A DNA stretch of 60,393 nt, taken from Armatimonadota bacterium. GTDB taxonomy: Bacteria; Armatimonadota; Fimbriimonadia; Fimbriimonadales; Fimbriimonadaceae. The notes beneath the pieces were generated by a model. That model was given only the letters and a program-made list of their open reading frames with translations. It was not told where the DNA came from and ran no database searches. A program made the position numbers and the translations under genes. The stretch lies in contig JAGQUX010000015.1 of the NCBI GenBank assembly GCA_020438215.1, forward strand, positions 1-60,393, written 5' to 3'. This document shows, in pieces, positions 1-60,393 of the stretch. The stretch's first letter is position 1, and each line of letters starts with the position of its first letter.

Positions 1-1
1 C

Positions 2-301
2 TACGATATGATGGTGCAAGCCAAGTTCAACCCCGAGGGTATGGCACGCACTTTTGAAGTACTTTCCGCTGGTAACAACGGCAAGAAGCCGGACGAATTC
101 CTTTCCACTCACCCGGATACGGATAAACGTGTGAAAGCCATCCGCGACCGAATCGCCAAGGATAAAACGAAGTTCCCAGCCCTCAAGCCGCGAACATCCG
201 GCCCGGCAGAGATCGTTTGGAACGATGCAGGCTGGCCGCTTCTTAAGCGCGGGGGGCGAACTCCGGCCCTGGCACAGTGGTTTGGCTCCCCAGCGCTTTG
301 A
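2..301 (+). CDS. M48-family metallopeptidase, C-terminal end (5' partial)
   Basis: The reading frame is open from base 2, so the gene starts before the window and only its last 99 residues are visible. The stretch FLSTHPDTDKRVKAIRD matches the conserved THP..D.R end of secreted or membrane M48 (Ste24/HtpX/BepA-like) zinc peptidases, and the preceding YDMMVQAKFNPEGMARTFEVL resembles their helix after the active site. The HExxH motif is not in view, so catalytic competence cannot be judged. The 3' end overlaps the convergent mrp gene by 59 bases. The family call rests on one motif block. Confidence 0.6.
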   Translation, partial: YDMMVQAKFNPEGMARTFEVLSAGNNGKKPDEFLSTHPDTDKRVKAIRDRIAKDKTKFPALKPRTSGPAEIVWNDAGWPLLKRGGRTPALAQWFGSPAL

Positions 302-1328
302 TGCTCGCCTGAGCCGCAACTTGACCAGCAACTTCTCGAAACGCCTCGGCCTGGGGCGTTTCGGGGTGTTTTACTAAGCTCGGCATACCATCATCAGCGG
401 CAGAACTCACCTGAGGATCGAGCGGCACCGCACCAAGGAAAGGTACGCCCAATCCTTGTGCCAACTCCTCGCCAGACTTTCCAGCGAACACCTGCATTGT
501 CGAGCCATCCGGGAGCACCATGCGCCCCATATTCTCCACTACACCCAGTACCGTTGAGTTCAACCTCTTGAACAAGCCAGCCGCGCTACCCGCGATGTTT
601 GCTGCAACATTATGCGGAGTGGTGACAATCACAACCCCTGTGAGTGGAACAGATTGTGCGAGAGTCATTGGCGCATCCCCAGTTCCAGGCGGGAGATCAA
701 CAAGAAGATAATCCAACTCACCCCAAGCGACATCGCTGAGAAGCTGTTTGACCGTACCTGCCACCATCGGGCCGCGCCATAGCGGACTCTGCCCCTCTTG
801 GAGCAAAAACCCAAGCGACATCATCTTGATGCCAAACCGTTCCAGCGGGATGATCTTGCTGTCTTTGGTGAGCGGATGCTCGCCCGCCATTCCCATCATC
901 ATAGGAATGCTGGGGCCATAGACATCTGCATCAAGAAGACCAACCTTGGCTCCGCGCTGGGAAAGCGCGACGGCTAGGTTCACAGTGACCGTGCTCTTCC
1001 CTACTCCTCCTTTCCCAGAAGCAATCGCGATCACCTGCTTGACATTCGGGAGAAGTTCTTCTTGCATTGCATCCCGGGAGCGAACCCGCGCTGTCATCGT
1101 GACTTCAACTGACTCCACGCCGGGGATTGCTTGAACTGCTTCCTCCGCTTGCTGTTGTAGTAAATCTTTGACTGGGCACGCGGGTGTCGTCAATTCAATC
1201 ACGAACTTGATCGCTCCACCATCTACCTCTACGTTCTGGACAAAACCGAGGGAAACAATATCGCGATGAAGGTCGGGGTCTTGGACAACCTTCAGGGCTT
1301 CGAGAACTTGTTCGGGGGTCACCGGCAT
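243..1328 (-). CDS. mrp: Mrp/ApbC-type Fe-S cluster carrier ATPase without CxxC
   Basis: A 361-residue protein with an N-terminal MIP18 (DUF59) domain at about 1-80 and a ParA/MinD-like P-loop ATPase domain. The deviant Walker A GKGGVGKST lies at 105-113 and LLVDLPPGTGDAP is the Walker B region. In Mrp/Nbp35 proteins this dimeric ATPase carries a 4Fe-4S cluster bridged by a CxxC pair. Here the expected segment after VVENMGR reads MVLPDGSTMQVFAGKSG and has no cysteine pair. The fold and length are normal for the family, but cluster binding at the usual site looks unlikely. A GGTATCTT box lies 14 bases before the ATG. Confidence 0.9.
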   Translation of the reverse strand: MPVTPEQVLEALKVVQDPDLHRDIVSLGFVQNVEVDGGAIKFVIELTTPACPVKDLLQQQAEEAVQAIPGVESVEVTMTARVRSRDAMQEELLPNVKQVIAIASGKGGVGKSTVTVNLAVALSQRGAKVGLLDADVYGPSIPMMMGMAGEHPLTKDSKIIPLERFGIKMMSLGFLLQEGQSPLWRGPMVAGTVKQLLSDVAWGELDYLLVDLPPGTGDAPMTLAQSVPLTGVVIVTTPHNVAANIAGSAAGLFKRLNSTVLGVVENMGRMVLPDGSTMQVFAGKSGEELAQGLGVPFLGAVPLDPQVSSAADDGMPSLVKHPETPQAEAFREVAGQVAAQASIKALGSQTTVPGPEFAPRA

Positions 1329-1342
1329 GATGCGATGAGCTC

Positions 1343-1350
1343 AAGATACC
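1343..1350 (-). promoter_or_regulatory. GGTATCTT -10-like box before mrp
   Basis: On the minus strand GGTATCTT ends 14 bases before the mrp ATG. It fits the GGTAnnnT pattern seen before many other genes here; a short leader is implied. No good -35 is visible. Confidence 0.35.
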
Positions 1351-1351
1351 T

Positions 1352-1765
1352 TTAGCGGCGGGGTGTCTCTGGGAAGCCGAAAACGGCGCGCGTCGCCGGT
1401 CGTAGCCAGCGATACAAGAGCCAAAGGCAAGGCAAGGTCATCACGCAAGAACCTGCTCCCAAGCAAATGTTCACAAAATGCGAAAGCCACCACTTGTGCG
1501 TTTTTGGCATCAACGGCAGGATGAAATTGAGAACCGCAAAGAGCGCTCCCACAAAAAGAAAACTCCATCCCACCATCAACATATAGTTGGGGGGCAGCAT
1601 TTCTATGATGTTCTGCGGGAGGGTTCGCTGGGCAAATCCATCCGGATCACGGATGATCTCTCGCGATTTGAACACCAGCCAGATATTCGCAATCGTATTA
1701 AAAATGCAAACCCCGGAATAAACAAGCCAGGTGAGCTTGAACTCTTTGTTCTCCTCGGGTTGCAT
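1352..1765 (-). CDS. Small integral membrane protein, unknown function
   Basis: A 137-residue protein with three clear hydrophobic segments at about 11-32, 61-85 and 97-119, joined by a 28-residue polar loop that includes PDGFAQRTLPQNIIEMLPPN. I do not recognise a family. It ends in an Arg-rich tail. It lies 23 bases upstream of mrp on the same strand and may be transcribed with it, although mrp also has its own -10-like box. It diverges from rqcH across a 74-base gap. Codon use matches the neighbours, so the frame is probably real. Confidence 0.7.
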   Translation of the reverse strand: MQPEENKEFKLTWLVYSGVCIFNTIANIWLVFKSREIIRDPDGFAQRTLPQNIIEMLPPNYMLMVGWSFLFVGALFAVLNFILPLMPKTHKWWLSHFVNICLGAGSCVMTLPCLWLLYRWLRPATRAVFGFPETPRR

Positions 1766-1839
1766 CGCCTTTCAGGACGTATTGCGCCGACCACAGGTCG
1801 CGGATAACTTGCACGATACAATAGCAATCGGAGTTTTCT

Positions 1840-3441
1840 TTGTCTTCGCGCCCAAAACTCATCCCGTTCGATTCTGTCTGCCTGGCATCGGTTGTTGCCG
1901 AGGCTCAGAGTTTTGCGCCCGGCAAGCTTCAAAAGATCATCCAACCTGATGATCACAGCATCGTTCTCGCCCTCTATGCTGGGGTGGAGAACTACCTTCT
2001 CATCACCGCGCATCCTGACTTTGCTCGTGCCCACTTTATTGCCCGGCGTCCGCAAGGGCCAGCAACCCCGCCCGGGTTCTGCCAAATCCTCCGCAAGCAT
2101 CTCATGAACTCCCGGGTGGAATTCATCCGCCAGCGAGGACTGGATCGGATTCTTGAAATCGGATTCTCCACCCAAACAGGAAACTTCATCCTTGTTACCG
2201 AACTCATGGGGAGGCACAGCAACATCATGCTGGTGGACGGCGGCGGCAAAGTCGTGAGCGCACTCAAGTGGGTGAGCAGTAAACAAAGCAAACGCCCTGT
2301 CCAAGCTAATCGACCATACGAACCACCACCGTTCGATGACAAGCCTTCCCTGCTCGAAGCAAAACCAGACGACAGTCTCAAGGAGTTTGAAGGGTGGTCA
2401 CCATTCCTGGGCTCACTAATCGAATCTGGTCTGTCACTCGTTGAAGCTCAAAGCCGAATCAGCAAACCCGAGTTTGAGGCGCACGCAATTCCTGGTCGAG
2501 GGGCGTATCCTCTCCCGTTGGCGACCCTGGATAACACAGCCCTGCCGCGCAAGAGCATCAGCGTTGCCCTCGAACAAGCATTTATTGAGCGCGAGCAACT
2601 CACCACCATCCACCGAGCGCAAAGTGATCTCCTAGCTCAGCTCAACCGAGTTCTCAAGGCGCGAAACGTGGCTCTTGAAGGATTGACCGAGGCAATCCAA
2701 GCCGCCAAAAACGCTCCCCAACAACAAGTGGAAGGAGAACTCATCCTCGCTTACCAGGGGCAGATCAAACCTGGAGACAAATCGCTGCTTGCCTACGATT
2801 ACGAAGGCAACGAGATCACAATCAAGCTTGATCCCGCGATGACTCCGGTGGAGAATGCGGAAAAGCGATTCAAGAAAGCCAAATCTGCCAAAGCTCGTCT
2901 GCAAGATGTCACCGAGCAACGCGATCGTATCCAGATGGATCATGATCGGCTACAAGATGCGATTGATCGCATCCAAAACGCGACTTCACCAGAGGAGATT
3001 GATCGGGTTCGAGAAGAAGCGGACAAACATCGCTGGCTTCACCATCATGTGGTCGCGACGAAGAAAGAAGAACGCCCCTACGAGGGTCATGCCGTCCGCG
3101 AACTCCTGTCTCCGAACGGCTACAAAGTGATTTACGGAACCAACGCCACCAGCAACGACTATGTCACCAACCGCGTGGCAAAAGGCAACGATTGGTGGTT
3201 CCATGTGCGCGGGCAGAACTCGGCGCACGTCATCCTCATCACTGCGGGGAGCAAACCGGAAACCATCCAGCGGGCAGATATGGAGTACGCGGCGCTCGTC
3301 TCCGCGCGGAATAGCCCACAGAAGCATGGGAGCTACGTTCCCGTGGACTACACACTCAAGAAATACGTTCGCAAACCACGAGGCTCTGCACCCGGGCTCG
3401 CCGTCTACGAAAGGGAGAAGACCATTCATGTCGATCCTTAG
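1840..3441 (+). CDS. rqcH: RqcH/NFACT ribosome quality-control protein
   Basis: A 533-residue homologue of bacterial RqcH (Rqc2/NEMF family; older name fibronectin-binding protein). The family binds obstructed 50S subunits and recruits tRNA-Ala to add C-terminal alanine tails to stalled chains. An NFACT-N domain occupies about 5-180 and keeps the conserved Asp-Arg pair (D102-R103 in GLDRIL). Basic coiled-coil arms follow at about 270-405, then an NFACT-R domain from about 415 with NDWWFHVRGQNSAHVIL. The start is TTG at 1840, supported by CGGAG at 1829-1833. A TACAAT box lies 17 bases before the start. The stop overlaps the next gene by 14 bases. Confidence 0.93.
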   Translation: MSSRPKLIPFDSVCLASVVAEAQSFAPGKLQKIIQPDDHSIVLALYAGVENYLLITAHPDFARAHFIARRPQGPATPPGFCQILRKHLMNSRVEFIRQRGLDRILEIGFSTQTGNFILVTELMGRHSNIMLVDGGGKVVSALKWVSSKQSKRPVQANRPYEPPPFDDKPSLLEAKPDDSLKEFEGWSPFLGSLIESGLSLVEAQSRISKPEFEAHAIPGRGAYPLPLATLDNTALPRKSISVALEQAFIEREQLTTIHRAQSDLLAQLNRVLKARNVALEGLTEAIQAAKNAPQQQVEGELILAYQGQIKPGDKSLLAYDYEGNEITIKLDPAMTPVENAEKRFKKAKSAKARLQDVTEQRDRIQMDHDRLQDAIDRIQNATSPEEIDRVREEADKHRWLHHHVVATKKEERPYEGHAVRELLSPNGYKVIYGTNATSNDYVTNRVAKGNDWWFHVRGQNSAHVILITAGSKPETIQRADMEYAALVSARNSPQKHGSYVPVDYTLKKYVRKPRGSAPGLAVYEREKTIHVDP

Positions 3442-4078
3442 CCTCGCCGCAATCACTTGGGATATTGACCTGTACCGCTGGATTCACATCGGACTCCACC
3501 GCGACTGGTTAGATAAGCTGATGCTCCTCTTCACCTACACTGGTGATGGGCATATCCAAATCCCACTTCTTCTCGCCGCGTGCGTCTGGAAGAAAACAAG
3601 ACCATACGGGCTTGCCGTGCTGGCCTGCTATGTCTTTGTGGGTGGTGTGCGCCTGATTCTCCGCGATCTGTTCTCTCGCCCGCGTCCGACAAACCTTGAC
3701 TTTTCGCAACCCGTGAGCTGGGGAGCAGGAATGCCGGAGTGGCTCGCCAAAACGTTTGACATCATCCCTTATGGAGATAGCAGTTTCCCCAGCGGGCACT
3801 CTGCGACGAGCTTTGCTGTCGCTTTCATGCTGGCTTGGCTCCTCCAAGGCACCAAACACGCCTGGATTGGGTGGTTGGCTGTTGTTTGGTCGTTCCTGGT
3901 GGGATTCAGCCGCATCTATATTGGCGTGCACTACCCTGGAGATGTGCTCGGAGCTGCAGGTTTAGCGCTCGCGGGATCAGCCGGGCTGTACTTATTTTGG
4001 AAGAAGCGTGGGCTTGGCCCGTTTACTCCGTCTCAAAAATCCCCAGAGCCCGGAACCGCTGATACCGCTGCTCTTTGA
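3428..4078 (+). CDS. PAP2-family membrane phosphatase
   Basis: A 216-residue membrane protein of the PAP2 (type 2 phosphatidic acid phosphatase) superfamily, which removes phosphate from lipid phosphates such as undecaprenyl pyrophosphate or phosphatidylglycerol phosphate. The three family motifs are present: RDLFSRPRP at 79-87, SFPSGHS at 119-125 and SRIYIGVHYPGD at 161-172, with the two catalytic histidines H124 and H168. The first motif normally begins with Lys and here has Arg79. About five membrane segments surround these motifs. I place the start at ATG 3428, inside the end of rqcH, because upstream sequence in this frame is only rqcH overlap. The 3' end overlaps convergent accA by 56 bases. 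The substrate cannot be inferred. Confidence 0.88.
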   Translation: MSILSLAAITWDIDLYRWIHIGLHRDWLDKLMLLFTYTGDGHIQIPLLLAACVWKKTRPYGLAVLACYVFVGGVRLILRDLFSRPRPTNLDFSQPVSWGAGMPEWLAKTFDIIPYGDSSFPSGHSATSFAVAFMLAWLLQGTKHAWIGWLAVVWSFLVGFSRIYIGVHYPGDVLGAAGLALAGSAGLYLFWKKRGLGPFTPSQKSPEPGTADTAAL

Positions 4079-4997
4079 GCTCGCTTGGGCTCATTTTTTG
4101 CAGTTCACCCATGTATTTTGAGATGGCCGCTTGGATTGATTCGCCTGCTTCCACTGCATTGCGGTGCGCTCCACCAAACGGCTCTTTGATGACTTCATCC
4201 ACAAGATTGAATTCAAGTGCCGAAGCGGAAGTGAGTTTGAGTGCGGCAGCAGCTTGCGCTTTCTTGCCGGGATCGCGCCAGAGAATTGCTGCACATCCTT
4301 CCGGCGGAATGACGGAATACACCGCGTGCTCCATCATCAAAACCTTGTTGCCAATCGCAATGCCGATAGCACCACCGGAACCACCTTCCCCAATAATGAT
4401 CGAAACGACCGGGACGGTGAGTTCAAACATCGAGAGCATAGAGGCGGCAATTGCTTCGGAAATCCCGCGTGATTCTGATTCCACGCCCGGATCAGCCGCT
4501 GGTGTATCCACGAAAGTGATGACCGGCATACGGAACCGCTCGGCCATCTCAAACATGCGAATCGCCTTGCGATAGCCCTCTGGCTTCGCCATGGCAAAAT
4601 TCCGATAAGCTCGCTCCTTGATATCGCGGCCCTTTTGGTGACCAACAACCATCACAGGCTGACCATCGAATCGGGCAGGGCCAGCCACTATCGCATGGTC
4701 GGCACCGAAGCGGCGGTCGCCATCCAGCTCTCGGAAATCGGGGAGGATTTGATTGATGTAGTCGAGAGTGTAGGGGCGTGGCTCAGCGCGAGCCAGAAGC
4801 ACTTCTTCCCACGGGCCAAGCCGCGAATATTTGACTTCGATAAAACTGCGAATACGCTCTTCGAAATCTTCAATGCGCTTTTCCAGTGCGGCTTTCTTGG
4901 CGGGGTCAAGTTCGCGCGCGGCCAAGTGCTTCAGCTTCAAAACGCCATCTTCAAGATCAAGTAACGGGCGTTCCCACTCTTTCCAAGAATTAGCCAT
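4023..4997 (-). CDS. accA: Acetyl-CoA carboxylase carboxyltransferase subunit alpha
   Basis: A 324-residue AccA. With AccD it transfers the carboxyl group from carboxybiotin to acetyl-CoA, the first step of fatty-acid synthesis. It carries the N-terminal helical hairpin and the crotonase-like carboxyltransferase domain, with GHQKGRD, GESESRGISEAI-like and IIGEGGSGGA motifs. The start is ATG 4997, which overlaps the accD stop by 8 bases and has a strong GGGAGG site 6 bases upstream. The accD-accA order implies a coupled operon and equal subunit supply. The 3' end overlaps the convergent PAP2 gene by 56 bases. accB lies far away at 27808 and accC is not in view. Confidence 0.96.
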   Translation of the reverse strand: MANSWKEWERPLLDLEDGVLKLKHLAARELDPAKKAALEKRIEDFEERIRSFIEVKYSRLGPWEEVLLARAEPRPYTLDYINQILPDFRELDGDRRFGADHAIVAGPARFDGQPVMVVGHQKGRDIKERAYRNFAMAKPEGYRKAIRMFEMAERFRMPVITFVDTPAADPGVESESRGISEAIAASMLSMFELTVPVVSIIIGEGGSGGAIGIAIGNKVLMMEHAVYSVIPPEGCAAILWRDPGKKAQAAAALKLTSASALEFNLVDEVIKEPFGGAHRNAVEAGESIQAAISKYMGELQKMSPSELKEQRYQRFRALGIFETE

Positions 4998-5817
4998 TGG
5001 TTCCCTCCCGCAGGTGTGCACCGAACATCGAAACAAGGCTGGTTAGCATTCCGCGCATTTCTCGCCGCTCGACAATACGATCTAGCATTCCCGACCGGAA
5101 AACAAACTCGGCTGTCTGGAAGTCATCAGGGGCTTTCACAACCTGCGCTTGCTTACTCACCCGTGCGCCGGCAAATCCGATCAGACAGCGAGGTTCGGCG
5201 ATGATGACATCCGCGATGCTGGCATAGCTGGCAAGGACGCCCGCCATTGTTGGATCAGTGAACACAGCAATAAATGGAACACCCACTTCCCGACATTTGT
5301 GAACACCGGCGGTGGTCTTCGCCATCTGCATCAAGCTGAGCAATCCTTCTTGCATCCGCGCCCCCCCCGAAGCACAGAAGATGATGACCGGCATCTTTTG
5401 TTCGGCTCCGCGCTCCAAAGCCCGCGTGATGATCTCACCGGCTACGCTTCCCATCGAGCCACCCATAAAGGTGAAGTCTGAGATCGCGGTGCTGACATCA
5501 ATTCCATCCAACTGAGCGATACCCCCCACGACGGAATCGTTTTGATCGAGTTTCTCAACGGAAGCAGTGTGCTTTTCTGCGTATTCGGGGAATTGAAGGG
5601 AGTCCACCGAAACAAGCTCGGTATCTAGTGGCTTGAATGACCCTTCGTCGAAAGTACATTCGACGCGCTGCCGCCAGGTCAAGCGGTGGTGATGCCCGCA
5701 GTAGTTACAAACAAACAGGTTGTCCTTGAATTCAGAAGCAAAGAGGGTTTTCTTACAACCTTTGCACTGGACAAAGTTTCCTCCATTCGCTTCGCCCGGC
5801 TTCATCACCTTAGCCAT
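4990..5817 (-). CDS. accD: Acetyl-CoA carboxylase carboxyltransferase subunit beta
   Basis: A 275-residue AccD. The N-terminal zinc ribbon is complete (C18, C21, C37, C40) and is followed by the carboxyltransferase fold with GGARMQEG and the DPTMAGV segment. It forms the alpha2-beta2 carboxyltransferase with AccA, encoded directly downstream with an 8-base overlap. The gene is separated from the upstream lipoprotein gene by a strong terminator (5874-5907). Its own -10-like GGTATTCT lies 9 bases before the ATG, so the transcript should have almost no leader. Confidence 0.96.
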   Translation of the reverse strand: MAKVMKPGEANGGNFVQCKGCKKTLFASEFKDNLFVCNYCGHHHRLTWRQRVECTFDEGSFKPLDTELVSVDSLQFPEYAEKHTASVEKLDQNDSVVGGIAQLDGIDVSTAISDFTFMGGSMGSVAGEIITRALERGAEQKMPVIIFCASGGARMQEGLLSLMQMAKTTAGVHKCREVGVPFIAVFTDPTMAGVLASYASIADVIIAEPRCLIGFAGARVSKQAQVVKAPDDFQTAEFVFRSGMLDRIVERREMRGMLTSLVSMFGAHLREGTNG

Positions 5818-5826
5818 ACGGGTTTG

Positions 5827-5834
5827 AGAATACC
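5827..5834 (-). promoter_or_regulatory. GGTATTCT -10 box of accDA
   Basis: GGTATTCT on the minus strand ends 9 bases before the accD ATG and lies just after the terminator that closes the upstream unit. It is therefore the natural promoter for accDA. The -35 region is poor. Confidence 0.5.
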
Positions 5835-5873
5835 TGCGGTTGCCTTTGTCCCATTCCCCTTTTGACTGGGCAC

Positions 5874-5907
5874 AAAAAAGCCCCCTTTTGCCATCGCATA
5901 AGGGGGC
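5874..5907 (-). terminator. Rho-independent terminator after the BMP lipoprotein gene
   Basis: On the minus strand the stem GCCCCCTT/AAGGGGGC is followed by six T residues (5874-5879). It lies 15 bases after the stop of the BMP lipoprotein gene and separates it from accDA. This is the most canonical terminator in the window. Confidence 0.9.
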
Positions 5908-5921
5908 CAGATTGGTCGAGC

Positions 5922-6983
5922 TTAGTTGCTAGCGTCGAGGCTGTTTACGAACTCATTGAATTCGTTTGCCGTCGTCGGAGCTTTGATTTCGCCCTTAGCG
6001 ATCATATCTGCGATCTCTTTCAGCTTCGCGATGTTCTCTTCACCGATCTTATCTTTGGTGAATGTGAAATCAGAGGTGCCAACGCCGTTCGCGGCGAGGT
6101 CGTACACCTTCGCACCAGCGGAGTAGTTCCCTTCTTTCACGTCCTTGATTGTGCTGAACACAGCTTCATCGACGCGCTTGATCATGGAAGTGAGAACAAA
6201 GCCTTCGGCTTCGCCATCTTGGTCGCTGTCCACGCCGATTGCAAACTTGCCCTTCTCTTCTGCCGCTCGGATGACACCGAGCCCAGCGCGACCAGCCGCG
6301 TGATAAACAATATCCGCGCCACCATCATAAAGGATGTTTGCCGCTTGCTTAGCAAGGTCGATGTTGTCCCAGTTTCCGGTGTACTTCGCCGGAAGCAATT
6401 CAACATTTCGATTCGCCATTTTCGCACCTGCGGCGTAGCCATAGCGGAACTTACCGATCAGGGGGATATCCATCCCGCCCACAAAACCGAGCTTGCCCGT
6501 CTGCGTCATCAGACCAGCGAGATAGCCAACGAGGAAGCTTCCCTCTTCTTCTTTGAACAGCAAACTGCGAACGTTCGGAGCTTCGACGTTGCCATCGACA
6601 ATCGCGAACTTCACATCGGGGAACTCAGGTGCAACCACTTCAAGCGCCTTTTGTTGGTTTATGCCAATTGCGAACACAACATCAATTCCATCGTGGCTAG
6701 CCATTTCGCGGAGATTGGTTTCGTAATCCTTCTCTTCCTTCGACTCCACTTTGAACGAGGTCGCACCGAGCTCAGATTCCGCACGTTGGATGCCGCGCCA
6801 AGCTGAGTCGTTGAACGATTTATCGCCGAGACCACCGCGGTCAAAAACGATGCCGATCATCGGGCCGTCAGCAGAGGCGGTTCCCTTGGAATCGCCGGTT
6901 GTCGAAGTGTCTTTAGCCGGGGAACACCCTGCCATCAGTACCAAAGTCAGAGCCCCAAGGCCCAAGCATGTTCGCCAATTCAT
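5922..6983 (-). CDS. BMP-family substrate-binding lipoprotein (PnrA/Med-like)
   Basis: A 353-residue exported lipoprotein. The signal peptide ends in the lipobox LMAGC (C20). The mature part is a BMP/Med/TmpC periplasmic-binding fold with DRGGLGDKSFNDSAWRG near the start, VFAIGINQQKALEVVAPEFPD and GIDVVFAIG-type strands. Characterised relatives bind purine nucleosides for an ABC importer. No permease or ATPase gene is adjacent, so the rest of the transporter must be elsewhere. GAGGA lies 9 bases before the ATG, and a CATAAT box lies further upstream, giving a normal leader in contrast to many genes here. It is monocistronic, closed by the terminator at 5874-5907. Confidence 0.9.
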   Translation of the reverse strand: MNWRTCLGLGALTLVLMAGCSPAKDTSTTGDSKGTASADGPMIGIVFDRGGLGDKSFNDSAWRGIQRAESELGATSFKVESKEEKDYETNLREMASHDGIDVVFAIGINQQKALEVVAPEFPDVKFAIVDGNVEAPNVRSLLFKEEEGSFLVGYLAGLMTQTGKLGFVGGMDIPLIGKFRYGYAAGAKMANRNVELLPAKYTGNWDNIDLAKQAANILYDGGADIVYHAAGRAGLGVIRAAEEKGKFAIGVDSDQDGEAEGFVLTSMIKRVDEAVFSTIKDVKEGNYSAGAKVYDLAANGVGTSDFTFTKDKIGEENIAKLKEIADMIAKGEIKAPTTANEFNEFVNSLDASN

Positions 6984-7059
6984 GAATTTATGTCCTCAAA
7001 AGGTAAACTGCCTCCATTATGGCCCGGCCCCGTGCCGTTGTGCCCTAGGATTGAGTCCC

Positions 7060-7647
7060 TTGATTAGTTGTAATCTCAACAAGCCCGAAAGCACCTTCGA
7101 CCAAATCCGAAAGGAATACAGCAAACTCAAGCCCACCGAAGCGGCTTTGATTGCGACCGCCTTGGTTGAAGCAGGACGATTTGCCGATGTCGAGCACGAT
7201 GGCGTGAGCCACGCTTGGAACCCAGATCACTATGAGTCTGGTGCGGCCAGCATCGGTCGCGAAGTTTCCCAAATCAACGAAACCATCGTTCAAGAAGAAG
7301 CGGGCAAAAAGAAAACCAAAGCTGAGCGCGAAGCCGAGCAAGAAGCAGTAACCCTGCACGTTCAATTTATCCCGAGCGTGGAAGCTGGTGAAGCGATCCT
7401 TGGCGGCGACAAGAACCTCATCAAGATGTTCCGCGGCATTCTGGAAGAAGGTGTGGAATACCTCTACACCCCCACCGACATCGGATGGCATTGGACTCTT
7501 GATCGCGTGAACTGGGCTACCCAATCTAGCGGAAGCTTGGAACGAAACATCGCATTCAAGGCTCAATTTGCCGAACCCCACGTCTCTATTGAGCTTGGCC
7601 CTGGCGGTAAAAAGAAGGGCGCAAAGAAAGTCAAAGCGAAAAAGTAA
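7060..7647 (+). CDS. Conserved hypothetical protein with basic tail
   Basis: About 195 residues with no family that I recognise. The start is uncertain; I favour TTG 7060, which has AGGA 9 bases upstream, over an ATG at 6982 that would overlap the divergent lipoprotein start. The sequence shows a helical N-terminus, then a Lys/Glu-rich segment (GKKKTKAEREAEQEA) and a more globular part with GWHWTLDRVNWATQ. It ends in a strongly basic tail (GGKKKGAKKVKAKK) that could bind nucleic acid or an acidic partner. No signal peptide is seen, so it is probably cytoplasmic. A weak hairpin follows the stop. Confidence 0.6.
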   Translation: MISCNLNKPESTFDQIRKEYSKLKPTEAALIATALVEAGRFADVEHDGVSHAWNPDHYESGAASIGREVSQINETIVQEEAGKKKTKAEREAEQEAVTLHVQFIPSVEAGEAILGGDKNLIKMFRGILEEGVEYLYTPTDIGWHWTLDRVNWATQSSGSLERNIAFKAQFAEPHVSIELGPGGKKKGAKKVKAKK

Positions 7648-7665
7648 CCAGTTTTTGAACTGGTT
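7646..7665 (+). terminator. Weak hairpin overlapping a stop codon
   Basis: AACCAGTT and AACTGGTT form an 8-bp stem with a 4-base loop, followed by TTTCCC. The stem begins inside the TAA stop. The short T run makes it a weak terminator candidate. Confidence 0.4.
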
Positions 7666-7687
7666 TCCCAACCCCCCGCGTCTGTTT

Positions 7688-7695
7688 GGTAACCT
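7688..7695 (+). promoter_or_regulatory. GGTAACCT -10 box, leaderless spacing
   Basis: TAACCT ends 6 bases before ATG 7702 (3 before ATG 7699). This places the expected transcription start on the start codon of the GH-like gene. The same octamer precedes gpmA. Confidence 0.5.
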
Positions 7696-7701
7696 AAAAT
7701 G

Positions 7702-10023
7702 ATGCTGGGGGTTTTTCTATCCGTCGCTCTCCAAGAGCCTGCGCCCACCAAGTGGGCCGACAATTCCCATGTGATGCACTGGCAGGGCGCGCCTTATATG
7801 CCCATTGGCCTGCGCATTGATGGCACCGAAGAGCAGATCAAGCAAGCCATCTCGAGCGGGGTCAAAGATGTCATCATCGACCTTCCCAGCACAGGCACCG
7901 GCTGGAAAAAGTCTTTTGAAATGCTGGATGCTGCCGGGATTCGCTATTCCATCAGTTTCAATAACCCAGCCCCATCGGCTGAAGTCCTGCGAGTGGAGCC
8001 GGAAGCGTATCGCATCCCCAATCTGCAATACATCTACGATCTCAACCTGACGATTGCTGGAGCGAAGCGGGCTCGAGCCCTTCTCGTTTCACAAAGAACA
8101 TCACTGGTTCGGCAAGACGACATCATTGATGTTGTTGATGGCAAGCTCCGCGTCAAAAACACACGCGAATACAATGTCCCTCACACTCTCCTAATCTATC
8201 CTGTAGTCGATGACCTGGAAACCCCAGATTACTGGGAAGGCTTTGATTCCTACCGCGATCAAGTCCTGCGATCTTTTAAAGAGAATCCTCCTGGGCCAGG
8301 ATTCCGAGGGTTGATCAACCCATTTGGTCGTATCCCGAACGACTTAAGCAGAGAGAGCCACTTCGTTCCCACTTCCCGCTTTTTCCAGATGGAACTCGAA
8401 ACCTATCTGCGCGAAAAGTACGGGAACATTCAAACAGCGATGCGCGCTTGGGATATTCGCGCTTCGGATGTCAGCACCTTTGCAGATCTTTCCAAGCTCG
8501 TGCCTCTCTGGGCGGAATCGCGCGGTCTTGGACAGATTTGGAATACCGCCTCGAACCGGTTGATCTCATCCGAGCCCACTAGTAGCAACGCGTGGACTGA
8601 TATCCAGTCTGTGATTGCCAGCAGTGCCAACCGCCGATACGAGCGTCTTGTTCAGGTTCTGGAAACGCAAATCAAAGTGCCTGTTATCCAGGATTGGAAT
8701 GGCTGGGGATCGGCATACGAAGATCAAAAGACGAATCTGGATGGAGTTGGAGCAACCGTCACCGCTGACTCCATCATCAATGTGATGAACGGGGTTGCAC
8801 GACCTCTCAGCACTGTGCGGCGTGGTACTGGCTCCCAGTTCACCTGGGCGACCGATGTTCGCCTCCCAGCCGAAGGCAGCTTCGACCTTGCGCAGATTTC
8901 TCGCGTCAGCCATGACATGGGAATGCGCGGATGGTTCTTCCGATGTTCCAACGCAGAACAAATGGCGCAAGTCGCTTCCCTTGCAAATCTGAACACTCTC
9001 GATGCAGAGGGCGGGCTTCCGAACATTCTCTATTATCCAGAAGCGGCACGAGGTGTCGCTTTCCCGACCGTCATTGCCCCGAACACCTGGTGGCTCCCCG
9101 GCCCTGGTCGTGGTGAAGTGATCGACTACGGCGATGGTATCGAAGGGTATTCCTACCAAGATCGTCGCGAAGACTTCATCGCGATGTGGGCATCGAGCCA
9201 ACCAGTCCAAACCAAACTCCGACTCATGAACCCAGAAACCTGGGTTTATGCTCCGCTCGGTGGCGGGGAAATTGAGACTAAGATCCGCAAGAACGATGTT
9301 GAGCTGACGGTGACTCCTCAACCAATCATCTTCCGGAACCCGCGCGAAGTGCCTGTCCCGATGCCAACTTGGGAAATCACCAGCACGATGGTCGCCGGAA
9401 TCGTTACCAAGTTCAAGGACATTGTTGATTCCAATGGCACTGAACTTTTCCGACTATCTGACTATACAAAATCATTCGATCGGACTCCAGGGGACGCTTA
9501 TATTGCTCTCCGAAAGCAGTGGCGCGAGGTTGCAATCAAAGCGGCTCCGTTCGTATGGATTCAAGCAGAAAGAGCCGAAGACAATGCTTTCTCTGCTACT
9601 CGAATGATCCAAGGTGCCTCTGGAAACAAGGTGTTGATGGTGCGAGCCCCGCTCGCCGGGCAAATCAACAGTTATCAAGCCAAATACACTCTTGGCAGAA
9701 GCACGGTGCCCAGCCTAGATCTCTGGGTCAGCGGACGTATTCCCGCCCACCTTCGGCACTTGGTTGACTTCCAGACTGCTGGTAAGAGCTACAAGATCAC
9801 GGGGCCGCCGGTGAGTTTCTACGGAGATGGATTGGAGTGGTATCACGTTGGTCGTGTTGAAATGGCTCGTGAAGGAGAATCGGAATTGGTCATCGACTTC
9901 CCTGCAGGGCAGCACGAAGAATTCCTCGTGGATGTTGTCATGCTCTCGCGCGATGATTTCGCTCCTACCGGGCCGCAACCTCCAATGGGTTGGCTCTTGC
10001 AGGCTCTCTCCGAAGGCGGCTAG
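7702..10023 (+). CDS. Large secreted protein, glycoside-hydrolase-like
   Basis: A 773-residue protein. I chose ATG 7702 over 7699 because a TAACCT box ends exactly 6 bases upstream. A short hydrophobic N-terminus (MLGVFLSVAL) may be an export signal. The first 400 residues alternate strand and helix like a TIM barrel. The segments RGLINPFGRIPNDLS, FFQMELETYLREKYG and FQTAMRAWD-like text resemble catalytic regions of GH42-type beta-galactosidases, in which a glutamate in a strand-4 context is used. The C-terminal third looks like a beta-sandwich. The family assignment is a resemblance only and the catalytic residues were not identified. No carbohydrate transporter is adjacent. The downstream convergent gene begins 8 bases after the stop. 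Confidence 0.6.
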   Translation: MLGVFLSVALQEPAPTKWADNSHVMHWQGAPYMPIGLRIDGTEEQIKQAISSGVKDVIIDLPSTGTGWKKSFEMLDAAGIRYSISFNNPAPSAEVLRVEPEAYRIPNLQYIYDLNLTIAGAKRARALLVSQRTSLVRQDDIIDVVDGKLRVKNTREYNVPHTLLIYPVVDDLETPDYWEGFDSYRDQVLRSFKENPPGPGFRGLINPFGRIPNDLSRESHFVPTSRFFQMELETYLREKYGNIQTAMRAWDIRASDVSTFADLSKLVPLWAESRGLGQIWNTASNRLISSEPTSSNAWTDIQSVIASSANRRYERLVQVLETQIKVPVIQDWNGWGSAYEDQKTNLDGVGATVTADSIINVMNGVARPLSTVRRGTGSQFTWATDVRLPAEGSFDLAQISRVSHDMGMRGWFFRCSNAEQMAQVASLANLNTLDAEGGLPNILYYPEAARGVAFPTVIAPNTWWLPGPGRGEVIDYGDGIEGYSYQDRREDFIAMWASSQPVQTKLRLMNPETWVYAPLGGGEIETKIRKNDVELTVTPQPIIFRNPREVPVPMPTWEITSTMVAGIVTKFKDIVDSNGTELFRLSDYTKSFDRTPGDAYIALRKQWREVAIKAAPFVWIQAERAEDNAFSATRMIQGASGNKVLMVRAPLAGQINSYQAKYTLGRSTVPSLDLWVSGRIPAHLRHLVDFQTAGKSYKITGPPVSFYGDGLEWYHVGRVEMAREGESELVIDFPAGQHEEFLVDVVMLSRDDFAPTGPQPPMGWLLQALSEGG

Positions 10024-10031
10024 AGCAACTC

Positions 10032-10754
10032 TTAGTAAAGGAACGGGTTTGACCGTTCCTTTACATTTTCAAGCCACTCTTTTTCTTGGCTGCGATAAAG
10101 CTCCTTCGGCAAATCGATCTTGCCGTAGATGCACTCGTCTAAATCCATTCGTACCGCCCAGCCCGCATCACCATAGCTGTAATGCCACCATTCGTCGCGG
10201 CAATTACTGAACCCTTGCGCCATCATCGCATCGTAGAGTCGCATCCGGTTTGCATGAGCTTCTGGCGTCAATCCGTAAACAAAAGTGGGTGCCCCTTGAA
10301 GCCTTGTATACGGTGACATGACATCAACATCTTCACCACTCGGGTCAAGGAGAAAGACGTCCACCGCCGCGCCCGTCGTATGCCCTGGAGGTGCTTTCTG
10401 GTCGGTGGGTGCCACAAACCGGCAGATCATGCGTCGCTTAGTGGCATAAGGGAGATCCGGCTTGGCTTCTTCCAAGCACTTCCACATCCATTCAAAAATG
10501 CGGACTTGGCGGGCAAACGGTCGCCAGGCATCAATGACCCCGATTTTGTAGCCCGGTGCAAGAGACTTCGCCGCCGCTTCTAATTTGATCGCGACAGACT
10601 CACGCAAATACGGGATAACCGATTGCCGGTGGATCAGGACACTTGGGCTGACTTCGGCGAGCTCAACCAGCGGCTCGCCATTCTCCAGCTCTTTAATGCG
10701 ATTGAGTGCCCGAATCGGCTCCGGGCGGCCCTTGCTCCGATCAAACTTCATCAT
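10032..10754 (-). CDS. D-alanyl-D-alanine dipeptidase (M15D, VanX/DdpX-like)
   Basis: A 240-residue zinc peptidase of the M15D family, which cleaves D-Ala-D-Ala. The family signature is complete: VIDAWRP with Arg78, PPGHTTGAAVDV with the zinc ligands H125 and D132, and DEWWHY with catalytic E188 and zinc ligand H191. No signal peptide is visible. The ATG overlaps the stop of the upstream SLBB gene as ATGA, so the two are translationally coupled. Without vanH or vanA nearby a peptidoglycan recycling or nutrient role is more likely than glycopeptide resistance. The last codons form a 12-bp palindrome (10035-10064) that may terminate the converging transcript. Confidence 0.93.
   Translation of the reverse strand: MMKFDRSKGRPEPIRALNRIKELENGEPLVELAEVSPSVLIHRQSVIPYLRESVAIKLEAAAKSLAPGYKIGVIDAWRPFARQVRIFEWMWKCLEEAKPDLPYATKRRMICRFVAPTDQKAPPGHTTGAAVDVFLLDPSGEDVDVMSPYTRLQGAPTFVYGLTPEAHANRMRLYDAMMAQGFSNCRDEWWHYSYGDAGWAVRMDLDECIYGKIDLPKELYRSQEKEWLENVKERSNPFLY
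10035..10064 (+). terminator. Hairpin terminator embedded in the end of the dipeptidase gene
   Basis: GTAAAGGAACGG and CCGTTCCTTTAC form a perfect 12-bp stem with loop GTTTGA, followed on the plus strand by CATTTTC. It lies 11 bases after the GH-like stop yet encodes the last residues of the converging dipeptidase. It probably serves the plus-strand transcript. Confidence 0.6.
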
Positions 10755-11947
10755 GTTCCAAGTAGGAACAAGAGTACTGCCGCGATGCCCGCCTTCCGGG
10801 TCACTTGGCTATTGAGCGTGGACGGCAACGGCCCATCAATTTCAATCGTCTGGCTGGGTTTGAGGATCAAATCCCCCGTGTAACCCAATTCGATGTCTTC
10901 GAAATTGACTGTTCGCGGTGGGATGTTGCCAGTGCTCAAAACCTTGAGGCGATTCTTACGTGCGCCATCAACAAAACCACCTGCTAATCGAATCGCATCG
11001 GAAAGCCGCATCCCCGGCGAGAAAGGGATTCGGCCAGGTTTGTTTACCGAACCGGTGACAATGATGAACTCGTTGCTCTCCGTTGCGGGGATGGAGATCA
11101 TGTCGCCCGCCATCAGAGCAAAGTTCGCATCATCAGGCATTTTGAGTTCGCGCTTGGTTCCGCCTCGGCTCAAGACAACTTTTCCGGTATCGGCATTATT
11201 ACCGTATCCGCCTGCGCGGAGAATCGCTTCTCGCACGGTCATACCTTCAGCAAAGTCGTATTCACCGGTAAGGAACACCGCCCCTTCGATCTTCACTTTG
11301 CCATTACGAACTGTAGGAGGCTTGACTTCCCCTCCACCGGGATTCCCTGGATTACCCCCTGGGTTTGTGCCCGGGCTGGTTGGGTTACCGCCGGGGTTGC
11401 TCGCGACCTTCTTCGGCACAACAATCTTGTCGCCGGGCTGGATTATGGGGTTGTTGGCGTTCGATTCCTTATTGAACTTAGAGAAATCAACAAGAGTTGT
11501 CTTTCCGGATGCGGAGATGATTTGAATGCGAGTGAGATCGGCCTCGGCGGTCGGAACAGCGAGAAGCAGGATGTAATCCAGGCGCATATCCTTCTTGTAT
11601 GGAGTATCGCCTTCGGTATCAACCGCCCCTTCAAATTTGATGTACTGCGATTCACCGCGAACGATTTCGACGCGGATGGTTGCCTTGCTCAAAATTCGTT
11701 CATCAACGAGCTGTTTGCTAATCTTTTCCGCCGCTTGCTTCTCCGTGAGGTCAGAAATCTTGACCGCGCCAAGAAAGTCGATCAACACCAGACCATCATC
11801 GGAAACGGTGTAATCCTTGTTCAGGGCAGACTCCTCCTCGCACATGAGGCGGATTTTGTCCCCCGCTTTGATCTTGGCATCTTGCGCCAAAACCCCAATC
11901 GCTCCGAACAGAGCCACGATCAGCAAAAACAACAGTCGCAATTTCAT
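10751..11947 (-). CDS. Polysaccharide export protein with SLBB domains (Wza-like)
   Basis: A 398-residue exported protein. The signal peptide MKLRLLFLLIVALFGAIG is cleaved near VLAQ and there is no lipobox. A Poly_export domain follows (about 23-100, AGDKIRLMCEEES). After a middle SLBB-like part comes a flexible Gly/Pro/Asn linker (NPGGNPTSPGTNPGGN) and two clear SLBB domains, beginning GAVFLTGEYDF and GSVNKPGRIPF. A short hydrophobic C-terminus ends the protein. Wza relatives form the outer-membrane channel for surface polysaccharide. I chose ATG 11947, since the upstream extension lacks gene character. It is coupled to the dipeptidase gene by ATGA. The linker length is unusual for the family. 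Confidence 0.85.
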   Translation of the reverse strand: MKLRLLFLLIVALFGAIGVLAQDAKIKAGDKIRLMCEEESALNKDYTVSDDGLVLIDFLGAVKISDLTEKQAAEKISKQLVDERILSKATIRVEIVRGESQYIKFEGAVDTEGDTPYKKDMRLDYILLLAVPTAEADLTRIQIISASGKTTLVDFSKFNKESNANNPIIQPGDKIVVPKKVASNPGGNPTSPGTNPGGNPGNPGGGEVKPPTVRNGKVKIEGAVFLTGEYDFAEGMTVREAILRAGGYGNNADTGKVVLSRGGTKRELKMPDDANFALMAGDMISIPATESNEFIIVTGSVNKPGRIPFSPGMRLSDAIRLAGGFVDGARKNRLKVLSTGNIPPRTVNFEDIELGYTGDLILKPSQTIEIDGPLPSTLNSQVTRKAGIAAVLLFLLGT

Positions 11948-12041
11948 AAGGACTCGTTTTTCTGACGAACCGAGCCGAGTGACCGATGCTGACGGTTTTC
12001 CCCAATGAGGCTCAAGCCCATTTCCAACCGACAATTCCTGA

Positions 12042-12047
12042 TATTCT
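12042..12047 (+). promoter_or_regulatory. TATTCT -10 box, leaderless spacing before metH
   Basis: TATTCT ends 7 bases before ATG 12055 in the 107-base divergent gap between the SLBB gene and metH. The expected transcription start coincides with the start codon. TTTCCA 15 bases upstream is a poor -35. Confidence 0.45.
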
Positions 12048-12054
12048 GCGAGCA

Positions 12055-14004
12055 ATGTTCGATTCCCGGCTGATTCAATCCATGTCCGAGCGCGTCCTGA
12101 TTTGGGACGGCGCAACCGGTACGCAATATCAAGCTGCGAATCTTCCGGATGAAGCATTCATCCTCACTCCGGAGATGTTCTCTTCTGAGGTTGGCAAACA
12201 AGCTGCGACTCGCCTCGACGGAGAGTTCCTCGAAGGTTGTAACGAAGTTCTCGCCTTCACCCGTCCGGATGTGATCTACGATGTCCACAAACGGTATCTC
12301 GACGCCGGATCGGACATGATCGAGTCGAACACCTTCGGGGCGAACCCCGCCGCACTCAAGGAGTACGAAATCGGCGATTTGCTGGTCGATGTTTGCACCA
12401 AAGCGGGCGAAATCGCCGTTCAAGCCGCTCGCGATGCCTCAACTCCAGATAAACCTCGATTTGCGATTGGCGCAATGGGGCCGGGAACGAAACTCATTAC
12501 CCTGGGGCAGATTGATTGGAACACCTTGGTTTCTGGCTACCAAGCCGGATTTGAAGCACTCATCCGAACCGGTGTGGATGGTTTGCTCCTCGAAACTCTC
12601 CAAGACCTCCTCATGGTGAAAGCAGGGATTGTAGCTGCTCGGGGAGCCATGGAGGCCACCGGAAAGCAGCTCCCTCTCATTGTTCAGGTGACGATGGAAC
12701 AGACCGGCACCATGCTGGTTGGTTCCGAGATGGGAGCCGTCGTCAACATGTGCGAATGCTTCCCCGAAATCGTTGCGATCGGGATGAACTGCGCCACCGG
12801 CCCGGCGGAAATGACCGAACACATCCGGTTCTTGAGCGAGAATTCCACCCGCGCGATTTCCATTCAGCCGAATGCCGGTCTTCCAATGATGGAAAAAGGC
12901 CAAGCCGTCTACAAACTCACCCCGAATGAACTTGCCGACTACCATGCTCAGTTCATCACGGAGTACGGCGTGAGCTTGGTGGGCGGTTGCTGTGGCACCA
13001 CGCCTGAACACTTGAAAGCCGTCTCTGAGCGCGTTGCCGGACTCAATCCATCGAAGAACGCTTATTGGCAGCAGATGCGTCATATCTTCCCGGGCTTCGA
13101 TTTTGAAATCAAAACCCCTCAGCAGAGTGAGGCGATCAAACTAAAAGGAGCCGGTAGCCTCTATCAATTCGTGCCGTATGAGCAAGACCTGAGTTTCCTC
13201 ATCATCGGCGAGCGCACCAACGCCAACGGCTCCAAAGCATTCCGCGATATGCTTGCCGCCGAGAACTGGGGTGGCCTCACTGAACTTGCGAGGGAGTTAG
13301 AAGGCGAAGGCAGCCACATGATTGATGTCTGTACCGCTTATGTTGGGCGCGATGAAGCCTCCGATATGACCACGCTTCTCAAGCAGTACAACCAGCACAT
13401 CACGGTGCCGATCATGATCGACTCGACCGAGGCGCATGTTGTTGAAGTAGCCTTGCAAACTCTGGCTGGAAAGCCACTCATCAACTCTATCAACTTCGAA
13501 GATGGCGAAGAGCGCACCGAGAAAATCCTAACCATGTGCCGCAAATACGGTGCTGCCGTCGTCGGTCTGACGATTGATGAGACAGGGATGGCAAAGTCCG
13601 TCGAGCACAAGGTTGCCGTTGCCGATCGCATTCTGGAACGGACACGTGCAGCTGGTCTTCCCGATCACGACGTATTTATCGACTGCCTGACCTTTACGCT
13701 TGGCTCGGGAGATGAAGAGTTCCGCAAGTCAGGGATGGCGACGATTGATGCCATCCGCATCTTGAAAGAAAAGTATCCCAGCGTGAATTCGGTTCTCGGG
13801 GTTTCTAATGTCAGTTTTGGGCTCAAGGCGGCGGCTCGACAAATCCTGAACAGTGTGTTCCTCCACTATTGCCGCGAAGCCGGATTGACCAGCGCGATTG
13901 TGCACTTCAGCAAAATCGTCCCTCAAAACCGAATAGACGAGGACATCTGGCAGGTAGCCAGTGACCTCGTCTATGATCTGCGTAAGTTTGCCGAAGTAGG
14001 CTAG
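12055..14004 (+). CDS. metH: Methionine synthase, homocysteine and folate modules only
   Basis: A 649-residue protein matching the first half of cobalamin-dependent methionine synthase. The homocysteine-binding barrel (about 1-330) keeps the three zinc cysteines, C246 in GMNC and C312-C313 in GGCCGTT. The pterin-binding barrel (about 380-640) opens with IIGERTNANGS and contains GVSNVSFGL. The protein stops at the end of that barrel, so the cobalamin-binding and reactivation domains are absent. The next gene is convergent, so the missing half is not simply frameshifted. It may work with a separate corrinoid protein, as in other split MetH systems. A TATTCT box lies 7 bases before the ATG. The stop codon is inside a hairpin shared with the next gene. 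Confidence 0.9.
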   Translation: MFDSRLIQSMSERVLIWDGATGTQYQAANLPDEAFILTPEMFSSEVGKQAATRLDGEFLEGCNEVLAFTRPDVIYDVHKRYLDAGSDMIESNTFGANPAALKEYEIGDLLVDVCTKAGEIAVQAARDASTPDKPRFAIGAMGPGTKLITLGQIDWNTLVSGYQAGFEALIRTGVDGLLLETLQDLLMVKAGIVAARGAMEATGKQLPLIVQVTMEQTGTMLVGSEMGAVVNMCECFPEIVAIGMNCATGPAEMTEHIRFLSENSTRAISIQPNAGLPMMEKGQAVYKLTPNELADYHAQFITEYGVSLVGGCCGTTPEHLKAVSERVAGLNPSKNAYWQQMRHIFPGFDFEIKTPQQSEAIKLKGAGSLYQFVPYEQDLSFLIIGERTNANGSKAFRDMLAAENWGGLTELARELEGEGSHMIDVCTAYVGRDEASDMTTLLKQYNQHITVPIMIDSTEAHVVEVALQTLAGKPLINSINFEDGEERTEKILTMCRKYGAAVVGLTIDETGMAKSVEHKVAVADRILERTRAAGLPDHDVFIDCLTFTLGSGDEEFRKSGMATIDAIRILKEKYPSVNSVLGVSNVSFGLKAAARQILNSVFLHYCREAGLTSAIVHFSKIVPQNRIDEDIWQVASDLVYDLRKFAEVG

Positions 14005-14019
14005 GGATATTCCCTAGCC
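13999..14019. terminator. Two-sided hairpin containing both stop codons of a convergent pair
   Basis: GGCTAGGGA and TCCCTAGCC form a perfect 9-bp stem with loop TAT. The TAG of metH and the TAG (read on the minus strand) of the BNR gene lie opposite each other in the stem. CTTAT follows on the plus side, so the T run is weak. Confidence 0.6.
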
Positions 14020-17000
14020 CTTATCGTTGACTTTGATTTCTTCGCGTCCTTTCGCTTTGAGAGCATCATTCAATCGAGTCAGATCACTTGAAATGATCAG
14101 ATTGAACTTCTGAATCTCAATATCCACAAGGTTGCTGAGTTGCTCAAAGACTTGATAGCACTGCCGCGTTGCTCCAAATGGGCCAGATTCGATATTGCCG
14201 AGCAGACCTGCTAGGCGGTTGTTCAGCCGAATCGGATAGTTCAGGAAGTCTTGCGAAGCCTTTGCATCACTTTGGTGCAAGGCATCTTCAACTTCTTTGA
14301 GTCGAGCGATCAGCGCATTCCCTTGGTTAGTCAGAGCGGCATCATCCTTAGTGGATTCCGTGATCCGTTCTTTAAGTGCACGAATGCGAATGACATAGCT
14401 GTTCGTTTCCGTGACTTTGGCGGCAACCTTTGTTGCCAACTGCCACCTTGCAACGAGGTCAGCATCGCTGGCCGGGGATCGCGGATCCTTCTGCCACATC
14501 GCAATGGTTGTCGATGTGAAATCACCCACCTTCAGCATGATGCGATAGTCGCCCGGAGGAGCATCAATCGGGCCGCGATAGCCGCCCCACATGAGCAGTC
14601 CAGGGAATCCTTCCCAGCTTGGATAGCGAGGAGAAAGACCAACGGTGTTCAGACCCTTCGTCCCTTTGGTCGCACGACCGCGCGCGATTTCCGTACCTGC
14701 TTGGTCAGTCATCACAACCGAGACATCATCGGCATCTGCCGGGAGCCAGAAGTTGATTAGGAGCCCACTTTGCGGGTTCTTCCCGACTTCCCCAATTCCA
14801 GTTGGGCCAAAGCGGAGGTCACTGGCAGGGCGAGGAGTCAAGAGGTACGGCTTATTTGTATCCAAGCCTTTCCCTTGGCGCACAACACTGAGGTTGTCCA
14901 GAATCCAAAGGCCACGACCATGAGTTGCAACACAAAGGTCATCGTCTTTGACAGTAAGAAAGTGAACCGGCACGACCGGGAAGTTCTTCCCGCTGAGGCT
15001 TTGCCAATTATCACCATTATCGTAAGAAACATAAATGCCGTTCTCGGTGCCAGCGTAGAGCATTCCCCGCTGTGCGGGATCTTCTCGAACTGCGCGAACG
15101 AAGACATTATCCGGCAAGCCGCCGACAACCTTCGTCCAGGTTTCGCCATAGTTTTCAGTGCGATAAATGTACGGTGCATAGTCCCCGTTCTTGTAGTTTG
15201 TCGCCGCAACGTATGCTGCACCTGCGGCATTCGGAGAAGCCTCGATCAGACTCACAAGAACGTGCGAAGGCATTCCTTTTGGCGTTACATTTGCCCAGCT
15301 TTTGCCGCCATCACGGGTGACATGAACTAATCCATCATCGCTACCCGCCCAGATGGTGCCAGGTTCGCGAGGAGCTTCAGCAATAGTAAAGACAGTCGAG
15401 TAGTACTCAACACTCGTGTTGTCGCCGGTGATCGGGCCACCGCTCGGACCTTGTTTTTCTTTCTCGTTGCGCGTCAGATCAGGGCTAATTCGCTCAAAGC
15501 TACTACCACGATCTCGAGTCCGAAGAACGTACTGAGAACCGACATACATCGTCTCAGGATCGTTCGGTGAGAAAACAATCGGGAAGGTCCACTGGAAGCG
15601 GTAGTCCCGCGCGCCAACGCCATCACCCATCGGGTTGTCGGGCCAAGCATCAATCGACCGGCTTAACCGTGTGCGATGGTTACGCCAGCTCAGGCTTCCT
15701 CCGTAGTTCCCGCCGTAAACCAAATCGGGATCAAGCGGGTGAGCAACCACATAGCCGCTTTCACCACCAGCAGTGCTTGTCCAATCATCTGGGCCGATCC
15801 CATTTGAAAACGTTCGGCTCGGGATACGAACCGTCGAGTTATCCTGTTGTGCCGCAAGGAGATTGTACGGAAAAGCATTGTCGGTGTGAACGTTGTAGAA
15901 CTGCGCAGTCGGCATATCCTCATCCGACCAAGATTGACCGGCGTCGGTTGTCACTGCCGCGCCGCCGTCGTTTGCAAAGATCATCCTCTTGTTGTCTTTC
16001 GGATCAATCCACAAATCGTGGTGATCGGAGTGCCCTGCGGATCGGCCTTGGAACCGCTCACCACCGTTTGTCGATTTCTGATAGGCAACGTTCACAACGT
16101 AAACCGTTTCTTTATCTTGCGGATCTGCAAAGACGCGGCTGAAATACCACGGTCGCTGACGGATGTTCGCATCATCATTAATCAGTTTCCAGCTAGCACC
16201 AGCATCATCCGAGCGATAAAGCCCACCTTCCTTGGACTCAATCATCAGATACATACGGTTCGTATCAACGGGGCTGACGGTGACGCAGACCTTGCCCCAA
16301 ATCTTGGCGGGGAGCCCTGCCGATTTCGAAGCGTCTTTCCAGGTTTCGCCACCATCGGTCGAGACGTAATAGCCAGAACCCGGGCCACCCGAATTGAGAG
16401 CATATGGAGTCCGCCAAGCTTCCCAAGTCGTTGCAAAGACCGTATTCGGATCGCCGGGTTTCAGGATCAGATCAATCGCACCGGCTTTGTCGCTGACAAA
16501 AAGAGTCTTCTTCCAAGTCTTGCCGCCATCGGTTGTTTTATAAACCCCGCGATCTTGGCTTGGCCCCCAGACTTTGCCAAGCGCGGCTACCCAAGCGATG
16601 TCCGGATTAGTCGGATGAACACGAACCTTGCCGATGACCTCTGTCTTCTCCAAACCAAGATGCCGCCAAGTTTTGCCCGCATCATCGCTCCGGTAAACGC
16701 CATCCCCGTGGGTGATATTCCCCCGGATTTCCGATTCTCCCATGCCGACATAGACAACCTTGGGATTTGATTCAGAAACAGCAATCGAACCAACAGTTCC
16801 TGTTTTGAAGAACCCATCACTCACGTTCGACCAGGTTTTACCAGCATCGGTGGTCCTCCAAACACCACCGCCTGTCGCCCCCATATAGAAATGATCTGGC
16901 TCACCCGGGACACCAGAAACCGCACAAGAGCGACCGCCCCGCCATGGGCCAATCTCTCGCCATTCAAGCTGGTTCAGATAGGCTTGCGGAGCCGATTGGG

Positions 17001-17061
17001 CAATCGCAACCGCAGAGAATGAGATTGCAATCGCCGGAAGCAAAAACTTCATGACACGCAT
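14014..17061 (-). CDS. Large exported BNR/sortilin-like repeat protein
   Basis: About 1015 residues. A signal peptide (MRVMKFLLPAIAISFSAVAIAQ) is followed by many Asp-box (BNR) repeats such as TTDAGKTWSN, TTDGGKTWKK, STDGGETWKD and SDDAGASWK. These fit the VPS10/sortilin-type ten-bladed propeller found in secreted bacterial proteins annotated as glycosyl hydrolases of unproven activity. The last 200 residues form a beta-domain plus a helical tail. I chose ATG 17061; ATG 17052 is also possible. The 37 extra upstream codons lie in the promoter region of the divergent DUF389 gene and carry no signal peptide. Function is unknown; a role in binding surface glycans or proteins is plausible. Confidence 0.82.
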   Translation of the reverse strand: MRVMKFLLPAIAISFSAVAIAQSAPQAYLNQLEWREIGPWRGGRSCAVSGVPGEPDHFYMGATGGGVWRTTDAGKTWSNVSDGFFKTGTVGSIAVSESNPKVVYVGMGESEIRGNITHGDGVYRSDDAGKTWRHLGLEKTEVIGKVRVHPTNPDIAWVAALGKVWGPSQDRGVYKTTDGGKTWKKTLFVSDKAGAIDLILKPGDPNTVFATTWEAWRTPYALNSGGPGSGYYVSTDGGETWKDASKSAGLPAKIWGKVCVTVSPVDTNRMYLMIESKEGGLYRSDDAGASWKLINDDANIRQRPWYFSRVFADPQDKETVYVVNVAYQKSTNGGERFQGRSAGHSDHHDLWIDPKDNKRMIFANDGGAAVTTDAGQSWSDEDMPTAQFYNVHTDNAFPYNLLAAQQDNSTVRIPSRTFSNGIGPDDWTSTAGGESGYVVAHPLDPDLVYGGNYGGSLSWRNHRTRLSRSIDAWPDNPMGDGVGARDYRFQWTFPIVFSPNDPETMYVGSQYVLRTRDRGSSFERISPDLTRNEKEKQGPSGGPITGDNTSVEYYSTVFTIAEAPREPGTIWAGSDDGLVHVTRDGGKSWANVTPKGMPSHVLVSLIEASPNAAGAAYVAATNYKNGDYAPYIYRTENYGETWTKVVGGLPDNVFVRAVREDPAQRGMLYAGTENGIYVSYDNGDNWQSLSGKNFPVVPVHFLTVKDDDLCVATHGRGLWILDNLSVVRQGKGLDTNKPYLLTPRPASDLRFGPTGIGEVGKNPQSGLLINFWLPADADDVSVVMTDQAGTEIARGRATKGTKGLNTVGLSPRYPSWEGFPGLLMWGGYRGPIDAPPGDYRIMLKVGDFTSTTIAMWQKDPRSPASDADLVARWQLATKVAAKVTETNSYVIRIRALKERITESTKDDAALTNQGNALIARLKEVEDALHQSDAKASQDFLNYPIRLNNRLAGLLGNIESGPFGATRQCYQVFEQLSNLVDIEIQKFNLIISSDLTRLNDALKAKGREEIKVNDKG

Positions 17062-17163
17062 GAAATGCGTTTTACCCATGCCGCGAGGCCAACCACTCTT
17101 TTCTTGCGAGAAAATTGTCCCCACGCCTTCGTCTCCAAGGCATGATATATTCATCCAGTCTTT

Positions 17164-18390
17164 ATGGCGCACAACGAGTCCATTGTTGAACCTTCCGAAC
17201 CCCTAAAAAGCCGCGATCTCGCTAACATTCGCAAAGAGGTCTCGGAAGGTGCGTTCCTTACCCGCGAGTACATCTGGATGAATGTACTGGCGACGGTTGT
17301 GGCTTCGTATGGACTTTTGCAAAACTCAACTGCCGTTGTCATTGGTGCGATGCTTATCGCATTGCTCCTTGGCCCAATCAATGGGCTTGCATTGGCGCTC
17401 AATGATGGAGATTGGAAACTCCTCAATAAAGCACTGATCGCTGAAGGGGTCGGCGTTGGCTTAGTCCTTCTTGTTTCCGTATTCATTGGGCGGATTCATA
17501 CGGATGTGACAGTCGGAACCGAGATTCTTTCCCGAACTTCTCCAAACATACTTGATCTCTTTATCGCACTAGCCGGTGGCGCAGCAGGAGCATATGCCCT
17601 CGTCTCCCCAAAACTCAAAGCGGGGATTGTTGGTGTCGCGATCGCCACCGCTCTCGTTCCTCCGCTGAGCACGGCAGGCATCATGTTTGCCCGTGGAGAG
17701 CATCGCCTCGCTGCTGGTGCGTTTCTACTTTTCGTTGCCAACTTGGTGGCGATCCAGTTTGCCGCCAGCGCAGTGCTTTGGATCAATGGACTACACCAAC
17801 AAGTCGAGTCAAAGAGCCTGCTCGAACTCTTTCGGCGTAACGGATTTTCGCTCACTCTTCTCCTTGGCTTGGCCATATTTCTCTTTTACAATTTCCAGAA
17901 ATCAATTGCCGTCAAAGTTCTTGACACAACAGTTCGATCAAATCTTGAGCGTTCAGTACCAGTCATCCGGTTCGGGGCGAGCCTGGTGGATATCAATGTT
18001 GTGGAAGAAAAAGAAGTCATTCGAGTTTATGCTGTGGTTCGGACTCCTGTTTCCATTGATCCATCGGAAGTCGATAAGTTAGAACGGCTCCTTGTCCCTG
18101 TTGATAAGAGGCCGTATGCACTCAACATCCGTTCAATCATCACTAAGGAAGCTACGAAGGACGGCTGGCTTCATATTGATCAACAGGACAACAATCCGCC
18201 CGCAACAAATTCGAGCAATTCGGCTCCGCCAAAACAAGAAGAGAACTCCCCAGTTGAAGAGCCCTCTTCTCGCACTGAACCGATTGATCAGTTTCCGCCC
18301 GATAACTCAGGGTCAGAATCCGGCTCAGACTTCCCTGCCGATGCTTCCGGTGAATCCGGGATTGAATCAGCGGGAATTACCGGTCAATAA
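17164..18390 (+). CDS. DUF389 (TIGR00341-like) membrane protein
   Basis: A 408-residue integral membrane protein. Residues about 20-240 match DUF389, with SEGAFLTREYIWMNVLATVVAS-type start, VIGAMLIALLLGPINGLALAL and KAGIVGVAIATALVPPLSTAG. Five or six membrane segments are apparent. A soluble domain of about 90 residues follows, then a low-complexity tail rich in Ser, Pro, Glu and Gly (about 345-408). The function of DUF389 is not established. It diverges from the BNR gene across about 100 bases and its 3' end overlaps the convergent phosphoesterase by 14 bases. A TATATT box lies 12 bases before the ATG. Confidence 0.9.
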   Translation: MAHNESIVEPSEPLKSRDLANIRKEVSEGAFLTREYIWMNVLATVVASYGLLQNSTAVVIGAMLIALLLGPINGLALALNDGDWKLLNKALIAEGVGVGLVLLVSVFIGRIHTDVTVGTEILSRTSPNILDLFIALAGGAAGAYALVSPKLKAGIVGVAIATALVPPLSTAGIMFARGEHRLAAGAFLLFVANLVAIQFAASAVLWINGLHQQVESKSLLELFRRNGFSLTLLLGLAIFLFYNFQKSIAVKVLDTTVRSNLERSVPVIRFGASLVDINVVEEKEVIRVYAVVRTPVSIDPSEVDKLERLLVPVDKRPYALNIRSIITKEATKDGWLHIDQQDNNPPATNSSNSAPPKQEENSPVEEPSSRTEPIDQFPPDNSGSESGSDFPADASGESGIESAGITGQ

Positions 18391-19927
18391 CGATCCCTTT
18401 GGTTGCAAAGCTCGTGCGGCCAAACATATCCGTCGTGCGAACATGGATGACCAGCACGCCCGCATCCGCTTCCCGAACCGGAATTGTTGACTTCCAAAGG
18501 TGGGTGGAATTCTCCGGTGCGCTCAGAGTTCTCCAGGGTGTTTTCAGTTCCTTGTCACGCTCGTATGTCTCGGTATATGTAGGATCTTTCTCGAGAGTTT
18601 TGGTCATCGGAATCCAAGTCCCTTCGTTGCCGAATTTGATCTCGACCTTCGATCGATCTGATCCAGCAAAGACATTAGCGTACACCGTCGTCCCGCGAAT
18701 CTGGCCCTCCTTCAATCGATCAGGTGCGATGATATCCATCTGATAGCTGGCATGACGCCGCGCGGCACGGAACTCAATGTTGTACTGGTTACCGTCGAAG
18801 TGGAACAGGCTGTATCCGTTTGGGGCACCGTCCCGCATCGTAGTGTGAGGAATACCTTGCTCGTCGGGAGCACCACTCCACCAACTTCCCGATGTCGTCA
18901 CATTGACAACGTGGTGATGCGGTTCTTTCCCGTGGAATCCATCTTCTTCACCAATGAAGTGATGTCGCTGAGTGTGCGTATGCGCTGAAACCGACATCGC
19001 AAACGGGCGATCCTTGATGAGATCGTAGAGGGCTTGGCGATCTTCGACATCCACCAACGGGACATGCATTGAAATCACTACAAGGTTGTTCGTTGGCACG
19101 TTGTCAAGATCTTTCTTGACCCAAGCAAGTTGTTCCTCGCCGAGTTTGCCAGTGTAACGACCGCGATCTTCGGCATCTCGGCTCCACCAAACGTCGTCCA
19201 GGGTGATGAAGTGCACCTTGCCCCAGTTCCAAGAATAGTAGTTCGGGCCGTAGATCAGTTCATATGTTTCGTCGGAGTGCTTATCATCCTTCGATTCGTA
19301 GTTCATGTCGTGGTTACCAATGACGTTGTACCAAGGCACCCCGAGCATAGAGATCGACTTGTTCAAGGGAACAAAGGTGTCGAGGTTATCGAAAGCAATG
19401 TCACCCAGCGTCACACCAAAAACGGCATTGTGCTTGCCCACCAGTGGCTCAACAATATCCTTGCGAACATAGTCCACCTCTCGCTGATCTCGCGGCTGTG
19501 GGTCACCGAAGAACAGCGCCGTGAAGGCATTCCCCTCGCGAGAGCGATAGAGCGGGAAATCAATACTCTTAGGAAGCGGGCCAGTCGGTTCAACCCCTTT
19601 GAACCGGTAGTTGTCATCCGGAGAGCCGTTCGGCTTGTGGTGGTAATAGAATTTTGGGAGTTGATGCTCGGTCACCGGAGTCATCCACCCAGATGGCTTG
19701 ATGACAAAGAACGTTATGTCATCGCCACGAAGCGGCATACTCCATCGCCCCTGAGAATCGGTACGGACGATCTCCATTTGATCGGAAACGAGAACGCCTC
19801 CGATTCCCCGTTCATTAAAGTCCCGAACACCGTTTTGATTGCGATCTTCGTACACAACCCCCTGCGCCATTGGGGTTTGTACGCCAGGATTCAAAGCGAG
19901 AAGGCCAGCAAGTGCAAGCATTGGCAT
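18377..19927 (-). CDS. Exported calcineurin-like metallophosphoesterase
   Basis: A 516-residue secreted phosphoesterase in three parts: an N-terminal SdrD/B-like beta domain (GVVYEDRNQNGVRDFNERGI), a central metallophosphatase domain with the full metal-binding series FFGDPQ, GDIAFDN, GNHD, MHVPL and SAHTHTQ, and a C-terminal beta domain. This MetallophosN-core-MetallophosC layout is shared with bacterial exported phosphodiesterases of varied substrate. A GTG at 19933 is possible, but I prefer ATG 19927 because TATAGT ends 7 bases upstream of it. The 3' end overlaps DUF389 by 14 bases. Confidence 0.92.
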   Translation of the reverse strand: MPMLALAGLLALNPGVQTPMAQGVVYEDRNQNGVRDFNERGIGGVLVSDQMEIVRTDSQGRWSMPLRGDDITFFVIKPSGWMTPVTEHQLPKFYYHHKPNGSPDDNYRFKGVEPTGPLPKSIDFPLYRSREGNAFTALFFGDPQPRDQREVDYVRKDIVEPLVGKHNAVFGVTLGDIAFDNLDTFVPLNKSISMLGVPWYNVIGNHDMNYESKDDKHSDETYELIYGPNYYSWNWGKVHFITLDDVWWSRDAEDRGRYTGKLGEEQLAWVKKDLDNVPTNNLVVISMHVPLVDVEDRQALYDLIKDRPFAMSVSAHTHTQRHHFIGEEDGFHGKEPHHHVVNVTTSGSWWSGAPDEQGIPHTTMRDGAPNGYSLFHFDGNQYNIEFRAARRHASYQMDIIAPDRLKEGQIRGTTVYANVFAGSDRSKVEIKFGNEGTWIPMTKTLEKDPTYTETYERDKELKTPWRTLSAPENSTHLWKSTIPVREADAGVLVIHVRTTDMFGRTSFATKGIVIDR

Positions 19928-19934
19928 GCTCACT

Positions 19935-19940
19935 ACTATA
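19935..19940 (-). promoter_or_regulatory. TATAGT -10 box, leaderless spacing before the phosphoesterase
   Basis: TATAGT on the minus strand ends 7 bases before ATG 19927, so transcription should begin at the start codon. It also helps choose between GTG 19933 and ATG 19927. Confidence 0.5.
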
Positions 19941-19992
19941 CTGACCTTTCCCTGCTGTTGTCTTTTGTGAGGATTATGGAGATGTTAAAAAC

Positions 19993-22200
19993 TCATCTCA
20001 CAGGAGGAGGTACGTTACCTCCGCCACCCAGGGTTCCAAATTGCATTCTTTTAGCCGCTTCTTGTCCAGCAGCAATTGCAGCAGTAATCGCAGGAGGCAA
20101 TTGGTTTGCCGCCATAAGTGCCGTTCCAGGAACAACCCAGGCGTCCACTTGATCAGTTTCATCACCCTGCCCCTGTGGAGTAATCAGCTTGATATTGATG
20201 GTGCGACCTTCCGCTAACTGGAACCGGTCATAAACAGGAAGGTTAATGTTCTGGTTCGCCATTTGAGAAGACATCCCTTGCGCTACACCAATGGCTTTCG
20301 GGCTCATAAACTCACCGCCTTTAGAATTACCAAGTCGCGCATACAGAAGTTGCTTCGCGTTTTGTTGGAATTCAACGCCGATCGTTTGCAGGCTTGCATT
20401 AGCGTAGAAAACAGTGGACTCTCGCTGATAATCAGTCAGCTTTGGCTGATTCTGCTCACCTGGGCCACCGGTCGTCATGGAGATCGCCATGCCTTCCCCC
20501 ATAATCATCGGCCCAGAAGGACGATTAAGGAGCATCTGCCACAAAATCTGTTGGTCTGCCGAAGTCATCTGATTCATTGCCCGAGATGCTTTGCCTTCTG
20601 GCATTTGATCCAAATTGACATTCGCGTGACCATACAGTCGAAGTAGATCGCGGTGCGCCGGTGGTATCTGTAGCAAGCCACTCGCTTCTGTTGGGGCAAA
20701 CATCCGAAGAAACTCAAAGCTCATGCCCGACTTGCCTTCTCGAGCCATTTGCTCAGCAAACTGAATACGATTGACGAGTCGCAAATAGCCAGACTGCGCA
20801 ACCTGCATTTGGGTTTGTAACCAAGATCGGGAAACGCGTGAGTTTGCCTCACGCTCTGTATCCATCGCACGGAACAACAGCGCATTTCCATCTTCAACAG
20901 CTACAACATCTGCCTTCTCGCAAGCCTCTTTCAACACTTCAGTAGAAGGCTGTGCTTGGTTAATCAGCTGCCCCAAGTTAGTAAACAAGTCGTCTGTCGG
21001 TATTGCAACCAAGTCCTTCTTGGATACTCTCGCCGCGGCGATGAGAGTCTCGCTAACAAACGTAGATAGCGGTTCAATTTGGGCAGGTTGAGCCAATGCT
21101 CTTTGCGCTACTTCTGACACCAGCGGAAGCTGGGCTGGCGAGCCAAGTCGAACGTTGATATCTTCATCCTCTACCCGCATTCGGAATGCCATTTCATTGA
21201 CTTCGCGGCCACCGTCTGTGGATTGCCCATAACGCAGGCTCTTGATGATTTCAGCAGAGAGGGGACTGATTTCAAAATTGGATTCTTCCCAGAGAGACTT
21301 GATCTCGCGTCGCTTGGGGATTATCGAACCTGCCGCCTGAGCCACGTTTTTCCCGGAACGGTCATAACCGGTTACCGATACAGAGAAGCCTTCCCCGCCT
21401 GGGAATCGGTAGACCGAAACCAAAAAGTGCGACACCGGCTTGGCCACACCACTCAAATCTAATGCGCCACCAATCCTCACCTTTGCTTCAAGCGGAGTAT
21501 AAGATGCGGCGATCTTAGCAACTTGGTTGATACGTGCATTGGTTAAGCCGAGAGCAGCAGACATATCAAATCCAAAGGCGGATTGTAATCGCGTAGGTTG
21601 TGAAGAAAAGACAACACGCTGTCCCGCTTCAATCTGAGCAAGCCGATTGGGAGAAATTCGACGTAAGAACTCTTGCAAGAGAGGCTGTGCGGTTGAGGCT
21701 CCACCAGCACCACCCATGAACACCTCAACATCCCCAGCAGCACCGGGCATATTCAGTTGGTCAGCAAGGTCTTGAATCTGTTTCCGTTGCGCTTCTACTT
21801 TTTGCCGAATGCCTGCTTCGCTCCAATCATCTGAGTTGGTCTTCGCTAGGTTTTCCTTGATATTCGCCGCAATTCGAGATGCGTAGTCATTCAGCTTTTC
21901 TTGCCGGAAAGTGTTTGTGTTTGCTTTGTTCGGCGCCAGCGCCCATCCCGAACCACTGTTCGACCAGGTTCCACCTGTAACTTTGGCAAGCAGATCACGG
22001 AAGCGATCTTCTTCCATATCCGTCACATTCGCAATGAGCGGCTCATTTTTCAGATAGCCGGTGGCGGTGTACTCCGTTCCAGTGGCAGCCGACCACTTTT
22101 TGAGGGCAGAATCGATGGACTCGGCCCGGGATAGCAGATCGTGTCCGGCCAGTGCCGACATCGCTAAAGACAAGGTAATTCCAAATGTCAAAACACGCAT
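19993..22200 (-). CDS. Large exported protein with STN-like N-terminus, unknown function
   Basis: A 735-residue protein with a signal peptide (MRVLTFGITLSLAMSALAG). The first mature 70 residues (SIDSALKKWSAATGTEYTA, then NVTDMEEDRFRDLLAKVTGG) resemble the secretin/TonB short N-terminal fold, in which a small domain precedes a repeat of helices and strands. The remainder is Gln/Ala/Met-rich with helical stretches and a Gly/Pro end (GGGGNVPPPVR). I do not recognise a family. No pilus or secretion genes are adjacent, so a secretin role is not supported. The gene appears to be transcribed alone, diverging from rpsB. Confidence 0.65.
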   Translation of the reverse strand: MRVLTFGITLSLAMSALAGHDLLSRAESIDSALKKWSAATGTEYTATGYLKNEPLIANVTDMEEDRFRDLLAKVTGGTWSNSGSGWALAPNKANTNTFRQEKLNDYASRIAANIKENLAKTNSDDWSEAGIRQKVEAQRKQIQDLADQLNMPGAAGDVEVFMGGAGGASTAQPLLQEFLRRISPNRLAQIEAGQRVVFSSQPTRLQSAFGFDMSAALGLTNARINQVAKIAASYTPLEAKVRIGGALDLSGVAKPVSHFLVSVYRFPGGEGFSVSVTGYDRSGKNVAQAAGSIIPKRREIKSLWEESNFEISPLSAEIIKSLRYGQSTDGGREVNEMAFRMRVEDEDINVRLGSPAQLPLVSEVAQRALAQPAQIEPLSTFVSETLIAAARVSKKDLVAIPTDDLFTNLGQLINQAQPSTEVLKEACEKADVVAVEDGNALLFRAMDTEREANSRVSRSWLQTQMQVAQSGYLRLVNRIQFAEQMAREGKSGMSFEFLRMFAPTEASGLLQIPPAHRDLLRLYGHANVNLDQMPEGKASRAMNQMTSADQQILWQMLLNRPSGPMIMGEGMAISMTTGGPGEQNQPKLTDYQRESTVFYANASLQTIGVEFQQNAKQLLYARLGNSKGGEFMSPKAIGVAQGMSSQMANQNINLPVYDRFQLAEGRTINIKLITPQGQGDETDQVDAWVVPGTALMAANQLPPAITAAIAAGQEAAKRMQFGTLGGGGNVPPPVR

Positions 22201-22311
22201 AAGACTCTCAACTTCACAAAACTACACAAATTGTGCACTGCCAAAGTTCCCAGGAAACATGACAATTGTTTTGGTACGTCCCAGCACACCCAGTCGGCTT
22301 AGGTTCGCGCA

Positions 22312-22319
22312 GGTACAAT
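22312..22319 (+). promoter_or_regulatory. GGTACAAT -10 box of the rpsB operon
   Basis: GGTACAAT lies about 124 bases before the rpsB ATG. It predicts a leader of about 117 bases, unlike most first genes here. No strong -35 is visible. Confidence 0.45.
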
Positions 22320-22354
22320 CCGAGCCCGAAATTCGAGTCCACACGGAGCGAGTG

Positions 22355-22393
22355 CGCCCTAGGGTTCTGACCTCAAAAAAGTCAGATTGGGCG
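22355..22393 (+). ncRNA. Structured leader of the rpsB operon (putative)
   Basis: Within the predicted rpsB leader, CGCCC (22355-22359) can pair with GGGCG (22389-22393). Inside that, TCTGAC (22366-22371) pairs with GTCAGA (22381-22386) around a CTCAAAAAA loop. Ribosomal-protein S2 operons often carry autoregulatory leaders. That this hairpin is one is an inference. Confidence 0.35.
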
Positions 22394-22442
22394 GTCTGAG
22401 TCACTCATCCGGAGGCACGAAACCCAAAGGAAAAATAAGAAC

Positions 22443-23348
22443 ATGCCAGAACTCAGCATGAAAGAACTCCTGGAAGCCGGAGTCCACTTCGGCCACCAGA
22501 CTCGTCGCTGGAACCCTAAGATGAAGCGCTACATTTACGGCGCGCGCAATGGGATCTATATTGTTGACCTGCACCAAACCATCAAGCTCTTCCAAGATGC
22601 GCTTGACTTTGTGCAACAGATCGTCACCGATGGTGGCACCGTCCTCTTCGTTGGTACGAAGAAGCAAGCTCAAGCGGCTATCAAAGAAGCAGCCACCAAG
22701 AGCGGTCAATACTTCGTTACCGAACGTTGGCTTGGCGGAATGCTGACCAACTGGGACACGATCAGCCAACGAATTCTCCGCTTGAAAGAGCTCGATCGCA
22801 TGCAAGAGGAAGGTTATCTTGATCGACTTCCGAAGAAAGAAGCTCTTAAGCGAATGGAAGAGCGCGATAAGCTCAGCCGCTACTTCGAAGGCATCCGCAA
22901 CATGGAAGAAATGCCGAAGTGCATGGTGATTGTTGATCTCAACAAAGAAGCAATTGCTGTTGCAGAAGCTCGCAACCTGGGTATCCCGATCGTTGCAATC
23001 GTTGACACCAACTGCGATCCAGACATGGCTGACTACGTCATCCCGGGCAACGACGATGCGATCCGCGCAATCCGCATGGTCACCAGCAAGATCGGTGAAG
23101 CGATCGTCGAAGTCAAGCCTTACATGACCGAAGGTGAAGAAGGCGAAGTGGCTGTTAACGAAGATGGCGAACCAGTGGATGGCGATAGCGCAATCCCAAT
23201 GGGCGAATTGGAAGCTGAATTCCTGCGCGGCTACGAAAACACCGACGCACCCAAGGAAGAAGCAAAGAAAGAAGAAGCTCCTGCGGCTGAGCCAGTAGAA
23301 GCTCCAGCTGAAGAAGCAAAGACCGAAGAGGAAACACCCTCTAATTGA
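22443..23348 (+). CDS. rpsB: 30S ribosomal protein S2
   Basis: A 301-residue S2. The core (1-235) shows [30 protein letters not shown] and the [12 protein letters not shown] segment. After it comes an acidic low-complexity tail of about 60 residues ([20 protein letters not shown]), longer than in E. coli S2. S2 is a late-assembling protein of the small subunit. AAGGA lies upstream of the ATG at slightly long spacing. It is the first gene of the conserved rpsB-tsf-pyrH-frr-uppS unit and has a structured leader that may give feedback control. Confidence 0.97.
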
Positions 23349-23357
23349 CTGAACGAT

Positions 23358-24188
23358 ATGGAAATTAGTGCATCTGATGTCATGAAGCTCCGTAAAGAAA
23401 CGGACGCTCCGATGATGGATTGTAAGAAAGCTCTCGTGGAAGCGGGCGGCGACTTTGATAAAGCCAAAGCCATCCTCCGCGAATCGGGCGCGGCGCAAGC
23501 TGCCAAGCGTGCAGACCGCACCACCAGCGAAGGCATCGCCAAGTTCGTTGTGAGCGAAGACGGCAAAACCGCAGCCGGCGTTATCGTTGAATGCGAAACC
23601 GACTTTGTATCCGGAAACTCGGACTTCAAGCAACTCGTCAACGATATCGTCAACGGTTTCCTTGCCGCTGGTGAAGCAAGCAACGACGTGGAAGTCAACG
23701 GCACCACGGTTGGTCAAATGATCTCCGACGCTGTTGGCAAAATCCGCGAGAACATCCAAATCAGCAAGATGGAAATCATCAAGTCTGCGGATGGATCACT
23801 AGCGGCTTACAACCACCACGATGGCAAAAAGGCTTCCCTGGTGGAATACAAAGGCGGCTCGGCGGATGCGGCAACTCAGGTTGCGATCCAAGTCGTGGCT
23901 TTCAGCCCCGAATTCTTGAAGAAAGAAGACGTACCGGCTGATGTCATCGCCCAAGAAATGGAAACCGAAGTCAACCGGGCAATGAAAGAAGGCAAACCAA
24001 AAGAAGTTGCCGAAAACATTGCTCGCGGTCGCGTGAACAAGCAGTACTTCCAAGAGCGAGTTCTGCTTGAGCAAATGTTCTACGCCGATGGCAAAGTCAG
24101 CGTAAACCAATATCTGAAAGACAATGTCGGTGGAGAAATCTCTGGATACACCCACTACGTTGTTGGACAATCTGGAAAATCTGAATAA
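23358..24188 (+). CDS. tsf: Translation elongation factor Ts
   Basis: A 276-residue EF-Ts, the nucleotide exchange factor of EF-Tu. The N-terminal UBA-like domain contains VMKLRKETDAPMMDCKKAL, and the exchange-core contact ECETDFVSGN (the conserved TDFV) is intact. Two further subdomains and the C-terminal module follow in normal order. It starts 9 bases after the rpsB stop. Length is typical. Confidence 0.97.
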   Translation: MEISASDVMKLRKETDAPMMDCKKALVEAGGDFDKAKAILRESGAAQAAKRADRTTSEGIAKFVVSEDGKTAAGVIVECETDFVSGNSDFKQLVNDIVNGFLAAGEASNDVEVNGTTVGQMISDAVGKIRENIQISKMEIIKSADGSLAAYNHHDGKKASLVEYKGGSADAATQVAIQVVAFSPEFLKKEDVPADVIAQEMETEVNRAMKEGKPKEVAENIARGRVNKQYFQERVLLEQMFYADGKVSVNQYLKDNVGGEISGYTHYVVGQSGKSE

Positions 24189-24197
24189 AGGAAAGCA

Positions 24198-24920
24198 ATG
24201 AGCGAAATCAAGTACAGCCGAGTTCTTCTTAAGATCTCCGGTGAAGCCCTTGGGGGCAAAGCCGGATTTGGTCTCGAAACCGAAACACTTGATTACATCG
24301 CTCAAGAAATCGCCGCCGTCCACAATCTCGGAGTGCAAGTCTGCGTGGTTGTGGGGGGCGGCAACTTTATTCGGGGGAGCGCATTCTCAGTCAAAGGCGG
24401 CATTGATCGCACCGTTGCTGACCACATGGGAATGATGGGCACCGTGATGAACGGTCTTGCTCTCCAAAGTGCGATCGAAAATGCTGGCGTCCCCACTCGG
24501 GTGCAAAGCGCAATTACGATCTCGGAAGTTGCCGAGCCGTTCATTCGTCGCCGAGCCGTGCGGCATATGGAGAAAGGACGTGTTGTTGTCTTTGCGGCAG
24601 GAACTGGGAACCCCTACTTCACCACCGATACCGCTGCTGTCCTCCGCGCACTGGAAACAGACTGCGAAGTGCTGATGAAAGCCACAAAGGTGGACGGCAT
24701 CTACAACAAAGACCCCAAGAAGCACGACGATGCGGTCAAATACGATCACCTGACATTCGATCAGGCGATCAGCGAGAAGCTTGGAGTCATGGATCAAACC
24801 GCATTTACCATGTGCCAAGAGAACAAACTCTCCGTTGTGGTGCTGGATATGGGCAAACCAGGCGGAATGAGCCGGGTCGTTAAGGGTGAAATTGAGGGAA
24901 CCCTGGTCACCAGCGACTGA
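24198..24920 (+). CDS. pyrH: Uridylate kinase
   Basis: A 240-residue bacterial UMP kinase of the amino-acid-kinase fold, which makes UDP for nucleotide and cell-wall synthesis. It shows RVLLKISGEALGG at the start, CVVVGGGNFIRG for substrate binding and TVADHMGMMGTVMNG. GAGTGNPYFTTDTAAVLRA and KATKVDGIYNKDPKK also match. AAAGGAAAGCA gives a good ribosome site before the ATG. It sits 9 bases after tsf. Confidence 0.97.
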   Translation: MSEIKYSRVLLKISGEALGGKAGFGLETETLDYIAQEIAAVHNLGVQVCVVVGGGNFIRGSAFSVKGGIDRTVADHMGMMGTVMNGLALQSAIENAGVPTRVQSAITISEVAEPFIRRRAVRHMEKGRVVVFAAGTGNPYFTTDTAAVLRALETDCEVLMKATKVDGIYNKDPKKHDDAVKYDHLTFDQAISEKLGVMDQTAFTMCQENKLSVVVLDMGKPGGMSRVVKGEIEGTLVTSD

Positions 24921-24951
24921 AATTGATCAGAATTAACTCAGGAACGGAATC

Positions 24952-25512
24952 ATGAGCGTACAAGAAGTTTTAAAAGATGCTGAATCGCGGATGAAAGGTG
25001 CAGTGGAAGCCACTATGAAGGACTTCCAAAAGATTCGCACCGGTCGGGCAAACCCGCAAATCCTGGAGACAGTTACGGTGGACTACTACGGAACGGAAAC
25101 CCCGGTCACCCAAGTTGCCACCATTAATGTCCCCGAACCGCGCCAGCTCATGATTACACCCTACGAGAAGTCTCTTCTCGCCGTAATTGAGCGAGCAATT
25201 CTTGCCAGCGATCTGGGTGTTCAACCGAACAACGATGGTACGAACATCCGCATCAACTTCCCGCCGATGACGGAAGATCGCCGCAAAGATTTGGTCAAGC
25301 AAGTGGCTTCCCGCTCAGAGGAAGGGTGTGTTGCCGTCCGCAACGTTCGCCACAGTGCCATCAACAGTCTTCGCGAAATGCAAAAGAACAAAGAGATCAC
25401 CGAAGACGATCTGAAAAGTGCGGAAAAGCGAGCTCAAGATTTGACCGACAAATACGTCGCTGAAACCCACGATGTCCAAAAGAAAAAAGAAACGGAAGTG
25501 ATGGAGATTTAG
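24952..25512 (+). CDS. frr: Ribosome recycling factor
   Basis: A 186-residue RRF that splits the post-termination ribosome together with EF-G. The family text is clear: FQKIRTGRANPQILE, VDYYGTETPVTQVATINVPEPR, NDGTNIRINFPPMTEDRRKDL and the long helix ending ETEVMEI. The length is standard. It is fourth in the rpsB operon with AGGAACGG upstream of the ATG. Confidence 0.97.
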   Translation: MSVQEVLKDAESRMKGAVEATMKDFQKIRTGRANPQILETVTVDYYGTETPVTQVATINVPEPRQLMITPYEKSLLAVIERAILASDLGVQPNNDGTNIRINFPPMTEDRRKDLVKQVASRSEEGCVAVRNVRHSAINSLREMQKNKEITEDDLKSAEKRAQDLTDKYVAETHDVQKKKETEVMEI

Positions 25513-25537
25513 TCTCCCACTTCTGGACAAATCTCTC

Positions 25538-26287
25538 GTGGCATCTATCGCGCAAAACGATATCCAACAGCGTGCGCTCCAGGCCGGAATTGACCTGGAG
25601 CAACTTCCACGTCATATCGCCATCATCATGGATGGGAACGGGCGTTTTGCAACTGGTCAAGGGCTGAAACGGCTTTGGGGGCACACCCAAGGCTACATGA
25701 CTCTCCGCGATGTCTTGTTGGACTCCGCGAAGCTGGGTATCGAATATCTGACCGTATACGCCTTCTCCGCCGAGAACTGGCGCAGACCCGAAGACGAAGT
25801 CAAGGGCTTGATGAAGCTCATTGAGGAGGCGGCTCGGCGAGAAACCAAGGGCCTCATAGAAAACAATGTCCGCGCCAACACCATCGGACGCATCGACGAG
25901 GTTCCTGAGAGCTTGCAGAACGCCCTCAGCGAGATGAAAGCCAAGACGAGTGGCAACACAGGCATTGTGTTCACCCTTGCTATCAACTATGGCGGTCGTG
26001 CCGAAATCACGGATGCCGTCCGCAAGCTGGTGGAATCTGGCACCCCCTCTGATCAAATCAATGAGGAAGCGATTAGCCGGGCTATGTACGACCCCAGCCT
26101 TCCAGAGCCTGATCTGATGATTCGCACCGCGGGCGAATTGCGATGGAGCAACTTCCTGATCTGGCAGGCTGCTTATTCAGAGCTATTCGTGACCGATGTC
26201 ACTTGGCCCGAATTTGGAGCCGATCAACTTATTGAAGCGGTTGTGCAATACCAAAAGCGCACGCGAAAATTCGGCGGTCTCGCCTAG
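25538..26287 (+). CDS. uppS: Undecaprenyl diphosphate synthase (cis-prenyltransferase)
   Basis: A 249-residue cis-prenyltransferase that makes the C55 lipid carrier for peptidoglycan and surface glycans. It shows HIAIIMDGNGRFA with the catalytic Asp, LTVYAFSAENWRRP, AINYGGRAEI and the DLMIRTAGELRWSNFLIWQ pocket. No ATG precedes the domain; the start is GTG 25538, 25 bases after frr. In the IIMDGNGRFA motif the usual W after R is F. The stop shares the bases CTAG with the stop of the convergent GNAT gene. Confidence 0.96.
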   Translation: MASIAQNDIQQRALQAGIDLEQLPRHIAIIMDGNGRFATGQGLKRLWGHTQGYMTLRDVLLDSAKLGIEYLTVYAFSAENWRRPEDEVKGLMKLIEEAARRETKGLIENNVRANTIGRIDEVPESLQNALSEMKAKTSGNTGIVFTLAINYGGRAEITDAVRKLVESGTPSDQINEEAISRAMYDPSLPEPDLMIRTAGELRWSNFLIWQAAYSELFVTDVTWPEFGADQLIEAVVQYQKRTRKFGGLA

Positions 26288-26895
26288 ATCGAGATTCCGA
26301 ACTCTTCAATTCGTTCAATCAAACGCCAGCGCACTTGCGGCCAGATGTCGGGCGTCACACTGAAGAACATCGTATCGCGCCAGCGTTCTTGATGCGGCAG
26401 ATAGAGATGATTCTTCAGGATGCCTTCTTCTCGAAAGGCGAGTTTCCGCATCGCTTTTATGCTTGGTTCATTGCGCGCATCAGTCTTAAGTTGAACCCGC
26501 ATGGCCCGCCAATCTTCAATTGCTTTCCCGATCATTATGAGCTTCACAATCGGATTGAGCGCTGTTCCCCGCTGATCAGGCGTGTACCAAGTGTGACCGA
26601 TCTCCAAACTCCGATGAAAATCGGAAATGTCGTAGATCGATGATGACCCGACTGGCTCCCCATTCAGTCGAATCAGGTGCCCAAAACTGCCCGGCGCATT
26701 CCGGTCATTTACCCACTTCAAGAAATTGTCCTCATCATGAGGATCAATGCGAGTGAGGTAGTGCTGGAACGTCTCTGGAGTCGAGATTTGGGCCAGCAGC
26801 GGAGCGTGCTCCGGTTTCAGCGGTTCGATTGTCACACCGGCAAGTTCTGCGGTGATATTTGTGACCTGGAAGGGGGGCATTTGCGTGGTTTCCAT
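26284..26895 (-). CDS. GNAT-family N-acetyltransferase (RimJ/RimL-like)
   Basis: A 203-residue acetyltransferase. The pattern GVTIEPLKPEHAPLLAQIS, then GSSSIYDISDFHRSLEIGHTWY, then GTALNPIVKLIMIGKAIEDW and AMRKLAFREEGILKNHLYL is that of the RimJ/RimL subgroup, which acetylates protein N-termini or small amines. I chose ATG 26895 with GAGACG just upstream; an earlier ATG at 26940 would overlap the divergent gene. It converges with uppS with a 4-base overlap. Confidence 0.88.
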   Translation of the reverse strand: METTQMPPFQVTNITAELAGVTIEPLKPEHAPLLAQISTPETFQHYLTRIDPHDEDNFLKWVNDRNAPGSFGHLIRLNGEPVGSSSIYDISDFHRSLEIGHTWYTPDQRGTALNPIVKLIMIGKAIEDWRAMRVQLKTDARNEPSIKAMRKLAFREEGILKNHLYLPHQERWRDTMFFSVTPDIWPQVRWRLIERIEEFGISI

Positions 26896-26918
26896 CGTCT
26901 CAGAAATGTAATACGACA

Positions 26919-27641
26919 ATGACAACAATTCTGATTGCACAATTTTTACTTTTTAACGATACGTCATTCAGTGGGCAGGGTGGGTCTGCGGCTGAGTTCA
27001 ACAAGCAGACACCCATCCGCATGGAATCGGCAGATATCCGCATTTCCGTCCCCGATTGTAAAGTCAAAGTCACTTACAAATTTCGGAATACAAGTTCCAA
27101 GGCATTCAGTTCCAAAATGGGCTTCCCTGAGGAAGGCTGGGATGCTTTCCTAGAAGATGGGCGGAAAACCTACTTCAAATACTTCATCTCCACCGTGGAT
27201 GGCGTGAAAGTCACCACCAAACCAATGATCGTAGATGATGAAGAAATCACCGATATGGGCTACAAGGTTTGGTGGATGAAGGATGTTCAGTTCGCGGCCA
27301 ACCAAACCCGCACAGTTGTCAATGAGTACCAGACTCAGCCAGGAACCAACACCTTCCCCACACATTTCCTGCAATACATCGCTCACACAGCGGACACGTG
27401 GAATGGACAAGTTGGATCTATCCGGTACGAACTGGACGTGACAGGCTTACCAGCAGGAACCCGTTACGGCTTTGATATGCCCGGCTCAAGAAAGGAAGGA
27501 AACAAGCACCTTTGGTACTTCACTAAGCTCGAACCCACTACAGATCACGACCTGAGCGTTTCGTGGGAGTGGGAGCCGGGAAGAATTCACGAAAGCGAAG
27601 ATTTGAAATTGATCTTCGGAAGAAGCGTCTTCACTCGATAA
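26919..27641 (+). CDS. Exported DUF4424-like protein
   Basis: A 240-residue protein starting with a hydrophobic stretch (MTTILIAQFLLF) that may be a short signal peptide. The mature start NDTSFSGQGGSAAEF, then PIRMESADIRISVPDCKVKVTYKFRN, then SSKMGFPEEGW follows the pattern of DUF4424 proteins, in which a Gly-Gly turn, an M.SE.L.I strand and a final FPLP-type motif recur. The function of that family is unknown. The resemblance is from memory of the pattern. The stop codon overlaps the 3' end of the candidate minus-strand small RNA. Confidence 0.65.
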   Translation: MTTILIAQFLLFNDTSFSGQGGSAAEFNKQTPIRMESADIRISVPDCKVKVTYKFRNTSSKAFSSKMGFPEEGWDAFLEDGRKTYFKYFISTVDGVKVTTKPMIVDDEEITDMGYKVWWMKDVQFAANQTRTVVNEYQTQPGTNTFPTHFLQYIAHTADTWNGQVGSIRYELDVTGLPAGTRYGFDMPGSRKEGNKHLWYFTKLEPTTDHDLSVSWEWEPGRIHESEDLKLIFGRSVFTR

Positions 27642-27698
27642 AAAATAATGGGGCTTTGATCAGGCCAAGGGGAGAGCAAGTGCCTGTCGCGGCCCCAT
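27640..27698 (-). ncRNA. Candidate small RNA with C-rich loop
   Basis: On the minus strand a strong promoter (27703-27731) points into a compact unit of about 59 bases. The 5' AUGGGGC (27698-27692) pairs with GCCCCAU (27654-27648), directly followed by UAUUUUUUAU. Inside, CAGGC (27686-27682) pairs with GCCUG (27665-27661) around a 16-base pyrimidine-rich loop holding UCUCCCC. C-rich loops of regulatory RNAs can pair with Shine-Dalgarno sequences. No frame of meaningful length is present. The closing stem is long-range, so it is not a textbook terminator. Confidence 0.5.
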
Positions 27699-27702
27699 AA
27701 AA

Positions 27703-27731
27703 ACTATACACCCCTGAGAAAGTAATTGCAA
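27703..27731 (-). promoter_or_regulatory. Sigma-70-type promoter TTGCAA-N17-TATAGT
   Basis: On the minus strand TTGCAA (27726-27731), a 17-base spacer and TATAGT (27703-27708) form a near-consensus promoter. No minus-strand gene follows it; the candidate small RNA does. Confidence 0.6.
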
Positions 27732-27795
27732 GTGAAACCAAGTGTCTCGGGAAAGAATAAGGCGTTTCAGGACTACGTGCCTACCGTCAATCAAG

Positions 27796-27801
27796 CATAA
27801 T
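27796..27801 (+). promoter_or_regulatory. CATAAT -10 box, leaderless spacing before accB
   Basis: CATAAT ends 6 bases before GTG 27808, so the predicted transcription start is the start codon. There is no Shine-Dalgarno sequence upstream of the GTG. Confidence 0.5.
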
Positions 27802-27807
27802 GCTCCT

Positions 27808-28275
27808 GTGAGCGAAATCAAATCGAAAATCGATGAATTAGCGAGCCTGATGAACGAATATGGGCTCGAAACTGCACGCCTGAAAGGCGATGATTACAGC
27901 ATTGAATTTTCGGTACATCCTCCCATGCAGGGCGGAACGGCAGTTGCAATGGCGGCGGCTCCTGCGGCTGATCAATCCAGCACGCCAGTCAAGAAGACAG
28001 CCAAAAAAGCGGCATCCCCTTCGGCAAAGGCTGCTCCGACGGGCACACCCATCTCCAGCCCGATGACAGGAATATTCTATTCGGCCAGTAGCCCGGGCTC
28101 ACCTCCGTTTGCAAAAGAGGGCGATAACGTTCAAGCGGGCCAAGTGGTCGGCCTGATTGAGGCGATGAAGGTTTTCAACGAAATCACCGCACCGGTTTCC
28201 GGTGTTGTTTCAAAGGTAGCGGTCGAAAACGGACAATTGGTGAATCCTGGGGATGCCATCCTCTACATTGGCTAA
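27808..28275 (+). CDS. accB: Biotin carboxyl carrier protein of acetyl-CoA carboxylase
   Basis: A 155-residue AccB. An N-terminal helix pair (KSKIDELASLMNEYGLE) leads into an Ala/Pro/Lys-rich linker (about 50-80) and the biotinyl domain with the EAMKVFNEI motif, where the Lys is biotinylated. Upstream codons in this frame are not protein-like, and GTG 27808 agrees with the CATAAT box 6 bases before it. It carries carboxybiotin between AccC and AccA/AccD. accC is not adjacent, unlike in many bacteria; hom follows, overlapping. Confidence 0.93.
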   Translation: MSEIKSKIDELASLMNEYGLETARLKGDDYSIEFSVHPPMQGGTAVAMAAAPAADQSSTPVKKTAKKAASPSAKAAPTGTPISSPMTGIFYSASSPGSPPFAKEGDNVQAGQVVGLIEAMKVFNEITAPVSGVVSKVAVENGQLVNPGDAILYIG

Positions 28276-29557
28276 TCCGCGCACTATCAAAGTTGGTTTC
28301 CTGGGTTTTGGCACGGTGGGCGAAGGCACCCATCGGATGCTCAGCGATAACGTTGATGAAATCTTCCGCAAAACCGGCGCAAAAATCAATATCACCTCTA
28401 TTGGCATCAAGGACGCCAGCAAAGCGCGATGCCTGCCGAGCGAGCTATTCACGACCGATCTCAAGTCCATCGTCACCGATCCCAAGATTGATGTTGTTCT
28501 TGAGCTAATCGGAGGTGAAGAGCTAGCCGGTGAAATGGTCGATCTTGCGTTAGATCACGGCAAACACGTTGTCACTGCCAATAAAGAACTGATCGCTAAG
28601 CAAGGCAGTCGCTTGATCTCCAAAGCCCGTAAAAAGAACCTTGATCTCCATTTTGAGGCGGCGGTTGGCGGGGGCATACCGGTGGTTCAAGCCCTCAAGC
28701 ACCAACTCGCTGGGAATGATGTCATCAAGCTCATGGGCATCCTGAACGGCACAACCAATTACATCCTCACGCGGATGGAGGCTGAGGGAGCAAATTTTGC
28801 TGATGTTCTTGCTGATGCCCAGAAATTGGGCTACGCCGAGGCAGACTCCACCAACGATGTCGATGGCTTCGACACGATGTATAAGATCGCAATCCTTGCC
28901 GCGATTACATTTGGCAAGCAGGTCGATCTCAGTGACATTCACCGGGAAGGCATTCGTTCCATCGGTACCGAGGATATGCACTACGCCGAGGTCTTTGGCT
29001 ACCGAATCAAACTCTTGGGAATCTGTGAAGAGATTGAACCAGACACGCTCATGGTGCGCGTCCACCCAACGATGATTCCTCGCACTCACCAACTCGCCCA
29101 CGTAGATGATGTCTTCAATGCGGTTTGGTTGAAAGGGGACTTTGTGGGCGATCTCATGTTCTCAGGGCGGGGTGCGGGAGGCGACCCCACCGCCAGTGCC
29201 GTCGTTGGTGATTTGATTGATGTTTGCCGGAATATTGTCAATGAGGGTGATGGAAGTGCCATTCCTTACGGTGAGGGGATGAAATCTCTCCCGATCTCTG
29301 AACTGGAAACCCGCTATTACCTCCGTCTGGAAGTGCAAGACTGCCCGGGCACGCTCGGACAAATCTCAACCACTCTCGGACGGCGTAAGGTTGGTTTGAC
29401 AGCCATGGAGATGAAATCTAAAGTTGGCGGCCTCGGTGAGATCGCATTCCTCACCCACGTTTGCCGGGAAGAAGATTTCGTGGCCGCCATCGAAGAAGTC
29501 GGCAATCTGGATTGCGTCACCAAGATTGAAAGCTGGATGCGCGTGGAACAGTCATGA
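28253..29557 (+). CDS. hom: Homoserine dehydrogenase
   Basis: A 434-residue enzyme reducing aspartate semialdehyde to homoserine for methionine, threonine and isoleucine synthesis. The Rossmann start KVGFLGFGTVGEG, the substrate domain with VVTANKELIA, GGGIPVVQAL and LNGTTNYILTRM, and a C-terminal ACT domain (from about 350) are present, as in the threonine-regulated form. ATG 28253 overlaps accB by 23 bases; TTG 28268 would give MANPRTIKVG and an 8-base overlap and is equally possible. It is coupled to the nitrilase gene by ATGA. Its product homoserine feeds the methionine pathway that MetH in this window completes. Confidence 0.95.
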   Translation: MPSSTLANPRTIKVGFLGFGTVGEGTHRMLSDNVDEIFRKTGAKINITSIGIKDASKARCLPSELFTTDLKSIVTDPKIDVVLELIGGEELAGEMVDLALDHGKHVVTANKELIAKQGSRLISKARKKNLDLHFEAAVGGGIPVVQALKHQLAGNDVIKLMGILNGTTNYILTRMEAEGANFADVLADAQKLGYAEADSTNDVDGFDTMYKIAILAAITFGKQVDLSDIHREGIRSIGTEDMHYAEVFGYRIKLLGICEEIEPDTLMVRVHPTMIPRTHQLAHVDDVFNAVWLKGDFVGDLMFSGRGAGGDPTASAVVGDLIDVCRNIVNEGDGSAIPYGEGMKSLPISELETRYYLRLEVQDCPGTLGQISTTLGRRKVGLTAMEMKSKVGGLGEIAFLTHVCREEDFVAAIEEVGNLDCVTKIESWMRVEQS

Positions 29558-30399
29558 GACTCGCGTGCGTGCAAGAAAGTCCCATATTCGGCGAAATTGA
29601 TCCTAATGCCATCATGATCACCGGGTTAGGAAGATTCAAGAAGCAAGGCGTTGATCTCGTTGTCTATCCGGAGGCATACCTCACGGGCTACTGCTACGAC
29701 TCAGAAGAGCATGCGCTGAAAGAGGCTCTTCCTATATCAGGGGACGAAAACGATCTCCGCTGGGATCACCCTGTTGTAGACTTCATCACCGAAGCTGTCA
29801 ATAAAATCGACATCATGCTCGTTGTTGGCACCATTGCAAAAGATGAACGAGGGCTCCGCAACATCGCGATGCTTTTCGAGCCGGGTAAACCAGTCCGCGC
29901 TTACTACAAGTGCCACCTTCCCTATATGGGTGTGGATCGGTTCGTGGTGCCGGGCGATAACATTCCAGTTTTCGATACACGCCTCGGCAAAATTGGGATG
30001 AACATCTGCTTTGATCTACGCCACCCCGAGCCGTTTCGAATCATGGGGATGCGCGGGGCTGATCTGATTCTCCTCCCCACCAACTGGCCCGATGCCCCAC
30101 ATACCGAGCGCGATGCCCTCTGCCGGGCGCGCGCAGTTGAGAACAAGGTCTTCTTCGCCAGTTGTAACCGCACTGGCGATGAGAACGGTTATGAATTCCG
30201 GGGTCGCTCGGGGATTTACGATTTCGAGGGCCGGGAACTAGCATCTGCTGGTACCGAGGAAGAGGTCATCATTGCTGATCTTGACCTGGAAAAAGCGCGC
30301 GAAAAAGCAACTGTCGTTCCGGGGATGGAAGTCACCACCATCTTTGAATCACGACGCCCCGACCTGTACCGCGATTTGATTCTGGGCGATCAAGATTAG
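29554..30399 (+). CDS. Carbon-nitrogen hydrolase (nitrilase superfamily)
   Basis: A 281-residue amidase of the nitrilase superfamily. The catalytic triad is visible: E40 in YPEAYLTGY, K119 in YYKCHLP and C152 in NICFDLRHPE. Members hydrolyse omega-amides, carbamoyl groups or nitriles, and the substrate cannot be told from sequence. The ATG overlaps the hom stop as ATGA, which suggests co-translation with amino-acid biosynthesis and perhaps a repair or salvage amidase role. The downstream DUF899 gene has its own -10 box. Confidence 0.9.
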   Translation: MRLACVQESPIFGEIDPNAIMITGLGRFKKQGVDLVVYPEAYLTGYCYDSEEHALKEALPISGDENDLRWDHPVVDFITEAVNKIDIMLVVGTIAKDERGLRNIAMLFEPGKPVRAYYKCHLPYMGVDRFVVPGDNIPVFDTRLGKIGMNICFDLRHPEPFRIMGMRGADLILLPTNWPDAPHTERDALCRARAVENKVFFASCNRTGDENGYEFRGRSGIYDFEGRELASAGTEEEVIIADLDLEKAREKATVVPGMEVTTIFESRRPDLYRDLILGDQD

Positions 30400-30420
30400 G
30401 AAACTTCTGAACGTTCTGCG

Positions 30421-30428
30421 GGTATAGA
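30421..30428 (+). promoter_or_regulatory. GGTATAGA -10 box, leaderless spacing
   Basis: TATAGA, preceded by GG, ends 7 bases before the ATG of the DUF899-like gene. TTCTGA at 30405-30410 is a possible but weak -35. Confidence 0.4.
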
Positions 30429-30435
30429 TTCAGGC

Positions 30436-31005
30436 ATGGAAGCCACGAATTCACGCATCAAAGAACTGGAAACTCAGATTTATCAGCTCAAGGAAGAGCT
30501 CAGCCAACTCCGCCGTGAGAATGAAGGCGAAGTGGTCGCCGATGCCACATTCATGACTGCTGATGGCGAGGTTTCTTTGTCAGACCTGTTTGGCGATAAA
30601 GATCGCTTGATCCTGATTCACAACATGGGGCACACATGTAGCTACTGCACCCTCTGGGCTGACGACGCCAATAACTACTTCCCTCGCATTGAGGAGCGGG
30701 CCGCCTTTGCTCTCTGCTCCCCTGATGATCCAGCCAAGCAGGCCGAAGTTGCCGCCCACCGAGGCTGGAAGTTCCGAATGGTGAGTGATGCGGGTAAAGA
30801 GTTCACTCGAGCGATGGGCTACCTGGATGATGAAGGGTATTGGCACCCGGGCTTTAGCGCATTCGCTAAGCGCGAAGACGGCACGATCGTCCGGCTGAAC
30901 AACACTTCATTCGGGCCGTATGACGATTTCTGCCCAATCTGGCACTACTGGGACATGATTGGCTTGGAACAGTGGTCATGGCAACCGCCCAAGTGTTTGG
31001 GGTGA
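30436..31005 (+). CDS. DUF899-like thioredoxin-fold protein
   Basis: A 189-residue protein. Residues 1-32 form a charged helix (KELETQIYQLKEELSQLRRE). The rest has the thioredoxin-like plan, with VSLSDLFGDKDRLILIHNM and the CxxC motif in HTCSYCTLWADD, which is the conserved CP.CS.WAD block of DUF899 proteins. The family is related to AhpC/TSA redox proteins, but its activity is undefined. The CxxC pair suggests redox or metal binding. No other redox gene is adjacent. Confidence 0.82.
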   Translation: MEATNSRIKELETQIYQLKEELSQLRRENEGEVVADATFMTADGEVSLSDLFGDKDRLILIHNMGHTCSYCTLWADDANNYFPRIEERAAFALCSPDDPAKQAEVAAHRGWKFRMVSDAGKEFTRAMGYLDDEGYWHPGFSAFAKREDGTIVRLNNTSFGPYDDFCPIWHYWDMIGLEQWSWQPPKCLG

Positions 31006-31013
31006 TTAGTCAT

Positions 31014-31143
31014 CTGTGTGGCACTGGCAAAGCCAGTGAACATTCAATCTTCCAGATAGAGTACGAGATCAACCCTCACCTCAATCCTCTCCCGATCTTC
31101 GGGAGAGGAAGACTTTCACACTGGTGATATCAGTGCCATACAG
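31014..31143. mobile_element. MITE- or REP-like element, 130 bp
   Basis: CTGTGTGGCACTG (31014-31026) reappears inverted as CTGTATGGCACTG read from 31143 down, each followed after 6 bases by CCAGTG, giving imperfect terminal inverted repeats of 25 bases. The left end is itself a palindrome, CACTGGC-AAA-GCCAGTG. The centre holds CCTCTCCCGA-TCT-TCGGGAGAGG, a perfect 10-bp stem preceded by CCCTCACCTCAAT, the style of widespread bacterial palindromic repeats. It carries no gene and sits 9 bases after a stop codon. Confidence 0.65.
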
Positions 31144-31182
31144 CTAAATAAAACCGGCCAACTCAATCCTGAGTTGGCCGGT
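31144..31182 (-). terminator. Terminator after the sigma factor gene
   Basis: ACCGGCCAACTCA and TGAGTTGGCCGGT form a perfect 13-bp stem with loop ATCC. On the minus strand it is followed by TTTATTTAGC and lies 20 bases after the sigma gene stop. It can also act weakly on the plus strand. Confidence 0.85.
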
Positions 31183-31202
31183 CTTATCGAGAACCTCCGA
31201 GC

Positions 31203-32324
31203 TTAGTTCGGGCTGGAGGTGATCGTAAACCCTTGCGAAGCGAGCTCTTGCCCAATGTGGCGGAGCTTCTTCATCGCGCGGAGTTCGATCTGTCGAACCC
31301 GCTCACGTGTGACGTTCAATGCCGAGCCCACTTCTTCCAGAGTGCGGGCTCGCCCATCATCCAGACCAAAGCGGAGGCGAACAACGTCGCGCTCGCGGCT
31401 GGTCAAGCGACCCAGAATTCCGTCGATTTCTTCACGGCGGATAAGGTTCCAGGTGACATCCTGCGGAGTCGGCATCCCGTTGCTCGGAATGAAGTCCCCA
31501 ATTGAGGAGTTATCCTTTTCACCCACCGGAGTTTCCAACGAAAGCGGCTCTACGGCAACGCGGAGCATCTCTTGGACGCGATCCGGCGACATGCCAACCT
31601 TTTCTGCGACTTCTTCCGGAGTTGGTTCGCGGTGCAGTTCTTGTTGCAAAGCGTTTGCCGTCTTCATCACCTTGTTGATGAGCTCAGCGACATAAACCGG
31701 AATCCGAACGGTACGCCCTTGGTTGATGATTGCACGAGCAATAGCGCGGCGAATCCACCAGGTTGCGTAAGTGGAGAAGCGGAAGCCCTTGCGCCAGTCG
31801 AATTTTTCAACCGCGCGGATCAGACCGAGGTTTCCTTCTTGGATCAAATCAGCGAGAGGAATCCCACGAGCGTTGTATTTCTTGGCGATGGAGACAACAA
31901 GTCGCAAGTTGCTTTCGATGAGCTGTTGCTTGGCTTGCGTCCCGATCTTCATGACGTACTTCTTGTCGAACTCATCAAAATCGTGTCCGACCGGGAAATT
32001 CATCAATTCGGCGACCTTATCCCACTTTTCTTGCTCCGCCAAATCCTTGGCTTGAACCTTCTTAGCGAGGTCTTCTTCTTGGCCTGGAGTCAGGAGGTGT
32101 GCGCGGCGAGTTTGCCGCATCCACATTTCGAGTTCTTCGCCATCATCACGGCGCTGCTCCTCCTCTTCCTCTTCTTCGAGATCAAGAAGCTCCTCATCTT
32201 CCGGCTCTTGGTCGTCCGCAACCATATGCTTGGATGCATCGATATAGGCATGGCGGCTGTGAGTACGCACAGTAATCGCCTTACCTCGACGGACTTGAGT
32301 GGGCATCTTGTTTTCTTCAGACAT
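31203..32324 (-). CDS. rpoD: RpoD/SigA-type RNA polymerase sigma factor
   Basis: A 373-residue sigma-70 protein. After an acidic N-terminus (about 38-66) come region 1.2 ([19 protein letters not shown]), region 2 with [19 protein letters not shown] and [16 protein letters not shown], region 3, and region 4 with [18 protein letters not shown] and [19 protein letters not shown]. The DNA-melting Tyr and Trp-Trp residues are present. In region 2.4 the E. coli pair Gln437/Thr440 is replaced by Arg and Ala (WWIRRAIAR). ATG 32324 was chosen over TTG 32330. A consensus promoter lies about 95 bases upstream. It is either the primary factor or a close group 2 relative. Confidence 0.93.
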
Positions 32325-32426
32325 AGTCAATAAGTTCTCGTATTAGATTCCGTAGTGCGAAGAGCGGTTGCCCTTCCCTCTCGAATGTAAAACCCAGAAA
32401 AAGAGATTTTTGTTGGGTGCCTATTC

Positions 32427-32455
32427 AAAGTAACAGACGCACAAAGGCTTGTCAA
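32427..32455 (-). promoter_or_regulatory. Promoter TTGACA-N17-TACTTT of the sigma gene
   Basis: On the minus strand TTGACA (32450-32455), a 17-base spacer and TACTTT (32427-32432) form the best -35/-10 pair in the window. Transcription should start near 32420 and give a leader of about 95 bases. Confidence 0.75.
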
Positions 32456-32508
32456 GGGATGACTAAGACTTTGTCAAAAATCGTAGCTGCCGCCCGGGTT
32501 TTTATCTC

Positions 32509-32541
32509 CGACTTGTGTCTTAACATGGTCTTCACAAGTCG
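32509..32541. repeat. 9-bp inverted repeat between sigma gene and cysteine desulfurase
   Basis: CGACTTGTG and CACAAGTCG form a perfect 9-bp stem with a 15-base loop. No T run follows on either strand. It may be a weak terminator for the cysteine desulfurase transcript or an operator. The rest of 32456-32601 shows nothing that I can assign. Confidence 0.35.
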
Positions 32542-32601
32542 TGCCAATGGGTTCTGACGCACGCTAAGTTGGGGATGTTGCACTCAGACCTAGAATTTTC
32601 G

Positions 32602-33711
32602 TCAGTTTGTGAGTCTTTTGACCACGTCAATCAGAGTCTGAGCCAACTCCATCGTGGATTCGAGTGTTGTCTCATGTCCGAAACTGATCCGAATTGCCGA
32701 AACAGCATCCCATTCTGAGTATCCCAAAGCCGTGAGCGTGTGGCTCGGTTTGACCTCGGCAGATGAGCACGCCGGGCCACTACTGATTGCAAAACCTTTG
32801 TTGCCGAGTTCAGTCACAAGAGTCTGCCCAATCAATCGCGGGAAAAAGATCGTGAGGATCTGCGGGACTCGAGCAGGAGAGTCCCAAGTTACATTACAAC
32901 AACGCGGGACAGCGAACTTTGGCTCATAGCCAAATGCTCCCAGTCCTTCCTCAAGTGTCGAGGCTAACGCACAGTGGAGTTTCTTGGACTTTTCGCAATA
33001 CGCTTCACGAGTCTCTTCTGCCTTTGTGAGCGCATAAGACATCGCGATGATTCCGGGGACGTTATAGGTGCCGCCCCGAAAGCCGCCTTCGTGGCTCCCA
33101 CCGATAATTGGGGAATCCGCGCGGTCCAACTTCTTCGGATCTTTGATATAGAGCCCACCGACTCCTTGCGGGCCACCAAATTTGTGCGCCGCCCAGAACG
33201 CAAAATCGTAGTCGCTGAGGTTAATCTTTACTTTCCCAACAGCTTGTGTGATGTCTGCGACTTTGATCCCTTGGAAGGCTTCGGGGAAATCATAGATCAG
33301 GCCCGTTTCATTGCATACAGTCAGCGTGCAGAACGCCGGGCAATCCGCAGTGACAATGAACTTCCCATCTTTACATTCCGCGAACCCAAATCCGCGGCGC
33401 AAGGCTGGCTCCCTGATCGCGTTGTGTTCGTAGGGGCTGATCAGCGTGCCCTCGGGCATCATGTTGATCACCCAGTTCGCGGATTCGGTCGCCCCGCTCG
33501 TAAAGAAGATTTGACTAGCGTCTTCTGCACCCAAGAGGTTTGCGATGTTCTTGCGCGCTTCTTCGACCTGGTGCATCGCCTCTTGACCAACAGAGTGGAT
33601 GCTGCTGGCATTCCCCCAGGCGGTCGCGTAAATCCGACCGATCTCTTTTAAATCTTCGTGACAAGCAGGCGAAGTTGCAGCATGATCAAAGTAACGTTGA
33701 CAGTCAAACAC
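32602..33711 (-). CDS. Cysteine desulfurase (NifS/IscS-like)
   Basis: A 369-residue PLP enzyme that moves sulfur from cysteine for Fe-S cluster or thio-cofactor synthesis. Visible are FDHAATSPAC near the start, H96 in YEHNAI, the PLP lysine K177 in AAHKFGGPQGVGGL and the catalytic C315 in SSGPACSSAEVKPSH. The loop carrying the cysteine resembles the short-loop group II type (SGPACSS rather than a long IscS loop). No iscU or suf genes are adjacent. The start is GTG 33711, with TAAAAT ending 6 bases upstream. It is followed by the sigma gene on the same strand. Confidence 0.92.
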   Translation of the reverse strand: MFDCQRYFDHAATSPACHEDLKEIGRIYATAWGNASSIHSVGQEAMHQVEEARKNIANLLGAEDASQIFFTSGATESANWVINMMPEGTLISPYEHNAIREPALRRGFGFAECKDGKFIVTADCPAFCTLTVCNETGLIYDFPEAFQGIKVADITQAVGKVKINLSDYDFAFWAAHKFGGPQGVGGLYIKDPKKLDRADSPIIGGSHEGGFRGGTYNVPGIIAMSYALTKAEETREAYCEKSKKLHCALASTLEEGLGAFGYEPKFAVPRCCNVTWDSPARVPQILTIFFPRLIGQTLVTELGNKGFAISSGPACSSAEVKPSHTLTALGYSEWDAVSAIRISFGHETTLESTMELAQTLIDVVKRLTN

Positions 33712-33717
33712 AGGCTC

Positions 33718-33725
33718 ATTTTACC
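33718..33725 (-). promoter_or_regulatory. GGTAAAAT -10 box built on an upstream stop codon
   Basis: On the minus strand TAAAAT ends 6 bases before GTG 33711. Its first three bases are the TAA stop of the upstream 78-residue gene. Transcription would begin at the start codon. Confidence 0.55.
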
Positions 33726-33957
33726 GTTGGCTTTCCCGCTCAATTTCTTCGAGTTGCTGAAACATGTTCCTGTCAAGGAAATAGAACGCCGTGATCGCAC
33801 CGATGGTCAAGATTCCGGCTCGCAGAATCCAGGGAAAGAAACCCAGCATTGCGAACCGGATCATCACACTTTTGGCAAGGATAACAAGACAAAGCCCGAT
33901 CCCTAGACTGATACAACTCAGTAGGAATCGGGCGAATTTGATTTTGCTGGGGTTCAA
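33721..33957 (-). CDS. Small two-helix membrane protein
   Basis: A 78-residue protein with hydrophobic segments at about 8-28 and 35-60 and a charged C-terminal end ([10 protein letters not shown]). I do not recognise a family. The start is TTG 33957, which overlaps the sucD stop as TTGA, so translation is probably coupled to sucD. The frame is tightly fitted between sucD and the cysteine desulfurase, which supports it being real. Function unknown. Confidence 0.6.
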
Positions 33958-34841
33958 ACGCTGACGCCAGCTTTGTCCAGCGCTTCTTTGACGAGTGCCG
34001 GGAAGTCGCTGGTTCGATCGGCCAGAGCGGCACCCGCACCGAGCAAGGCTTCGACTTTGCTTTCGGGAGTTCCCATCTTGCCGGAGATGATTGCACCAGC
34101 GTGACCCATTCGCTTGCCCGGAGGTGCGGTGCGTCCCGAGATAAAGCTGACAACCGGCTTAGACATCTTTTTGATGTACTCCGCACCAACTTCTTCATCA
34201 GTGCCACCGATTTCACCAATCATGACAACCGCTTTAGTTGCCGGGTCGTTTTCAAACATCTCAAGGACATCAACAAATCGCGTTCCGATGATCGGGTCAC
34301 CACCAATGCCAACGCAGGTGGTTTGCCCAAGGCCAGCGCGGGTCAATTCCCAAACAACTTCGTAAGTCAGGGTGCCAGAGCGAGAAACCAATCCAACCGG
34401 GCCAGGTGTGAAGATGTGACCGGGCATGATGCCCATCTTGCATTCACCGGGGGTAATGATGCCCGCGCAGTTTCCGCCGAGTAGTTGAGATTTGCCGTTG
34501 GCTTTCACCTTGTTGGCAACGTGGAGCATATCGTTGACGGGCACGCCCTCGGTAATCAAAGTGATGAACGGGATGCCTGCGTCTTCGGCTTCCAGAACAG
34601 AATCAGCTGCGAAAGGAGCGGGAACAAAGATCAGAGCGGCATCAGCACCGGTCTTTTCGACCGCTTCGTGCATCGTGTTGAACACGGGCACACCGTGAAC
34701 TTCTTGTCCGCCCTTCCCTGGCGTGACACCGGCAACCACTTGGGTGCCGTATTCGATCATCTGCTTTCCGTGGAAGCTTCCCTCGTTACCGGTCATACCG
34801 GCGATGACGACTTTTGTATCTTTGTTAACCAGGATAGACAT
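33954..34841 (-). CDS. sucD: Succinyl-CoA ligase (ADP-forming) subunit alpha
   Basis: A 295-residue SucD. It shows the CoA-binding start [21 protein letters not shown], then [12 protein letters not shown], the [14 protein letters not shown] segment and [16 protein letters not shown], which holds the phosphorylated active-site His. The alpha and beta subunits make succinyl-CoA or ATP in the citric acid cycle. sucC, usually immediately upstream, is not next to it; a VOC gene is. I chose ATG 34841 over an ATG further upstream because family proteins begin there. A GGTATGCT box lies 22 bases before it. Confidence 0.96.
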
Positions 34842-34863
34842 TCGTGATTCCGTCCGAGGAGGG

Positions 34864-34871
34864 AGCATACC
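34864..34871 (-). promoter_or_regulatory. GGTATGCT -10-like box before sucD
   Basis: GGTATGCT on the minus strand ends 22 bases before ATG 34841 and suggests that sucD has its own short-leader promoter. The -35 is weak. Confidence 0.4.
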
Positions 34872-34901
34872 AAAAGCACCCTCCCGGGCTCGTGACCGAA
34901 C

Positions 34902-35264
34902 CTATTCCGGCTTGGTTTCGCCGGGGGCGGTATCGAAGAAAAGCTCAAACCCATCTGGATCATGAATGTGGAATGACCCGGAACCATCCCCGTTATCCTT
35001 GGACTCCTGAACAAAAGTGAGGCTGTTTTCCTGGGCGAACTTCATCGTCTCGCGGATGTCGCTCCCGCGGAAGTTGAGGCACATTCTCTGCTGACCCATG
35101 TGCTCTTTGCCATAAATTCCAAGCCGGAAATGATCATAAGTCATTACCGCCCAGTTTTCTTCGAGGTTGCCTTCCACCATCTTGAAGCCGAGGCGTTGAT
35201 AGAACTCAACTGAGACTTTGGCGCTTTCTACGCCAAGGCAAACATCCACCCATCCGAGATTCAT
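34902..35264 (-). CDS. VOC/glyoxalase-fold protein
   Basis: A 120-residue single-domain protein of the vicinal-oxygen-chelate superfamily. It has the beta-alpha-beta-beta-beta repeats, with [23 protein letters not shown] at the start and [14 protein letters not shown] at the end, where a His and a Glu of the metal site are expected. Such proteins act as dioxygenases, isomerases or antibiotic-binding proteins, and the substrate is not evident. A GGTATCCC box ends 7 bases before the ATG. It lies between dtd and sucD but is probably transcribed on its own. Confidence 0.85.
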
Positions 35265-35271
35265 AGTTTAG

Positions 35272-35279
35272 GGGATACC
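35272..35279 (-). promoter_or_regulatory. GGTATCCC box before the VOC gene
   Basis: GGTATCCC on the minus strand ends 7 bases before the ATG. It is part of a 13-mer, ATTCTGGTATCCC, that also occurs before lemA. Confidence 0.4.
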
Positions 35280-35290
35280 AGAATGCCTGG

Positions 35291-35740
35291 TTAGCAATCA
35301 ATAACCAGCGTCACCGGGCCGTCGTTCACCAGCGAGACTTCCATCATCGCTCCGAACTGTCCGGTGGCGACACCCTTTACAAGCCCTTGCAATTCCTGCA
35401 CAAAGACTTCATACAGACGCTCGCCATCCTCATACCCAGCCGACTTCATAAAAGAAGGGCGGCGCGATGCCCAAGCGTCACCATATAAAGTGAACTGCGA
35501 TACCACCAAAACTTCTGGCTGGTCGCTCGGCTCTAAATCCTTGAGGGCAAGGTTCATCTTTCCCTCGCCATCGTTGAATATCCGCAGGCCAGCAACCCGA
35601 TCTGCGAGCTTCTTCGCTTGTTCTGGGGTGGATTCCCGGGATGCGGCGGCAAGAACCATCAGCCCTCGCCCGATCTGACCGATGACTTCCCCATCAACGC
35701 TGACCGATGCCGACGAAACCCGCTGAACCACTGCCCTCAT
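35291..35740 (-). CDS. dtd: D-aminoacyl-tRNA deacylase
   Basis: A 149-residue DTD that removes D-amino acids from mischarged tRNA. The family hallmarks are present: MRAVVQRVSSASVSVDG at the start, SQFTLYGDAWASRRPSF with the SQ.T..A region, and NDGPVTLVID with the Gly-cisPro motif that gives chiral selectivity. Length is standard. The ATG is one base after the rel stop, so it is co-transcribed and probably coupled with rel, a common bacterial arrangement. Confidence 0.95.
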   Translation of the reverse strand: MRAVVQRVSSASVSVDGEVIGQIGRGLMVLAAASRESTPEQAKKLADRVAGLRIFNDGEGKMNLALKDLEPSDQPEVLVVSQFTLYGDAWASRRPSFMKSAGYEDGERLYEVFVQELQGLVKGVATGQFGAMMEVSLVNDGPVTLVIDC

Positions 35741-35741
35741 A

Positions 35742-38015
35742 TCACTTCTTCTTCTGTGGTGGTGTCACACGTCCGAAGACACGCAGAACGCTAATCACAT
35801 CGCTGTAATTGGCGATTTTCTGCATCAGATTGCGGAGGTGCTCAGCGGAGGTCACTTCAATAGAAATATCAATCTCGGCAGTGTGGTTGGGCAAGGTCTT
35901 GATCTTCGCACCAACCACGTTAGTCTTGGATTCGCCAAAGATGGTTGTGATATCCATCAGAAGCCCTTGCCGGTTGATTGTCACGATTTTTAGCTCGACT
36001 GGGTACGCGCTTCCATCAGCACGCCATTCGACGGCGGTGATCCGCTCTGGATCATCAATTTTGAGTCGCTGTACATTCGGGCATAGCCGCCGATGCAGCA
36101 TGATCCCTCGACCGCGCGTCACATAGCCGGTGACTTCTTCATCCGGAACAGGCTGACAACATCGCGCCCGTTTGACCATGACATTATCAATGCCGCTGGT
36201 GACCAGCGTGGATTCCGTCGGAGCTTGAGTTTTGAGAGTGCGCTCTTCTTTACCCGAGCCCTTATTGACTACGCTCCGAATCTTGTCAACGACGTACTGA
36301 ACACCGGTCAAGCCTTCCCCAACGCGAACGTAGATGTCATCAATTGCATCGCAATCGCGAATGAGGGGCACAACCTCCTTCATCACCTCTTCGCCTTGGA
36401 ATTGACGGGGATCCATCCCGTTGGCACGGAGTTCCTTTTCGACTAAGTCCTTGCCGCGCTGGACAATATCATCGCGGTTGCGCTTTCGGAAATAACTGCG
36501 GAGTTTGGAACGGGTGTGAGCGCTCTTCGCAAATTCAAGCCAGTCCAGGCTGGGGGTGGCGTTCTTACGAGTGATCAACTCAACAACATCACCGTTCTGG
36601 ATTTCCGTACTCAGCGGAACCATCTGATCATTAATCTTCGCGCCAACCAACCGCTCACCCACTTTTGAGTGAACGCGGAAGGCAAAGTCCACCGTTGTAG
36701 CCCCGGAAGGAAGGTCAAGGACATCGCCTTTGGGAGTGAAACAGAACACCTGCTCTTCAAAGAGATCGGTAGAAACGGAGCGCAGGAAGTCGCTGCTGGA
36801 TGTGTTATCCGATGACCACTCGAACAACTGCCGGCGGAGATCGGCAAACCGTGAAGTCGCGTTTTGGAGTTGTCCTGCCCGAGTGCCCTCCTTGTATGTC
36901 CAGTGAGCGGCAACCCCAAATTCAGCAATCTCGTGCATTTCGCGGGTTCGTATCTGGACTTCAAGCGGCTCGCCTGATGCCCCCGAAACCTTGGTGTGGA
37001 GGCTTTGGTAACCGTTTGGCTTGGGGTTTTGGATGTGATCAGTGAACAGACCGGGCATCGGTTTCCAAAGTTCGTAGACAATCCCAAGCGCAAGGTAGCA
37101 CTCGAACTCCTCCTCAACAATCACACGAATCGCAACAAGATCGTAGATTTCATCGAACGGAACATGCTGGCGAACGTGCTTATTGAAAATGCTGTAGTAA
37201 TGCTTCTGCCGTCCGGTTACTTTGGCTCCCTTCAAACCTCGATCTTCCAGCCGCTCTTGGAGAGTGAGCAGAGATTCCTGAAGCTCTTTCTCCCGATCCG
37301 CGCGCGTCTCATCTACCTTCTTCTTGATCTCCTCAAATTCATGAGGGTGCAGGATGGCAAAGGAAAGATCCTCCAGTTGCCACTTGATCTGCCAAATCCC
37401 AAGCCGCGCGGCAATCGGTGCATAGACTTCGAGCGTTTCATTGGCGATGCGGGTTTGCTTGAAATCGGGAAGCGCATTGAGCGTGCGCATGTTATGAAGT
37501 CGATCCGCTAACTTGATGACCATGACCCGGAAGTCGTTGGCCATGGCAAGCAGGAGTTTTCGGAGGCTTTCCGCCGCGCGAGTGGTTTCTGCCGCGGCCT
37601 TGGCTTTCGAGTCTGCACTGGGGAGAATGTTCAGCTTAAGCTTGGTCACCCCTTCAATCATCTGCAGAACTTCCGGCCCGAATTCCTTCTCAATCTTTTC
37701 CGCCGGAACATCTGTATCTTCTAGGACATCGTGGAGAAGCGCCGAAACAATGGAGTCCTCATCCATCCCTAGTTCCGCGACAATATGGGCAACGGCGATT
37801 GGGTGAAGAATATACGGCTCGCCCGACTTACGAACCTGGGGGGCGTGTGCCTTGATGGCGAGCTCCAGTGCATCTGCAATCCGCTGACCATCCGCACCGG
37901 GCCAATGCCTTTGGTACATTCCCAAAAGCTGCTTCTTGCCAGATTCAATCTGATCAGAAAAGGCAGGCTCGACCGACATTTGCACAAACACGCCACTGCT
38001 CCGCAGAGCAATCAA
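35742..38015 (-). CDS. rel: Bifunctional (p)ppGpp synthetase/hydrolase
   Basis: A 757-residue long RSH protein. The HD hydrolase domain holds H71, H95-D96 and E99-D100 in HPIAVA and ALLHDVLEDT, so hydrolysis looks intact. The synthetase domain shows YYSIFNKH, DEIYDLVAIRVIV and NPKPNGYQSLHT. TGS, helical, zinc-finger-like (RARCCQPVP) and ACT domains follow in the normal order. It controls the stringent response. TTG 38015 has AAGGA 7 bases upstream; ATG 37979 is an alternative that loses 12 residues. It lies 26 bases after the ABC exporter gene; a TAAAAT box in that gap may give it its own promoter. Confidence 0.96.
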   Translation of the reverse strand: MIALRSSGVFVQMSVEPAFSDQIESGKKQLLGMYQRHWPGADGQRIADALELAIKAHAPQVRKSGEPYILHPIAVAHIVAELGMDEDSIVSALLHDVLEDTDVPAEKIEKEFGPEVLQMIEGVTKLKLNILPSADSKAKAAAETTRAAESLRKLLLAMANDFRVMVIKLADRLHNMRTLNALPDFKQTRIANETLEVYAPIAARLGIWQIKWQLEDLSFAILHPHEFEEIKKKVDETRADREKELQESLLTLQERLEDRGLKGAKVTGRQKHYYSIFNKHVRQHVPFDEIYDLVAIRVIVEEEFECYLALGIVYELWKPMPGLFTDHIQNPKPNGYQSLHTKVSGASGEPLEVQIRTREMHEIAEFGVAAHWTYKEGTRAGQLQNATSRFADLRRQLFEWSSDNTSSSDFLRSVSTDLFEEQVFCFTPKGDVLDLPSGATTVDFAFRVHSKVGERLVGAKINDQMVPLSTEIQNGDVVELITRKNATPSLDWLEFAKSAHTRSKLRSYFRKRNRDDIVQRGKDLVEKELRANGMDPRQFQGEEVMKEVVPLIRDCDAIDDIYVRVGEGLTGVQYVVDKIRSVVNKGSGKEERTLKTQAPTESTLVTSGIDNVMVKRARCCQPVPDEEVTGYVTRGRGIMLHRRLCPNVQRLKIDDPERITAVEWRADGSAYPVELKIVTINRQGLLMDITTIFGESKTNVVGAKIKTLPNHTAEIDISIEVTSAEHLRNLMQKIANYSDVISVLRVFGRVTPPQKKK

Positions 38016-38041
38016 AACGGCATCCTTATTTTATCGGAAGT

Positions 38042-38785
38042 TTAGGGGGTGGTGCTGGAGTCGGAATCCGGTTGATATTCCCGCATAATCTCGGCGGTTG
38101 GGCCATCACGCTTCACCTGACCATCTTCCAGCCAGATACATCGATCCGCAACACGTTTCACCGTATCGGCGTTGTGGCTGACAAAGAGGATCGTGCCGCC
38201 CTTCTTCCGGAAGGAGTCAATGAAGTCATAGCACTTCTTTTCAAAGGTGTAGTCGCCGACGGCGAGAACTTCATCCACGATGAGAATGTCGGCATCGACG
38301 TGGATCGCGATTGCAAAACCGAGCCTCGCCAGCATCCCAGAGCTATAAGTGCGAATCGGCGTATCTATATGAGTGTGAAGTTCAGAGAAATCTACGATTT
38401 GCTGGGTGCGTTCGAGGACTTCCTTGCGAGTCAGGCCAAGGATCATTCCATTGAAGAGGATGTTCTCCAATCCGGTCAGGTCGGGATGAAACCCTGCACC
38501 AAGTTCTAACAACGGAGCAATTCGTCCATTTACCTCAATCGTTCCCGAGGTTGGTTTGTAAATCTTTGAGATGAGGGAAAGAAGGGTGGATTTCCCCGCC
38601 CCGTTTCTTCCGATGAGCGCGACACACTCGCCTTCTGGAATTTCCAGATTGAGCCCCTTGAGAACATCTAACTTTTCTCGCTTTGCCTTCTTCCACCAGA
38701 GGAGCGATGTTTTCAGACTCGCAGCACCACTATGTGATAAGATAAAGTCTTTGCGGATATCTTGAATTTTGATTGCCGTTTTCAT
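38042..38785 (-). CDS. ABC polysaccharide exporter ATPase (Wzt/TagH-like)
   Basis: A 247-residue ATPase with Walker A GRNGAGKST, the signature YSSGM in RTYSSGMLARLGFAIA, and Walker B ILIVDEVLAVGD. These match the Wzt/TagH/RfbE subfamily, which energises export of O-antigen or teichoic acid across the inner membrane. There is no C-terminal glycan-binding domain of the Wzt O9a type, so export is probably not glycan-terminus specific. The ATG shares one base with the permease stop (TGATG). The preceding N-terminal extension is not protein-like. Confidence 0.93.
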   Translation of the reverse strand: MKTAIKIQDIRKDFILSHSGAASLKTSLLWWKKAKREKLDVLKGLNLEIPEGECVALIGRNGAGKSTLLSLISKIYKPTSGTIEVNGRIAPLLELGAGFHPDLTGLENILFNGMILGLTRKEVLERTQQIVDFSELHTHIDTPIRTYSSGMLARLGFAIAIHVDADILIVDEVLAVGDYTFEKKCYDFIDSFRKKGGTILFVSHNADTVKRVADRCIWLEDGQVKRDGPTAEIMREYQPDSDSSTTP

Positions 38786-39657
38786 CAAGGTTTCTCCACA
38801 AACTTCCATTTTAATTTATTGAACAAATGGTAACCATAAATCAGAATTCCTACACTGATCAATGTCGTGATTCCAAAATGAATCCAGTTGGCTTTTTGTA
38901 CCCCTTCCATCACCGCAACACCGTCTTTCAGAACCTGCACATCCTGTGGAGCCAGAAGCACTTTGCGGTACATCGTAGAAAGCGTAGCGACCGGGTTCAG
39001 ATGGTACAGATCATAGAGCAGTTTTCCGTTCGGTTTATCGGTCAGCGCATAAAAGACTGTCTCGGAAAAGTACATGATTGGCGTAATAAAGAAGAGCAAA
39101 TACAGCCCAACACTCAAAATGTACTTGATGTCTTCGTAGAAGACATTCAGCGCGGAAATAATCAATGCTAGCCCAGTGACGAGGCAAAGGTTTACGACCA
39201 GCAACACCGGCAAGAACCACATTCGATATGTGAACGGCGATATGTCAAATCCGGTCACTGCCCACAGCCCAAAGAGATAAACAAAAAACACAAGTAGGGC
39301 CAGCAAGAAGTGAATAAAGTTACTGGCAATACTTGCTAAAGGCAGGATTTCGCGGGGAAAATAGACTTTTCTAACTACCGGCAAGGATACAAGTACAGAT
39401 TGTGCCGAATCCAGCAGCGTCATGTTAAAGAACAAAAAAGGCAAGTAAGCGGCAAGAACATACGCAGAAAAGTTCGGCGTGGAGTTCTGCATCAGGTACT
39501 TGAAAACCACCGTCATCACCGCCACGGTGACAAGAGGATTCAGCAGGCTCCAGAAGAATCCGAGGAATGAGTTTTTGTATCGAATCCGGAGTTCGCGCTC
39601 AACCATTGCCCACAGGAGCTCACGGAACTTCCAAAGTTCCCGCAGGTTTTCGCGCAT
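38785..39657 (-). CDS. ABC-2 type polysaccharide export permease (Wzm/TagG-like)
   Basis: A 290-residue permease with six membrane segments. It shows an amphipathic start ELLWAMVERELRIRYKNSFLGFFW, the YFPREILPLASIASNF cytoplasmic loop and ITPIMYFSETVF, all typical of Wzm/TagG. It pairs with the ATPase downstream (1-base overlap). Glycosyltransferases are not adjacent, so the exported polymer is unknown; the SLBB protein at 10.8 kb could act in the same general route but is distant. TAAAAT ends exactly 6 bases before the ATG. Confidence 0.93.
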   Translation of the reverse strand: MRENLRELWKFRELLWAMVERELRIRYKNSFLGFFWSLLNPLVTVAVMTVVFKYLMQNSTPNFSAYVLAAYLPFLFFNMTLLDSAQSVLVSLPVVRKVYFPREILPLASIASNFIHFLLALLVFFVYLFGLWAVTGFDISPFTYRMWFLPVLLVVNLCLVTGLALIISALNVFYEDIKYILSVGLYLLFFITPIMYFSETVFYALTDKPNGKLLYDLYHLNPVATLSTMYRKVLLAPQDVQVLKDGVAVMEGVQKANWIHFGITTLISVGILIYGYHLFNKLKWKFVEKP

Positions 39658-39663
39658 GAATCT

Positions 39664-39669
39664 ATTTTA
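39664..39669 (-). promoter_or_regulatory. TAAAAT -10 box, leaderless spacing before the exporter
   Basis: TAAAAT on the minus strand ends 6 bases before ATG 39657, in the 28-base gap after the FKBP stop. It would give the wzm-wzt pair its own leaderless transcript. Confidence 0.5.
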
Positions 39670-39685
39670 CTCAGTTCGCTCGAAT

Positions 39686-40117
39686 TCAGCTGGAAACGGG
39701 GCGAACACTCATCACGCGAATTGTGAGTTCAAAGTCTGTCTTGGGTGGCAAGATTGGCGGGAATCCGTTTTGAGTACCGCTCGCTTCCCAAGGCACCAGG
39801 CTCTGTCGACCACCATTTTGTTGCAACCCGATCACGGATTGAGAAAAGAAACTTGGCACCTTTGCATCACCCACAACGAATTCATATGTCAGGCCATGGC
39901 GCTCAGTGTCGGCAAATACTCGACCTTCCTTCACCATTTTGTAATGGATTGAAACCAGATCACCAGCCTTGATCAAAGGGCCGGAACCACGCGTAATTTG
40001 GAGAGTCTGGGGCACAGTTCTGAGTGGCGCAACCACTGTTTCGGTCTGCGTTTTCAGTTGAGGTGCAGGTGTTTTTGCTTGTGTCACCTGCAGGGCGATC
40101 AATCCCCAGGGAATCAT
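39686..40117 (-). CDS. FKBP-type peptidyl-prolyl isomerase, exported
   Basis: A 143-residue protein. A hydrophobic start (MIPWGLIALQVTQA) suggests weak export or membrane attachment, followed by a Thr/Pro/Gln-rich spacer. The FKBP-like domain begins at about 40, with AGDLVSIHYKMVKEGRVFADTE, FSQSVIGLQQNGGRQSLVPWEA and FPPILPPKTDFELTIRV. It is shorter than E. coli FkpA but matches single-domain FKBPs. Several canonical aromatic residues of the active site are not obvious, so isomerase activity may be low. It follows phoU by 27 bases. Confidence 0.8.
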   Translation of the reverse strand: MIPWGLIALQVTQAKTPAPQLKTQTETVVAPLRTVPQTLQITRGSGPLIKAGDLVSIHYKMVKEGRVFADTERHGLTYEFVVGDAKVPSFFSQSVIGLQQNGGRQSLVPWEASGTQNGFPPILPPKTDFELTIRVMSVRPVSS

Positions 40118-40144
40118 GTCTTTACAGACGATCGTTACCGCGAA

Positions 40145-40846
40145 TTAGGTGCCTTCTGACTCATCGGTGGGCATATCAGAGCCGAGTTGTTTCAACTCCC
40201 CTGTCACCATGAAGCCAACACGCTCGGCAATATTGAGCGCGTGGTCAGCGATCCGCTCAACGTGGTGCACAGCTAAGATCAACCAGCTTGCCGCCACAAC
40301 CTGCTCAGGATGGGTGCGCATATAAGCGTGAATCTGATCCCGGAGATCGCGGTAGAGCTTGTCAACTTCGTCTTCCAGTTTGACGATGCTCGGGACGCTT
40401 TCAACGTCGCGCATCATCAAACTCTGCACCGATTCTCGGAGCATTTGCCGAGCAATTGTGGCCATGCGCGGAATATCAATGTAGTCAACCGTGCCAAGTT
40501 CTTGGTTGATTTTCAGTGTGATCTTGGCGATATCTACGCTCAGATCACCAATGCGCTCAATGTCGGTGATGATCTTGAGGACAGTGCCGATTTCGCGCAG
40601 ATCGCTTCCCATCGGTTGTTGGAGGGCCAGCAGGCGCAAACATCGATGTTCAATGTCCAGATCGATGTCATCAATCGCATCGTCACTCGACATGACCTCG
40701 TAGGCTAGATCCACGTTCATACTCGCTAGAGAATCGACCGCTTTTTCCACCAAAACATCGGCAAGACTGACCATCTCAAGCAGTTGCTGCTCAAGTTCAT
40801 TCATTGCCGCGGCGTATAAGGGACGAGTTTGTCGTGAATCAGGCAT
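40145..40846 (-). CDS. phoU: PhoU-family phosphate signalling regulator
   Basis: A 233-residue PhoU made of two three-helix repeats, with LEQQLLEMVSLADVLVEKAV, DDIDLDIEHRCLRLLALQQPMGSDLR and ADHALNIAERVGFM. The two metal-binding DIERIGD and HHVERIADH motifs stand in equivalent places, as in metal-cluster PhoU. PhoU links phosphate transporter state to PhoR. No pst or phoR genes are adjacent, which is unusual but not rare. Confidence 0.93.
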   Translation of the reverse strand: MPDSRQTRPLYAAAMNELEQQLLEMVSLADVLVEKAVDSLASMNVDLAYEVMSSDDAIDDIDLDIEHRCLRLLALQQPMGSDLREIGTVLKIITDIERIGDLSVDIAKITLKINQELGTVDYIDIPRMATIARQMLRESVQSLMMRDVESVPSIVKLEDEVDKLYRDLRDQIHAYMRTHPEQVVAASWLILAVHHVERIADHALNIAERVGFMVTGELKQLGSDMPTDESEGT

Positions 40847-40923
40847 AAGTTAGTTCAGAAGGCCAAATGTTAAGACGCTATGACTTTACTGTTTGTAGCC
40901 AGAAATTGCGCAATTCCGTAGGT

Positions 40924-41862
40924 CTATGTCGCAGAATCAAGCGGAAAATGGCACAGGACAGGGTGACTTCCCCGCTCATCCCACGGCGCGGGATGGGATT
41001 TGCAGTGCTCCGTGGCCTTCGGACATCGACTCGCGAACTTGCAACCGGTGAACACAACCTTCGGATCAGGGATCTCTCCTTCAACCGGATTGGGAAGCTG
41101 TCCGAGCGTTTCCAGCGATGGTGCCGATTCCAAAAGTGACTTCGTGTAAGGATGCCGTGGATTCGTGAAGACGTCCTCCGTCGGCCCTGTCTCGACGACC
41201 TGCCCCATGTACATCACCGCAATCCGATCGCATAGATAACGCACCGTCAACAAATCGTGGGAGATGTATAGGAGCGAGCAACCTGTATCACGCTGAATAT
41301 CCTTCAACAAGTTCAAAATCTGGGCTTGAATGGAAAGATCAAGTGCGGCCGTCGGCTCATCACAAATAATCAGTGGGGGACGAAGGGCAATCGCGCGACC
41401 AATTGCGGCTCGTTGTCTTTGACCACCAGAAAGCTCGTGAGGAAATCGATCCGCGAGCTTGGGGTCGAGCCCCACCTCATTCATGATCTTCTCAATATCG
41501 CCGGTCATGCCGTTCAGCCGGAACGGCTCATCCAAGATGCGGCGAATCTTCCAAAGTGGCTCGATGCTCGCGAAGGGATCTTGCCAGACCATCCCGACGC
41601 GCTTAGCCTGGCCCGCTTTGGGCGATACCACCGGTTGACCATCCAGAGTCACTGCTCCCGATGTTGTTGTTTGTAAGCCAAGGACAACACGAGCCAAGGT
41701 TGTTTTCCCACACCCTGATTCACCGACGACTGCCAAGGCTTCCCCGCGTTTGAGTTGAATAGTGACGTCATCTAGGGCGCGGATTTGCCCGCCACCCACA
41801 TCGAAGCGGACGTTGGCATTCTGAACATCCAAAAGGACGTCGCTAGCAATCTCAGTCTTCAT
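40924..41862 (-). CDS. Oligopeptide/dipeptide ABC transporter ATPase (OppF/DppF-like)
   Basis: About 312 residues with Walker A GESGCGKTT, LSGGQRQRAAIGRAIALRPP signature and DEPTAALD. The C-terminal cysteine cluster (GCKFASRCPKATEHC, then VLCHF) is the Fe-S or metal-binding end of OppD/OppF-type subunits. The partner ATPase and permeases are absent nearby. A substrate-binding protein of the same transporter family lies at 49.6-51.2 kb. It overlaps nadK by about 11 bases, so it is coupled to NAD kinase. A 12-base palindrome AATTGCGCAATT lies 9 bases after the stop. Confidence 0.92.
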   Translation of the reverse strand: MKTEIASDVLLDVQNANVRFDVGGGQIRALDDVTIQLKRGEALAVVGESGCGKTTLARVVLGLQTTTSGAVTLDGQPVVSPKAGQAKRVGMVWQDPFASIEPLWKIRRILDEPFRLNGMTGDIEKIMNEVGLDPKLADRFPHELSGGQRQRAAIGRAIALRPPLIICDEPTAALDLSIQAQILNLLKDIQRDTGCSLLYISHDLLTVRYLCDRIAVMYMGQVVETGPTEDVFTNPRHPYTKSLLESAPSLETLGQLPNPVEGEIPDPKVVFTGCKFASRCPKATEHCKSHPAPWDERGSHPVLCHFPLDSAT

Positions 41863-42712
41863 CAAGAAGTGGCCCCTTACTCCATTGGAATCGTTCGGCT
41901 AGTTTCCGATAGAAATCGGCATCATCAACATTCATAAGCTTGGTTACTCGCGGCGACCGAGTTATTTTGATCAAGTCTCCGCTCAAAAGGTGAAGTCGCG
42001 ACTGTCCATCGCATCCCAGAACGGCATCCCCCCGTGTCTCTACTCGAATCAGGATTTCGGCGTTTGCATGAAGTACGAGCGGCCTTGCCGAAAGAGTGTG
42101 CGGCATGATCGCCGTAATCAAGAGTGCGTCCATTTTCGGGTCTACTACTGGCCCACCAGCACTCAGGCTATAGGCAGTTGAACCTGTCGGCGTGGCGACC
42201 ATCACGCCATCAGCGGGATACTTTGCGAGTTCGTGTCCATCGACTTGCACATCGAAAGTCAAGAGTCGCGTTGTTGCGGATCGCTGGACAACCGATTCAT
42301 TCAGCGAGTGAAGGGTAACGACCGTCTTCCTTTCCCGGATGATCTCGGTTTGGATCATCATGCGATCTTCGATGGAATGAGTGCCATCGAGGAAGCTGCT
42401 AATCGCCGCGCCAAGATCGCTTGGCTGACACTGGGTAACGAATCCGAATCGCCCGAAGTAAACACCGAGAATGGGGGTTCCCCGTTCTGAACAAAGGTGG
42501 GCGGCACGGATGAGGGTTCCATCACCCCCGAACGACATGACAAGATCGGCATCGCCAATCTCATCGCTGGGTACGGCGGGCACACCAATAGCTTTGGCAC
42601 CATCCCGGTCAGCGCCGATGGTGATGCCTTTTGCCGCGAGGCCGTCCAGGGCTTCTTGAGCGGCCTGGACAGCATCGGGCCTGAAAAGATTGATGATCGC
42701 GTGAATCCGCAC
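41852..42712 (-). CDS. nadK: NAD kinase
   Basis: A 286-residue ATP-NAD kinase that supplies NADP. The GGDGT motif (SFGGDGTLIRAAH) and the DGVMVATPTGSTAYSLSAGGP substrate site are intact. The start is GTG 42712, which shares one base with the stop of the upstream TPR gene (TAGTG). It overlaps oppF downstream. The order TPR-nadK-oppF is not one that I recognise. Confidence 0.95.
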   Translation of the reverse strand: MRIHAIINLFRPDAVQAAQEALDGLAAKGITIGADRDGAKAIGVPAVPSDEIGDADLVMSFGGDGTLIRAAHLCSERGTPILGVYFGRFGFVTQCQPSDLGAAISSFLDGTHSIEDRMMIQTEIIRERKTVVTLHSLNESVVQRSATTRLLTFDVQVDGHELAKYPADGVMVATPTGSTAYSLSAGGPVVDPKMDALLITAIMPHTLSARPLVLHANAEILIRVETRGDAVLGCDGQSRLHLLSGDLIKITRSPRVTKLMNVDDADFYRKLAERFQWSKGPLLDED

Positions 42713-44718
42713 TACTGTGCAGATTTTAGCCGCGATAGCATGTCTTTCGCTGGTTGGTACTCAGAATTAACTTTAAGAGCGGCTTCCAGAGTCTTCATTG
42801 CTGCGTTCGTATCATTCAATCGCTCGTGGCAAATCGCCAAATTGACGTATGCCGGGAGGAACGACCGATCTGTATCCACCGCTTTCTTGAAGAGGTCAAG
42901 AGCATCTTTGGTTTCGGTTTGCAGGAGCGCCCACATTCCAAGACCGTTGATGGCGCGAACATTGTTCGGACTAGACTTAGCCACCGAAGCGTAGTGGAAT
43001 CGTGCCCCAGCAGTGTCACCGGAATTCCAGAGTGCATCAGCAAGATTCAATCGAACATCAGTTCGGGAATTGTCCTTGTGGAGGATGTCTTTCCAAAGCG
43101 CGATGGCTTCATCATTGCGTCCGGTTTTGACCATACAGGCAGCAAAGTTTGTTTTTGCATCGATGCTATCTGGATTCAAAGTGACCATTCGCTCGAAGAC
43201 AACATAAGCTTCTTCATAGCGACCAGACTCGAAATACAGAATTCCAAGGTTGTTATGAGCATCGTATCGATCTCGGCTGAGAGTCAAGCACTTCTTATAT
43301 GCCGCTTCGGCTTCGTCCATATTGCCGACTTCTTGCATGTTCGCTCCTCGGTTGAACCAGTAGTCCGCATCTTGAGACATCGAATTGATGGCGCCTGATT
43401 CGCGAAGGACGCGGTCGGCATCGGCGTGACGATTGAGCTTGGTATAAGCCGCGGCCAGGTTGATGACGACTTTCTCGTCCTTCTGACCATTCGCCATTGC
43501 GCGTTCGAGATACTTGACTGTATTCGCATCGTTGCCGAGACGAGAGTAAGTCACGCCCGCATTCCGAGCAAAGAGTCCATTTCGGGAATCCATGTCACTT
43601 GCCGCCGCATAAGAAGCTGCAGCACCGGCAAAGTCGTTGAGTCCTTCCTGAGCACGGCCGAGGTTGTTATAGGCATAGGCATCGCGAGCAATGCTGATCG
43701 ACTTTTGGAGATTCGATTTCGCCCGAGCAAAGTCACCTTTTGCCAGATACATACTGCCTACGTTATAAGCCGCAGTTGCATTGTTCGGAGCCAGATTCAT
43801 CAGTTGCTCAAACAAGCTTAGAGCGCGGCTAGAGTCACCAGCAGTGTTCCGCTTTTGGTATGCCGTAGCGAGGTTGTTCACAACCGCTGGGTTTTGATCA
43901 TCCATTTCGTAGGCTTTTTCAAGCACGTTGATGGCATCCTCCAAGCGATTGTTTTGAAGATAGATAAAGCCCATCCAAGCGCGTTGATCAGAAGTCAGCG
44001 CCTCATCGGATTTCAGCTCGTCAAAAATGTCCATCGCGCGAACAGGCTGATTGGATTTGAAGTAACAAATACCCAGATCAACGTTGATATTGCGAAGTGA
44101 ATCCGGATCATCCTTCAGAAGTTGCTTGGCTGCAAGGAGGTGAGGGATGGCTTCTCTGTGCATCCCGCGAAGAACATAGCAGGAGCCGAGAAGGGCCTTG
44201 GTGTTGCCGTTATTCGGCTCCACTTCGTCCAGATTCATCAAAACTTGTGCGGCCCGATCGTAGTTTTGAGCCAAGTAGTACGCAGCGGAGAGATTGCGAG
44301 CATTCAGGGCATTCACAGCATTGTCTTTCGACTTCATGTCGCCCTTTTCCAGCATCGCCGACGCTTTGCCTTGCTCACCATTCACGGTGTAGATGTAACC
44401 CAACCAAGTGATCAAGTTCAGGTTGAGGGCATCTTTCTCATGCAAAGCTTCAAGCTCAGTAATTGCCTTAGTGCGATTTTCTTCGTCGCCCGCATCAACC
44501 GCCTTCTTGTATTCGGTGACCCATTTGTAAATCCCGTTCTGAGTATTACGATTGACTTTGGAACCGTCGATGTTTTCCGGATCCATTTTGCTCGGCGATT
44601 GAGAATTCGAAGCCGTTTGCGGCTTGGAATCCAGCATGTTGTCTTGAGCCATAACCGTCATGGGAGCCATGACAATCAAAGCAGTGACAAGCAAAGGCAA
44701 ATTATATTTGCGTACCAT
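42712..44718 (-). CDS. Exported tetratricopeptide-repeat protein
   Basis: A 668-residue protein with a signal peptide (NLPLLVTALIVMAPMTVMAQ), a Ser/Gln-rich mature start, and at least ten TPR units from about 95 onward, such as ALLGSCYVLRGMHREAIPHL, AVVNNLATAYQKRN, AYNNLGRAQEGLNDFAGAA, AHNNLGILYFESGRYEEA and AYVNLAICHERLND. TPRs form a superhelix for protein binding, and the partner is unknown. AAGGA lies 7 bases before the ATG. A TTGACA (44794-44799) lies upstream but with no well-spaced -10. It leads the TPR-nadK-oppF unit. Confidence 0.9.
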   Translation of the reverse strand: MVRKYNLPLLVTALIVMAPMTVMAQDNMLDSKPQTASNSQSPSKMDPENIDGSKVNRNTQNGIYKWVTEYKKAVDAGDEENRTKAITELEALHEKDALNLNLITWLGYIYTVNGEQGKASAMLEKGDMKSKDNAVNALNARNLSAAYYLAQNYDRAAQVLMNLDEVEPNNGNTKALLGSCYVLRGMHREAIPHLLAAKQLLKDDPDSLRNINVDLGICYFKSNQPVRAMDIFDELKSDEALTSDQRAWMGFIYLQNNRLEDAINVLEKAYEMDDQNPAVVNNLATAYQKRNTAGDSSRALSLFEQLMNLAPNNATAAYNVGSMYLAKGDFARAKSNLQKSISIARDAYAYNNLGRAQEGLNDFAGAAASYAAASDMDSRNGLFARNAGVTYSRLGNDANTVKYLERAMANGQKDEKVVINLAAAYTKLNRHADADRVLRESGAINSMSQDADYWFNRGANMQEVGNMDEAEAAYKKCLTLSRDRYDAHNNLGILYFESGRYEEAYVVFERMVTLNPDSIDAKTNFAACMVKTGRNDEAIALWKDILHKDNSRTDVRLNLADALWNSGDTAGARFHYASVAKSSPNNVRAINGLGMWALLQTETKDALDLFKKAVDTDRSFLPAYVNLAICHERLNDTNAAMKTLEAALKVNSEYQPAKDMLSRLKSAQ

Positions 44719-44826
44719 TAGTTCTTCCTTGCCGAGAACAGATTGAGATTCGCCAGTGAGGGTAATGATTGCTGCGTACTATGCTCGCTGGTGTGTCAAT
44801 TCAGTTTTCGGCGATTAAAACGAGGT

Positions 44827-47091
44827 CTACTCGTTCATGATCGAATTGAGGCAAGAACCATGCCAGGCACGAAAATCCCCTATTGAAACAGAAACACACG
44901 CCCGGTTTTTCCACCACAACTCAAGTCGATCGGACATTTCCGACTGACCAATAACCTCGTAAAGAATACCCTCTTCACCGCAAAATTGACCTAGTCTCGA
45001 TACTAGATATTCGGGCAGAGAAACCACCACCCAACCCGGGAATTCACCAAAACAAATTCCACCTTCGCTTTCGGTAACACTAGCCAAAGTTTCGGGCAAC
45101 TCCACTTTCGCTCCGATGCCGTTGCCAAAACACTCGGCAAGGCAAAACGCCAGTCCGCCTTCGCTGACATCGTGAGCCGAGCGGATGATTTTCTCTGCCG
45201 CTAACTGGGTGAGAACTTCGCAAAGAGCGTACTCCTTCTCCATCACCGGAGGAACTGGAACGCCCGATTCTATGTCGTGCACCTCGGCAAGATACGCACT
45301 TGCCCCTAGCCCATCTTGGGGAACTTCAGGAAGCTCATATCGGAGCAAAGCCAGGGTCAATCCTGCCTCTGGCACCTGCTGACCAATCCGATTATTTGCA
45401 TCTTCCATCACACCCAGCATCCCGATCATCGGAGTCGGCAAGACTTCGCCCAAAACACCTTGGTTATAAAAGCTGACATTTCCGGAGATCACCGGGGTCT
45501 TCATGGTCTCGCAAGCATCAGCGATACCACGCACGCTGCGCTCGAACTGCCAGTAAACATGGGGGATTTCTGGATTGCCGTAGTTGAGCCCGTCGGTCAC
45601 CGCTACTGGCTTCGCACCAGTGCAAGCGACATTACGCGCGGCTTCGGCAACAACGAGTTGCCCGCCCACATACGGATCAAGATAAACCTGCCGACCGTTG
45701 CAATCCACTTTCACGGAAAGGCCCTTCTTTGTCCCCCGCGGAGCCAGAACCGCCGCATCTCCATCACCAGGAACGAGGCTGGTCTGTGTCTGAACTTGAT
45801 GGTCGTACTGCTGATAAACCCATTTCTTGCTCGCCAAAGTTGGGGACTGAGCCAGAGTTTTCAAAGCTTCGTTGTGATCAACTTCCGGTAGCCCTGCGGT
45901 AGTGAACGCCTTAGCTTCTTCGTAGTAAGCAGGGACTTGAGGCTCCGTTGTATAAGTTGGACAAGTATCGGCGAGGTGATTTGCTTTGACTTGGGCGACG
46001 ATCTCTCCATGCCGGGTCACCGTTACCAAGTCATCGTCAGTGACATGCCCAATGACCACCGCATGAACGCCCCACTTTTGGAAAACATCAATCACTTCCT
46101 GCTCACGTCCCTTGTGAGCGACGGCTAGCATCCGCTCCTGCGATTCGGAGAGCATCAGTTCATAGCCACTCATGTCCGATTCGCGCATGGGAACAAGGTC
46201 AAGATCAACACTCATCCCGACCCCGCCTTTCGCAGACATTTCAATGGTCGAACAAGTCAAACCGGCCGCGCCCATATCTTGGATGGATTGGATTGCGCCA
46301 GTTTTGAGAGCTTCTAGGGTTGCCTCAATCAAAAGCTTTTCTGCGAACGGGTCGCCGATCTGGACATTCGGGCGTTTGGCTTCGTTTTCATCTTCGAGTT
46401 CTTCACTCGCAAAGGTTGCCCCATGAATCCCGTCTTTTCCTGTTGCCGAGCCGAGATAGATCACCGGATTGCCGACGCCTTGCGCGCCCGCCGTTGCGAT
46501 CTGATCCAGTTCCACCATGCCAACACACATGGCGTTGACCAATGGCCTGCCGGTGTAGCGAGGATGGAACGCAACTTCCCCGCCAATTGTGGGGACACCG
46601 ACGCAGTTGCCATAACCACCAATACCGCGCACAACTCCGTTGAAAAGGAATCGATTGTGGGAGGCTGTATCGCTATCCACTTCACCAGGAGTAATCGGGC
46701 CAAAACGTAGTGAGTTCAGAGCCGCAATCGGACGCGCCCCCATTGTAAAGATGTCCCGTATGATGCCACCAACCCCGGTTGCCGCTCCTTGATAAGGCTC
46801 AACCGCACTCGGGTGATTGTGGGATTCAATCTTCATCACAACACCGAGGTTGTCGCCAATATCGACAATGCCGGCATTCTCGTGGCCCTCGCCTTCCATT
46901 GCTTCTTTGTAGCGAGAGAAATACTTGAGAACGGGTCGCGAATACTTGTATCCGCAGTGTTCCGACCACATAACCGCAAACATTCCGACCTCCGTCAGTC
47001 GCGGTTCACGTCCCAAAAGGCGTACAATTTCTTCGTATTCAGAATCCCGGAGACCCATGGATCGGTACACCTCTGGGGAGATCGTGGTCAT
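44827..47091 (-). CDS. purL: Phosphoribosylformylglycinamidine synthase, small-type PurL
   Basis: A 754-residue small PurL, step four of purine synthesis, which works with PurQ and PurS (not in view). It shows MWSEHCGYKYSRPVLK, KIESHNHPSAVEPYQGAATGVGG, GCTIEMSAKGGVGMS-like and DGLNYGNPE segments. The length is normal for the three-subunit type. Its ATG overlaps the ATG of a divergent lipoprotein gene by two bases (CATG). TAAATT ends 6 bases before the ATG and lies inside that other gene, so the two promoters lie inside each other's coding sequence. Confidence 0.96.
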   Translation of the reverse strand: MTTISPEVYRSMGLRDSEYEEIVRLLGREPRLTEVGMFAVMWSEHCGYKYSRPVLKYFSRYKEAMEGEGHENAGIVDIGDNLGVVMKIESHNHPSAVEPYQGAATGVGGIIRDIFTMGARPIAALNSLRFGPITPGEVDSDTASHNRFLFNGVVRGIGGYGNCVGVPTIGGEVAFHPRYTGRPLVNAMCVGMVELDQIATAGAQGVGNPVIYLGSATGKDGIHGATFASEELEDENEAKRPNVQIGDPFAEKLLIEATLEALKTGAIQSIQDMGAAGLTCSTIEMSAKGGVGMSVDLDLVPMRESDMSGYELMLSESQERMLAVAHKGREQEVIDVFQKWGVHAVVIGHVTDDDLVTVTRHGEIVAQVKANHLADTCPTYTTEPQVPAYYEEAKAFTTAGLPEVDHNEALKTLAQSPTLASKKWVYQQYDHQVQTQTSLVPGDGDAAVLAPRGTKKGLSVKVDCNGRQVYLDPYVGGQLVVAEAARNVACTGAKPVAVTDGLNYGNPEIPHVYWQFERSVRGIADACETMKTPVISGNVSFYNQGVLGEVLPTPMIGMLGVMEDANNRIGQQVPEAGLTLALLRYELPEVPQDGLGASAYLAEVHDIESGVPVPPVMEKEYALCEVLTQLAAEKIIRSAHDVSEGGLAFCLAECFGNGIGAKVELPETLASVTESEGGICFGEFPGWVVVSLPEYLVSRLGQFCGEEGILYEVIGQSEMSDRLELWWKNRACVSVSIGDFRAWHGSCLNSIMNE

Positions 47092-47521
47092 GCCCAGAAT
47101 TTACCTCTTGCCCCTCGCCTTCGCCCTCCTCCTGAGCCTCTTGGGAGTCGGGTGTTCCACCAATCGTGCCCATTGGGTGGGCGAGTGGATGGGTGAGGTC
47201 GATGGCATCGTCCGCCAAGAAAAAGAAGATGACCCGATGGGCGTGAGCCTTCGTCGCGTACGCATCACCATCAAACCAGATATGAAGTTCATCCTAACAC
47301 TCGGCGGAATGCCGTATGAGGGTGAAGCGATTTGTAGTAGCAATAAATGCACTCTCAATGTCTTCGAATTTATGGGACAACCCATTGCTCGGGCTGAAGC
47401 AGACCAGGGCGGCAAAATCAAACCGATGAAGCTAGAGCTCCGTTCAGAGAATCAGATTGAACTTGTCAGTGAGGGATTGAACGTCACTCTTGATCGACAG
47501 GAAGAAGAATCAAGCAATTAA
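47090..47521 (+). CDS. Small lipoprotein, unknown function
   Basis: A 143-residue lipoprotein. The signal peptide ends in LLGVGC, with C22 as the lipidation site. The mature part is a small beta-rich domain with HWVGEWMGEVDG, VRITIKPDMKFILTLGGMPYEGEA and NLTVTLDRQ-like strands. This resembles lipocalin-like or stress-response lipoproteins, but no firm family is seen. ATG 47090 is chosen for the signal peptide and GGGGAG at 47075-47080. The two-base overlap with the purL start codon is unusual. The GGGGAGA site could pair with the C-rich loop of the small RNA at 27.7 kb. Confidence 0.78.
   Translation: MPRIYLLPLAFALLLSLLGVGCSTNRAHWVGEWMGEVDGIVRQEKEDDPMGVSLRRVRITIKPDMKFILTLGGMPYEGEAICSSNKCTLNVFEFMGQPIARAEADQGGKIKPMKLELRSENQIELVSEGLNVTLDRQEEESSN
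47098..47105 (-). promoter_or_regulatory. GGTAAATT -10 box, leaderless spacing before purL
   Basis: TAAATT preceded by GG ends 6 bases before the purL ATG. It lies inside the signal-peptide codons of the divergent lipoprotein gene. Confidence 0.55.
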
Positions 47522-47554
47522 TCTGCGACCTATATCGCCGCAACCTCTGATTCT

Positions 47555-47562
47555 GGTATCCC
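47555..47562 (+). promoter_or_regulatory. GGTATCCC box before lemA
   Basis: GGTATCCC ends 13 bases before the lemA ATG. It is part of the 13-mer ATTCTGGTATCCC that also precedes the VOC gene at 35.3 kb. Confidence 0.4.
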
Positions 47563-47575
47563 GTCACTTAAGAAA

Positions 47576-48133
47576 ATGATTCCTGCACTTATTGGTCTCG
47601 CTGTTGTCCTTGGCATCCTTCTGTTCTGGGTGATTGGGACATACAACTCACTTGTGAAAGGTCGTCAGCAAACGATGAATGCTTGGAGCCAAATTGAAGT
47701 GCAATTGAAGCGTCGATATGACCTCATTCCGAACCTAGTTGAGACTGTGAAGGGTGCCATGGCGCACGAAAGCGAGACACTTGAAAAGGTCATTCAAGCA
47801 CGGAATACCGCAGTGAATGCTCAGGGTGTGAAGGCGACAGCATCGGCAGAAGCGGCTCTCGGAGGTGCACTCACCGGATTTTTTGGACTGATGGAAGCCT
47901 ATCCAGATCTAAAGGCAAATCAGAACATGCTCAGTCTGCAGGAAGATTTGCAGGGCACCGAGAGCAAGATCAGCTTTGCAAGACAGTATTACAACGATGT
48001 TGTGACCAGCTACAACACTCAGCTTGAGACATTCCCGAGCAGCATCATTGCGAATTCGACTGGATTCAAGTCCAAAGAGTTGTTTGAGCTCACGGATCGG
48101 GCCGAAGCCGAGCCGGTCAAAGTGAAGTTCTAA
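47576..48133 (+). CDS. lemA: LemA-family membrane protein
   Basis: A 185-residue protein with one N-terminal membrane helix (LIGLAVVLGILLFWVI) and the LemA core: YNSLVKGRQQTMNAWSQIEVQL, KRRYDLIPNLVETVKG, and ARQYYNDVVTSYNTQLETFPS. LemA proteins are anchored helical bundles of unsettled role, often next to TPM-domain or M48 protease genes, which are not adjacent here. The ATG has no clear ribosome site. The stop overlaps the end of a small convergent gene by 4 bases. Confidence 0.93.
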   Translation: MIPALIGLAVVLGILLFWVIGTYNSLVKGRQQTMNAWSQIEVQLKRRYDLIPNLVETVKGAMAHESETLEKVIQARNTAVNAQGVKATASAEAALGGALTGFFGLMEAYPDLKANQNMLSLQEDLQGTESKISFARQYYNDVVTSYNTQLETFPSSIIANSTGFKSKELFELTDRAEAEPVKVKF

Positions 48134-48279
48134 GCGGCGCGATCGTAAGTTTCCGCTTGCGTTTCGCCGGAAACAACTTGGAATTCCACCGGCTCAGGAG
48201 CAACCCATGCGGTTTTCGTCATGAGTGTATAGAAGCCAGCAGCTACAGCAACATAGCCCAGGGCGGCGAGCCAGATCAT
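48130..48279 (-). CDS. 49-residue single-pass membrane protein
   Basis: A short frame with an N-terminal hydrophobic helix (MIWLAALGYVAVAAGFYTLM) followed by a soluble tail (KTAWVAPEPVEFQVVSGET). It fills the gap between lemA (convergent, 4-base overlap) and araC (32 bases upstream). The codon bias and the amphipathic-free helix resemble real small membrane proteins. There is no homology that I can name. Confidence 0.5.
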   Translation of the reverse strand: MIWLAALGYVAVAAGFYTLMTKTAWVAPEPVEFQVVSGETQAETYDRAA

Positions 48280-48311
48280 GGCTTACTTATTGGCCTGAAA
48301 ATTGGATTCCT

Positions 48312-49562
48312 TTAGCTCGTACCCTCACCAGGATTCAGATGGGTTTTACGGAAGTTGCTGGGTGAAACCCCGAATCGTCCTTGAAATGCGCGAGAAAAGT
48401 GAGCCGCGCTGGCAAATCCAACCGACTTGCTAACCTGGCTCACCGGCACACTCCCGGCGGCGAGAATATCCCTGGCCCGCTCAAGCCGGAGGCTCATCAA
48501 GTACCGGTGGAATGGCTGCCCCGTGTATTCCTTGAACAAGTGCCGGAAGTGAGATGTGCTCAGTCCAATCCGGCTAGCGATCTCTTCATCAGTGATCGCT
48601 TGACCAAACGATTTCTCCATTAACATGATCGACTTGCGGATGAGCAGATCATTCGGATTGCCATCGGCGGGCATGACCGGTTCAATCAGGAAACTCGTGA
48701 GCTGAGCGGTCAGCTCGGAGATCATCTCGAGATTCTTCGCCGCCATGAGCTTCTTCGCCGCCTCTAACTGGAACCGGTGGATTTCGCGCGACCCACCGCT
48801 TTCCAGCAATCCTGTACTGACAACGGCAAGGAAGGTCAGAGCTGTCCCCCGCGCCTCATCCATATCATCATGGCAAGCGAGGATGCCCTGCTGGACTTGC
48901 TCCAAAGCCGTGCGAAAACGCCCGCGATCCCGCATCCGTACGATGCTAGCAATCTCAACGAGCGAAACCTGTCCTTCATGCCCTTTGAACGGACACACGG
49001 CGCGTTGCTCAAAAATGAACTGAGCGGAGAGGATTTCAAAACTTGCCGGAGTTCCCAGATCACGGAGGATCACCTGTTTCGCACCAATCGCCTCTTCCAG
49101 ATCGAATTCGATCATATCTAGGCGGCAAGGGCCGTCTTCCGTCTGAACCGTGCCGACTGTCCGAACAGAAGTTCCATCACCATTGCGCCGTTCGACGGCA
49201 ACGAGATCACAACAATCGTGATAGTGACGCCCGTTGACAAGCTCTCGGCGAGCTAAGGTGTTGCCTTCCCCATCAATGACACTCAGCGCGGCACCGAGCG
49301 CACCATGAGGTTCGTGCTTTGCCTCAGCATATCGGGCAAACACTCCGATCATCCGGACACCTTGCAGAACACCATGCCCGGCTGGAACCTCAAGGGACAA
49401 GGTCAGCGGATATGCGCGCGCCGGGTGGAGTCGTGCCGGGCCCCCATTGGATCGCCAAGCCTGTAAGAACTGTGGCCGATCAATCTCAACACTGAGATTG
49501 ACCGGCCAAGGTTTCACACCGGGAACTTGAGGCCATTGCGCATTGACAACGACTTCAGGCAT
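48312..49562 (-). CDS. AraC-family transcriptional regulator
   Basis: A 416-residue regulator. The C-terminal 100 residues are an AraC HTH pair, with ITDEEIASRIGLSTSHFRHLFKEYTGQPFHRYL and SQVSKSVGFASAAHFSRAFQGRFGVSP. The N-terminal half is unfamiliar: a beta-rich first part (about 25-185) containing NGRHYHDCCDLVAVERRNG, then a helical linker. This is not the usual cupin. It starts 6 bases after the dppA-like stop, so it is read in the same transcript and may control peptide uptake. The effector is unknown. Confidence 0.88.
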   Translation of the reverse strand: MPEVVVNAQWPQVPGVKPWPVNLSVEIDRPQFLQAWRSNGGPARLHPARAYPLTLSLEVPAGHGVLQGVRMIGVFARYAEAKHEPHGALGAALSVIDGEGNTLARRELVNGRHYHDCCDLVAVERRNGDGTSVRTVGTVQTEDGPCRLDMIEFDLEEAIGAKQVILRDLGTPASFEILSAQFIFEQRAVCPFKGHEGQVSLVEIASIVRMRDRGRFRTALEQVQQGILACHDDMDEARGTALTFLAVVSTGLLESGGSREIHRFQLEAAKKLMAAKNLEMISELTAQLTSFLIEPVMPADGNPNDLLIRKSIMLMEKSFGQAITDEEIASRIGLSTSHFRHLFKEYTGQPFHRYLMSLRLERARDILAAGSVPVSQVSKSVGFASAAHFSRAFQGRFGVSPSNFRKTHLNPGEGTS

Positions 49563-49568
49563 TCCTGG

Positions 49569-51167
49569 CTACTTCACATCCGCGACGGTTGTCGTTGTAT
49601 GCGGCAAGTGACCAAAGAGTGACTCGCGCATATTTTGCAGACGCGGGCTTTGGAGTTCTACATCGCGTTGGAAGTAGATCGGAATCCAAACGGCATCTTG
49701 AAGTACGACGTCTTCTGCTTGCTGATACAGCGGCACACGCGCATCCCAATCCAGAAGAGTGTCCGCTTGTTTGCAAAGAGCATCGAACTGCGGGCTCGAG
49801 TAACCGAGCTTATTTTCCGGACCCCAAGTTGCGAGCATATGGCTCAGGAAGTTCTGAGGATCAAGATAGTCCGCCGCCCATCGCATGTGATAAAAAGCGT
49901 GCTTCTTGTTGTTGTAATCCTCGAGATACTTGCGCCATTCCATCGGTTGCACTTCGACTTTCACACCGAGATTTGCTTCGATTTGGCTTGCAACCGATTC
50001 CGCAACCAGCTTGATATCTGTATAGCCTTCGCGGTGAGTGAGAGTCAAAGCGGGCATACCCTTTCCGCCAGGGAAACCAGCATCAGCAAGGAGCTTTTGT
50101 GCCGCTTCAACGTTGTAATCAAAGCCAGCACCTTTATCTCTGTGGCCGCGCACTCCTGGAGGAACGATCGTGTTCGCCAGAGTGTTGACTCCACCCATTT
50201 GGACGTTGACGATCTTGTCACGATCAATTGCCATAGCAAATGCTTGGCGGACGCGCTTGTCCTTGAACGGCGCGTAGACTTCTTGGTTCAAACCGACATA
50301 CCAAATCGCCGGGCGATCTAGATAAACAAGTTGATCACCAAAGTCCTTCTTGACCCCTTCAATGTCGGAGCGTTGGAGTTGCACCAGATCGACTTCCCCG
50401 TTTTTGTACTTCGTAAGGCGGGTCGTTGGGTCGAGCATAATCGGTCGCTCAATGCGAGTGAGTGCTGGTTTGCCACCCCAATAGTCTTCATACGGCTCGA
50501 GGACGGCAAGCTGCTTGTCATCGTATTTGACAAGCTTGTACGGGCCACATCCGACCGCTTTGGTGTAGTCGGTGAGCTCGGAATCTTCGGGAACTACTTC
50601 CTTCGGCACAGGATAAGAGACCATGTAGGTGAGCTTGCCAAGGAAGTAAGGCGTCGGTTGCTTCAGCTTGAACTTGACGGTCATGTCATCCACGACCTCA
50701 ATGCCAGGAATGCTTTCTGCCTGGCCGTTGACCATCTCGGTCACGCCGATCACGTCGCTCAGGTACGCATCAGCGGTCGTTGATTTGAATGCTGGCCGAG
50801 CCGCGCGCTCAATCGACCACTTGATATCTTCCGCGGTCACTTGGCGACCGTTGTGGAATTTCACGCCTTCTCGAATAAAGAAGGTGTATTCCGTACCGTC
50901 ATCCGACACTTCCCAACGTTCTGCAACCAGCGGAACAACATTGTTGTTTTCATCCCAACCAACAAGCCCTTCATAGACTTGCTGGAGCATGTCCAGGGTG
51001 TCGCCATCTTGGACGATGCCCGGATCAAGGCTGGTGGGGTTATTCGGAACGGGGTACCGGAGAACGTTCTCTTGAACTTGGTTGTTCCGTTCAGAGAAGT
51101 TGCCTTTGCCGCAACCCACCACAATAAAGGCGGAAACGGCGAGCAGTGTCAGAGTGCTCAGCTTCAT
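49569..51167 (-). CDS. Peptide ABC transporter substrate-binding lipoprotein (family 5)
   Basis: A 532-residue lipoprotein with lipobox IVVGC (C19). The mature part is a family 5 solute-binding protein: NPTSLDPGIVQDGDTLDMLQQVYEGLVGW, VKFHNGRQVTAEDIKWSIERA, YTKAVGCGPYKLVKYD and DKRVRQAFAMAIDRDKIV. Family members feed peptides, nickel or other solutes to Opp/Dpp permeases, which are not adjacent. A TAAAAT box overlapping the recO stop gives it its own promoter. araC follows directly. Confidence 0.94.
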   Translation of the reverse strand: MKLSTLTLLAVSAFIVVGCGKGNFSERNNQVQENVLRYPVPNNPTSLDPGIVQDGDTLDMLQQVYEGLVGWDENNNVVPLVAERWEVSDDGTEYTFFIREGVKFHNGRQVTAEDIKWSIERAARPAFKSTTADAYLSDVIGVTEMVNGQAESIPGIEVVDDMTVKFKLKQPTPYFLGKLTYMVSYPVPKEVVPEDSELTDYTKAVGCGPYKLVKYDDKQLAVLEPYEDYWGGKPALTRIERPIMLDPTTRLTKYKNGEVDLVQLQRSDIEGVKKDFGDQLVYLDRPAIWYVGLNQEVYAPFKDKRVRQAFAMAIDRDKIVNVQMGGVNTLANTIVPPGVRGHRDKGAGFDYNVEAAQKLLADAGFPGGKGMPALTLTHREGYTDIKLVAESVASQIEANLGVKVEVQPMEWRKYLEDYNNKKHAFYHMRWAADYLDPQNFLSHMLATWGPENKLGYSSPQFDALCKQADTLLDWDARVPLYQQAEDVVLQDAVWIPIYFQRDVELQSPRLQNMRESLFGHLPHTTTTVADVK

Positions 51168-51175
51168 GACTTACC

Positions 51176-51181
51176 ATTTTA
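51176..51181 (-). promoter_or_regulatory. TAAAAT -10 box overlapping the recO stop
   Basis: TAAAAT on the minus strand ends 8 bases before the substrate-binding-protein ATG. Its first three bases are the TAA stop of recO. Confidence 0.45.
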
Positions 51182-51973
51182 CACCGCTGGGTCGGTGAGC
51201 GACAGGGTTTTCAGGTACGTGTCTGCCGCTTTGAGTGGCTTCTCAAGGATTGCACCCCAGAACCAAACCAAGGTTTGGAGAGCTTCCATTGCGTTTTTCA
51301 TCTGAGTTGGAGGTATTTCTAACTCAACGATCTTCTGCAATCCGATGAGCGCTTCTGCAGATATCCAGCGTGTATCTGAGTACCGCTCCGCCATTTCTTG
51401 ACAGATGTGTCCACCTGCCTGGGCACTCACGAGGGCGGGATTGGTCGTCATTTTGGTGTCGGTTTCAACACACCGCGTCCAATCAGGGGAGTGGCCTTCT
51501 TCAATCAATAGCCTTGCGAGTGCCCAGATCAAAACCACCTGCGGATTCTCGTGGGATTGCATGTGCCCCAGCACTTCGATCGCAAGGTTGTAGTACGCCT
51601 CATCCGGGCTGTCGTGAGGCATAGAGATCGCCACCACCTCTGAGAAAGCAATCGCCGCAGTCAAGCGATCAAAGTCAGTACGGAGCTGAGGATACGATGT
51701 GATCGGACGGACGTGGGTGACAAAACGTTGGTGACGCCCCTCCACCCATGTGAACTCGGCATTGACCAGAAGTTCGCTACTTCCTGCTAGGCGCGAGGCA
51801 GGTTTCTTTGCTCCTTTGGCGATAACGTCGGTTTTGCCGTACTCCTGAGTAAGTAAGGTCAGACGGCGGCTGTTTTCACCGCTATCTGACCTTTTGAGAA
51901 CGAGCGCGTGCGCTGTTCGTTCTTGGGAAGACGTTCTAGCTTCCTCCCAGAATTGCGCCCTGGAGCCATTCAT
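51179..51973 (-). CDS. recO: DNA repair protein RecO
   Basis: A 264-residue RecO, which loads RecA with RecR during gap repair. An N-terminal OB fold (ALVLKRSDSGENSRRLTLLTQEYG) is preceded by about 20 extra residues, since no start codon lies closer than ATG 51973. The helical domain contains SEVVAISMPHDSPDEAYYNL and the GGHICQEM region. The zinc-finger cysteines found in some RecO proteins are missing. The start overlaps the upstream membrane gene by 38 bases. It is the last gene of the glmU-to-recO unit. Confidence 0.85.
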   Translation of the reverse strand: MNGSRAQFWEEARTSSQERTAHALVLKRSDSGENSRRLTLLTQEYGKTDVIAKGAKKPASRLAGSSELLVNAEFTWVEGRHQRFVTHVRPITSYPQLRTDFDRLTAAIAFSEVVAISMPHDSPDEAYYNLAIEVLGHMQSHENPQVVLIWALARLLIEEGHSPDWTRCVETDTKMTTNPALVSAQAGGHICQEMAERYSDTRWISAEALIGLQKIVELEIPPTQMKNAMEALQTLVWFWGAILEKPLKAADTYLKTLSLTDPAV

Positions 51974-52655
51974 TCCAGATGTAGCTCATCCGGTCAATAA
52001 CCAGAGCAAAGCGAGCCATAACCGTAGAGCCAAAGATCGCACCAAAGCCGATCATCAGCATCCAGCGGCCCATCGTGTTGAGCCCGGTCAGGAACTTGCC
52101 TTTCAGTTCGAAGCTGAACAGGAAGTAGCTGAACGCGGAGATCAACGTAAAGATGAAGATCGCATTGGTGAGAGCTTGCGAAGCGTAGAGTTCTCCTGCA
52201 ACTGGCTGAGCAGGTACGAAGCTCCAAGTGGTTGGGATCACGGGCAGTGCCGAGCTATAGATCTGCGGACCATAGGTGTTCCACCAGACTTCCAGCTGTT
52301 GACCGGACCAAATGCCAAGGATGATCCCGATTGGAATTTTGCTCATCCAGTTGTGCTTCTTGGAAAAGACCATGTAGCCCATCAAGCCGATAGGAGCCAG
52401 GATGCTATAGATCCAAAAGCCGTTGGAGGCAACCGTTGCCACACCATCAGCGGAGACATCGGTTTTCCCGAGCATCTTGATCCACCATTCTGTGTAGAGC
52501 GTATCTTTCCAGGTTGCAACCAGCGTATAGCCAGCAGCGAGACCAAGATAGATATGCTCGAAGAAGCGATAGAACCGAGTTTCGCGGTAAAGAACGCTAT
52601 ATAGCCCAAATGTTGCGAAGACCGCAAGCGTCAGTTTGATTGCGAGATAACTCAT
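51936..52655 (-). CDS. Multi-pass membrane protein of the six-gene block (gene 6)
   Basis: A 239-residue protein with about six membrane segments (for example LAIKLTLAVFATFGLYSVLY, IYSILAPIGLMGYMVF, IPIGIILGIWSGQQLEVWW and MLMIGFGAIFGSTVMARFAL). It has a reentrant-looking loop with WKDTLYTEWWIKMLG. I do not recognise a family. The ATG overlaps the stop of gene 5 as ATGA. Its end overlaps recO by 38 bases. Together with genes 1-5 it probably forms a membrane complex. Confidence 0.75.
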   Translation of the reverse strand: MSYLAIKLTLAVFATFGLYSVLYRETRFYRFFEHIYLGLAAGYTLVATWKDTLYTEWWIKMLGKTDVSADGVATVASNGFWIYSILAPIGLMGYMVFSKKHNWMSKIPIGIILGIWSGQQLEVWWNTYGPQIYSSALPVIPTTWSFVPAQPVAGELYASQALTNAIFIFTLISAFSYFLFSFELKGKFLTGLNTMGRWMLMIGFGAIFGSTVMARFALVIDRMSYIWNEWLQGAILGGS

Positions 52656-53605
52656 GATCGTTTTGCTCCTGGCTTCTTGCGGGACATTGCCATACCGACG
52701 TTACCCAGCACAACGGCAAGGATCAGTAGGATGAGCGCAATGTGCAGCGTTCCGTAGTATTTCGAACCGCGAGCAAGCGTCTTCCCTTCGGTGATCTTCG
52801 GATACTCCTTGCCACCTTTGTTCAGAACCTTGATATTGCCATCTTCATCCTTCAAATTGACGCCGTTTGCCATGCAGTATTCAAGGTCGTAGACGCCTTT
52901 CAATCCAACGGCAACACCATTGACTTGCTTGGCTTGGTAGAACGGAAGAACCGTCGGACCGACAACCCCAGTCACCATCGCGCCGATGCTGACTTTCTTG
53001 TTCAATCGCTGAACCGCAACGTCAATCGAAGCAGAAGCGGTGACAACAATCATCATTCCCGCATCTTCAATCTTGCGGACATCTTTCAATACCGGCGATT
53101 CCCAAATGGAGATTTCACCAGCCCCGGCCTTCTTAGTGCGCTTACCGCTCCACGCATTCCGCAGGTCGATCCCCATATTGAGGTTGGTCGCTTCTGCATT
53201 TGCAAAATAACCCAGATCAATATAGTCTTCACCGATCTGATATTCGTAGAGCCCTTCATCTTTTCGCTCTTTGATAATCCGCGCGAGTGTTGTGCGGGCA
53301 ACCTGAGGGGCAATCGGGTCAGCCGCCGAGTAGAACACGAACTTGAGATTGCGGCTCATGAGCAATCGGAGCAGGTTTTCAAAGTGCCCCATGCTTTCTC
53401 CGCGAGTGGAGTTCGTCCAGTCGGATTGGATAATGACCGTCTTCCCTTCCGGAATATCCATGATCGCTTGATACAGATCCCGAGAGGATGGGTCTGGATC
53501 GGTCGGAATCTCGATAGTAATAAAGAGGCCGGCTGATACACACACCGCAAGAATCAGATAAAGAATCCGGCGGTCAACTGCTTGTAGTTTTTCCCAAATT
53601 GTCAC
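52652..53605 (-). CDS. Membrane-anchored Rossmann-like protein of the block (gene 5)
   Basis: A 317-residue protein starting at GTG 53605, which overlaps the gene 4 stop as GTGA. A membrane helix near the start (RRILYLILAVCVSAGLFI) and another near the end (TLHIALILLILAVVLGNVGM) flank a 240-residue domain with alternating strands and helices: GKTVIIQSDWTNSTRGESMG, NLKFVFYSAADPIAPQVAR and GMMIVVTASASIDVAVQRL. This looks like a Rossmann-type domain outside the cytoplasm, though the topology is inferred. No known family name can be given. Confidence 0.75.
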   Translation of the reverse strand: MTIWEKLQAVDRRILYLILAVCVSAGLFITIEIPTDPDPSSRDLYQAIMDIPEGKTVIIQSDWTNSTRGESMGHFENLLRLLMSRNLKFVFYSAADPIAPQVARTTLARIIKERKDEGLYEYQIGEDYIDLGYFANAEATNLNMGIDLRNAWSGKRTKKAGAGEISIWESPVLKDVRKIEDAGMMIVVTASASIDVAVQRLNKKVSIGAMVTGVVGPTVLPFYQAKQVNGVAVGLKGVYDLEYCMANGVNLKDEDGNIKVLNKGGKEYPKITEGKTLARGSKYYGTLHIALILLILAVVLGNVGMAMSRKKPGAKRS

Positions 53606-54531
53606 GACGATACACCACCTTTTTCGAGGCCGAGCCAAAGCCGAAGCCCCATGGCGAGGGCGCCGAGTCCGACGCCGAATTCAATTGCCCGGATCGCAGG
53701 GATTTGCATATTGGCTCGGAGCCAGCCCGCGACCACGGTGAGGTCAAAGTTCGTTAGGAACTGATTGCCTGTACTTTCCACGAGTCCGTTGATCCAGCCA
53801 CTCCACATAAAGGTGAGTGCGCCCATCAAGTTGAGCATGAGGATGAGGGCAGAAGCCATCATAACCGTTGCCTCAACTGATCGGATTCGGAAAGCGCGGT
53901 ACGCCGCCGAGAGGATGAAAAACGCGATCATGGAGAACATCGCCGCGTCCATCTGTTGGTACATCCCATCAAACAGGGCGTCGTTTACGTAGTTGGCAAA
54001 CTTCCAGTTCTCTTGTGAGGTGAGCAACGCTTCCGGGTCGTTGAATTGGCGCATGTTCCAATCCCAGAACCCAAAGATCGCCATGATCACCGAGCTGACG
54101 ATGAGAATCAAGCTGAATCCCCAGTCTTGAGCGCGTCGCCGGATCTTGTTGATATGCACGCGCATTAGCGAGAAAATCCCAAGTCCGAGGAGGAACGCAG
54201 CAAGGATGTTCGCGGTTTTGGCTACTGGGTCAATGGCAACCCCAAGCCAAGCGCCGAATCCTTCCACCGCGTTGCGTGGAAGTTCTTTTTCAAAATCAGC
54301 GTTGATCGGGCGTGGCCACAGATATTGCAACACAAAGACCAAGCCAGCCAAGAATGTGAAACCAACGATAATGTAGCGTCGGAACTGCGTTGGAATTGTA
54401 GAAAGCCCAAAGAACAAGAGCATCCCAATAATAAATGCACCGACCACACCGAGGATCAGACCCGTCGTGCCCGGGGCTTGTTGCCAGAAATTTGTTTCCG
54501 GCGGAGTGGCTTGAGCGAGGAATTGCAACAT
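53602..54531 (-). CDS. Polytopic membrane protein of the block (gene 4)
   Basis: A 309-residue protein with seven or eight membrane segments at about 24-45, 53-72, 105-125, 138-157, 192-213, 222-245 and 280-303. A polar loop after the second (WPRPINADFEKELPRNAVEG) may lie outside. I do not recognise a family. It overlaps gene 3 by one base (TAATG) and gene 5 by four. It may be the channel or scaffold of the complex. Confidence 0.75.
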   Translation of the reverse strand: MLQFLAQATPPETNFWQQAPGTTGLILGVVGAFIIGMLLFFGLSTIPTQFRRYIIVGFTFLAGLVFVLQYLWPRPINADFEKELPRNAVEGFGAWLGVAIDPVAKTANILAAFLLGLGIFSLMRVHINKIRRRAQDWGFSLILIVSSVIMAIFGFWDWNMRQFNDPEALLTSQENWKFANYVNDALFDGMYQQMDAAMFSMIAFFILSAAYRAFRIRSVEATVMMASALILMLNLMGALTFMWSGWINGLVESTGNQFLTNFDLTVVAGWLRANMQIPAIRAIEFGVGLGALAMGLRLWLGLEKGGVSS

Positions 54532-55502
54532 TATGCGCCCCCTCCTGCGTTAGCCGCTTCTTCTTCGCCTTCGTAATCAGGGTTTGGTTCCCGTTCGATA
54601 GTATTCATTTCTTCAGTAATCAAAGGATTGAAAAGCCGGTGAACCATTGTGTCGGATGCCGTTTTTCGTTTTGCTTCGCCCTCGTAAGGCTCCATCCGCG
54701 AAACCCCGCCTTCATCAATCCGCTGGACAGCGAGTGGCTGGAGTCGTTCCGCTGACATGATGAGGAAGCCCAGCATGACGTAAGCCGTCATGAGGATCTT
54801 CGCCCAGTCTTGTCCGAGGAGCGAACCGACGAGAACCGGCTCGCGGGTGAGGTAAGCGGATGCCGCATAGAATTCATCACCGATGAGAACGTAGTCACAT
54901 GCGGCAATAAAGAATGGCGTTTGGGTGGACTGGGTAGAACCCGCCACCTGAATTGCTCCGATGGAGTTACAAGTCTCAGCAAAAATCAGCGATTCTGCGT
55001 AGAACGCACCAAGAAGGAACGCCGCCGCAACTTTCTCGCGGAGGATAATCCCGGAGACACCAGCGGCAAATGCAAACTGCTGGTCAGAGATGTACTGGAC
55101 GCTATCAATAGAGTAGCGATCCGACATCCCTTGTTGCGAGTAAACGTCTCGGATGACTTCTTGAGCAACAGCGTAAACCGTAGCCCGCGCACAACAGAGC
55201 TTAATCGGGGTGGCGAATTGCGCCGCCGTCTTGGTGACTTGCGCAAAAATGTTCACCGCTTGGACGGAGACCGCATCAAGGTCACCAATCCCCGGAACCA
55301 TCAGAATCGGTCGCCCCATTTCGGTAGCGCGACCAATTGCGTCATCAATAGCGTTCAAACCGGCGATACGCCGAATAAAAAGGTTGCCTCCGGTTTTCTT
55401 TGCCCGTGCAATGTTGTACAGGATAAAGAAAACAACCAGAAGCGTCGAGAAAACCCCGAACCACCCTGTGTCTAAGTATTGCGAGCCTTGCAGAAAATTC
55501 AT
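54531..55502 (-). CDS. DUF6754-like membrane protein of the block (gene 3)
   Basis: A 323-residue protein with one N-terminal helix (GVFSTLLVVFFILYNIARA), then a Rossmann-like soluble domain with RATEMGRPILMVPGIGDLDA and TAAQFATPIKLCCARATVYA, a second hydrophobic stretch near 255-275, and an acidic tail (PDYEGEEEAANAGGGA). The pattern resembles DUF6754, a conserved domain of unknown function; this is from memory. Its ATG directly follows the TAA of gene 2. The 1-base overlap with gene 4 implies coupling. Confidence 0.7.
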   Translation of the reverse strand: MNFLQGSQYLDTGWFGVFSTLLVVFFILYNIARAKKTGGNLFIRRIAGLNAIDDAIGRATEMGRPILMVPGIGDLDAVSVQAVNIFAQVTKTAAQFATPIKLCCARATVYAVAQEVIRDVYSQQGMSDRYSIDSVQYISDQQFAFAAGVSGIILREKVAAAFLLGAFYAESLIFAETCNSIGAIQVAGSTQSTQTPFFIAACDYVLIGDEFYAASAYLTREPVLVGSLLGQDWAKILMTAYVMLGFLIMSAERLQPLAVQRIDEGGVSRMEPYEGEAKRKTASDTMVHRLFNPLITEEMNTIEREPNPDYEGEEEAANAGGGA

Positions 55503-55838
55503 TTAGGCGTTGTCTCCTACGTCAGTTGAATCAGAACCGCCAGGATCAGTTTCTTGATCCAGAGTCGTTTCTTCCAATCGAACAATTAATTTCTCCAGCG
55601 AACTTGGGCTTTGAATCAAGCGGCTGTAATCATGGACGTTCGACATCCCAATAAACGGCGCAAGAAATGGCGAGAGCGCAATCATGGACTGCCCTGCAAG
55701 CCGACCAACTGGCTTGTGAGATTCCAAAAGAAAAACGGCTGGGGTTGTCAAACCGCGCTTTGTAATTTGCTCGGTGACTTTAGTGATCAAGCTGTCCTCC
55801 TCCTCGGGAGTCAGTTCCTCGGTCCACAGGTCGTTCAT
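55503..55838 (-). CDS. Small soluble protein of the block (gene 2)
   Basis: A 111-residue protein with no signal peptide. The core ITKRGLTTPAVFLLESHKPV, followed by SMIALSPFLAPFIG and a helical SSLEKLIVRLEETT, looks like a small conserved helical protein, possibly a peripheral partner of gene 3. The hydrophobic middle (GQSMIALSPFLAPF) could touch the membrane. Its start is inside gene 1 (59-base overlap, different frame), with AAAGA before the ATG. The stop abuts the gene 3 ATG. Confidence 0.7.
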   Translation of the reverse strand: MNDLWTEELTPEEEDSLITKVTEQITKRGLTTPAVFLLESHKPVGRLAGQSMIALSPFLAPFIGMSNVHDYSRLIQSPSSLEKLIVRLEETTLDQETDPGGSDSTDVGDNA

Positions 55839-56313
55839 TTTCTTTCAGTGCGGCTATTTTGACCAATACTTCGTCTCGGTTGCCACGGAGACGAAGGTAA
55901 ACCCCTCGAAAAGCATCAAGTCGTGATGTTTTTCTGAGAGGAGAGAGGTTAATTGCCGTTTCCCCCTCCTCGATTCGTTTGACGTCCGACCAGTAGATAA
56001 ATGTCCGATTGAAGCCGCATTTCGAACTGGCACCCGTTTCGTCCAGGCGATATTGAATGGGCAAAAACATTTCTGTTGTAGAAGCGACGACTATTCCCGC
56101 TCCAAGAAACCCCACCAAGGGATGAAACAAGATTGTGCCGAAAAGAAAAGCCACTCCCGCACCCATAGCTACTATCCATTGCTTCGACCGATTCTCCTTC
56201 CCCAGGTGGACAGACCACTCCAACGGCTCAATAGTTTGAACCTCGCTATGGCCTGCATCCCCAGATTCTGTGGACTCTAATACGTCCCCAACCTCATCAA
56301 TCGGTTCCGTCAT
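55780..56313 (-). CDS. Membrane protein with PH-like domain (gene 1)
   Basis: A 177-residue protein. The acidic N-terminal part (about 1-40) precedes two adjacent membrane helices (about 46-85) and a beta-rich domain with FLPIQYRLDETGASS, FIYWSDVKRIEEGETAINLSPLR and FRGVYLRLRGNRDEVLVKI. This arrangement resembles bacterial PH (bPH/YdbT-like) domains. ATG 56313 shares one base with the prs stop (TAATG), which is why I prefer it to ATG 56322. The tail encodes the overlap with gene 2. Confidence 0.75.
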   Translation of the reverse strand: MTEPIDEVGDVLESTESGDAGHSEVQTIEPLEWSVHLGKENRSKQWIVAMGAGVAFLFGTILFHPLVGFLGAGIVVASTTEMFLPIQYRLDETGASSKCGFNRTFIYWSDVKRIEEGETAINLSPLRKTSRLDAFRGVYLRLRGNRDEVLVKIAALKENERPVDRGTDSRGGGQLDH

Positions 56314-57257
56314 TAATGCCAATCGTTGAAAAGAGTGGAAACCGATTCGTTGAAGTGGATGCGTTTGATCGCTTCTCCAAGCAAAGGTGCGCTAGGGAGT
56401 ACGTGCAATTTCGCAAATTCTTTCTCGTTTGTAATCGGGATTGTATCAAGACAAATCACTTTTGAGAAGATGCTGTCTTGCAAACGGTTAGCCGCACTGC
56501 CGCTAAAGATAGGGTGCGTACAACACGCAATGACATCAGTTGCGCCGCGATTGCGAAGCGCCTCCGCTCCCTGAATGATGGAGCCACCCGTATCAATCAT
56601 GTCGTCAATCATGATGCACCGTTTACCGTTGACATCACCGATAATCTCCATGATGTCCACCTTATTGGGCTCAGGACGACGCTTAGCGATGATCGCAATT
56701 GGACTGCTCAGCTGTTCCGCAAGGGCGCGAGCACGAGCAACACCTCCCACGTCCGGGCTGACAACAACAACGTCGTCTTGATCTTTGTAGCCGGCCTCAA
56801 TCAAGTGGCGACCGAGAATCGGGCCGCCATAAAGGTGGTCGACGGGAATATCAAAGAAACCTTGAATCTGCTCGGCGTGGAGATCAATCGCTACAACACG
56901 GTGCGCCCCCGCTTCGACAATCAAATCAGCAACCAATCGCGCGGTAACTGGCTCACGGGGCTTGGTCTTTTTATCTTGGCGAGCATAGCCATAGTACGGC
57001 ATCACAACTGTAATGCGGCTCGCACTGGCCCGGCGGAAGGCATCCAGCATGATGAGAAGTTCCATGATGGATTCGTTGACCGGTGCGCAAGTCGGTTGAA
57101 CAATAAATACGTCGTTGCCGCGTGCACTTTCATCCACCATCAAGCGGATTTCGCCATCGCTGAACTTTGTTGATGTGAGCCGCCCAAGCTCAATCCCCAG
57201 ATGTTCAGCAATCCGGCGCGCTAACGCCTTGTTTGCATTGCCCGCAAAGAGCTTCAT
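56313..57257 (-). CDS. prs: Ribose-phosphate pyrophosphokinase
   Basis: A 314-residue PRPP synthase that feeds purine, pyrimidine, histidine and tryptophan synthesis. It shows MKLFAGNANKALARRIAEHLG, SARGNDVFIVQPTCAPVN, the DLHAEQIQGFFDIPVDHLYG loop and the PRPP motif MIDDMIDTGGSI. ATG 57257 fits the family start and lies 5 bases after the glmU stop. It links nucleotide supply to the glmU operon, as in Bacillus. PRPP is also used by upp, read divergently from glmU nearby. Confidence 0.96.
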   Translation of the reverse strand: MKLFAGNANKALARRIAEHLGIELGRLTSTKFSDGEIRLMVDESARGNDVFIVQPTCAPVNESIMELLIMLDAFRRASASRITVVMPYYGYARQDKKTKPREPVTARLVADLIVEAGAHRVVAIDLHAEQIQGFFDIPVDHLYGGPILGRHLIEAGYKDQDDVVVVSPDVGGVARARALAEQLSSPIAIIAKRRPEPNKVDIMEIIGDVNGKRCIMIDDMIDTGGSIIQGAEALRNRGATDVIACCTHPIFSGSAANRLQDSIFSKVICLDTIPITNEKEFAKLHVLPSAPLLGEAIKRIHFNESVSTLFNDWH

Positions 57258-57262
57258 GCCGG

Positions 57263-58675
57263 TCAACGGCCTTTCTCCGTCGATTGTTGCTCTAGCTTTC
57301 GCTTCCGCCACGTTTTGAACCATTCTTCTTTGATCTCCTGCTTCCCACGCCCGATAGTCATTGCCCCATCGGGTACATCTCGATTCACCACACTTCCCGC
57401 TGCAACCATTGCTTCATCTCCGATATTGAGAGGAGCCACCAAAGTCGAGTTGCTACCCACAAACGTATCTTGCCCGATTTTGGTGATGTGTTTGTTGAAA
57501 CCGTCGTAATTGCACGTGATTGTGCCGGCCCCAATATTCGTTCTTGCGCCAATCTCCGCATCACCCAGGTAGGTCAAGTGAGAAACGCTGACATCTTCAT
57601 GCAATGTCGCGTTTTTGACTTCGACATAGTTCCCCACCTTGACGCGATCTTCCAGCAATGCCTTCGGGCGGATATTTGCGAAAGGTCCGACCCGCACTTC
57701 ATCAGTAATTCGGCATTGATTCATGTGTGACATAAAAACGTGACATCCATTGCCGATTTGGGCATCGCGGATGAAGCAGTGTGGGCCAATCATATTGTCT
57801 TGTCCCATCACAACTTTGCCCTGAAGAAAACAACCAGGGAGAATTGTTGTGCCTGCTCCGATCTGAACATTACCGCCGATCCAAGTTGAATGGGGATCAA
57901 CGATATGCACGCCGTTCATAGCATGAGACTTCAGGATGCGCTGGTTCAGTTTCCCTGCCGCTGCGGCAAGCTGCCACCGGTCATTCACACCAAGGAACTC
58001 ATCCGCATCGTCAAAGTGAACTGCATCAAGCCCTGCTCCCTCGCTCGCAATCATTGAGATCACATCGGGCAGATAGTATTCGCCCTGGGCGTTGTCATTC
58101 TTGACCTGCGGGAGCAACCGGAAAAGCGTTGGGCCATCAAAGCAGTAAACCGCCGGATTAACTTCCTTGATTGCTCGCTGCTCTTCGGAAGCATCTTTAT
58201 GTTCAACGATTCCCGTGACCTTGCCTTCTCCATCACGAAGGATGCGCCCATATCCCGTGGGATCATCCAGTGAAAAAGTCGCGAGAACGCACTTGGCACC
58301 GGATTCTTGCTGTTGTTTGACAAGGCTCGCGAGCGTTGCTCCGCTGAGCAATGGGGTATCCCCCGCCAAGACCAGCACCGACCCTTGAAAATCTCCTAAT
58401 AACGGTGTGGCTTGCTGAGTGGCGTGGGCAGTTCCGAGTCGCTCGGTTTGCTCAACAAATTCCAGAGGCTCGCTACTTAGGCTCTCACGGACGAGATCGG
58501 CACCATTCCCGATGACCGTGACAATTCGATCTGCGCCAGCTTCTTGGGCCGCGCGCACAACCCAGAGAGCCATCGGTCGCCCACAGGCTTCATGCAGCAC
58601 TTTCGGCAGATCGCTTTTCATGCGAGTGCCTTGTCCAGCGGCAAGAATAATAGCGGCAACAGGAGCAGAACTCAT
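57263..58675 (-). CDS. glmU: Bifunctional GlmU (UDP-GlcNAc synthesis)
   Basis: A 470-residue enzyme making UDP-N-acetylglucosamine for peptidoglycan and glycans. The N-terminal uridyltransferase has ILAAGQGTRMKSDLPKVLHEACG and the LAGDTPLL segment. The C-terminal left-handed beta-helix acetyltransferase shows repeating hexads such as IGARTNIGAGTITCNYDG and KIGQDTFVGSNSTLVAP. ATG 58675 is used because it begins the GT domain. GGTATCGT lies 17 bases before it. It leads the glmU-prs-membrane block-recO unit and diverges from upp. Confidence 0.96.
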   Translation of the reverse strand: MSSAPVAAIILAAGQGTRMKSDLPKVLHEACGRPMALWVVRAAQEAGADRIVTVIGNGADLVRESLSSEPLEFVEQTERLGTAHATQQATPLLGDFQGSVLVLAGDTPLLSGATLASLVKQQQESGAKCVLATFSLDDPTGYGRILRDGEGKVTGIVEHKDASEEQRAIKEVNPAVYCFDGPTLFRLLPQVKNDNAQGEYYLPDVISMIASEGAGLDAVHFDDADEFLGVNDRWQLAAAAGKLNQRILKSHAMNGVHIVDPHSTWIGGNVQIGAGTTILPGCFLQGKVVMGQDNMIGPHCFIRDAQIGNGCHVFMSHMNQCRITDEVRVGPFANIRPKALLEDRVKVGNYVEVKNATLHEDVSVSHLTYLGDAEIGARTNIGAGTITCNYDGFNKHITKIGQDTFVGSNSTLVAPLNIGDEAMVAAGSVVNRDVPDGAMTIGRGKQEIKEEWFKTWRKRKLEQQSTEKGR

Positions 58676-58692
58676 GGGAATGGAACCCCCAT

Positions 58693-58700
58693 ACGATACC
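58693..58700 (-). promoter_or_regulatory. GGTATCGT -10-like box before glmU
   Basis: GGTATCGT on the minus strand ends 17 bases before the glmU ATG in the 60-base gap to upp. It would start the long glmU-to-recO transcript. Confidence 0.45.
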
Positions 58701-58721
58701 CGCCCACTGCCGCCAATGAAG

Positions 58722-58727
58722 TAGCAT
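58722..58727 (+). promoter_or_regulatory. TAGCAT -10-like box before upp
   Basis: TAGCAT ends 8 bases before the upp ATG. It gives at most a two-base leader. It faces the glmU promoter in the same gap. Confidence 0.35.
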
Positions 58728-58735
58728 TCCCGGAT

Positions 58736-59356
58736 ATGGGGCTGCATGTTTCCACACACCCTTTGACCGCACATCTCCTGACCGTTCTGCGAGATGTCAC
58801 CACACCGCCTTCGGCTTTCCGGAGTGCGGCGCGAACGCTTTCCACGATTCTCAGCCTTGAAGCCACCGCTGATTTAGAATCGGAAGCGGTGAGTGTCCAA
58901 ACACCTTTGGAAGTGACAAAGGGATCACGTCTTGAGAATGGGCTTGCCGCCGTTCCGATTCTCCGCGCGGGTCTGTCTATGCTTGAGCCACTTCTTGAGC
59001 TTTTTCCTGATGTTGCCGTCGGATATATCGGGCTAGAACGCGACCATGAAACCGCTGAGGCAAGTCGCTACTACTGCAAACTCCCGAAGCTTGATGGCAA
59101 AGTTGCTGTCTGTCTTGACCCTATGCTTGCTACCGGGGGTTCAGCGGCAAAAGCGATTGAACTCATCAAAGAAGGGGGGCCAAAGCGCGTTGTGATGGTC
59201 AGTGTTGTCGCCGCTCCTGAAGGTGTGGAAAAACTCCAAGCCGTTCATCCCGATGTTCCGATCTACACAGCGGGGCTCGATCGCCAGCTCAACCCGAACA
59301 AGTACATCTTGCCCGGATTGGGGGATTACGGCGATAGGCTTTACGGAACTCAGTAA
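58736..59356 (+). CDS. upp: Uracil phosphoribosyltransferase
   Basis: A 206-residue UPRTase making UMP from uracil and PRPP. The PRPP-binding DPMLATGGSAAKAIELIK and the C-terminal uracil site LPGLGDYGDRLYGTQ are intact. GLHVSTHPLTAHLLTVLRD begins the protein at ATG 58736. The upstream codons in this frame are antisense glmU and were discarded. Its stop is paired in a hairpin with the stop of the convergent SnoaL gene. Confidence 0.95.
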   Translation: MGLHVSTHPLTAHLLTVLRDVTTPPSAFRSAARTLSTILSLEATADLESEAVSVQTPLEVTKGSRLENGLAAVPILRAGLSMLEPLLELFPDVAVGYIGLERDHETAEASRYYCKLPKLDGKVAVCLDPMLATGGSAAKAIELIKEGGPKRVVMVSVVAAPEGVEKLQAVHPDVPIYTAGLDRQLNPNKYILPGLGDYGDRLYGTQ

Positions 59357-59366
59357 GAGTTACTGA
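59350..59366. terminator. Two-sided hairpin holding both stop codons (upp/SnoaL)
   Basis: TCAGTAA and TTACTGA form a perfect 7-bp stem with loop GAG. The upp TAA (59354-59356) pairs with the TAA of the convergent gene (59360-59362, minus strand). It has no T run and is AT-rich, so its strength is doubtful. Confidence 0.45.
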
Positions 59367-59752
59367 CTGACCGCAGCAATCCATTCGCGCAGGTTATAGA
59401 AGCTCGTTACTCGACTGAGCTTCTCTTCTTTCAATTCAAAGAAAGCAGCAGCGCGGATTGCGTACTTCTGCCCGTTTGCGGCTGGCAAATTCCCATCGGT
59501 TGAGATGTACTCCCCTTCACAGATGAACTCGATTGCTCCCCGATCCCCATTCTCAAAATAGACGACATCTTTGAGTTGCTCCTTGTAGCAGTTATTCATG
59601 TGCTCTCGAAACTTGCGGAATGCTTCAAGACCAACCTCTTGTCCGCCTTCGTTGATTTCGTGAACCACTTCTGGATGCAAAGTTCCAAGCAAACCATCTT
59701 CGTCTCCAGAATTAAACGATTCGACATAAGTACGCATCAACTGACCAATCAT
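59360..59752 (-). CDS. SnoaL/NTF2-like protein
   Basis: A 130-residue protein of the NTF2-like fold, close to SnoaL-type polyketide cyclases and ketosteroid isomerase relatives: TYVESFNSGDEDGLLGTLHPEVVHEINEG at the start, RGAIEFICEGEYIS in the middle and FFELKEEKLSRVTSFYNLREW at the end. Such proteins are catalytic or simple binding modules, and the substrate is unknown. TACTCT ends exactly 6 bases before the ATG. It converges on upp with a 3-base gap. Confidence 0.88.
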   Translation of the reverse strand: MIGQLMRTYVESFNSGDEDGLLGTLHPEVVHEINEGGQEVGLEAFRKFREHMNNCYKEQLKDVVYFENGDRGAIEFICEGEYISTDGNLPAANGQKYAIRAAAFFELKEEKLSRVTSFYNLREWIAAVSQ

Positions 59753-59758
59753 TGCGAG

Positions 59759-59764
59759 AGAGTA
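59759..59764 (-). promoter_or_regulatory. TACTCT -10 box, leaderless spacing before the SnoaL-like gene
   Basis: TACTCT on the minus strand ends 6 bases before ATG 59752. There is no Shine-Dalgarno sequence. Confidence 0.5.
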
Positions 59765-59836
59765 TCTGGAAGGGGTTCGTGGACTCAGGTCAAAACGGCT
59801 TCAAATCGCACTGAAATGAGCCGAAAATTCATGCGA

Positions 59837-59844
59837 GGTAACCT
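59837..59844 (+). promoter_or_regulatory. GGTAACCT -10 box of gpmA
   Basis: GGTAACCT ends 9 bases before the gpmA ATG, the same octamer as before the GH-like gene at 7.7 kb. Confidence 0.45.
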
Positions 59845-59853
59845 GAACTCACC

Positions 59854-60393
59854 ATGCCAAAATTGATCCTCGTTCGTCACGGACAATCGCTCTGGAATCT
59901 TGAAAACCGCTTTACTGGATGGGTGGATGTCCCTTTGACCGAGCAAGGGATCGCCGAGGCCAAGCGTGCCGGCGAACTCATGAAAGGCATCTCCATTGAT
60001 GTTGCCTACACCAGCGCTCTCCGCCGCGCACAAGACACTTTGAGCTATGCAATGTCGGCAATGGGCGTTGATCTCCCCGTCATCCGTGACCAAGCCTTGA
60101 ACGAGCGTGATTACGGTGACCTGGCTGGCCTCAACAAAGACGCCATGCGCGAAAAATACGGCGAAGAGCAGGTTCACATCTGGCGGCGGAGTTATGACGT
60201 AGCCCCTCCCGGAGGAGAAAGCCTGAAGGACACACGCGTCCGTACCGTACCGTTCTTTGAGCGAGCCATCATGGGCGATATCAAGCAAGGAAAAGACGTT
60301 TTGGTTGTAGCGCATGGCAATAGCAACCGCTCGATTGTTATGGAGCTTGAAAAATTATCACCAGAAGAGATTCTCAAGCTCGAACTTCCGACC
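59854..60393 (+). CDS. gpmA: 2,3-bisphosphoglycerate-dependent phosphoglycerate mutase (3' partial)
   Basis: The frame is open from ATG 59854 to the window end, 180 residues. It is a Gpm[21 protein letters not shown] at the start carries the phosphohistidine H9, and [33 protein letters not shown] and [17 protein letters not shown] complete the family pattern. The enzyme interconverts 3- and 2-phosphoglycerate in glycolysis. About 50 residues should follow beyond the window. Confidence 0.93.

Follow-up and report, generated by a model that had tools for sequence, protein, structure and literature searches.

Six open reading frames on the minus strand, referred to as g1 to g6, occupy positions 51936–56313 of the window, by which we mean the whole stretch of 60,393 nucleotides that was analysed, and are flanked there by prs and recO. 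The first of these, g1 (55780..56313, minus strand), encodes a membrane protein of 177 amino acids with a conserved core of roughly 130 residues, and g2 (55503..55838, minus) encodes a protein of 111 amino acids; both were delimited from their ORFs and family alignments, g2 also from its junction. They are followed by g3 (54531..55502, minus), a DUF6754 protein with a predicted Rossmann-like domain between two transmembrane (TM) helices and its N-terminus outside (Pfam, AlphaFold, charge rule), and by g4 (53602..54531, minus), a polytopic protein for which alignment and hydropathy of 38 homologues predict 7 TM helices, or 6 in short homologues. In g5 (52652..53605, minus) a Rossmann-like domain is again predicted between two TM helices, here with the N-terminus inside (AlphaFold, charge rule, junction), and g6 (51936..52655, minus) encodes a second polytopic protein with 6 predicted TM helices (alignment, hydropathy). 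The junction of prs and g1 reads TAATG, g1 and g2 overlap by 59 bases (55780–55838), and the remaining junctions are TAAATG (g2/g3), TAATG (g3/g4), GTGA (g4/g5) and ATGA (g5/g6), the start codon of g5 being the GTG at 53605. The six-gene run and all of these overlaps agree to the letter with a preliminary description of the locus. The name prs (ribose-phosphate pyrophosphokinase; 56313..57323, minus) was taken from that description and fits the translation, while recO (51179..51973, minus) was assigned by Pfam RecO_N/RecO_C and TIGR00613; both lie outside the system. The longest recO ORF begins within g6 (38-base overlap, 51936–51973) and its true start may be further downstream. A gene for an oligopeptide-binding lipoprotein (SBP_bac_5; 49569–51167) comes after recO in the window and in many related loci.

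Profile searches showed the product of g3, previously termed DUF6754-like, to be a full member of DUF6754 (PF20539; E 3.7e-92, 308.5 bits against a cut-off of 27). No above-cut-off match in Pfam or NCBIfam was obtained for g1, g2, g4, g5 or g6. The earlier reading of g1 as PH-like was not confirmed, no PH or bPH match being present in Pfam profiles or PDB sequences. Family alignment of g1, which was found in 79 fetched loci, revealed two invariant residues, S124 and R136, within LSP..SRL..FRGV, and that of g2 a conserved PA..xLE..KP motif. Profile comparison of g4 with g6 using hhalign stayed at background level. Matches to known unrelated transporters had been considered a possible outcome for individual genes; none of the genes gave a transporter match.

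Conservation of the cassette was evaluated by scanning a single genome per species with the g3 protein of the window, the one scan on which the spread beyond the phylum rests. It returned 350 stretches encoding g3 relatives, and the best 80 of the 350 were fetched. The rest of the cassette was present in nearly all of these fetched loci, and carriers included loci labelled Fermentibacteria, Coatesbacteria and Zixibacteriota, with taxa as given in the records. The exact order g1-g2-g3-g4-g5-g6 on the g3 strand was observed in 59 of the 83 loci longer than 9 kb, and most of the remainder showed either a longer eight-gene order or apparent truncation at a contig edge. Median junctions along the cassette were −41, −1, −4, −1 and −4 bases. 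The grouping of the six genes is far above chance and their order recurs; their co-occurrence was confirmed across Armatimonadota and in Fermentibacteria loci. Some loci depart from the standard composition. Two copies of g3 lie side by side in L124 (8506–10271) and L172 (5031–8215), as do two copies of g5 in L171 (9831–11651), and these tandem duplications within the cassette suggest hetero-oligomeric versions. A reduced copy in L127 (7769–10180) consists of g3 and a 536-residue g4 only.

The longer operon order, g1-g2-mutL-bsh-g3-g4-g5-g6, was found in eight loci (L115 and L116 among them) and in L144, and occurs in Fermentibacteria loci as well as in several families of Armatimonadota. It adds a gene for a MutL-family protein and bsh, a gene for a soluble protein of about 375 residues with a mean column identity of 62% over 19 homologues. 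No Pfam match was obtained for bsh; the working name comes from the first third of its sequence, which on reading looks like a barrel-sandwich domain. Sequence searches of bsh, g1, g3 and g5 against solved structures gave nothing significant. Most of the Armatimonadota loci inspected do not have mutL and bsh beside the cassette. The window genome has a single mutL (614 aa, on contig C44) and a single bsh (on contig C38), and neither gene adjoins the other or the cassette; elsewhere the two often lie next to one another. The neighbourhood of the eight genes was not conserved and gave no clue to substrate or pathway. In two records labelled Coatesbacteria/Zixibacteriota (L096 and L102), two g3-g6 sets lie close to one mutL-bsh pair; g2 is positioned after g6 and no g1 was found in these loci.

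The distribution of DUF6754, MutL and bsh was compared over 291 genomes of the phylum, of which 252, 261 and 265, respectively, carry them. With MutL matches of E roughly 1e-6 to 1e-4 scored as absent, and genomes outside the matches listed placed by elimination, all three were absent from 20 genomes. On this scoring, pairwise Fisher tests gave P values of 2e-16, 3e-15 and 7e-22, which ignore kinship and so overstate independence. Ten of the 20 triple-absent genomes are at least 90% complete (G001, G002, G003, G046, G048, G049, G051, G133, G134 and G253), and these ten also lack g5. They belong to families f1, f6, f13 and f41, and since other genera of f1, f13 and f41 retain the system, family membership, taken by itself, suggests at least three independent joint losses. 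The three good genomes without DUF6754 but with MutL and bsh (G004, G012 and G196) are fragmented assemblies. A PilM_2 match was obtained in 11 out of 12 cassette-less genomes tested, G133 being the exception, and MreB is present in cassette-less genomes as it is in all 38 genomes tested; the gaps are therefore not general assembly gaps. G133 is from the same family as the window genome, and its prs and recO are separated by 9 bases, an exact empty site. The proposal that the locus encodes one conserved functional unit thus held, while its size did not: because the MutL-family protein and bsh share both operon and loss pattern with the six genes, the set was amended from six to eight. A unit of eight genes, comprising the six-gene cassette, the MutL-family ASKHA protein and bsh, is well supported.

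AlphaFold models were made for g5 (pLDDT 95.7, pTM 0.91; 82 natural homologues) and g3 (pLDDT 85, pTM 0.74; 97 natural homologues). Both contain an alternating alpha/beta, Rossmann-like domain between two long helices. With Foldseek, neither model matched a structure at E 0.001. VIA-align placed both among Rossmann-like folds with best Z-scores of 11.4 (g3) and 8.9 (g5) that were tied with many families, and entries common to both lists were MTH0777 (1kjn; Z 10.4 for g3 and 8.9 for g5), CODH epsilon (10.1 and 7.2–8.1), transhydrogenase domain III (10.3 and 7.3) and MthK RCK (9.9 and 8.0). Mean Lys/Arg counts for g3 were 0.8 before and 4.9 after TM1, which by the positive-inside rule places its domain in the cytoplasm. 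For g5 they were 3.1 before and 1.1 after TM1, and 1.8 before and 4.0 after the last helix. In other lineages apparent signal peptides and FN3-like domains precede g3, the FN3 on g3 of L171 being above the Pfam cut-off (31.0 bits), and these additions agree with an N-out orientation. Taken with the charge rule, they indicate that the g5 domain is probably extracytoplasmic and the g3 domain probably cytoplasmic. In the model, the invariant g3 residues G165, E170, Q194, P196, D203 and E210 are located at the ends of strands or close to them, an arrangement like that of a ligand site. The shared architecture suggested at the outset, with the domains of g3 and g5 on either side of a membrane, was accordingly upheld for fold class and predicted sidedness; homology in sequence was not, as hhalign comparison of the two profiles remained at background.

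The mutL product is a member of PF13941 with E of roughly 1e-124 to 1e-128 (2.4e-128 in the window genome, G000). Its ASKHA motifs, D12-CGSTTTK, D306-IGGATTD and G440-SGG, are invariant in 16 homologues, so that the phosphate 1, phosphate 2 and adenosine motifs are intact and MutL is a candidate ATP-binding, actin-like (ASKHA) ATPase that would use ATP. The homologous ASKHA core, with phosphate and adenosine motifs conserved, is found in GlmL/MutL of glutamate mutase operons (PF13941, NF040745, TIGR01319). GlmL has about 460–480 residues, whereas the present MutL has about 600–640 with an extra C-terminal stretch, and its operon partner is a membrane cassette rather than a glutamate mutase operon. 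Scores against the NCBIfam GlmL models were all below cut-off (227.6 against 475, 209.7 against 600 and 184.4 against 204.05 bits). The glutamate mutase E subunit (PF06368) was above cut-off in 1 of the 291 genomes and absent from the window genome, and methylmalonyl-CoA mutase was found in 4 of 38 genomes tested; a role as helper of B12-dependent mutases was rejected on these counts. As the mutase is nearly absent and the GlmL cut-offs are unmet, the name glutamate mutase accessory protein does not describe MutL here. No literature joining MutL, glutamate mutase and Armatimonadetes was found.

The same results bear on a reading in which MutL acts as a reactivase or chaperone for a membrane enzyme made up of g3 to g6, repairing it or loading it with cofactor in the way that has been proposed for GlmL. 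Its membership in PF13941 and the Rossmann-like domains of g3 and g5 with their conserved polar sites fit such a role; the scarcity of both mutases and the distance from the GlmL equivalog cut-offs count against it, and we consider it unlikely. Somewhat less likely still is a sensor or gating device, in which the outside g5 domain and a cytoplasmic RCK-like g3 domain would sense ligands and control gating of the polytopic proteins, MutL serving as the regulatory switch. RCK/TrkA-N folds are among the structural neighbours of g3 (Z 9–10), as MthK RCK is of g5, but these Z-scores are tied with those of many unrelated Rossmann-like folds, and neither an apparent nucleotide-binding GxGxxG motif nor a channel family match was found. 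The proximity of transhydrogenase domain III to both folds would suit a redox or ion-translocating complex with NAD(P)-type domains, resembling transhydrogenase. This was judged improbable: NAD(P) is not expected beyond the cell membrane, where one of the two domains is predicted to lie, a redox cofactor motif was not found and the fold similarity is generic. Chance grouping in a housekeeping operon without common function, to which the flanking of the cassette by both prs and recO in 23 out of 48 longer loci might point, is hardly credible, since the cassette recurs with other flanks elsewhere and the pattern of its loss as a unit along with two unlinked genes refutes it.

The reading that we tentatively favour, as possible though well short of established, is an ASKHA-ATPase-coupled inner-membrane complex of eight components for transport or envelope assembly. 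In this complex g4 and g6 would form the membrane core, and the six genes together would supply the membrane part, while MutL and bsh, encoded elsewhere in the window genome, would supply the cytoplasmic part. On the cytoplasmic side, the ligand-binding Rossmann-like domain of g3 might serve as a docking site for MutL together with bsh and the g2 protein, and g5 would expose another domain of this kind on the outside. MutL, cycling with ATP, could act on the membrane core via g3, and something, perhaps glycan-related, may thereby be moved or assembled across the inner membrane. The physical complex, the fixed stoichiometry suggested in the preliminary description, the ATP coupling and the role in transport or assembly are all inferred. 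A transport or assembly role was preferred over a reactivase or a gated sensor because of the layout, with a cytoplasmic ATPase candidate, two polytopic proteins and an extracytoplasmic domain that bears conserved polar residues, and because of the lineage-specific ectodomains. These comprise the FN3 domains on g3 and an insert in the first extracytoplasmic loop of g4 in L127, whose resemblance to a GH32/GH130 propeller is weak.

ABC transporters with an extracytoplasmic binding protein have a similar layout of cytoplasmic ATPase, polytopic proteins and outside binding-type domain. The ATPase candidate here is of the ASKHA type instead, and no ABC ATPase or permease domain was found in the eight proteins, MutL and bsh being scanned as their homologues from L100. 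The alignment complex of type IV pili contains PilM, an actin-like cytoplasmic protein, and the inner-membrane partners PilN and PilO with alpha/beta domains. The general logic is alike, an actin-like protein being paired with membrane partners that bear alpha/beta domains, but the cassette and MutL gave no Pfam match to PilM, PilN or PilO, and the persistence of pilM-type genes in cassette-less genomes rules out a part of the pilus. Anti-phage defence was rejected, since none of the eight proteins matched a PADLOC model at E 0.01. A tie to MreB or LptD was likewise rejected, with MreB in 38 and LptD in none of the 38 Armatimonadota genomes tested; the Pfam LptD profile does detect the E. coli and Caulobacter controls. 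DUF6754 gave no match in plasmid records and is unmentioned in the open-access literature, and a broader literature query on conserved membrane complexes in Armatimonadota returned nothing relevant. In the searches run no known kind of system was matched, in line with the preliminary description, which knew of no system with such a set; ASKHA, FN3 and Rossmann-like domains are themselves known folds. More doubtful is the proposition that the eight genes represent an inner-membrane machine of a new class, with transport or envelope assembly powered via two opposite-facing Rossmann-like domains by a MutL-family ASKHA ATPase instead of one of the ABC or AAA type.

DUF6754, whose only catalogue entry is that of a domain of unknown function, is here placed in an eight-gene system with a predicted topology and fold. 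A large branch of the MutL family, otherwise named, probably wrongly, glutamate mutase accessory proteins, also acquires a partner and a context. A set that is kept by roughly nine in ten genomes of the phylum, occurs also in Fermentibacteria and is lost only in its entirety must have a definite task, and the co-loss together with the clean empty site make the system testable in cultivable Armatimonadota.
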